Assembly (NCBI GenBank): GCA_020725335.1
Contig: DYFF01000012.1
Coordinates: forward strand, 1-35,943
Origin: Thermodesulfovibrio sp.
Lineage (GTDB): Bacteria; Nitrospirota; Thermodesulfovibrionia; Thermodesulfovibrionales; Thermodesulfovibrionaceae
Reading direction: 5' to 3'
DNA length: 35,943 bases
Part shown: positions 1-35,943 of the stretch, piece after piece
Position numbering within the stretch: the first letter of the stretch is position 1
How the letters are laid out: every line of letters starts with the position of its first letter
Program-made: the position numbers and the translations under genes
Notes under the pieces: generated by a model
The model's database searches: none
What the model was told of the DNA's origin: nothing
Seen by the model: the letters and a program-made list of their open reading frames with translations, nothing else

Positions 1-420
1 AATCACAATGCAAACTCTTACAGAAAGGCATCAAAGAAACTGAAAACAAGGATACTTACAGAGCTTTCTCAGATACTAAACAGAAACAGACAGTATATAG
101 GTTATCTTTTAAGAAACTCTGCAAAAGTTCTGATAAGACAAGGCAGTCTCCAGATAATTACAGATGCAACCCTTAATGAAAAATCAAAGAGAGGTAGAAA
201 GAAAGTATATGGCAGGGAAGTAATCAATGCATTAAAAAAGATATGGCCCTTGACAGGATTTGCATCATCAAAACATTTAGTAGCCTTTATAAGGCTTAAT
301 CAGGAATTACTCTTCAGTCATCCCCATATTAAAGATTCTTTTACAGAGAAAACAAAAAGGCTACTACTTAGTATCTCCCATGCAAAAGTAGACAGAGTCT
401 TTAAACCTTATATTAAATAA
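1..420 (+). pseudogene. Truncated IS transposase (N-terminal helix-turn-helix part only)
   Basis: The frame is open from the window edge to a TAA at 418-420, about 139 codons, so the 5' end is cut by the window. The translation is Lys/Arg-rich. It carries RGRKKVYG, then IWPLTGFASSKHL, and ends in KVDRVFKPYIK. That pattern matches the DNA-binding N-terminal half of integrase-type (DDE) transposases, where an ALKKIW..TGYP..K segment is followed by a helix ending in DRLLKP. In intact members the DDE catalytic domain follows; here a stop comes directly after the DRxxKP motif. I therefore read it as a dead remnant. A diverged second copy of part of it lies at 27400-27485. The family name is from memory of the motif pattern, not from a search. 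Confidence 0.6.
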
Positions 421-550
421 GGCTGTTTAATACACTTATTCCTGTAGATACCTTCTGCAAAGTATACGGTTACCTCTTAGAAATAGCTTTTAGTAATACT
501 AAAATTTTTTTGTCAAGATTTATTTTCAGTATCCGGAGATTATTCAAAAA

Positions 551-592
551 TGTATTTATATACAAAAAAATCACACTTTACTACAAAAATGT
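551..592. promoter_or_regulatory. Candidate regulator-binding region upstream of nifH
   Basis: Two palindromic elements lie about 60-100 bases upstream of the sigma-54 promoter. One is TGTATTTATATACA (551-564), a TGT-N8-ACA site. The other is ACAAAAATGT (583-592), an ACA-N4-TGT site. The same two types occur together upstream of the outer-membrane protein/amtB operon (11167-11187). The classical NifA enhancer is TGT-N10-ACA, so the N8 spacing does not fit it exactly. The site could bind this organism's NifA or another nitrogen regulator. The rest of 421-650 is very AT-rich with nothing else recognised. Confidence 0.35.
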
Positions 593-629
593 TAATTTTT
601 TTATTTTTTAATTTTAAAAAATTCAATAA

Positions 630-1523
<894 letters not shown>

Positions 1524-1536
1524 AAGGAGGATAAAA

Positions 1537-2976
1537 ATGCCAAGAATAATTGAACAAGACACAGAAAAATTAATAGAGGAAGTCCTTGAGATTTATCCTG
1601 AAAAGACAAGGAAAGAAAGAAGAAAACATTTAATTTCCAATGATCCTGAATGCACTACTTCAACCTGCCAGCTAAAGTCCAATGTAAAATCAAGACCTGG
1701 TGTAATGACATCCCGTGGATGTGCCTATGCAGGTTCAAAGGGAGTTGTCTGGGGACCTATAAAGGACATGGTTCACATAAGCCATGGTCCTGTTGGATGC
1801 GGGCAGTATAGCTGGTGGTCAAGAAGAAACTACTATAACGGTATCACCGGAATAAATGCCTTTGGTACCATGCACATAACCTCTGATTTTCAGGAAAATG
1901 ACATAGTTTTTGGAGGAGACAAAAAACTTGAGCAACTCTGTAGAGAAATAAAGGAGATGTTTCCCCTTGCAAAGGGAATTTCCATTCAGTGTGAATGCCC
2001 AGTAGGACTCATTGGTGATGATATAGAGTCCGTGGCAAGAAAGATGACAAAGGAGCTTGGAATTCCTGTTATTCCAGTCCGCTGTGAGGGCTTTAGAGGC
2101 ATTAGCCAGTCACTGGGACATCATATTGCCAATGACAGTATAAGGGATTGGGTTTTAGGAAAGGTAAAGGGCATATTAGATAAGGAGACTCCCTATGATG
2201 TTTTAATTCTTGGTGATTACAACATAGGTGGAGAGGCATGGGCATCAAGAAAGATTCTTGAAGAGATGGGGTTAAGAGTAATAGCCCAGATTCCAGGAGA
2301 CTGCACCCTGAATGAACTCACAAACATGCCAAGACCAAAGCTAATTCTTGTTCACTGCTACAGGTCAACAAACTACATAGCCCGCTATCTTGAGGAAAAC
2401 TACGGAATCCCATGGATGGAGTATAACTTCTTTGGACCCACAAAGATATATGAAAGCATGAGAAAGATTGCAAAGAGATTTGATGAAAAGATTATGGAGC
2501 AGACTGAAAAGGTGATTGAAAAATACAAACCCATAATGGATGAGGTAATTGAAAAATACAGACCAAGACTGGAAGGTAAAAAAGTAATGCTTTACGTGGG
2601 TGGATTAAGACCAAGGCATATTGTAGGTGCCTATGAAGACTTGGGGATGACAGTTATTGCAACAGGATATGAGTTTGGACATAGAGATGATTATGAGAGG
2701 ACATATCCAGAGATGCCAAAGAACTCTCTCATTTATGATGATCCCAGTCATTATGAGCTTGAGGTCTTTGCAGAAAAACTAAAACCAGACCTTGTAGGCT
2801 CTGGAATAAAGGAAAAGTATGTCTATCACAAGATGGGAGTACCTTTCAGACAGATGCATTCATGGGATTACTCAGGTCCCTATCATGGATTTGATGGATT
2901 TCCAGTTTTTGCCCGTGACATGGACATGGCAGTAAATAATCCTTCATGGAAACTTATAAGGAGGAAAGCAAAATGA
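1537..2976 (+). CDS. nifD: Nitrogenase MoFe protein alpha chain NifD
   Basis: The alpha subunit of dinitrogenase; it holds FeMo-cofactor and half the P-cluster ligands. P-cluster cysteines are Cys62 (RGCAYAG), Cys88 ([10 protein letters not shown]) and Cys154 ([10 protein letters not shown]). Val70, Gln191 and His195 occupy the same numbers as in Azotobacter NifD. The cofactor ligands are Cys274 (LVHCYRS) and His441 ([13 protein letters not shown]), one position off Azotobacter numbering. The 479-residue length and motifs indicate the molybdenum enzyme rather than Vnf or Anf. A strong AAAGGAGG precedes the ATG. The stop overlaps the nifK start (ATGA). Confidence 0.98.
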
Positions 2977-4484
2977 AGATAATGGACCATGTAGAGTTAT
3001 ATAAAAGTGAGGACTACAAAGAACTTTTTGAAAATAAAAAACAGTTTGAATGCCCCTATTCTGAGGAAGAGGTAAAAAAAATAGAAGAATACACAAAGAC
3101 AGAGGAATACAAGGAGAAAAATTTTGCCCGTAAGGCTTTGACAATCAATCCAGCAAAGGCATGCCAGCCCCTTGGAGCATTGTTGTGCGCCTTAGGATTT
3201 AAGGATACTTTGCCCTTTGTTCAAGGCTCACAGGGATGTGTTGCCTATTTTAGAAGTCATCTTAGCAGACATTTTAAAGAGCCTGTGCCTGCTGTATCAA
3301 CCTCAATGACTGAGGATGCAGCAGTATTTGGTGGACTAAGCAATATGATTGAGGGACTTGAGAATGCCTATGCCCTTTATAAACCAAAGATGTTTGCTAT
3401 TTCTACAACCTGCATGACAGAGGTAATAGGTGATGACCTGAATGCTTTTATAAAAAAGGCAAAACAGCAGGGTGTGATCCCAAAGGGAATACCAACTCCC
3501 TATGCAAACACTCCGAGTTTTACAGGCTCTCACATTAATGGATACGATGTTATGCTAAGGGGAATCTTAAACTATATGACTACAGGGCTTAAGGCTTCAC
3601 AGACTGAGAGAATAAACATAATACCGGGCTTTGATACCTATTCAGGCAATTATAGAGAGATAAAGAGACTGCTAAGATTAATGGATGTCCCATACATACT
3701 ACTTGCTGATATAAGTGACAGTCTTGATGCACCTAACTATGGAGACTATGAAATGTATTCTGGAGGCACACCACTGGGAGATGTGGTTGACTCAATTAAT
3801 TCAACAGCCACAGTAGCGCTACAGAAATACTCCACCATAAAAACAGGAGAGCTTATAAAGGAAGTCTGGAGGCAACCTTTTGTTAACGTGCCCTATCCAG
3901 TGGGTATTAAAAATACTGACCTTTTCCTTGATGTTATATCTCAGCTTTCAGGAAAACCCATACCAGATGAGATCATTGAGGAAAGAGGAAGAGTAGTGGA
4001 TGCCATGATAGACTCCTATGCCTACATTCACGGTAAGAGATTTGCTCTCATTGGAGATCCTGATCTACTTCTTGGACTTATAAGCTTTATTCTTGAACTT
4101 GGTGGAATTCCGGTTCATATTGTCTGCACCAATGGTGATGAGGACTTTGAAAAGGAAGCCTATGCACTTCTTAAAACTGAGCCTCTCTTTGGTTCAGAGG
4201 GAAAGGTTTACATAAAGAAAGATATGTGGCATCTTAGGTCTTTGCTTTTCACTGAACCTGTTGATTTATTAATTGGGAACTCCTACTGCAAGGCTTTATG
4301 GAAGGATACGGGAATACCTCTTATAAGAGTGGGCTTTCCCATATTTGATAGACATCACATGCATAGATATCCAATTATAGGCTATGCTGGAGCACTGAAT
4401 CTGCTCACACTTATGGTAAATACTGTTCTTGATGAATTGGACAGACAGACAAAGGATTCACCGAGCTTTGATGTTATCAGATAG
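2973..4484 (+). CDS. nifK: Nitrogenase MoFe protein beta chain NifK
   Basis: The beta subunit of dinitrogenase, which contributes the other P-cluster ligands. [25 protein letters not shown] and [12 protein letters not shown] carry the expected cysteines. [12 protein letters not shown] is the typical loop after the second cysteine. I place the start at 2973, where AAGGAGG (2958-2964) stands at good spacing and the ATG overlaps the nifD stop. A longer in-frame reading from 2946 exists but has no such site. The protein is then 503 residues, and translation is probably coupled to nifD. Confidence 0.97.
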
Positions 4485-4493
4485 GAGATTAAT

Positions 4494-7052
4494 ATGGTTA
4501 CCGTAGTTACAGAAAGTCTTGATAAAGATAGGGAAAAAAGACATAAAGTCTGCCGCAATCGTGGTGGAGAATCCTGTGCCTTTGATGGAGCCATGATTGT
4601 GTTACAGCCTGTTGCAGATGCTGTCCATCTTGTACATGGTCCAATTTCATGCTGTGCAAACTCATGGCAGGGTAGAGGCACTATCTCGGAAAAAGGGAAC
4701 TTTCACAAAATGGGCTTTACCACAGACCTTACTGAGATTGATATTGTAGTGGGGACAGAGGATAAGCTTACAAAAGCCATAGAAAACATAGCTCTGGAGA
4801 TAAAGCCTGAAGCTATTTTTGTCTATTCAACCTGTGTTACAGGACTACTTGGTGAGGACATAGAGAGGGTCTGCTTTAATACAGGAAAAAGTCTGGGTAT
4901 AGATGTAATCCCTGTTAATGCTCCAGGTTTTGTAGGACCAAAAAACCTTGGAAACCGTATAGCAGGAGAGGTTTTACTTGAATATGTGATTGGCAAAGAA
5001 GAACCTCCATTTATTACTGAAAGAGATATCAATTTGATAGGAGAGTACAACATTGCTGGTGATCAATTCCTCATTGAACCATTGCTTGAGGAGGCAGGAT
5101 TAAGGATTCTTTCAAGAATTACGGGAAACTCAACTTTCAGAGAAATAAAATGGGCTCACAGGGCAAAGCTTAATGTAATTGTATGTAGCCGTGCACTTGT
5201 AAATATTGGTATTGAGATGGAAAGAAGATATGGTATTCCCTTTGTTGAAGTCTCCTTTTTCGGTAATACAGAAACTGCAAAGGCATTGAGAAGTATTGGG
5301 AAGCTTATTGATAGAGATGGTTCAGTCACTGAAAAAATTGAAGCACTAATTAACAGGGAAGAACAGAGACTTAATGAGGAGCTAAAAAAATATGAGGATA
5401 TAAAAGGTAAAAAAGCAGTGCTTTACACAGGAGGGGTAAAATCTTGGTCAATGATTTCAGCCCTTAAAGACTTAGGAATTGAAGTGGTAGCAGTGGGAAC
5501 AAAAAAGAGCACCTATGAAGATGAGGAAAAAATCAAGGAACTTGTGGGTGATGAATGCATACTCTTTGAAGATACCTCACCGGCAAATATTTTAAAGATT
5601 ATGAATGAGACCGATGCTCACATTCTTATTGCTGGTGGAAGAAATCAGTATCTTGCTATTAAAAAGGGCTTTCCTTTTGTTGATGTAAATCAGGAAAGAC
5701 ACAGAGCCTATGCAGGATACAGGGGACTGATAAACCTTGCAGAAGACATAAGCAGGGCAATAGAATTTTATTCTCCTAAGAAAATTACACAACCTGTTGT
5801 GAAAAGTTCCAAAGGCTCTGTAAGCATTGACCCACTTAAGAACTCTCCCTTTGTTGGAGCAGTAATGGCTTTGCAGGGAGTTGACAGAGTGATGCCTCTG
5901 CTACATACTGCTCAGGGATGTAACTTTCTTGGAAAGGTATTGCTTATTAAACATTTTAGAGAACCCATAGCTATGATGAGCACAAAGCTTTTTACAGAAG
6001 ATGTGGTCATGGGTGGAAAAGATAAACTCATAAAAGCCATTGAAACATTTAGAAGTAAAGGAGCTAAGTTAATTGCAGTTATAACCTCTTCTCTCTCACA
6101 CATCAAGGGAGAGGATATTGATGAATTGGTTAAATCTTTTGATGGTAAGGAGTTTAAAGTTATTCACATTCCACTTCCTGATTATGAGGGCTCCTTAGAG
6201 TGGGGATATTTAAGGGCTATTGAGAGTATCTTAAATCTTATCCCTGAGGAAATTAATGATAAAAAAGAAAAACAGATAAACATAATTGCAGGTGGGCATC
6301 TTACTCCCGCTGATTTTACTGAATTAAGAGAGATCTTTGAACTTTTTGCACTTAATCCAATATTTTTACCAGACCTTTCAGCCCTTGATGGAAGCAGTGA
6401 TTTTTCTCCAGTTACAAAGGGAGGGACAAGCCTGGAAGAGATTAAAAAGATGTCAGCATCCGCTTATACAGTAGTCATAGGTTACAGTCTTAAAGATTTG
6501 GGTCAGAGGCTAAAAGATAGATTTGGAATACCTTTCAGGGTCTTTGGAAGTCTCTCTGGCATAGAGGCAAATGATGAATTCTTTAAGTTTCTGTCTGAGC
6601 TCAGTAATAGAGAGGTTCCAGAAAGATTAATCAGGCAGAGAAGGGTTCTCATTGATGGGATGAGGGATGTCCATTTCTATCTTACTGGTAAAAAAGTGGT
6701 ATTAGCTTTAGAGCCAGACCTCTCAGTTCATATCTCAGGTTTGCTTGAGGAAATGGGAATTTCTGTTGAGCTGGCTATTTTGCCTGAGAAGATAAAATTC
6801 TTTGAGCAGATTAAAGCAAAAGAAATTATATTTGGAGATTTATCAAATCTGGGAGGAGACTGTGACCTAATAATCTCAAACAGTCATGCTCATGAGAGAG
6901 CAAAGATGCTTCATATACCTCTTTATGAAATGGGTTTTCCTGTCTATAAAACCTTTGGATATACCCATAAAGTAACCATAGGTTATAGAGGAAGTCTAAA
7001 TATAATCAATGATATTGCAAATATAAGAAGCAGAAAGGAGGTGCACCAATGA
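4494..7052 (+). CDS. nifEN: FeMo-cofactor scaffold NifE-NifN fusion protein
   Basis: At 852 residues this is two scaffold subunits in one chain. Residues 1 to about 440 are NifE: CRNRGGESCAFDG, GPISCCANSW and TCVTGLLGED carry the cysteines that hold the cluster matched to the P-cluster site. Residues from about 441 are NifN, starting with SIDPLKNSPFVGA, then AQGCNFLGKV and HFREPIAMMSTKLFTEDVVMGG. NifEN receives NifB-cofactor and matures it to FeMo-cofactor before transfer to NifDK. In most diazotrophs nifE and nifN are separate genes. No stop or frameshift lies between the halves. A short SD (AGGAG) follows the nifK stop, and the gene end overlaps nifX by four bases. Confidence 0.95.
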   Translation: MVTVVTESLDKDREKRHKVCRNRGGESCAFDGAMIVLQPVADAVHLVHGPISCCANSWQGRGTISEKGNFHKMGFTTDLTEIDIVVGTEDKLTKAIENIALEIKPEAIFVYSTCVTGLLGEDIERVCFNTGKSLGIDVIPVNAPGFVGPKNLGNRIAGEVLLEYVIGKEEPPFITERDINLIGEYNIAGDQFLIEPLLEEAGLRILSRITGNSTFREIKWAHRAKLNVIVCSRALVNIGIEMERRYGIPFVEVSFFGNTETAKALRSIGKLIDRDGSVTEKIEALINREEQRLNEELKKYEDIKGKKAVLYTGGVKSWSMISALKDLGIEVVAVGTKKSTYEDEEKIKELVGDECILFEDTSPANILKIMNETDAHILIAGGRNQYLAIKKGFPFVDVNQERHRAYAGYRGLINLAEDISRAIEFYSPKKITQPVVKSSKGSVSIDPLKNSPFVGAVMALQGVDRVMPLLHTAQGCNFLGKVLLIKHFREPIAMMSTKLFTEDVVMGGKDKLIKAIETFRSKGAKLIAVITSSLSHIKGEDIDELVKSFDGKEFKVIHIPLPDYEGSLEWGYLRAIESILNLIPEEINDKKEKQINIIAGGHLTPADFTELREIFELFALNPIFLPDLSALDGSSDFSPVTKGGTSLEEIKKMSASAYTVVIGYSLKDLGQRLKDRFGIPFRVFGSLSGIEANDEFFKFLSELSNREVPERLIRQRRVLIDGMRDVHFYLTGKKVVLALEPDLSVHISGLLEEMGISVELAILPEKIKFFEQIKAKEIIFGDLSNLGGDCDLIISNSHAHERAKMLHIPLYEMGFPVYKTFGYTHKVTIGYRGSLNIINDIANIRSRKEVHQ

Positions 7053-7450
7053 AGGTAGCCTTTGCATCAACAGATGGAGTTAAAGTTAATGAGCATTTTG
7101 GCAGGTGCGGACAGTTTGTCATATATGAGATTGGAGCAGATGGTTATAAATTCCTTGAAATTAGAAAGTTTTCAGAGGGAAGGGATAAAAAGATTGAAGA
7201 TACAAAGGATAATCCAGAGATTCACAATGACCTTGTGTGGGACAAGGTAAAAGCTCTCTCTGACTGTAAGATTGTATATATGACAGAGATAGGACCGCCC
7301 TCTGCAGCAAGGCTTTCTCAGAAGGGAATGATGCCTTTGAAGGTAAAAGAGGGCACATCAATTGAAGAGTGCCTTGAAAAGCTTTATGAAACCATAAAGA
7401 CTTCGCCACCGCCATGGCTAAAAAAACTATTAGATAAAAAGGAGGAATAG
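7049..7450 (+). CDS. nifX: NifX-type nitrogenase cofactor carrier
   Basis: A 133-residue protein of the dinitrogenase iron-molybdenum cofactor-binding family (NifX/NafY/NifB C-terminal fold). MKVAFASTDG, VNEHFGRCGQFVIYEI and the central IVYMTEIGPPSAARL segment are characteristic. In known systems NifX binds NifB-cofactor or a FeMo-co precursor and passes it between NifB and NifEN. AAGGAGG precedes the ATG, which overlaps the nifEN stop. Because NifB here lacks the C-terminal NifX-like domain, this free-standing protein probably supplies that function. Confidence 0.9.
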   Translation: MKVAFASTDGVKVNEHFGRCGQFVIYEIGADGYKFLEIRKFSEGRDKKIEDTKDNPEIHNDLVWDKVKALSDCKIVYMTEIGPPSAARLSQKGMMPLKVKEGTSIEECLEKLYETIKTSPPPWLKKLLDKKEE

Positions 7451-7453
7451 AAC

Positions 7454-7771
7454 ATGAAAATGATTAGAGCATTTATAAGACCAGAGAAGGAGCAGGAGGT
7501 AGTGCTTGCCCTTGAAGGAGCAGGATATCCCTCTCTTACAAAGATGCCTGTTTTTGGAAGAGGAAAACAGAAGGGACTTCAGGTTGGACCAGTCCATTAT
7601 GACGAGTTACCAAAAACTCTTCTTATGATGGTTGTTGAGGATGAGGATGTGGAGAAAGTGATCAAGATAATACAGGACAAAGCAAGGACAGGATTTATTG
7701 GTGATGGAAAGATTTTTGTAAGTCCTGTTGAAAGAGCCTTCACAATAAGAACAGGGGAGGAAGTGTTATGA
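7454..7771 (+). CDS. nifI1: Nitrogenase regulatory PII-like protein NifI1
   Basis: A 105-residue PII-superfamily protein. KMIRAFIRPEK at the N-terminus, the short loop GRGKQKGLQVGPVHYDELPKT, and the end GDGKIFVSPVERAFTIRTGEE are those of NifI1 (GlnB-like protein 1 of nif operons). In methanogens NifI1 and NifI2 form a complex that binds NifDK and blocks nitrogenase until 2-oxoglutarate rises. Position is unusual: after nifX and before nifB rather than between nifH and nifD. The start has GGAGG upstream, and the stop overlaps the nifI2 start. Confidence 0.92.
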   Translation: MKMIRAFIRPEKEQEVVLALEGAGYPSLTKMPVFGRGKQKGLQVGPVHYDELPKTLLMMVVEDEDVEKVIKIIQDKARTGFIGDGKIFVSPVERAFTIRTGEEVL

Positions 7772-8187
7772 AAGAGATAATAGCAATAATAAGAAGAGAT
7801 AAAACTCCTGAGACCAAAAAAGCTCTTGAGGAACTCGGCTTTCCATCAATGAGCCTTCAGGGAGTAGAAGGAAGAGGCAAACAAAGAGGTGATACCTGCA
7901 CCGATGAGCTTGATTCAGACTTGCCTAAAAGTTACTGCACTGCTGTGAAACTTAAACCTACTCCTTCAACCTATGCACTGGAGCATACTCTTCCAAAGGT
8001 TGCCCTTTTTGTGCCTAAGAGAATGATAACTATGGTCGTTCCTGATGAAATGGTAGACTCTATTGTAAACAAGATAATGGAAGTAAACAGAACAGGAAGA
8101 CATGGTGACGGAAAAATTTTTGTCTGCCCAATAGAAAAGGCAATAAGACTAAGAACAGGAGAAGAAGATGAACGGGCAATCTCCTGA
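7768..8187 (+). CDS. nifI2: Nitrogenase regulatory PII-like protein NifI2
   Basis: The 139-residue partner of NifI1. It has the PII core (KEIIAIIRRDK, GRGKQRGDTCTDEL, GRHGDGKIFVCPIEKAIRLRTGEE) with the extended T-loop region typical of NifI2 (SDLPKSYCTAVK to LPKVALFVPKRM). It should act with NifI1 on NifDK as a fast, reversible switch sensing 2-oxoglutarate and adenylates. It overlaps nifI1 by four bases at its start and nifB by twenty at its end, so the three genes are likely translationally coupled. Confidence 0.92.
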   Translation: MKEIIAIIRRDKTPETKKALEELGFPSMSLQGVEGRGKQRGDTCTDELDSDLPKSYCTAVKLKPTPSTYALEHTLPKVALFVPKRMITMVVPDEMVDSIVNKIMEVNRTGRHGDGKIFVCPIEKAIRLRTGEEDERAIS

Positions 8188-9049
8188 CCGGAGACTAATT
8201 GAAAGGCATCCCTGTTTTTCTGAAAATGCTCATGGCAAATATGGAAGAATCCATCTTCCAGTAGCACCGGTCTGCAATATAAGTTGCAAATACTGTGACA
8301 GAAAGTATGACTGTGTAAATGAGTCAAGACCAGGGGTATCAAGCAGGGTTCTTACACCTCATGAAGCATTAGAAAGAGTTTTGGTTGCCACTGAAAGGCA
8401 GAGAATCTCAGTAGTGGGTGTGGCAGGTCCTGGTGATCCCCTTGCCAATAAGGCTACCTTTGAGTTTTTAAGGCTTGTGAAAAAGGAGATTCCTGATATA
8501 GCCCTCTGTCTTTCAACAAATGGTCTTTATCTTCCTGATAAAGTAGAATTTTTAGAGGATTTAGGAGTCAGGACAGTCACAATAACAATAAATGCAGTCA
8601 CTCCCTCTGTAGCAGAGGAGATTTATTCATGGATTCTGCTTGATGGAAAGATAATTAGAGGAAAAGAGGCAATGGAGGCTCTTCTTGAAAATCAGTGGAA
8701 TGGTTTAGAGATGCTTACAAAAAGAGGCTTCTATGTGAAGGTTAACTCTGTTTTGATTCCTAAGATAAATGAGGAGGAGATAGAGAAAATAGCAAAGAGG
8801 GCTAAAGGTCTTGGTGCTACGGTGATGAATATAATTCCTCTAATTCCAAATGGAAGGATGAAAAATCTGCAAAAACCATCCTGTGAACTACTGGATAGGG
8901 TTAGAAAAAATTGTGAGCTTCACATAAGTCAGATCAGACACTGTAGACAATGCCGTGCCGATGCCTTTGGAGTACTTGATGAAGACAGAGATATTGAACT
9001 TGAATTGTTAAACAATGCCTTAGCCTTTGATTATTCTGAAACAGTATAA
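8168..9049 (+). CDS. nifB: FeMo-cofactor biosynthesis radical SAM protein NifB
   Basis: A radical S-adenosylmethionine enzyme that fuses two 4Fe-4S clusters and inserts carbide to make NifB-cofactor. HPCFSENAHGKYGRIHLPVAP is the NifB signature, and C36-N-I-S-C40-K-Y-C43 binds the radical SAM cluster. GVAGPGDPLAN, NIIPLIPNGRMK and the late CRQCRADAFG cysteines are also typical. At 293 residues it is the short form without a C-terminal NifX-like domain, as in archaea and many anaerobes. The start overlaps nifI2. It is the last gene of the operon. Confidence 0.95.
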   Translation: MNGQSPDRRLIERHPCFSENAHGKYGRIHLPVAPVCNISCKYCDRKYDCVNESRPGVSSRVLTPHEALERVLVATERQRISVVGVAGPGDPLANKATFEFLRLVKKEIPDIALCLSTNGLYLPDKVEFLEDLGVRTVTITINAVTPSVAEEIYSWILLDGKIIRGKEAMEALLENQWNGLEMLTKRGFYVKVNSVLIPKINEEEIEKIAKRAKGLGATVMNIIPLIPNGRMKNLQKPSCELLDRVRKNCELHISQIRHCRQCRADAFGVLDEDRDIELELLNNALAFDYSETV

Positions 9050-9054
9050 AATTC

Positions 9055-9123
9055 TGCCGGGCAGTTTAAGGATATTTAAATAAAACCCCTCCCCTTTTGC
9101 CCCATATCCTTAAATGCCTGGCA
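9055..9123. repeat. Large imperfect inverted repeat after nifB
   Basis: The left arm 9055-9075 (TGCCGGGCA then GTTTAAGGATAT) pairs with the right arm 9104-9123 (ATATCCTTAAATGCCTGGCA). There is one mismatch and one unpaired base over about 20 bp. The 28-base loop is C-rich (CCCCTCCCC). It begins five bases after the nifB stop, so it can end or protect the nif transcript. There is no T-run, so it is not a typical intrinsic terminator. It could also be a miniature mobile element. Confidence 0.6.
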
Positions 9124-9130
9124 TATTAAA

Positions 9131-9160
9131 TTTACAAAAATGTAAATACAAACAAAAATG
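9131..9160. promoter_or_regulatory. Palindromic ACA-N4-TGT motif, possible operator
   Basis: TTTACAAAAATGTAAA (9131-9146) is a near-perfect palindrome around ACAAAAATGT. The same core stands upstream of nifH (583-592) and, reversed, upstream of the amt operon (11178-11187). It is followed by TACAAACAAAAATG. It is now separated from any nitrogen gene by the cassette interval, so it may be a leftover of the control region that once linked nifB and the amt operon. Function is inferred only from recurrence. The rest of 9124-9404 is AT-rich with no gene seen. Confidence 0.3.
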
Positions 9161-9316
9161 CTTTTTCCTGACTTTGTCAGTTGAAGCCTGATTTTTGAAA
9201 TTTTATCATTGTAACCCATTGAAAAATCTATAAACTGATTTTTAACTTTAAAAAAATATAGTGGTAGAGGAAGAGATTACAAACACTTCTTGACATTACC
9301 TTTTGCAAAATTTTAA

Positions 9317-9346
9317 TTGACAATCTTCTTTTTACCCAAATATAAT
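9317..9346 (+). promoter_or_regulatory. Sigma-70-type promoter ahead of the cassette gene
   Basis: TTGACA (9317-9322) and TATAAT (9341-9346) are both perfect consensus hexamers, 18 bases apart. Transcription would start near 9353, about 50 bases before the ATG at 9405. It lies in AT-rich host-like DNA and points into the higher-GC cassette genes, as a cassette promoter would. No attI or integrase gene is visible beside it. Confidence 0.65.
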
Positions 9347-9404
9347 TCCTTTACTTAGTAGAACAAATTTAAAAGATAATGTGGGCAGCTGAAAGATCAA
9401 TGCA

Positions 9405-10145
9405 ATGAAAGTATTTCGAGTCCTCGTTGTGGGCGAGCACTTCAAAATGGATGTTTCGGGCGTCCAGTGCTACATGGGGTTCTATTTGACACGTTTTGTC
9501 AAAGCAGCGAACCTTGATGAAGCACGCTCTTCAGCGATTGCCGCGGTTCGCATGGACACGAGACTCGATGGCCTGGCATTGAATGACGATGATGATCCTC
9601 CCCTGCTCTTTGTCGATGAGATTGAAGAAGTCTCAGAACTCGATGTCCCCGAAGTCGAGCCCGGATTCGTTTTCTTCAAAGATGAGACAAGGCCTCCGGA
9701 AAGCGAAATCAGCCTGCCGCCCTATCTTGTGATTCGCAAAGGCGTAGCGTTCTGGGTAGAAAATAGACCACTGAGCGAATGGTCGGCAACGCCACAGGCC
9801 TTCAACGAAGGCTGTTTTCGCAATACTTGTATTTATGACACGCGTGGACGTCTGTGGGAAATTGTTCGTTTTGCGTTTACAAAGCCACCAACATTTGTGA
9901 ACACGATCATGCCTTGGAGACAGTTGCCCGTGCAGATCGAGATCCGTCCGTGCGAAAAGCCTACCGTTACGGATATCTTGGCTGAGCTTACCGCAATTCT
10001 CGAGTCTGGGAATTCGTTTTGTGAATACCTGAATCATGACCCGGCAGACATTCTTAAGAGTCTTGAGAACGCTACTACACCAACGGAACTCATTGTACAG
10101 TCGGGTAGATTTGATGATCCGTCGTTGCCTAACAATCGGTTGTAG
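9405..10145 (+). CDS. Hypothetical protein of an integron-type gene cassette
   Basis: A 246-residue soluble protein with no signal peptide or membrane segment. I do not recognise a function. The N-terminal third (KVFRVLVVGEHF, GVQCYMGFYLTRFVKA, LDEARSSAIAAVR) resembles a family of uncharacterised proteins often found in integron cassettes, as far as I can judge. An acidic patch (NDDDD) follows. Base composition is clearly richer in GC than the neighbouring genes, and codon choice differs, which marks recent transfer. The stop codon lies inside the attC site (10127-10184), as is typical for cassettes. No convincing ribosome site precedes the ATG. Confidence 0.75.
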   Translation: MKVFRVLVVGEHFKMDVSGVQCYMGFYLTRFVKAANLDEARSSAIAAVRMDTRLDGLALNDDDDPPLLFVDEIEEVSELDVPEVEPGFVFFKDETRPPESEISLPPYLVIRKGVAFWVENRPLSEWSATPQAFNEGCFRNTCIYDTRGRLWEIVRFAFTKPPTFVNTIMPWRQLPVQIEIRPCEKPTVTDILAELTAILESGNSFCEYLNHDPADILKSLENATTPTELIVQSGRFDDPSLPNNRL

Positions 10146-10184
10146 CGGACGGACTATAGCCCGCTGCTGAGCTTGCCGTTAGGC
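10127..10184 (+). repeat. Integron attC recombination site (59-base element)
   Basis: The element begins with GCCTAAC (10127-10133, the R'' box, pattern RYYYAAC) and ends with its complement GTTAGGC (10178-10184, the R' core, pattern GTTRRRY). Inside, AGCGG (10144-10148) pairs with CCGCT (10161-10165) as the L''/L' boxes. The two halves are offset in length, as in folded attC sites that leave extrahelical bases. At 58 bp it is a short attC. It takes in the stop codon of the upstream gene and sits 12 bases before the next ATG, which is cassette architecture. No integrase gene is in the window. Confidence 0.88.
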
Positions 10185-10195
10185 CAATTACAAAT

Positions 10196-10729
10196 ATGTC
10201 GAACAACAAACGCCAAAAAGCACCACCCCAATACTTGATGAAGATCTTGAGTGTTTTTGGGTTGTTTTTATTATTCGCCTTCCCGTTAGGTATGCTGTTC
10301 GTGGGTTTTTCCTCTCTGGAGGTTAACTGCACCCGAAAACAGACCGGTCAGTTACCCGATTGCGAAATACAGGAAGTCAGACTATTTGGACTATTTAAAC
10401 GTCGGGCCGTTGTTTTAAGTGTCAACAGCATTGGTTACAAAACCCAGGATGTCCATACAAGTTCCCGTGTAACTTTGGGCAGCACTGTTGTTTTGACCGG
10501 AAGCAATGGGTCTTTTCCGATAACACAGGCCGTTTCAAACGTAGGCAGTGCCTGGAAATCGGACGTGATTAATAAAGTTGACTGGTTCTTGAAAACGCCG
10601 AATGAGCGAACACTGGTACCACATATTAACGAGCGAAACATTTTTGGCTGGATAGGGGTCGTCTATTTGGCGTTCATCGCATTGTGCTATGTTTTTTGGT
10701 TTGGCCGCAAGTTTAACGGCCGGGACTAA
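10196..10729 (+). CDS. Hypothetical membrane protein, second cassette gene
   Basis: A 177-residue protein of unknown function. A hydrophobic helix spans about residues 15-37 and another about 150-170. The domain between them, with two cysteines (VNCTRK and PDCEIQ) and many beta-prone segments, probably lies outside the membrane, with both termini in the cytoplasm. The ATG is 12 bases after the attC core and has no Shine-Dalgarno, which is common in cassettes. GC content is raised like the gene before it. The reading frame is intact. Confidence 0.7.
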   Translation: MSNNKRQKAPPQYLMKILSVFGLFLLFAFPLGMLFVGFSSLEVNCTRKQTGQLPDCEIQEVRLFGLFKRRAVVLSVNSIGYKTQDVHTSSRVTLGSTVVLTGSNGSFPITQAVSNVGSAWKSDVINKVDWFLKTPNERTLVPHINERNIFGWIGVVYLAFIALCYVFWFGRKFNGRD

Positions 10730-10790
10730 CCCCGTCGGTGCAGCAGACAGGCGGATAAGACGCCCGCCACTGACCTTATCATTGGCCGGT
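10723..10790 (+). other. Degenerate attC-like tail of the second cassette
   Basis: The stop codon of the preceding gene sits in GACTAAC, which resembles an R'' box. Downstream, GGCGG (10750-10754) pairs with CCGCC (10764-10768). I cannot find a matching GTTRRRY core, so a full attC is not shown. It may be a decayed attC where the cassette was fixed in the chromosome. GC content falls back to the host level shortly after this point. Confidence 0.25.
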
Positions 10791-10927
10791 GAGAATGACC
10801 CACTTGCCACCTGAAAAACCAATGGAGAGAAAAGAGGACAGGACAATGAGTGAAGAAAACGTAAGAATGCCATTTTCTGATCAACATGTTTAGACATGTC
10901 CTTCTTTAAAAGAACACAAAGTTAGGG

Positions 10928-11105
10928 ATTCCTCGCAACCATTGAGGTTGCTAGGAATGACATTTAAGCCCATCATTCTGAGTAGTGTAAGCGAAGAATC
11001 TCCTCATCTGGAGACACTTAGCTTACGCTCAAGTTGACAAAAAGGGAGTAAGGGTAAACAATTGAGTGTCTTTCTGAGCATAGCGAGGAATTTTCACCCA
11101 GAGGC
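10928..11105. repeat. Cluster of short dispersed palindromic repeats
   Basis: Three related units lie here. ATTCCTCGCAAC (10928-10939) pairs with GTTGCTAGGAAT (10947-10958) as a hairpin. CATTCTGAGTAGTGTAAGCG with GAAGAATCT follows near 10973, and CTTTCTGAGCATAGCGAGGA near 11070. They share an ATTCT(C)-GAG-GCGA(A/G)GAAT theme seen in many bacterial genomes as repeat families. A weaker relative may lie near 25095. The stretch 10790-11160 otherwise holds only very short open frames, with no gene I can support. Confidence 0.5.
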
Positions 11106-11166
11106 TTATAAAATCTCCTTCTTTTAAGAGGCAAATTTTTATAACAATTTTTTAAAATTACAAAAT

Positions 11167-11187
11167 TGTATATTTTTACATTTTTGT
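11167..11187. promoter_or_regulatory. Candidate regulator site upstream of the amt operon
   Basis: TGTATATTTTTACA (11167-11180) is a TGT-N8-ACA site, and ACATTTTTGT (11178-11187) overlaps it. Both element types also occur upstream of nifH (551-592). The site is about 55-70 bases before the -24 element of the sigma-54 promoter, a usual distance for an activator. ACAAAATGT follows at 11203. A common nitrogen regulator is an inference from the shared pattern. Confidence 0.35.
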
Positions 11188-11234
11188 CATTTTGTTTATC
11201 TAACAAAATGTTTTATTTTCAATACTTCATATTC

Positions 11235-11250
11235 TGGCATGAAATTCGCA
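11235..11250 (+). promoter_or_regulatory. Sigma-54 (-24/-12) promoter of the amt operon
   Basis: TGGCATGAAATTCGCA has the -24 GG (11236-11237) and -12 GC (11248-11249) ten bases apart, close to TGGCAC-N5-TTGCA. The start of transcription would be near 11261, 30 bases before the ATG at 11291. The element resembles the nifH promoter, including the GGCATG core, so both operons probably answer to the same activator. Confidence 0.75.
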
Positions 11251-11290
11251 TAAATATCATGAATATAAAAAAATAAACGGAGGTGCTGGT

Positions 11291-12127
11291 ATGAGAAGTT
11301 TAAGGTATTTAGTGGTGGTTTTAACTCTTCTTTTTTCCTTTTCCTTAGCTCTGGCTGAGGAAGCAAAAAAAGAAGAGGCAAAGGCAGAGGAGGACAAAGT
11401 TACTGGTAGTGTTGGATTAGGTGTTTACAGCAGGTATATCTTCCGTGGTTATGAGCTCAGTTCTGGTAGTGTTGTTATTCAGCCATCTGTAACAGTCTCT
11501 TACAAAGGTTTTTCGTTGAATTACTGGGGTAACATTGATACCAATGAAAGGGCAACACAGAGTTTTGTTCCAGACAGACCTGGCAGAAAAAGCTTTAATG
11601 AATCTGACCTGACACTCAGTTACACCTACACAATTGACAAACTGTCTCTTACAGGTGGCTACATCTACTATGGAACAAAGTATGCTGATGAGACAGAGGA
11701 GATTTTTTTAAGTGCAAGCTATGATATTATCTCAAAGCCAACACTTACGATTTACCGAGACATTTCCACTTACCCGGGCACTTATGTTAATTTATCCTTC
11801 TCCCACTCCTTTGAGGTTTACAAAGATATTACCCTTGACCTTGCAGCTTCATTTGGCTATTTCAAGGGCGATGATAACTACTGGAGAACCTATGAAAGTA
11901 GTACAGGTGATTATACTGGTAAGAAATACAGCGGTTTACACGATGGCAAACTTCAGGCAGGACTTACCATTCCAATTATGAAACACTTAACAGTTCAACC
12001 TGTGGTTCAGTACTGGTTTCCATTATCAAGTAAGGCAAAAAGAATTGTTGACGGAAATCCCTATAATCCAAATGGACATCTTGATGATACCTGGGTAGCA
12101 GGAATTAATATTACTTTTAGCTTTTAA
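11291..12127 (+). CDS. Outer-membrane beta-barrel protein beside amtB (TorF-like)
   Basis: A 278-residue protein with a signal peptide (cut after about residue 22, ALAEEA), a charged Lys/Glu linker, then alternating strands typical of a beta-barrel. It ends in ITFSF, and a C-terminal phenylalanine is the outer-membrane insertion signal. GSVGLGVYSRYIFRGYELS near residue 38 is typical of the TIGR02001/TorF-like family, which I recall next to amtB-glnK in several bacteria. It may be a pore for small nitrogen compounds, which is inference. GGAGGT sits before the ATG. It is first in the operon, 12 bases before amtB. Confidence 0.75.
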   Translation: MRSLRYLVVVLTLLFSFSLALAEEAKKEEAKAEEDKVTGSVGLGVYSRYIFRGYELSSGSVVIQPSVTVSYKGFSLNYWGNIDTNERATQSFVPDRPGRKSFNESDLTLSYTYTIDKLSLTGGYIYYGTKYADETEEIFLSASYDIISKPTLTIYRDISTYPGTYVNLSFSHSFEVYKDITLDLAASFGYFKGDDNYWRTYESSTGDYTGKKYSGLHDGKLQAGLTIPIMKHLTVQPVVQYWFPLSSKAKRIVDGNPYNPNGHLDDTWVAGINITFSF

Positions 12128-12139
12128 AGGAGGGATAAG

Positions 12140-13823
<1,684 letters not shown>

Positions 13824-13824
<1 letters not shown>

Positions 13825-13842
13825 TTCTTAAGGCTTAAGAAT
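13824..13842. repeat. Short perfect palindrome just after glnK
   Basis: ATTCTTAAGGCTTAAGAAT is a 9-bp perfect inverted repeat around one base, starting at the last base of the glnK stop. It stands ten bases before the strong terminator. It may be a small accessory hairpin or a protein-binding site. Confidence 0.4.
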
Positions 13843-13852
13843 AATTTTAATA

Positions 13853-13890
13853 AATCGGCAGGGCTTTCTCACCCTGCCGATTTTTATTTT
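13853..13890 (+). terminator. Intrinsic terminator of the amt operon
   Basis: AATCGGCAGGG (13853-13863) and CCCTGCCGATT (13872-13882) form a perfect 11-bp stem with an 8-base loop, followed by TTTATTTT. On the other strand the stem is preceded by an A-rich tract, so it could also serve the convergent kinase gene that ends at 13911. Confidence 0.9.
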
Positions 13891-13910
13891 CTTGAATTTA
13901 TTTTCTGTAT

Positions 13911-15350
13911 CTAAAGTTTCAATGGAATATAGATATCAAATGTTGTCCCCTTACCAACCTCGCTGTCAACAAAAATGTGCCCATTAAGTATCTGAACAAT
14001 ATAATAAACGGTAGGTAATCCAAACCCTGAACCTTTCTCTCCTTTTGTTGTAAAGAATGGTTCAAAAATTCTCTTTTTTGTTTCTTCATCCATGCCTATT
14101 CCTGTATCAACTATTGTTAAGCATGCATAATCTTTTTCTATATCTTTTTGCTGAAGAGCTACATATTTTTCTGGTAGTGATTTTTTGCTAACGATTATCT
14201 TTATCTCTCCACCATTGCACATAGCGTCTTGAGAGTTTAAAACAAGATTTAAGACTATCTTTTCAATATCACTTTTATCTGCAAATATTACTAAAGGTTT
14301 ATTCCCTAAGGTTATATTTAGCTTGATATTTTCTCTAAGTGTTGCCTTAAGGAGTGGAACGATTTTTTTTATACCATCTCTTAAATCTATCATCTCTGGA
14401 TTTCTCACTACATTCTTTCCAAAATCAAGCATTTTCTTTATATTTTCCAGCGTAGAATTAACTACTTTTAAAAGTTTGTCTATATCGGATTTTGCCATGT
14501 CAAGATTTTCTCTCTGCATTGCAAGATGAGCAAATCCTTTTATACCAGTTAATATGTTTTTTAAATCATGAGTATATGTTGATGTGAGCCTTTGGATTAT
14601 TTCCATCTTTTGAGATATTATTATTTGTTCTTCGAGTTTTTTTAACTCTGTTATATTAGTAATAAAAATAGCATAGCCGTATAATTCTTCGTCCTCAAGC
14701 CTTAATCCTCTTAACCTGAATATTTTGCCGTTATATCTTATCTCTTTTAAGTGACCATTATGTATTTCGTATAGTGAAATCATAGGGAATATTTCGTAAA
14801 TATTCAAACTTTCTGCAGTTTCAAATCCTGTATAGTTTAAAAATGCTTGATTGCAGTAAATAATTTCTCCAGAAAACGTGGTTATTATCACTCCTATAGG
14901 TGAATGTTCAATAACAAGTCTGAGCTTTTTTAGAGTAGATTCCGCGAGTTTTCTTTCTGAGATGTCTCTAACTATCTGAATACCTCCTATTAAATCACAT
15001 GCTTCGTTAACTAAAGGAACATCAGTAAGCCTAACCCATGCACCTTTTTCTCCATAAAGCTTTGGCAGGAAAGTTTCTATTTCAACACAACCATTCTTTT
15101 TATTTATATGTCCAGGATACTGCATCTCTGAATTAAGAATATAATCAACAGGCATAGGTCTACGAAATCCGTAGAATGGAATAGAATATTCAAAATTATC
15201 TTTTCCAACTATCTCCTCCTCAGCTATTCCTGTCATGCTTTCCAAGATTTTGTTCCAAAATATGACTTTCCCTTCAATGTCTATTACAAAAAGTCCATCA
15301 GGGATTAACCTTGCAATTCTTCTAAAAATTTCTTCTTCTTTTTTTCTCAT
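13911..15350 (-). CDS. PAS-domain sensor histidine kinase
   Basis: A 479-residue kinase with two PAS domains (about residues 8-125 and 135-240) and no membrane segments, so it is cytoplasmic. The dimerisation box is [15 protein letters not shown], whose His is the likely phosphorylation site. The catalytic domain has LNSQDAM (N box), DTGIGMD (G1), FEPFFTTK (F) and GSGFGLP (G2). [14 protein letters not shown] marks the end of the first PAS domain. The start overlaps the stop of the chemoreceptor gene by four bases, so the two form one operon. No response regulator is beside it. The nearby NifA-type gene lacks a receiver domain. Confidence 0.9.
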
Positions 15351-16963
15351 GCCTTACCCCTTATGGCATCTGTAAGTTTTTTTATTACATCATTTAAATT
15401 TTCTATCTCCTTAGCAACAGTATCTGTAACATGTTTAACATCATTTGCAACCGCACTTGACCGTTCCGCAGAACGAGCAATTTCATCAGAAGCTGAGGAC
15501 TGTTCCTCTGTTGATGTTGCTATGTGTGTTATTGTATCTTTTACCTTTAAAGAATGCTCAACAATGTTATTTAATGTCTCTTTGACATCATTCAAGGCTT
15601 TCAAAGCTTCTGCCACTTCATGAGCTGTTATTTCCATGCTTTTTAAAGAATCGCGGGACTCTGACTGTACAGCTGATATTTTTCCTGCGATCTCCTCTGT
15701 AGACTTAATTGTTTTTTCCGCAAGTTTTCTAACCTCATCAGCTACTACTGCAAAACCCCTTCCCTGTTCGCCTGCTCTTGCTGCCTCAATTGCTGCGTTT
15801 AGAGCAAGAAGGTTTGTCTGATCTGCGATGTCCTTAATGACTGTGACTATGTCACCTATTTCTTCAACTCTTTTATTTAATGATTCAATCGCTTTTTTAA
15901 GCTCTGATGTTGCAGTGTTTGCCGATCGAACAATGTTTGATGCTTTATCTGACATGCTCAAACCCTCAAGAGCAATCTTTTCACTTTCTGTTGCTAATTC
16001 AGAGGCACTGGCAGCATTTCTTGCAATATCAGTTATAGTTTGGCTCATTTCTTCTGAAGCAGTTGCTATTTGATGTGCCTGTGAAGTTTGTTCATTTGCT
16101 TTTGATTTTAAAGTTTCCACATTAACCCCTAATGAGCCTATTACAGAATGGACGATGTCAAGAGAGTTTTTAACATTTAATATTACAGAATGAGCAAATT
16201 CATCTACTTTTTTAACACTTTTTGCTATCAAGCCTATTTCATCTTTTCTGTTTTCAATTTTTTTATCAAAGTCTATAAGACCTAAATCCCCCTTATTTGA
16301 ACCTTTTGCAATTTCACTTAATTTTTCTGCCATATCCGGCAAAACTTTTAGAGTTTTAACTGTCAAAAATAAAAAGAGATTTACTAATATTAACGAAATA
16401 ATGAATACACCAAGGAACATATAGAAATTTCGTTTCATTTCACTATAGAGATTCTGTTTTAGAATAGAAATTTCTGACTTTTCTTTATCAATCATTTTTA
16501 AAATTATGCCATCCCTTAAATTTCTATAAGTATCAGTTAATTGCTGAGATTTTTGTATTGTTTCATCTTTTTTACCTTTTTCTGCCAGTTCCTGTATTTC
16601 TTTCATCTTAGAAAATAGAGTCTGACATAAGCTCAGAGCTTTTTTAATCTCCTCTTTTTTTTCGCCAAAGGATAAACTTTGAGCTTCTTCATTTGCTTTT
16701 ATAAACTTCTGATAATATTCATTATAATTTTTCTTTGATTTTTCATCTTGTGGATTTATAATTACATTTCTTATTGAAGCTGTCATTTGCATAACATTAG
16801 CTCTCATCTCTTCAAGCAAACTCAACATTTTTATTTTATTATCAACAAGTTCTCTCACATTCTTTTCTGAATCTGATGTTGTAAGAAAAAAGAAAGAAAA
16901 AAGTGTCAACATTGAAACAACTGTAACAATACTTGTGAGATAAAGCAATTTTTTTACTGTCAT
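15347..16963 (-). CDS. Methyl-accepting chemotaxis protein
   Basis: A 538-residue receptor. Membrane helix 1 is near residues 8-28. A mainly helical periplasmic domain resembling the four-helix-bundle MCP sensor type follows, then helix 2 near 180-202, a HAMP region, and a long coiled-coil signalling domain. The hairpin tip [20 protein letters not shown] and the following [13 protein letters not shown] bind CheA/CheW. The ligand is unknown. GAGGAGG precedes the ATG. It is transcribed divergently from the nifA-like gene across 309 bases and is coupled to the kinase gene, which hints that both sense one condition. Confidence 0.93.
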
Positions 16964-17212
16964 AGTTAATCCTCCTCTTATAGAATTTTTTTAAATTTAT
17001 TTGATTTTAATTTTGCTATGGGGGAAGAGCACAAAAATAGCAGAGAATTTCTGAAAAAGAATTTTTTCTCTTCTTTAACTTGTTGAATCTCATTTTATAT
17101 TTTATTAAAAAAATTATACAATAAGCAATTTTGAAAAAGTGCTAACTAATAATTATATTAAAAATTTAAATGTCTTTTACTTTAAAGAACTAAATAAAAA
17201 GAAAAAATTAAA

Positions 17213-17241
17213 TTGACCCGAAAAATTACAAATGTTATAAT
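17213..17241 (+). promoter_or_regulatory. Sigma-70-type promoter of the nifA-like gene
   Basis: TTGACC (17213-17218) and TATAAT (17236-17241) are 17 bases apart, one mismatch from consensus overall. The start point would be near 17248, 25 bases before the ATG. The spacer contains TTACAAATGTTA, a palindrome resembling the ACA/TGT motifs upstream of nifH and amt, so feedback control is possible. The rest of 16964-17212 is AT-rich divergent promoter space. Confidence 0.7.
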
Positions 17242-17272
17242 AGTTTATCGGTAATTAATTGCCGTCTAAGAT

Positions 17273-18808
17273 ATGGATAAATATGAAAACATAGAATTGA
17301 AAGCACTCTTTGAAGTAAGCAAAGTTTTAACTTCTTCCTTTGACCTTGAAAAAAATCTTCATTCTGTTCTTGAGATTTTATCAAAAGAACTTGATATGAG
17401 AAGAGGTAGTATTTTTATTCATGATAAAAAAACAGAGGAAATAAGTATTGTAGCTGCCTATGGCTTGACTCAAGAAGAGATGAGCAGGGGAAGATACAAA
17501 ATTGGCGAAGGAATCGTAGGTAAAGTTATAGAAACAGGCTTGCCGATGTTTATTCCGGATATAGAGAAAGAACCTCAATTTCTTAATAAAACAGGAAGCA
17601 GACCTAATAAGAAAGGCATTTCTTTTCTATGTGTTCCAATTAAATTAGAGGATGAGGTCTTGGGAGTAATATCTGCAGATAGAATTTATTCAGAAGAACA
17701 GGGAGAAGTAGATGATGATCTTAGAGTTCTTTCAATAGTAGCCTCTCTTATCGGTCAGTTCCTGAAACTATGGGAAAGCTATAAAGTCATAGAAGATGAA
17801 AATCTAATCCTAAGGGCTCAGCTTAAAGATAGATACAATTTCCCGAATCTTGTAGGACAGTCACCTTCATTTCAATCAGTGCTTAAAACCGTAATGAAAG
17901 TTGCTGGTACAGATGCAACGGTGCTACTTTTTGGAGAATCTGGAACAGGCAAAGAACTTATTGCAAAAACCATTCATTTTCAGAGCAAAAGGTCAAAGGG
18001 ACCTTTTGTTGCCATAAACTGTGCAGCAATTCCAGAGAATCTCCTTGAGGGAGAGCTTTTTGGTTCAGAAAAGGGTGCATTCACAGGTGCTGTAAAAAGA
18101 ATCGGAAAGTTTGAACAAGCAAATGGAGGCACTATTTTCCTCGATGAAATAGGAGAACTACCTCTTTCGCTTCAACCAAAACTACTAAGGGTGATTCAGG
18201 AAAGAACTATTGAGCCTCTTGGCTCATCAAAAATAATTAAGATAGATGTTAGGATAATCTCTGCAACTAACAAAGACCTCTCAGAGGAGATAAGAAAGGG
18301 AAACTTTAGAGAAGACCTTTTCTGGAGGCTCAATGTTATACCGATTTATATTCCACCTTTGAGAGAAAGAAAAGAAGACATCCCGATACTCGTTGAGTAT
18401 TATCTTAAAAGTTTTTGTAATATTTATAAAAAATCAGTTTCCATTGATGAAGAAGCTTTAAAAGTGCTTGTTTCCTATGATTGGCCTGGAAATGTAAGAG
18501 AACTTGCAAATACTATTGAAAGGCTTGTTGTAATGACAGATAGTAACAGGATAAAAGTATATGATCTCCCAGATACAGTGAGAGGCGTATTCAAATTAAA
18601 AACTTCTCTCTCAGGCGAGTTAAAGCTTCCCACAGAGGTTGAAGGCCTTGAGAGAATAAGAATAATGGATACACTCCCGAAGTTTAATTTTAATATAAGA
18701 AAAACTGCACAAGCTTTGGGACTTACAGAGAGGCAGCTTAATTACAGAATAAAAAAATACGGAATTATTATAAAAAAGGGAGTAAATTTACATGATAGCG
18801 ATAATTAA
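17273..18808 (+). CDS. nifA: Sigma-54-dependent activator, probable NifA
   Basis: A 511-residue enhancer-binding protein: GAF sensor domain (about residues 20-165), AAA+ ATPase (about 190-425), and Fis-type helix-turn-helix (about 465-500). Walker A is GESGTGKE (near 221), the sigma-54 contact loop is GAFTGA (near 268), and Walker B is [10 protein letters not shown]. The C-terminal [20 protein letters not shown] is very like NifA. With sigma-54 promoters upstream of nifH and amt, NifA is the best reading; other GAF-type activators remain possible. The interdomain linker has no cysteines, unlike oxygen-sensitive NifA of alpha-proteobacteria. The ribosome site is weak. Confidence 0.85.
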
Positions 18809-19478
18809 GAATATAAAGACAGAAGGTCCTGGAAGCATAGAAGACTATTTTATTGAACGGAAAATCCCCTATAAAGTTTTTGAAGCAGAAGATGGAGAGA
18901 TTCCGTCAACTCTTGAGGATTATAAAGGGCTAATAGTCATGGGTGGACCCATGGGTGTTTATGAGATGGAAATTTACCCTCATCTCAAAGTGGTTTCAAG
19001 ACTTATAAGAGAGGCTATAAATAGAAATTTAAAAGTTCTTGGAATATGTCTTGGGGCTCAACTAATTGCTCATACATTAGGAGCAAAAGTCTATAAAGGG
19101 CCGTATCAAGAAATAGGCTGGCATGATATTGAGCTTACTTCTGACGCTTTAAGAGATCCTATAATGCTTTCCCTTGCAAAACATCCTTCTGTGGGAGACA
19201 TATGGAGAAAGTTTAAAGTTTTTCATTGGCATGGTGATACTTTTGAGTTACCATTAGGTACAGTACATCTTGCAAGGTCTGCTATTTATGAAAATCAAGC
19301 ATTCAGATACAAGGACAATGTATATTCTTTACAGTTTCATATTGAAGTAACAAAAAAAATGCTTGTTGAGTGGTTTGATGGAGATCCTCTAAAAGAGCAA
19401 ATACTAAAAGAGTCAGAAAAAATACTGTCCGAATATACTCAGCGTGCAAACAATTTTTATAAGTCTTTGTGGAGTTAA
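18792..19478 (+). CDS. Class I glutamine amidotransferase (GMP synthase-like)
   Basis: A 228-residue stand-alone amidotransferase domain. The nucleophile is Cys86 in GICLGAQ, and the triad is completed by His183 and Glu185 in QFHIEV. GGPMGVYE forms the oxyanion strand region. It belongs to the GuaA-glutaminase-like group, whose members hydrolyse glutamine or gamma-glutamyl amides; the true substrate is unknown. It starts 17 bases inside the nifA-like gene, so expression is tied to that regulator. This suggests a role in nitrogen handling, which is inference. Confidence 0.85.
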   Translation: MIAIIKNIKTEGPGSIEDYFIERKIPYKVFEAEDGEIPSTLEDYKGLIVMGGPMGVYEMEIYPHLKVVSRLIREAINRNLKVLGICLGAQLIAHTLGAKVYKGPYQEIGWHDIELTSDALRDPIMLSLAKHPSVGDIWRKFKVFHWHGDTFELPLGTVHLARSAIYENQAFRYKDNVYSLQFHIEVTKKMLVEWFDGDPLKEQILKESEKILSEYTQRANNFYKSLWS

Positions 19479-19514
19479 AATTTTTTAATATTTGAGGAAA
19501 TTTTGTTTAAATAG

Positions 19515-20090
19515 ATGTTAGAAATTTTAGCTATAATAATCATTGTTTTTGGTATTAATATCCCTCTTTTTTGGATGCCTATACATATTTATCCTCAGTT
19601 TTTTAGAAAAATTGGTATTTTTACATATCTTATGCCTCTAATTACTTTTAGCTTAATATTTATGATGGTCTTTAATTATCGGAGTCACATTCTAATGTAT
19701 ACCATTAGTTTCTCACCTCTTTTAAACTTTATCGGCTTAATTCTCTTGATGTTAGGCATCATACTCCATGTATGGACTGCGAAACTATTGAGTTTATGGG
19801 GGCTCATAGGTGTGCCCGAGATATTACCAAAAAAGAATATTAAACTTATAACATCAGGTCCTTTTCTTGTAATTCGGCATCCTACTTATCTTGCTCATAG
19901 TCTAATTTTTATCGGAGCTTTTCTCTTGACAGAGTTCGTTGCTTTAGGAATTTTGTCTATCTTAGACTTTTTAATGGTTAACGCCTTTGTTATTCCCTTT
20001 GAAGAAAAGGAACTTCTTAGGAGATTTGGATATCTCTATGAAGAATACAAAAATAAAGTTAGATGGCGTATTTTGCCGGGATTATTATAA
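19515..20090 (+). CDS. Membrane methyltransferase of the ICMT/phospholipid-methylase family
   Basis: A 191-residue protein with about five hydrophobic helices. The C-terminal half has the family signature: GPFLVIRHPTYLAHS, then FEEKELLRRFGYLYEEYK and a final VRWRILPG. These match the isoprenylcysteine carboxyl methyltransferase/PEMT-like fold that binds S-adenosylmethionine at the membrane. The substrate cannot be told from sequence. It follows the amidotransferase gene after 36 bases and may share its transcript. Confidence 0.75.
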   Translation: MLEILAIIIIVFGINIPLFWMPIHIYPQFFRKIGIFTYLMPLITFSLIFMMVFNYRSHILMYTISFSPLLNFIGLILLMLGIILHVWTAKLLSLWGLIGVPEILPKKNIKLITSGPFLVIRHPTYLAHSLIFIGAFLLTEFVALGILSILDFLMVNAFVIPFEEKELLRRFGYLYEEYKNKVRWRILPGLL

Positions 20091-20114
20091 TGCTATTAAC
20101 TCTTTTCAACTCAC

Positions 20115-20145
20115 TTGATAGCACAAATAAAATTTGTTCTATCAA
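20115..20145. terminator. Hairpin between convergent genes
   Basis: TTGATAGCACAAAT (20115-20128) and ATTTGTTCTATCAA (20132-20145) form a 14-bp stem with one mismatch and an AAA loop. It abuts the stop codon of the minus-strand oxidoreductase gene and lies 25 bases after the plus-strand methyltransferase. It probably ends transcription from both sides, though neither side has a strong T-run. Confidence 0.55.
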
Positions 20146-21951
20146 CTAAATAATTTTAGCCAATCCTAATTCCTTTATTTTCGATTCAGACGGTTTTGTT
20201 GTCTCCGTATCCCAGCCTCTTTCCTTATAATATTGATTAAGCATATCACGGAACTTCGCTCTATCAAGGACAGCACCTTTTTTAGGTCCTATTGTGAAAG
20301 CATCTTCAAAGAAGCGGTCAGGTAACCAGTCATCTTCTCTTCGGAAACCTTCGCGATAATTAAAGAGCTTTTCTAAGTTGAAGACTCTTTCTCCTGCCTT
20401 AAGAAACTGCGCTCTGTCGTATTCAATCCCTGTTATTGCGCTAAGCATTGAAATTATTGGTTCCTCATAGGAATTATCCATTGCAGGAAAGAGACAGACG
20501 CCTGTTGAATCAATCATTGCCCTAAAATTCTGTGCTTGAGCATTGTCACCATTTAAGTGACAGCCACCCCTGTTTGCAGTGGCGTAGCAGAGGGCTCTTG
20601 GCGGATTTCCCTGTATATTGTGTGCTGCAAGTTCCGTTCCCTTTACGTGTATGGCAAACTTTTCACTACCCTGTCCTATTTTTTGAGATAAAGCCTTTAC
20701 ACCCTTTGAGGCAAGTTCTCCAACTCCATCCCTATAAGCAATCTTGTCTATTATTTTTAGAGTAGCATCGACACTTCCCCATTTAAGATCGATTCCATCA
20801 AGGAATTTTTTATTAATCATTCCCTTCTCATAGGCTTCCATGAGATATCCGATAACTGCACCAACTGAAATGGCATCTATTCCGAGGTCATCTACATTGT
20901 AAATTATTTTAAGTAAGCCAGCCATATCTGATATTAAGAGATTTGTTCCAAGCATTACTCCAGTTTCATACTCAGGTCCATCATGGACAATGCCACCGTA
21001 TTTGCCCTTTGTTCGTCCGCTCTTTTTGCACGCAAGAGGGCAATAAAGACAGGCAATATCTCTTACCCAGACATCCCTTCTTGCAGCCTCTGCACCGATT
21101 TTGTATGCCTCTGGAAATGTGCCTTCTCTGAAATTACGGACTGTCTCTGTGCCTTGGTCACTACTTTTTACAATGTATCCAGCTGTTCCATAGTTTCTCC
21201 AGTATTTAGTGCTTGGAGAGTTTTGTAGAGTTAATCTGGCTTTTTCAAGAGCTGTAAGAAATTTTTTATGATTTGCAACATTTGGCTGACTACTTCCTTT
21301 TACTGCAATAGCTTTTAAATTCTTTGAACCCATAACACAGCCTACTCCACCTCTACCTGCTGCACGGGCAGATGTGTGGATTATACAAGCATATCTGACG
21401 AGATTTTCTCCAGCAGGTCCAATGTATACTGTTTTGTATCTTCTGTCTTTAAGTTCTTCCAGTATTTTCTTATCAAAGGCATCTGTCCGCATGCCCTTAA
21501 ATTTCTTAGCATCACGAATTTCTACCCTTTCGTCATCTATCACAATGTAGCAGAGAGAGTTTGCTTTACCAGTTATTACAATTCCATCATAGCCTGCAAA
21601 CCTAAGCTCTGGACCGAAGAAACCACCTATGTTTGAGTATGTAATAGTTGATGCATGAGGATAGGTTGAACGAACAGGGGATGTTAGGGGAGATTTGGTA
21701 ACTACACAGGTTCTTGATGCCGATGGCACAGGAAATCCAGAAAAGGGACCAGTCGTGAAAATAATGGGATTTTCTGGAGATAGAGGGTCTATTCCGGGTT
21801 TTTTCAAATTATCCCAAAGAATTTTAGCGCCAAGACCTCTTCCTCCGATAAATTTTGTAAGGTCTTCCTCAGGAATTGTTCTCTTTTCAATTTTTCCCGA
21901 TGAAAGGTCAATGTATAATAATTTGCCGAAATAACCTTTAACTGAACTCAT
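20146..21951 (-). CDS. AOR-family tungsten-containing oxidoreductase
   Basis: A 601-residue catalytic subunit of the aldehyde:ferredoxin oxidoreductase family, which binds tungsten bis-pyranopterin and one 4Fe-4S cluster. Motifs include FIGGRGLGAKILWDNL near residue 30 and the cluster cysteines in CLYCPLAC plus a late Cys (STGVCLFPA). ETGVMLGTNL, NGDNAQAQNFR and YATANRGGCHL line the cofactor site in relatives. It has no signal peptide. The start overlaps the ferredoxin-like gene by four bases. Family members oxidise aldehydes or reduce acids or aromatic acyl-CoA; the substrate here is unknown. Confidence 0.92.
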   Translation of the reverse strand: MSSVKGYFGKLLYIDLSSGKIEKRTIPEEDLTKFIGGRGLGAKILWDNLKKPGIDPLSPENPIIFTTGPFSGFPVPSASRTCVVTKSPLTSPVRSTYPHASTITYSNIGGFFGPELRFAGYDGIVITGKANSLCYIVIDDERVEIRDAKKFKGMRTDAFDKKILEELKDRRYKTVYIGPAGENLVRYACIIHTSARAAGRGGVGCVMGSKNLKAIAVKGSSQPNVANHKKFLTALEKARLTLQNSPSTKYWRNYGTAGYIVKSSDQGTETVRNFREGTFPEAYKIGAEAARRDVWVRDIACLYCPLACKKSGRTKGKYGGIVHDGPEYETGVMLGTNLLISDMAGLLKIIYNVDDLGIDAISVGAVIGYLMEAYEKGMINKKFLDGIDLKWGSVDATLKIIDKIAYRDGVGELASKGVKALSQKIGQGSEKFAIHVKGTELAAHNIQGNPPRALCYATANRGGCHLNGDNAQAQNFRAMIDSTGVCLFPAMDNSYEEPIISMLSAITGIEYDRAQFLKAGERVFNLEKLFNYREGFRREDDWLPDRFFEDAFTIGPKKGAVLDRAKFRDMLNQYYKERGWDTETTKPSESKIKELGLAKII

Positions 21952-22637
21952 TTTAGACCTCCTAAATCACTTACACCGTACCACTTTTTTGCAAGTTCAG
22001 TGGCAATCTTTTTCGGTGATTGACCATAAAATTTTCTATTTGTCTTAACCTCAACAAGAGAGAGGGCGTTGAAAGGACAGTGTTTTACACATTGAGGATC
22101 TCCTCCGCAGAGATTACATATAGGACGGGGTTTTCCTGTTTTTGGGTCAAGTTCAATAACTCCGGTTCTCTGCTCAGCACAGGCTTTTGCACAGCTTCCA
22201 CAGGCAATACAGCGACTTAGATCAGTCTGAATAGTTTGAGTTTTCTCATCCCTATAAATTGCTTTTCTTCCTGTTTTAGGTTCTGGCTCAACTGGACAGG
22301 CTTTCACACATGGAGCATCAGGACACATGTTGCATACATTAGGAACATCCACATCTGGATTGAAACTGTGTACTCGAATTCTTGAATACACAGGATTTCC
22401 AAGCCCGAGAAGATTTTCACCATTAATCTTAACTGGATTGTTGTAGGCTGAGCAGACTGCCTCACAGGTTCTACATCCTGTGCATTTACTGTAGTCAACA
22501 AGCACCATTTTTAAAGATTTCTTCTTAGGGTCAGCCCAAGCTATTGAATGAATTCCAAATTTGTTAGCAAGCAAGAGAGTAGCACCAGCTCCATAGAGTT
22601 TTAGAAAGTCCCTCCTTGTAAAATTATTCTCCTTCAT
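21948..22637 (-). CDS. Tat-exported four-cluster ferredoxin-like subunit
   Basis: A 229-residue iron-sulfur protein of the DmsB/HycB type. Four cysteine groups, beginning CTGCRTCEAVC, CNMCPDAPC, CIACGSCAKAC and CNLCGGDPQC, can bind four 4Fe-4S clusters. I start it at 22637, where GGAGGG precedes the ATG and the protein opens with a twin-arginine signal (NNFTRRDFLK, then a hydrophobic stretch to AWADP). A longer reading to 22712 would bury that signal. It should be the electron partner of the AOR-type enzyme, yet only this subunit carries an export signal. Confidence 0.88.
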   Translation of the reverse strand: MKENNFTRRDFLKLYGAGATLLLANKFGIHSIAWADPKKKSLKMVLVDYSKCTGCRTCEAVCSAYNNPVKINGENLLGLGNPVYSRIRVHSFNPDVDVPNVCNMCPDAPCVKACPVEPEPKTGRKAIYRDEKTQTIQTDLSRCIACGSCAKACAEQRTGVIELDPKTGKPRPICNLCGGDPQCVKHCPFNALSLVEVKTNRKFYGQSPKKIATELAKKWYGVSDLGGLK

Positions 22638-23523
22638 CTTTCCCTCCAGATAAATCTTCATATTTGTAAAGTGTGCTTTTGAATTTAAAACCCAATTCAC
22701 GTAAAAATTCATCTACAATAGGAACCCAGATTGGAATTCCCTCTTTTCTGAGAAATAGCTTATGCCCATCTTCCATAAAAGGTGGTAATAATATGAACTT
22801 ACCTTTTCCACCATTTTTAATATATTCCTCAAACATTTCCTTTGCTATTGATGAAGCAAAATATCTATCATTTTCTGTGTATATCCATAAAGTTGGAACT
22901 TTTGAATTTTTTCCAAAATTACCTGTTGTCCAGATTAGAGTATTAGGTGAACATACAAATTCATCTTTTATTGAACCTCTTCCGCCTCCAAAATTTATTA
23001 TGCCGATTACTCCATCTACATTCATGCTTCCAAGAGCTAAAGCTGTATGCACACCTGTTGATTGTCCAACTATGAGTATTTTTGTCTTATCAATATATGG
23101 TTGTTTAATCATATAATCAATTACTGCTTTAATGTCTTTCGCTCCTTCCATAGAAGGATAGTAATAATCAGGACGATCACATTTACCCTTAAACTCAGCA
23201 TAAGTTCCTTCAGAGTCTCCAAATCCCCTCCTCATTGGAACGACAACTACAAAACCTTTCTTTAAAAAAACTTCACTTTGATTTTTAAATGAGAATATTT
23301 TTTTATAATCTGCTTGAGCTCTTGGCGTACCATGATTGATTATTACAAGAGGAAAAGGACCCTCTCCCTCTGGCTTATACAGAGTGGCTAATAGATTAAC
23401 AGTTGACTCCCCGAACAGATGCTTAACCGTCATAGGTATCTTTATTTTTTCCTGGGCATGACACAGAACAGTAAAATTTGATATCAGGAATAACAAAATT
23501 ACTTGCAAAAGAAATTTTTTCAT
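22624..23523 (-). CDS. Secreted alpha/beta hydrolase (dienelactone hydrolase-like)
   Basis: A 299-residue protein with a signal peptide (about residues 1-23, ending VLCHAQ). The alpha/beta-hydrolase core has INHGTPRA (oxyanion region), the nucleophile Ser in VGQSTGVH, a probable acid Asp in YTENDRYF, and His in MEDGHKLF. Several cysteines may form disulfides. The natural ester or amide substrate is unknown. Its end overlaps the ferredoxin gene by 14 bases, so it heads the operon with the tungsten enzyme. An esterase releasing a product for oxidation is possible. Confidence 0.8.
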   Translation of the reverse strand: MKKFLLQVILLFLISNFTVLCHAQEKIKIPMTVKHLFGESTVNLLATLYKPEGEGPFPLVIINHGTPRAQADYKKIFSFKNQSEVFLKKGFVVVVPMRRGFGDSEGTYAEFKGKCDRPDYYYPSMEGAKDIKAVIDYMIKQPYIDKTKILIVGQSTGVHTALALGSMNVDGVIGIINFGGGRGSIKDEFVCSPNTLIWTTGNFGKNSKVPTLWIYTENDRYFASSIAKEMFEEYIKNGGKGKFILLPPFMEDGHKLFLRKEGIPIWVPIVDEFLRELGFKFKSTLYKYEDLSGGKDEGE

Positions 23524-23607
23524 TATTCCCTCTCCCTAAATTTTATAATTCACAATCAATGATACAATATTTTGTTATGATTCTCATATAAAATTTTAGG
23601 CATAATT

Positions 23608-23769
23608 ATGACACCAGAACAAGAGGCAAGAGCTATAAAGTTTTATTAAAAAGCTTGTTTTAACAACAGACAAAGGTGAGAGTCTTTAATAAATGCAAAC
23701 AATATAGAATATGTTGAATTTTTGAACGGAGAGGGAGAATTAGCCCAAAAAATCCGATGCTATCGTTAA
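23608..23769 (+). pseudogene. Possible decayed small gene
   Basis: One plus frame begins ATG at 23608 with MTPEQEARAIKFY, then meets TAA (23647) and TGA. It continues as ESLINANNIEYVEFLNGEGE and ends at a TAA at 23767-23769. The last segment has protein-like composition. The opening resembles the first residues of some restriction-enzyme or helicase subunits, but this is too short to assign. Apart from this, 23524-23793 shows nothing. Confidence 0.2.
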
Positions 23770-23793
23770 AATAAAAGTAGCTTAAGCCTTCAA

Positions 23794-24954
23794 TTAATAG
23801 ACTCTGATGATAAAACACTTTAAATAAGCTGTCTCAGGCATGGTAATAAGAATCGGATGATCTTTACTTTGAGTGCCTTTATGTATCAAAATCCCGGTTC
23901 TTTTATTTACTGTAAGAGATTCTTTTATAATTTCAGAGAATTCAAACTCAGATATATGCTGAGAACAAGAAGAAGTGACTAAAAATCCTTCTCTCTTTAA
24001 GAGTTTTATTGCCATTTTGTTTAAACTTAAATATCCTTCAATAGCATCACTCTTTTGTTTCTTTGATTTAACAAAAGCAGGTGGGTCTAATACTATAAAA
24101 TCATACTTTTTCCCTTTTTTAATTTCCCATTTTAGAAAATCAAAGGCATCAGCTTTTATAAATTTACATTTATTTTGCACATTATTCAGTTTCGCATTCT
24201 CACAAGATATTTCCAATGCTTTCTCAGAACTATCAATTCCTTTAACAATCGCGTCTTTTTTAGCTAAGTGGATACTCCATGCACCTACATAGCAGAATAG
24301 ATCAAGTCCTTCCCCAGAATTTATAAGACTTTTAAACAATAACCTGTTTTCTCTTTGATCAAGAAAAAAACCAGTCTTTTGTCCATGCAGAGGGTCAAAA
24401 TAAAAAAATAAATCATCTTCTGAGGTTATTAGAAGATTATTGGTATTCCCTTTTATTACAGCTTTTTCAATTTTCAAACCTTCCTTTATTCTTGATTGTG
24501 TATCATTTTTAATTATGATTGTCTCAGGAACAATCAATTCATCAAGTATCTCTATGAGTACATCTTTAAAGTTCTCCATGCCAGCAGTTAATATTTGAAT
24601 TACAAGGCATTTATCGTATTTATCAACAATCAATCCTGGTAGAAAATCAGATTCGCTGAATATTAATCGGTAACTATTCTTTAAGCCCAAGATATCCTCT
24701 CTGTATTTAAGGCATTTCATGATTCTTTCTCTGAAGAATTCTCTGTCAATATCTTCATCCTTGAAACTCAGAAGTCTAACTGATATGAAAGAATGGGGAT
24801 TTAGGTACCCGATGCCTATACTTTTCTTGGTCTTTTCTTCATATATTTTTACTAAACTACCAGCTTTTATACCTGAAACATTTGGTAGAATTTCATTACG
24901 GTAAATCCATAAGTTACCGCTTCTTTTTAAAGGTTTTACAAAAATTTTCTCCAT
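23794..24954 (-). CDS. rlmI: RlmI-like 23S rRNA cytosine-C5 methyltransferase
   Basis: A 386-residue SAM-dependent RNA methyltransferase. The N-terminal about 80 residues form a PUA-like domain (GNLWIYRNEI, IGIGYLNPHSFISVRLL). The Rossmann domain has GLDLFCYVGAWSIHLA (motif I), GIDSSEKALEISCENAKLNN (motif II), and VLDPPAFVKSKK (motif IV). CSQHISEFEF carries the second family cysteine region. The length matches the RlmI/YccW group, which methylates C1962 of 23S rRNA in E. coli. The exact target here is inferred. It is monocistronic. Confidence 0.85.
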   Translation of the reverse strand: MEKIFVKPLKRSGNLWIYRNEILPNVSGIKAGSLVKIYEEKTKKSIGIGYLNPHSFISVRLLSFKDEDIDREFFRERIMKCLKYREDILGLKNSYRLIFSESDFLPGLIVDKYDKCLVIQILTAGMENFKDVLIEILDELIVPETIIIKNDTQSRIKEGLKIEKAVIKGNTNNLLITSEDDLFFYFDPLHGQKTGFFLDQRENRLLFKSLINSGEGLDLFCYVGAWSIHLAKKDAIVKGIDSSEKALEISCENAKLNNVQNKCKFIKADAFDFLKWEIKKGKKYDFIVLDPPAFVKSKKQKSDAIEGYLSLNKMAIKLLKREGFLVTSSCSQHISEFEFSEIIKESLTVNKRTGILIHKGTQSKDHPILITMPETAYLKCFIIRVY

Positions 24955-25121
24955 AAAGCTTAGTTTGAAGAGCTTTCTTTAAAAAAGTCAATAAAAAAGA
25001 TTTCATGTAACAACATGTTCGTATAATAAATTATGAATAGCCCCCTCCCCCTTGGCATTAGCTCAGGGTCAGGGGGACAGAATTAGTATAAAACTCCTCG
25101 ACTTAGCATCAGAGTGACAAA

Positions 25122-25137
25122 AAGGGGATAACCCCTT
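25122..25137 (-). terminator. Intrinsic terminator of the small secreted-protein gene
   Basis: AAGGGG (25122-25127) and CCCCTT (25132-25137) form a 6-bp stem with an ATAA loop. Read on the minus strand it is followed by TTTTTGTC, which suits a terminator about 100 bases after the gene ending at 25236. The flanking 24955-25235 holds repeat-like G/C-rich bits (25040-25080, 25095-25115) but no gene. Confidence 0.5.
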
Positions 25138-25235
25138 GAATTCGCCTCAGAGTTATACTTTTATTCAATTTTCTCTTAGGCATTAATCCTCTGCTATTAA
25201 TACCTTAGAATTGAACTCTATTCTAACCTGATTAA

Positions 25236-25703
25236 TTATTTCTTAAACTCATGCCATGCTCCTGTTTGAATGGTGTATTTCAAAAAAGGACCATTCAAAA
25301 CCTTAACAATTACATAGTCATTTCCGAGAATTATGTTTTGATTTAACATTGCTGTTGAATCATCAACGGTAACCTTTTCACGAATTATCCATCTGTGCTT
25401 TGCAAAATCATATACTGCTATTGTTCCTATACCAGCAGCAAGAGCAAGATTATCATTAACCTTATTAACATGGCCTTCAACTTTTGAACGGGTTATGGTT
25501 GTCATTTTTAGAAACTGCCATTTCTTAAGTGCTGTGTCATAGACTGATGCACCCTTAAATCCATACTTCAATGTCATTGTTTTGCTTGAAATCGGTGCAA
25601 AAGCAGGTGTACCTACATCTGAAGGGTCCTGTGCATAGAGACTTGCTGACAACATTAAGAAAATTCCTACAGCTACTGCTACTGCTAATACTTTTGTTTT
25701 CAT
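25236..25703 (-). CDS. Small secreted protein of unknown function
   Basis: A 155-residue protein. I place the start at 25703, where GGAGAAG precedes the ATG and the protein opens with a clean signal peptide (KTKVLAVAVAVGIFLMLSAS, cut near LYAQ). A longer frame from 25745 adds a charged leader and lacks a ribosome site. The mature part is rich in beta-prone segments with two similar halves (YDTALKKWQFLKM and YDFAKHRWIIREK), each a VYD..-K-W-FL pattern, then YTIQTGAWHEFKK. This suggests a small repeat-built beta fold. I do not recognise the family. Confidence 0.75.
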   Translation of the reverse strand: MKTKVLAVAVAVGIFLMLSASLYAQDPSDVGTPAFAPISSKTMTLKYGFKGASVYDTALKKWQFLKMTTITRSKVEGHVNKVNDNLALAAGIGTIAVYDFAKHRWIIREKVTVDDSTAMLNQNIILGNDYVIVKVLNGPFLKYTIQTGAWHEFKK

Positions 25704-25728
25704 TTTCTTCTCCTTTTTTTGTCTTATA

Positions 25729-25743
25729 GGACATAAAATGTCC
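25729..25743. promoter_or_regulatory. Palindrome upstream of the secreted-protein gene
   Basis: GGACATAAAATGTCC is a perfect 6-bp inverted repeat with a 3-base centre, 26-40 bases upstream of the ATG at 25703 (minus strand). It overlaps the expected leader or promoter and may be an operator. Confidence 0.35.
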
Positions 25744-25748
25744 ATTCT

Positions 25749-26234
25749 TTAATAGATTCTTATATCAGTGACCCCCTCAGGAATTCCATTGGGAGTAGCC
25801 CCTTTGACTAAAAATTTTTGAATGACAGGAGAGGTAAATATCATTCCGATTTTTACCTCCTGAATCATAGGAAGCGAAAGGATTTTAAAGTCTTTAAAAC
25901 AATTCTGTTGAATAGTTCTATTCTAATTCCGCCTCTGTTGAGATATATTAATTACCTGCCCCAGTGAAATAGTCTTGCCCTGCATAAAATCCCTCAAATA
26001 CAGGTTTATTATTGTTATATTTTGATTTTCAGGGCATTTATCATATATAAATAATATAATTAGGAATGGATGGCTTGCCATATCTTTTTGAAAAATATTT
26101 CATCGGCTCTTGAGCATTATTATTTTGAGCAACTGATTTAGATGAAAACAAAAAAACAATAATGCACCTGAGATAATTTTGAAAATGCATGATTTTTCAC
26201 GTAAAGACTTAGCCAAAAATTTCTCTTTTTTCAT
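25749..26234 (-). pseudogene. Decayed gene for a secreted protein
   Basis: Joining frames gives a coherent protein of about 160 residues. It opens MKKEKFLAKSLREKS and a hydrophobic signal (FKIISGALLFF). A one-base slip at a seven-T run (plus strand 26150-26156) leads into SSKSVAQNNNAQEPMKYFS. A second shift near 26041-26050 leads to YDKCPENQNITIINLYLRD. A TAG stop (25925-25923) interrupts it, and the same frame runs on to KGATPNGIPEGVTDIRIY and TAA at 25751-25749. Two shifts plus a stop make this a dead gene. The family is unknown. This explains most of the gap 25744-26369; the remainder shows nothing. Confidence 0.6.
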
Positions 26235-26369
26235 TTTTTTATGAAATTTTATCATTAATCTTAAATATGACAATAGTATAAACAAAATTAGTATAACTGA
26301 GAAATTTTAAATGTCATAACAAATCTTGACTATCAGATTTTATTATATACCTCTTTATGATGATTTATA

Positions 26370-27289
26370 TTATCTTGTTAGACGAAATACTCTTTTTATT
26401 TCTGAAGTTAGAGGATACTGCCAAGTACGGACAGAACCTGATTCTCCTCCATGAGCAATTATAATCTTTATCTGTTTCCAATAATACCGTTCATCTCTCA
26501 AAGTTAAAATACACGGTATATCTATTTCTTTTGAGCTTGAAGGTCCTAAATATATTCCCCAGGTGCCATAAGTATTTTCACTGTTTCTTAAGGCAATTGG
26601 AGTGCTAATATGTCCATCAACTGCATAGATTATTATCTGAAAAAAATAGGGAATTTATTTGTATTTGAAAAAGTTAAGCTCATATCAAAAGGTTTACCCA
26701 TTTCTGTTTCAGGCATCGCAATATTTGTCAGTTGAACCTTTTCTAAAGCCTGCCTTAATGCAAAAACTTCTATAAATGCAGTGGAGGAAGTCGACCGACC
26801 AATTTGATTAGTCACTGTAATTTTATAAATAGTTTTGCCAGAAGATAAGGGTGAAGCAGGATTTAAAGCCCGAGAACCTTTTGAATCAGAAGTTCTAAAA
26901 TTAACTTCAGGACCAGGACCTTCTAATTTTTCAACTACTATACTACTAATAGAACTTCCACCAACACCGGATTCAACGTCCCAAGTGAAAATTAAGGGTG
27001 GTTTCTCACCAGCTAATGCCTGATTTCCCCCTAAATACAATCCCTCGAAGCGTATAGTAAATGATTTTATAACCGGGATGTCTTGAACATTTATATTTGT
27101 ATCTTCAGGTTTCCTCTGAGGAGTAAGTATAGAAGGTTGTTTAGTTGGTGAAGTCTGAGTTGATGGCTGATTACTGATATTAGGTGATGGTTGTTTTTTT
27201 TGCTCAGCAGATAAAACTATAGCATTTGAACAAAAGCAGAAATAAAAAATTGCCAGCGTTAAAAATTTTAATAAAATTTTTAATTTCAT
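26370..27289 (-). pseudogene. Secreted protein gene split by a frameshift at a T7 run
   Basis: The start is at 27289, with AAGGAGAG upstream and a signal peptide (KLKILLKFLTLAIFYFCF to VLSAEQ). A Pro/Ser/Thr-rich linker (about residues 25-60) follows, then an Ig-like or fibronectin-like beta region (IRFEGLYLGG, TYKITVTNQ-type strands). This frame stops at 26635-26633 after NKFPIFFR. One base back, after the run of seven T (26646-26640), the -1 frame continues for about 88 residues with protein-like sequence (IIYAVDGHISTPIALRNS, YGTWGIYLGPSSSKEI, WQYPLTSEIKRVF) to a TAA at 26372-26370. The full product would be about 306 residues. It may be a mutation, a sequencing error or real -1 frameshifting. 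Confidence 0.75.
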
Positions 27290-27311
27290 TTTTTTCTCTC
27301 CTTTCAAAAAA

Positions 27312-27351
27312 TTTTTACTAAATTTTATAGTTAGTAAAAATCAGATTTCAA
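27312..27351 (-). promoter_or_regulatory. Promoter with -10 inside an inverted-repeat operator
   Basis: On the minus strand TTGAAA (27351-27346) and TATAAA (27329-27324) are spaced by 16 bases. The -10 lies in the centre of a perfect 10-bp inverted repeat, TTTTTACTAA (27312-27321) and TTAGTAAAAA (27331-27340). This looks like a repressor operator on the promoter of the frameshifted secreted-protein gene starting at 27289. Confidence 0.5.
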
Positions 27352-27399
27352 AATGTTAAAATTAAAAAATAAAATTTTTAAAAGTTTTTCATTGGAAGA

Positions 27400-27485
27400 G
27401 CATATCCTTAACAGAATTTCTTAGAAATTGAGCCTAAGCAATGTCTGTTTGTCTTAAGTATCTGAGAAAACTCTGTAAGAATTAG
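27400..27485 (-). pseudogene. Second remnant of the transposase seen at position 1
   Basis: Read on the minus strand, this stretch gives ILTEFSQILKTNRHCLGSIS, clearly related to ILTELSQILNRNRQYIGYLL of the 1-420 remnant (codons from about position 55). Similarity at the DNA level continues through AAGAAATTCTG. The frame then hits a TAA. Only about 30 codons survive. The rest of 27352-27726 shows a short hairpin (AATGAC/GTCATT near 27510) and a possible AGGAGA/TCTCCT hairpin near 27577-27605, but no gene. Confidence 0.6.
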
Positions 27486-27726
27486 AATAAGTGATTGATA
27501 ATGACTTATTCGTCATTCACTTTTTAGGCATGTTGGTAATCCTCTGCATATACTTCTTTTATCCTTTTTATTGATCAAAAAATAGGAGATAAAGAGATGA
27601 GTCTCCTTTTGTCAATTTTGTGGAAACAATACCTTTTCAGCGAGATTATTTTTGAGGAAAGTCGTCTTATTGATTTATTTTAACTTTTCATTTAAAATTT
27701 TTATATTTACCGTTCAGAGGTGGAAT

Positions 27727-29142
27727 ATGTTTAAAAAAGTTTTAATTGCTAACAGAGGTGAGATTGCACTAAGAATTATACGTGCCTGCAAAGAATTGGA
27801 AATACGGACTGTAGCCATTTATTGTGAACCTGATGCCACAGCAAGATATGTTAAAAAAGCTGATGAAGCCTATTTAATTACCCCAGGACCACTAAGAGGT
27901 TATCTTAACATCTACGGAATCGTAGAACTTGCTAAAAATGTAGGATGCGATGCTATACATCCAGGGTATGGTTTTTTATCTGAAAATTTCCAATTTGCAG
28001 AAGCTTGCACCCAGGCTGGAATGACCTTTATAGGTCCTAACCACAGGGCAATCAAAAAAATGGGACTCAAAGACGAAGCCCGCAAGATTGCTCAAGAATT
28101 AGGAATACCTCTCCTTCCCGGAACACCTCCTTTAAATAGTCTTGATGAAGCAGTAAAGTATGCTAATGAAATTGGTTATCCTGTGATGATTAAAGCTACT
28201 GCCGGAGGAGGTGGAAGAGGCCTAAGAATTTGCTACGATGAAGATGCGTTGAGAAGACAAATCCCTATTGCCATGTCAGAGGCAAAAAAAGCCTTCGGTG
28301 ATGAAAGAATTTTTATAGAAAAATTCCTTGAAAGACCACATCATATTGAAGTTCAGGTAGTGGCAGATAAGTATGGCAATACTATACATCTTGGTGAAAG
28401 AGACTGCTCAATTCAGAGAAGGCATCAAAAACTCATTGAAATAGCACCATCTCTTTTATTAACAGAAGAGATAAGGCAACAAATGGGAGAAGCAGCTAAA
28501 AAATTAGCCAAAGCTGTAGATTATGATAACGTAGGCACTGTTGAATTCTTAGTAGATGAAAATTTGAACTTCTATTTTCTTGAAATGAATACAAGAATTC
28601 AAGTAGAGCATACTATAACAGAAGAAATTACAGGAATAGACCTTGTTAAGACCATGATTAAAATAGCAGCAGGTGAGCCTTTGAATATTAAACAGGAAGA
28701 AATAACTTTGAATGGACATGCCATACAATGCCGAATTAATGCAGAAGATCCATTAAATGACTTTTTACCATCTACAGGGATGGTTACTGCCTATTACTCA
28801 CCTGGTGGTTTTGGAATAAGAATAGATGGACATGTCACAGAAGGATATTATGTACCACCCTACTACGATTCCCTCCTTGCAAAACTTGTTGCGTGGGGAC
28901 GAAATTGGGATGAAGTAGTAAGCCGAATGCACCGTGCACTAAGTGAATATACTATTCGTGGTGTAAAAACTACCATACCTCTTTATATAAAAATTATGGA
29001 AGATGAAGATTTTCGTAAGGGTAATTTCAGCACTAAATACATAGAGGAAAAAATTAATCAACTTATCTATACGGAAGAAAAAGACCCCTTTGATTTAGCA
29101 GTAGTCTTATCTGCTGCTATTGTTGCACATAGTAAAGTTTAA
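27727..29142 (+). CDS. Biotin carboxylase subunit (pyruvate or 2-oxoglutarate carboxylase)
   Basis: A 471-residue ATP-grasp biotin carboxylase that carboxylates the biotin of its partner. The start at 27727 has GAGGTGG upstream and gives MFKKVLIANRGEIALRII, the normal N-terminus; a longer frame from 27652 adds an implausible leader. HPGYGFLSEN, the ATP-binding loop KATAGGGGRGLR, ERDCSIQRRHQK, FLEMNTRIQVEH and the late QCRINAEDP are signatures. The next gene encodes the carboxyltransferase-biotinyl chain, so this is a two-subunit alpha-keto acid carboxylase rather than acetyl-CoA carboxylase. Pyruvate carboxylase is likeliest; CfiB of 2-oxoglutarate carboxylase is close. Confidence 0.9.
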   Translation: MFKKVLIANRGEIALRIIRACKELEIRTVAIYCEPDATARYVKKADEAYLITPGPLRGYLNIYGIVELAKNVGCDAIHPGYGFLSENFQFAEACTQAGMTFIGPNHRAIKKMGLKDEARKIAQELGIPLLPGTPPLNSLDEAVKYANEIGYPVMIKATAGGGGRGLRICYDEDALRRQIPIAMSEAKKAFGDERIFIEKFLERPHHIEVQVVADKYGNTIHLGERDCSIQRRHQKLIEIAPSLLLTEEIRQQMGEAAKKLAKAVDYDNVGTVEFLVDENLNFYFLEMNTRIQVEHTITEEITGIDLVKTMIKIAAGEPLNIKQEEITLNGHAIQCRINAEDPLNDFLPSTGMVTAYYSPGGFGIRIDGHVTEGYYVPPYYDSLLAKLVAWGRNWDEVVSRMHRALSEYTIRGVKTTIPLYIKIMEDEDFRKGNFSTKYIEEKINQLIYTEEKDPFDLAVVLSAAIVAHSKV

Positions 29143-29163
29143 ATAAACTGAAGAGGTGTAAAA

Positions 29164-30990
29164 ATGTCTAACACAACTGTAAAAATAATGGATACAACAT
29201 TAAGAGATGCTCATCAAAGTCTTCATGCCACAAGAATGAAATTGGAAGACATCGTTCCAATAGCTGAAAAGCTGGATCAGGTTGGTTTCCATTCTCTTGA
29301 AGTTTGGGGAGGAGCTACCTTTGATAGTTGCCTTCGATTTTTAAGAGAAGACCCTTGGGAGAGACTTAGAACAATCAGAGCACTTGTTAAAAATACTAAA
29401 CTTCAGATGCTTTTAAGAGGACAAAATCTTGTGGGATACAGACACTACGCAGATGATGTAGTAGAAAAATTTGTAGAAAAAACAATTGAAAATGGTATAG
29501 ATATTCTTAGAATTTTTGATGCGCTCAACGACTTGCGGAATCTCGAAAAATCCGTTGAAGCAACCCTTAAATATGGCGGCATTGCAGAGGTAGCATTTTG
29601 CTATACAGTAGGGCCTATATATACAGTAGATTACTTTGTTGAGCTTGCTAAGAGAATTCGTGAAATGGGAGCTCATATAATTTGCATAAAGGACATGGCT
29701 GGACTTCTTGATCCTTATACAGCCTACGAATTGATAAAAAAGCTAAAGGATGAGATAAGCCTACCAATTCATCTTCATACTCACGATACAGCTGGTTTGG
29801 CAGTAGCCACAACTATTAAAGCAATAGAAGCAGGAGTAGATATTGTTGACACTTCTATATCAACAATGGCAGGAGGAACTTCACAACCTCCTCTTGAAAC
29901 AATATGCCATATACTTAAAGGAACGGTACGAGATCCTCAGTTTAATATGGAACTTCTTGATGAAATTGCTGACTATTTCTATGAGGTAAGAAAAAAATAT
30001 AAATCTCTTGAAAGCGAATATCTCGGACCTGATCCAAAAGTAATTGTCTATCAAGTTCCGGGAGGGATGCTCAGCAATCTTGTAAATCAACTTAGGGAAC
30101 AAAATGCTCTGCACAGAATAAAGGAGGTCATGGAAGAAATTCCTCATGTAAGAGAAGACTTTGGCTTTCCACCATTAGTTACACCATCAAGTCAAATTGT
30201 TGGAACTCAAGCTACTCTCAATGTTCTTACAGGTGAAAGATATAAGATGGTAACTACAGAGACAAAAAATTATTTCAAAGGCTTTTATGGTAAACCCCCT
30301 GCTCCTATAAATGAAGAAATAAGAAAAAAAATTTTAGGTGATGAAGAGTTTATAACCGTAAGACCTGCTGATTTGTTGCCTCCAGAGTTTGAAAAAGCTA
30401 AAGCAGAGTTAAAAGAAAAGGCAAAGTCTGATGAAGATATCCTTAGTTACTGTCTTTTCCCAAAAATTTACCTTGAATTTCTGGAAGCAAAAGAAAAAGG
30501 AATTAAAGAAGAAATTTTACCACCCAAAAAAGAAGAACAAAAATCGGCTCCTACAGGACTTGCTCCAACAGAATTCGTTATAAATCTATATGGTGAATCT
30601 TATCATGTAAAGGTTGGAGGAAAAGGACACAAAGTAGACGGCAAAAGACCTTACTTTTTATATGTAAATAATCACCTTGTTGAAGTAATAGTAGAGCCTC
30701 TTCAAGAAATTGTACCCACAGAGGAAGGGAAGGTTGAGATAAAACCAAAAGAGTCTATTAGGCCAAGAGCAACTGAAGTTGGAGATGTAACTTCTCCAAT
30801 GCCGGGAACAGTTGTAAAAATAAAGGTAAAGAAAGGCGATAAAGTAAGTTGTGGTGATACAGTTGTAATAGTAGAAGCCATGAAAATGGAAAACGAAATT
30901 CATGCACCAGCAGACGGTGTAATTGAAGAAATTTACGTCAAAGAGGGTGACATGGTTAATCCTGATGAAGTAATGATAAGGATAAGATAA
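29164..30990 (+). CDS. Carboxyltransferase/biotinyl subunit (PycB/OadA type)
   Basis: A 608-residue protein. An HMGL-like TIM barrel (MDTTLRDAHQSLHATRM, EVWGGATFDSCLRFL, HLHTHDTAGLAV) forms the metal-dependent carboxyltransferase. The conserved PYC/OADA region follows (GGMLSNL, PSSQIVGTQA). After a Lys/Glu-rich linker, the last about 75 residues are a biotinyl domain whose VEAMKMENEI carries the biotinylated lysine. No membrane OadB gene follows, which argues for an ATP-driven carboxylase rather than a sodium-pumping decarboxylase. It would supply oxaloacetate from pyruvate, or oxalosuccinate from 2-oxoglutarate. Confidence 0.9.
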   Translation: MSNTTVKIMDTTLRDAHQSLHATRMKLEDIVPIAEKLDQVGFHSLEVWGGATFDSCLRFLREDPWERLRTIRALVKNTKLQMLLRGQNLVGYRHYADDVVEKFVEKTIENGIDILRIFDALNDLRNLEKSVEATLKYGGIAEVAFCYTVGPIYTVDYFVELAKRIREMGAHIICIKDMAGLLDPYTAYELIKKLKDEISLPIHLHTHDTAGLAVATTIKAIEAGVDIVDTSISTMAGGTSQPPLETICHILKGTVRDPQFNMELLDEIADYFYEVRKKYKSLESEYLGPDPKVIVYQVPGGMLSNLVNQLREQNALHRIKEVMEEIPHVREDFGFPPLVTPSSQIVGTQATLNVLTGERYKMVTTETKNYFKGFYGKPPAPINEEIRKKILGDEEFITVRPADLLPPEFEKAKAELKEKAKSDEDILSYCLFPKIYLEFLEAKEKGIKEEILPPKKEEQKSAPTGLAPTEFVINLYGESYHVKVGGKGHKVDGKRPYFLYVNNHLVEVIVEPLQEIVPTEEGKVEIKPKESIRPRATEVGDVTSPMPGTVVKIKVKKGDKVSCGDTVVIVEAMKMENEIHAPADGVIEEIYVKEGDMVNPDEVMIRIR

Positions 30991-31646
30991 TGGATTTCTC
31001 TGGAATTTTGAGACAAATAATCATTTCAGCTCCAGCCATATTGATTGCAATTGTATTTCACGAACTTGCCCATGGTTGGGTAGCATACAAACTTGGAGAT
31101 AACACAGCAAAACTTTCGGGAAGATTGACTCTAAATCCTATATCTCATATAGACCTCTTTGGAACTATAATAATGCCTTTTATGTTACTTATTCTTACAA
31201 GTGGGCAATGGGTCTTTGGCTATGCAAAACCAGTTCCAGTCAATCCTTATAACTTCAGAAATCCTCGTGCAGGAATGGCGTTATGTGCTGCGGGTGGACC
31301 TGCTGCAAATCTTGCTGTTGCCATAGTTTGTACTATTTTAATCAAATTTATTTTGGTTCCATTTAATGAATTTATTCCAGAATTCATCTCCTACCCTTTA
31401 AATTTAATCCTTAAATCAACAATTATGATTAACATTATTCTTGCAGCATTTAATCTAATCCCAATTCCTCCCCTTGATGGTGGAAGAATTCTAATGGGCA
31501 TATTACCCCTTAAGTATTCTGAATTTATGGAAAAAATTGAACCTTATGGTTCTTTAATCGTTATATTACTGATTGTCACAGGATTGACAAGATTATTTGT
31601 TTTACCACTGGTAAAATTTTTCTATCTCATACTCTCACTTTTTTAG
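30990..31646 (+). CDS. Site-2 protease-like M50 metallopeptidase
   Basis: A 218-residue inner-membrane zinc protease with about five or six helices. The zinc site is FHELAHG near residue 23 (HExxH) plus IPPLDGGRIL near residue 157, where the Asp is the third ligand. Lacking PDZ or CBS domains, it is of the short bacterial group seen next to trpS in many genomes. Its substrate is unknown. The ATG shares a base with the stop of the preceding gene, so it is in the same operon. Confidence 0.88.
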   Translation: MDFSGILRQIIISAPAILIAIVFHELAHGWVAYKLGDNTAKLSGRLTLNPISHIDLFGTIIMPFMLLILTSGQWVFGYAKPVPVNPYNFRNPRAGMALCAAGGPAANLAVAIVCTILIKFILVPFNEFIPEFISYPLNLILKSTIMINIILAAFNLIPIPPLDGGRILMGILPLKYSEFMEKIEPYGSLIVILLIVTGLTRLFVLPLVKFFYLILSLF

Positions 31647-31655
31647 GAGGCATGA

Positions 31656-32642
31656 ATGAACAGAGTATTAAGTGGAATGCAACCAAGTGGACCACTTCAT
31701 TTGGGAAATCTCATAGGTGCTCTATCAAATTGGGTTAGAATACAGAATAAATATGAATGTTATTTTTTTGTTGCAGATTGGCATGCTTTGACAACAGGTT
31801 ATAGCAATCCTTCCCAAATCAAAGATTACACTTTAGACCTTCTTATGAATTTTATCTCTGCAGGACTTGACCCTGAAAAATCTACCATCTTCATACAGTC
31901 TCAAGTGCCTGAACATGCCGAACTGCATATATTTTTAAGTATGATTACACCTCTTGGATGGCTTGAAAGAGTTCCAACATACAAAGAAAAAAAAGAGCAG
32001 ATTAAGGATAAAGACCTTGATACTTATGGATTTTTAGGATATCCCGTCTTGCAAACTGCAGATATTATAATTTACAGGGCGAAATACGTACCAGTTGGAA
32101 TTGACCAAGTTCCCCATCTTGAAATTTCCCGAGAAATTGCAAGACGCTTTAATTATCTTTACGGAAATGAATTTTTCCCTGAACCAGAAGCTTTGCTCAC
32201 AGAATTTCCAAAGGTGCCTGGAGTAGATGGAAGAAAAATGTCAAAAAGTTATGGAAATGCAATATATCTAAGTGATGACGAAAAAACAGTAACCGAAAAA
32301 CTAAGAACCATGGTAACAGACCCTGCCCGTAAGAGAAGAACTGATAAAGGAGACCCTAATAAATGTCCTGTTTTTGATTTACATAAAATATTCTCTAAAG
32401 AAGAGGAAAAAAGTGAGATAACGAAAGGTTGTACCACTGCTACAATTGGTTGTATTGATTGTAAAAAAATCCTCATAAAACATGTTATTGACATTCTGAC
32501 TCCTATATGGGACAAAAGACAGAAATTAATCGATAATCCTTCAACTCTTATTGACATAGCAAAAGAGGGTTCAAAAAAAGCCAAAAAGGTAGCAGGAGAA
32601 ACTCTCTTCAAGATGAAGGAGGTTATAGGTTGGATTTCTTAA
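31656..32642 (+). CDS. trpS: Tryptophanyl-tRNA synthetase
   Basis: A 328-residue class I synthetase that charges tRNA-Trp. SGMQPSGPLHLGNLIGAL holds the HIGH-type motif and GRKMSKSYGN the KMSKS loop. DWHALTT, GFLGYPVLQTADII and VGIDQVPHLE form the tryptophan and ATP pocket. The length is standard for bacterial TrpRS. AGGAGG stands seven bases ahead of the ATG. It overlaps the next gene by 13 bases. Confidence 0.97.
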   Translation: MNRVLSGMQPSGPLHLGNLIGALSNWVRIQNKYECYFFVADWHALTTGYSNPSQIKDYTLDLLMNFISAGLDPEKSTIFIQSQVPEHAELHIFLSMITPLGWLERVPTYKEKKEQIKDKDLDTYGFLGYPVLQTADIIIYRAKYVPVGIDQVPHLEISREIARRFNYLYGNEFFPEPEALLTEFPKVPGVDGRKMSKSYGNAIYLSDDEKTVTEKLRTMVTDPARKRRTDKGDPNKCPVFDLHKIFSKEEEKSEITKGCTTATIGCIDCKKILIKHVIDILTPIWDKRQKLIDNPSTLIDIAKEGSKKAKKVAGETLFKMKEVIGWIS

Positions 32643-33349
32643 GATACTCAAGACAAATACTAATTGACGGATGGGGAGATGAAGGGCAGAAAAAACTTAA
32701 AAATTCTACTGTTTTTATTGCTGGAGCAGGTGGGCTTGGAAGCCCCGTATCCTTCTATCTTGCAGTGGCTGGTATTGGAAGAATCGTCATATGCGACTTT
32801 GATTCCGTTGAAATGACAAATTTAAACAGACAAATACTTCATAGTCATACAAGAATTGGTATAAATAAAGCTCTTTCAGCTAAGATAACTCTTACTGGAA
32901 TAAACCCAGATGTAGAAGTTATTCCAATTACGGATAAAATTACAGAATCAAATGCCTATGATATTGTGGGAGATTCAAAAATTATTCTTGACTGCATGGA
33001 TAATCTTGAGACAAGGTACATACTAAACGAAGTTGCAATAAAAAAAGGTATCCCTCTCGTATTTGGTGCTATTTATGGAATTCAAGGAATGCTTAGTTTT
33101 ATTCACCACCCAGAAACCCCTTGCCTAAAATGCCTTTTCCCTGAACCACCTCCGAAGGAAACTTTTCCAGTCGTTGGTGCAACACCTGGAGTTATAGGTG
33201 CATTACAAGCTTTAGAGGCAATAAAGTATCTTGTGGGAATTGGTAAGCTTCTAAAAAATAAACTTCTTGTATGGGATGGTATGAGCGGAGATTTTAAGAC
33301 TTTCAAAGCTCAAAAAGACCCATCCTGCCCTATGTGCGGAGGTAAATAA
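32630..33349 (+). CDS. MoeB/ThiF/HesA-family adenylyltransferase
   Basis: A 239-residue E1-like enzyme that adenylates the C-terminus of a ubiquitin-like sulfur carrier. GAGGLGSPVSFYLA is the ATP-binding loop, and DFDSVEMTNLNRQIL carries the catalytic Asp/Asn/Arg set. The zinc cysteines are in CLKCLFPEPP and the final CPMCGG. Whether it serves molybdopterin (MoeB), thiamine (ThiF) or another pathway cannot be decided; nif and tungsten enzymes here need such cofactors. The start is TTG at 32630, supported by AAGGAGG (32616-32622), and overlaps trpS. Confidence 0.88.
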   Translation: MDFLRYSRQILIDGWGDEGQKKLKNSTVFIAGAGGLGSPVSFYLAVAGIGRIVICDFDSVEMTNLNRQILHSHTRIGINKALSAKITLTGINPDVEVIPITDKITESNAYDIVGDSKIILDCMDNLETRYILNEVAIKKGIPLVFGAIYGIQGMLSFIHHPETPCLKCLFPEPPPKETFPVVGATPGVIGALQALEAIKYLVGIGKLLKNKLLVWDGMSGDFKTFKAQKDPSCPMCGGK

Positions 33350-33350
33350 A

Positions 33351-33794
33351 ATAGAATATGTAAATGATTTCTTATATTTTATAATTAAACCTATTGAAGG
33401 CAAAAAACATATTTATTGCTCTGGGGTAAACATAACCAAATTTTCTCCTATTACAAAAGGCAGACACAGACTTGGACAGAATCCTGCTATAAAAGGACTT
33501 CAAACATTAAACAATGACATTAGAGCTATTGTAATTGAAAACAAAGCCACCCCAGAAACAGTAAAAAATCTATCTTGTCAACAAAGCAAACCACTTAAAG
33601 ATGACCTCTGGTATACAGAGTCCTTTTTAATTCATAATTACTCACATGAAATAGGAGAGCAAATAAAGAAATTTGCTCCCTCAGAACTACTGAGAAAAAT
33701 GTTTAGAGCTATGTTGATTAATGAAAATATTCCTGAAAATCTATCCCCTCAAGAGTTTCAGACATATCTTTATAGGTTAGCTGATAAATTATAA
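33351..33794 (+). CDS. Hidden gene with apparent AUA start, unknown function
   Basis: An open frame of 148 codons with convincing protein-like sequence and no ATG, GTG or TTG near its beginning. The only good start is ATA at 33351: GGAGGT (33338-33343) stands seven bases ahead, ideal spacing, one base after the stop of the MoeB-like gene. The product would be 147 residues, starting IEYVNDFLYFIIKPIEGKK and containing GVNITKFSPITKGRHRLG and FAPSELLRKMFRAMLINEN. No membrane segment is seen. I do not recognise a family. The start may truly be AUA, or an ATG changed by one base. It is the last gene of the carboxylase-trpS operon. Confidence 0.7.
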   Translation: MEYVNDFLYFIIKPIEGKKHIYCSGVNITKFSPITKGRHRLGQNPAIKGLQTLNNDIRAIVIENKATPETVKNLSCQQSKPLKDDLWYTESFLIHNYSHEIGEQIKKFAPSELLRKMFRAMLINENIPENLSPQEFQTYLYRLADKL

Positions 33795-33797
33795 AAT

Positions 33798-34124
33798 TCA
33801 AAAACAGATGAACTTATCACTTTTAACCATCAGTTCATATAAATCTTTTTGACCACCTTTTTGGCAGACTTCGTTTCCCTCCAATCCTCTCATTCCCATG
33901 CTTTTCTGACAACCTATAATTTTCCCTCCGCCGAGGACAAAACTTTTTGCTAACTCTTTAATATTAAATTTTTGAGAGTCAGCTTCTTCATAAGCTGTTG
34001 CATTTGCATTAAGAAAAATTGTAACTTCATTGTCGTAATCCATATTCAGGCAAAGGACTCCGAAACGAAAGGCATTCCATAAAGTCTCTGCATCATTTGT
34101 TGAAATAAGAATACCAATTTTCAT
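33798..34124 (-). CDS. DsrE-family protein
   Basis: A 108-residue protein of the DsrE/DsrF-like fold: MKIGILISTNDAETLWNAFRFG at the N-terminus, VTIFLNANATAYEE in the middle, then a C-terminal GGGKIIGCQKSMGMRG. Such proteins relay sulfur or act as small redox or regulatory modules; the Cys in IIGCQKS matches the position used by some family members. It stands alone and converges on the AUA-start gene with three bases between. AGGAGG precedes the ATG on the minus strand. Confidence 0.8.
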   Translation of the reverse strand: MKIGILISTNDAETLWNAFRFGVLCLNMDYDNEVTIFLNANATAYEEADSQKFNIKELAKSFVLGGGKIIGCQKSMGMRGLEGNEVCQKGGQKDLYELMVKSDKFICF

Positions 34125-34281
34125 GATAAATTCCTCCTTTTTTTAGGCATTCAAAAATTTTACCACATACAAATTCATACTTTATAAAATTTATATTAAA
34201 TCAATACTGAATTTCCAAAATCTATTGACCACTACATACTATCTAAAATATTCTATAATAAAAATAAAACTCGGAGGTTTC

Positions 34282-35646
34282 ATGGATAAAAAACAACTTA
34301 TTGAATGGGATAAAAAATTTATCTGGCATCCATTTACTCAAATGAAATCATGGCTTAATGAAGAACCAACAATTTTTATTGAAGGACGAGACTGTTTTCT
34401 AAAGGATATTGATGGCAAATGGTATCTTGATGGGGTTTCTTCTCTCTGGGTGAATGTTCATGGACATAGACGAGCAGAGATTGATGAAGCTGTCAAAAGT
34501 CAAATAGATAAACTTGCTCACTCAACTTTGCTTGGTGCCTGTAATAAACCAAGTATAGTGCTTGCAAAAAAAATGGCAGACCTACTCAGTGAAAAACTAA
34601 AGTGGGGAGAGCCTCTTACAAAAATATTCTACTCTGATAATGGCTCGACAGCAGTTGAGATTGCCATGAAGATTGCATATCAATACTGGATGAACATGGG
34701 AATAAGAGGCAAAGATACCTTTGTTAGCCTTAAAGAAGGCTATCACGGAGATACAATAGGAGCAGTTAGTGTTGGCGGAGTAGAATTATTTCACAATGTA
34801 TACAAACCCCTTTTAAATAAATCCTTACAAGCTCCTGCACCATACTGCTACAGATGTGAACTGAATAATTCATATCCACAGTGTGGACTTGCCTGTCTTA
34901 ATGAAATGGAAAAAATCATAGCCCAACACCAAAAGAAAGTTATAGCAGTCATTGTTGAACCCCTTGTTCAGTGCGCAGGTGGCATAATTGTATGGCCTGA
35001 AGGATACTTAAGAGGACTTAGAGAGATTTGCAATAAATATGATATTTTGCTAATCGCTGATGAAGTTGCTACAGGATTTGGACGAACTGGAAAAATGTTT
35101 GCTTGCGAACATGAACAAGTCACTCCTGATATAATCTGCCTAAGTAAAGGCATTACAAATGGATACATGCCTCTTGCTGTAACAGCTGTTAGTGAAAAAA
35201 TATTTAATGCCTTCCTTGGTGAACTTGAAGAGAGAAAAACATTTTATCATGGTCATTCATATACAGGAAATCCCTTAGCATGTGCAGCTGCTATAGCAAA
35301 CCTTGAGATTTTTGCGAAGGAGACAACGGTTGAAAAACTCCCATCTAAAATTTATTTAATCAATGAGATGCTCTCAGAGATTGCTCAACTAAGGTATGTT
35401 GGAGATGTAAGACAAAAAGGAATGATTGCAGGTATAGAAATAGTAAAAGATAAAAATACTAAAGAACCTTTTCCATATAAAGAACAAATAGGATGGAGAA
35501 TTGTTAAGGCAGCGAGAAAACATGGTGTATGGCTTAGACCACTGGGAGATATAATAGTTATAATGCCTCCGCTTATTATATCTAAAGAACATCTTCAAAG
35601 GTTGCTTGATGTAATAAAAGTTTGTATAATTGAAGTAACTTCATAA
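34282..35646 (+). CDS. bioA: Adenosylmethionine-8-amino-7-oxononanoate aminotransferase
   Basis: A 454-residue class III, PLP-dependent aminotransferase that makes 7,8-diaminopelargonate in biotin synthesis. WHPFTQMKSW, DGVSSLWVNVHGHRR, FYSDNGSTAVEIAMKIA and YHGDTIGAVSVGG are BioA signatures. The PLP lysine is in CLSKGITNGYMPL, and DEVATGFGRTGKMF is the cofactor aspartate region. I start at 34282, where CGGAGG precedes the ATG; the frame is open to 34225 but with no ribosome site. Biotin is needed by the carboxylase encoded upstream. Confidence 0.95.
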   Translation: MDKKQLIEWDKKFIWHPFTQMKSWLNEEPTIFIEGRDCFLKDIDGKWYLDGVSSLWVNVHGHRRAEIDEAVKSQIDKLAHSTLLGACNKPSIVLAKKMADLLSEKLKWGEPLTKIFYSDNGSTAVEIAMKIAYQYWMNMGIRGKDTFVSLKEGYHGDTIGAVSVGGVELFHNVYKPLLNKSLQAPAPYCYRCELNNSYPQCGLACLNEMEKIIAQHQKKVIAVIVEPLVQCAGGIIVWPEGYLRGLREICNKYDILLIADEVATGFGRTGKMFACEHEQVTPDIICLSKGITNGYMPLAVTAVSEKIFNAFLGELEERKTFYHGHSYTGNPLACAAAIANLEIFAKETTVEKLPSKIYLINEMLSEIAQLRYVGDVRQKGMIAGIEIVKDKNTKEPFPYKEQIGWRIVKAARKHGVWLRPLGDIIVIMPPLIISKEHLQRLLDVIKVCIIEVTS

Positions 35647-35661
35647 AAAGGAGGACAAGAA

Positions 35662-35943
35662 ATGATTAGATATTTATTTTTATGTATCATGATACTGACA
35701 TCTATTGCTTGCACTCAACAAGTTAGAATGGATGTCTCTGGTGTAGGAGAAACTATACCTACAGGTCCTTCAGCTCTTGCATGGGATGGTAAAAACGTAA
35801 TAATTGCAAAAGAAGGGCTGATTGCCTTTTTAGAAAACATTGATACTGCAGCTACTGGCTCAATCTATAACTATGAAGGACACTATTTCTTTGAGAGATA
35901 TCCTATAACAATAACATCTAAAGAAAATTCTCCATCTATTACA
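35662..35943 (+). CDS. Lipoprotein, 3' end cut by the window
   Basis: Starts at 35662 behind AAGGAGG (35648-35654), 15 bases after bioA. The first 94 codons are in the window. The protein opens with a lipoprotein signal (IRYLFLCIMILTSIAC), with Cys17 as the lipidation site in the box TSIAC. The mature part (GPSALAWDGKNVIIAKEGLI) suggests beta structure, possibly a repeat fold. The family is not recognised. Its link to biotin metabolism is positional only. Confidence 0.75.
   Translation, partial: MIRYLFLCIMILTSIACTQQVRMDVSGVGETIPTGPSALAWDGKNVIIAKEGLIAFLENIDTAATGSIYNYEGHYFFERYPITITSKENSPSIT

Follow-up and report, generated by a model that had tools for sequence, protein, structure and literature searches.

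Two gene cassettes of probable integron origin between the nif and amt operons of a Thermodesulfovibrio genome with no detected integron integrase

An insert between the nif and amt operons of this Thermodesulfovibrio sp. consists, with high confidence, of two genuine integron gene cassettes left in the chromosome with no integrase. It lies within a window (the whole 35,943-nucleotide stretch that was analysed, which is contig C12 of a 1.8-Mb genome in 21 contigs, 99.9% complete and with contamination rated 0), spans about 9381 to 10790 and perhaps runs on to 10870, and sits where the initial annotation had placed it, with a NifB-like radical SAM gene on its left and a Gcw_chp-type gene, amt and glnB on its right (Table 1). 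The cassette interpretation was proposed in that annotation, and is supported in substance by an attC site, by the foreign composition of the insert, and by its absence in relatives.

Table 1. Coordinates of the cassettes, their junctions and the flanking host genes in the window
Feature	Position	Strand	Basis or detail
Left host flank: radical SAM (NifB-like) gene, last of the nif cluster	8168..9049	+	Pfam Radical_SAM, E 4.8e-23
Consensus sigma-70 promoter, TTGACA-N18-TATAAT	9317..9346	+	12/12 match, 18-nt spacer
Left junction interval	9373..9422	.	best GC change-point 9381, at GTGGGC
ORF1, cassette 1 gene, 246 aa	9405..10145	+	open frame; stop TAG 10143-10145
attC of cassette 1	10127..10184 (58 bp)	+	R'' 10127-10133, R' 10178-10184, L''/L' within 10139-10173
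ORF2, cassette 2 gene, 177 aa	10196..10729	+	open frame; start lies 11 bp beyond R'
attC-like end of cassette 2	10724..10787	+	second covariance model 15.2 bits, E 0.29 over the whole window
Possible start of a truncated third cassette, or another tail of foreign DNA	10785..10870	+	RBS-like stretch, ATG near 10848; GC trace
Right host flank: Gcw_chp-type gene	11291..12127	+	Pfam
amt	12140-13471	+	Pfam; after Gcw_chp-type gene
glnB	13486-13824	+	Pfam; after amt

The site that follows ORF1 had been described as a well-formed 58-bp attC, preceded by a 246-residue gene whose stop lies inside it and leading directly into a second gene, and this description is upheld throughout. Its outer boxes (GCCTAAC and GTTAGGC) have zero mismatches to RYYYAAC/GTTRRRY, and with R''/R' and L''/L' arms standing directly after its gene, cassette 1 has the organization of an integron cassette. 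When the window was scanned by consensus for R''/R' boxes whose inner arms can pair, it was the best site and had no equal. Equally good sites of up to 75 bp arose in none of 100 versions of the window shuffled by dinucleotide, and once in 2000 shuffles of the insert. Because a search of the window against Rfam gave no match, we built our own covariance models from attC sites taken by sequence pattern from integron-bearing IMG/VR contigs (a longer exact attC pattern had no match, and a shorter one yielded the array loci used). The first model, made from 18 aligned attC sites of other integron arrays and none of this genome, encodes the known attC pairing, including the extrahelical position, and scores the site at 49.8 bits (E 4.7e-10), mid-range relative to real array attCs (28.6-75.3 bits among those listed). 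With a second model, based on 96 sites, the score is 46.6 bits (E 2.9e-8), and the covariance-model test proposed for this site in the initial annotation thus came out strongly in its favor. Scores on the reverse strand are much lower (13.7 and 9.9 bits), indicating that the orientation is normal. The sequence at 10127-10184 is a bona fide attC.

That this site is a chance palindrome and that both genes are ordinary horizontally acquired genes is extremely improbable given the E-values from both covariance models, the correct placement of the attC relative to both reading frames, and the presence of an adjacent attC elsewhere in the ORF1 family, even though the bottom-strand folding energy is unremarkable, being no more stable than that of shuffled sequences (z -0.73). 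The unremarkable folding together with imperfect L''/L' pairing does make the recombination activity of this attC uncertain.

Both genes are richer in GC than their surroundings, as had been stated, with 49.4% for ORF1 and 45.1% for ORF2 compared with 35-42% in eleven of the window's other genes, and a GC3 of 0.52 in both compared with 0.23-0.37 in the same eleven; the composition of the insert is foreign. The GTGGGC at the left change-point bears a weak likeness to a cassette start (G followed by TTRRRY, minus one T), and there is neither a clean GTTRRRY box at the left junction nor an exact box at either end of the insert. None of the congeners aligned closely enough to give an exact empty site from which base-exact junctions could be read. 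For these two reasons, integrase-mediated insertion is something that we infer. Immediately to the left of the change-point, within AT-rich host-like DNA of about 23% GC, is the predicted promoter that the initial annotation had seen pointing into the cassettes, and its sequence agrees; it is the only perfect site in the window, and when that spacer was shuffled 5000 times, a perfect promoter arose on the forward strand in 4 cases. Gene cassettes are usually promoterless, and this predicted promoter therefore probably transcribes ORF1 and ORF2 together.

The second cassette had been thought to lack a clear attC, which holds in that there is only one strong attC, but a weak attC-like end to the second gene is present and is new relative to the initial annotation. 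It overlaps the ORF2 stop, which is the expected slot for the attC of cassette 2, and ranks second in the window with the 96-site model and third with the 18-site model (12.2 bits); for a 100-base slot on one strand, its E-value is by proportion about 4e-4 (0.29 x 100/71,886). The R'' box (GACTAAC), L'' and the extrahelical base look right, whereas the right box (ATTGGCC) departs from GTTRRRY. Because the left parts fit and the right box is off consensus, the site is probably a decayed attC of cassette 2, or else would be a hybrid of an attC with the DNA to its right. Foreign DNA on this side may extend to about 10870. Short dispersed repeats of the CATTCTGAG...GAAGAATCT type are present at 10925-11100, with one at about 10927-10964, to the right of the insert; a 39-bp part is also found on contigs C2 and C20 of the same genome.

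None of the libraries searched names a function for ORF1 or ORF2, and ORF1 has no match in Pfam, NCBIfam, PHROG or PADLOC. ORF1 is composed of an N-terminal domain of about 95 aa belonging to a small family and a C-terminal part for which no relatives were found, and only residues 1-95 are confident in its structure model. The best PDB matches, ribosomal eL20/LX-type chains and PurS, were rejected, as their Z values of about 6-7 do not exceed common background and the lowest Foldseek E-value is 0.47. Relatives of the N-terminal domain are located in a Steroidobacteraceae MAG, where the gene is downstream of two attC sites, in G020 without an attC, in G166, and in genomes from two further families of the phylum, where some are fused to membrane parts. 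In G166, a member of the same order, a GTTAACC box, an ORF1-domain gene and an attC positioned 4 bp past its stop lie at 4447 to 4831-4840 of contig C133, and from this arrangement the lone cassette is apparently an independent stray insertion of the ORF1 gene family. It shares with our insert the encoded ORF1 N-terminal domain, an attC after the gene and no integrase seen adjacent, and differs in encoding the approximately 97-aa domain alone, as a single cassette, at another chromosomal place.

ORF2 probably encodes a membrane protein, with a predicted helix near each end, although its predicted structure is of low confidence, and it has one full-length relative (30% identity, in G060). No attC was found within about 1.5 kb on either side of the ORF1-domain loci in G190-G424 or of the ORF2 relatives in G060 and G041, and the two families therefore also exist as ordinary genes. 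No relatives were found when viral contigs were searched with the ORF1 domain and with ORF2, and plasmid DNA and protein searches with the insert, the attC or the ORFs gave no meaningful match.

Rather than sitting at this position in all relatives with host-like composition, the two foreign genes are absent from 40 relatives (15 congeners and 25 others), in which the insert has no DNA match. The nifB-amt interval, which the initial annotation had suggested comparing, is empty in congeners G008 and G011, where nifB and the next gene (on the Gcw_chp side) are directly adjacent. It is differently filled in G002, whose NifB-like protein is the closest (73% identity); there, the nifB-Gcw_chp interval holds a 448-aa methyl-accepting-chemotaxis-like gene (L179, 1238-2584). 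The interval therefore varies within the genus and tolerates insertions. The insert is lineage-specific, and none of the other species of the genus that were examined carries one. The NifB-like gene has orthologues with 57-73% identity in five congeners, and the Gcw_chp gene has a relative in 10. A chimeric assembly or contamination is very improbable, for although the genome is a draft in many contigs, the 36-kb contig carries conserved host genes to the left and to the right of the insert, the repeat in the right spacer recurs on two other contigs, and no contamination is registered; it is the position inside a syntenic contig that disfavors contamination. Of the proposal that these are cassettes fixed in a chromosome, the part that stands is their location inside a host-flanked contig without an integrase; fixation goes beyond the data, the insert being seen in one genome of one species.

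Two features of the host DNA on either side merit description. At 4494-7052, a single frame of 852 aa has two Pfam matches to nitrogenase component-1 domains and is apparently a NifE-NifN fusion. Upstream of Gcw_chp-amt-glnB, the interval 11155-11250 contains a sigma-54-like TGGCAT...GC site (11235) together with one or two palindromes of the TTACAAAATTGTA type, and these elements occur at a similar position in nearly all congeners; this is likely a nitrogen-regulated promoter.

The initial annotation saw no integrase or attI, and genome-wide searches agree. The best match to the integron integrase model (TIGR02249) in this genome scores 75.8 bits compared with a cut-off of 265, and scores below the cut-off are also given by XerC/D-like recombinases in control genomes. 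Matches above the cut-off were found in 6 of 41 genomes searched, all six outside the genus and none in the 15 congeners. No attI was found, and since the genome has no intI there can be none beside it, such that neither element of a complete integron is present. With the first covariance model, the 16 genomes of the genus (this one and 15 congeners) contain a single attC, the one at 10127-10184. Across the order, attC sites (E <= 0.001) are present in 98 of 176 genomes, and cassette donors are therefore plentiful among relatives. Integrons look common in this order, while published surveys list very few; a 2022 survey reported for the phylum, there termed Nitrospira, only two integrase-less clusters, both in one genome (PMC9024848).

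Off-target insertion, intI loss and rearrangement have been put forward as routes to integrase-less attC clusters (PMC8618304). The second of these would apply if an intI and attI had once been resident here and a deletion had removed them, with the last cassettes remaining, and the AT-rich spacer at 9160-9380, which has no relative in congeners, could be read in that way. We consider this improbable, as the matches listed for this genome include no fragment of IntI on contig C12, and none of the 15 congeners has an attC or a true IntI, so that a resident integron would need both gain and loss in this lineage alone.

The account that we place first, at a little under an even chance, is off-target insertion by an integrase acting in trans. 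An IntI from an incoming element since lost would have inserted the cassettes at a secondary or attG site, the target being a non-integron site in the nifB-amt spacer; without an integrase, the cassettes would have stayed and the right-hand site would have decayed. Because attC acts as a folded bottom strand, recombination of cassette 1 would in principle still be possible if IntI were provided in the cell. attG sites are now recognized as genomic targets (PMC12901181), and GNT has been given as the minimal core of secondary sites (PMC10127599).

A tentative second account is that an array fragment from another member of the order arrived via transformation or a mobile element and became integrated through illegitimate or repeat-mediated recombination, with no integrase involved. 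Neither junction is a clean cassette boundary, there is a possible truncated third cassette on the right, a short dispersed repeat is adjacent and donors are common in the order, all of which would fit; however, neither a transposase gene nor other cargo is seen in the insert, and the left GC change-point falls at the expected start of the first cassette. Overall, off-target insertion comes slightly ahead of fragment import in our ranking, and far ahead of a decayed resident integron. A more elaborate version of off-target insertion, in which attG-type capture in an integron-free genus placed the cassettes behind a strong host promoter, ORF1 and ORF2 were useful and so kept, and lone cassettes without an integrase have repeatedly spread the family in the order, seems to us rather unlikely as a whole.

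The insert shows that cassettes leave integrons and can settle beside core nitrogen genes in a genome free of integrase, and points to a large attC pool in the order. Among known systems, it resembles a CALIN (cluster of attC sites lacking integron integrase) in having attC-bearing cassettes in one orientation, in the chromosome, with no intI nearby, but only one attC scores above the normal threshold, compared with the two or more within 4 kb, and no intI, of a CALIN. Two or more attC sites is the default definition, but a case with one attC may also be genuine (PMC9024848). Gene cassettes inserted at secondary or attG sites (aadB in RSF1010 is an example cited in PMC10127599, and attG sites are cited in PMC12901181) are similarly outside any integron and have a weak box at the outer junction; the differences are that two cassettes are present here, and that neither junction has an exact box (host G joined to TTRRRY of the cassette, cassette G joined to host target bases) from which insertion after a G could be read. 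The stray cassette pair is a known kind of mobile DNA, and is notable for the genus and for the integron pool of the order, not for any new mechanism.
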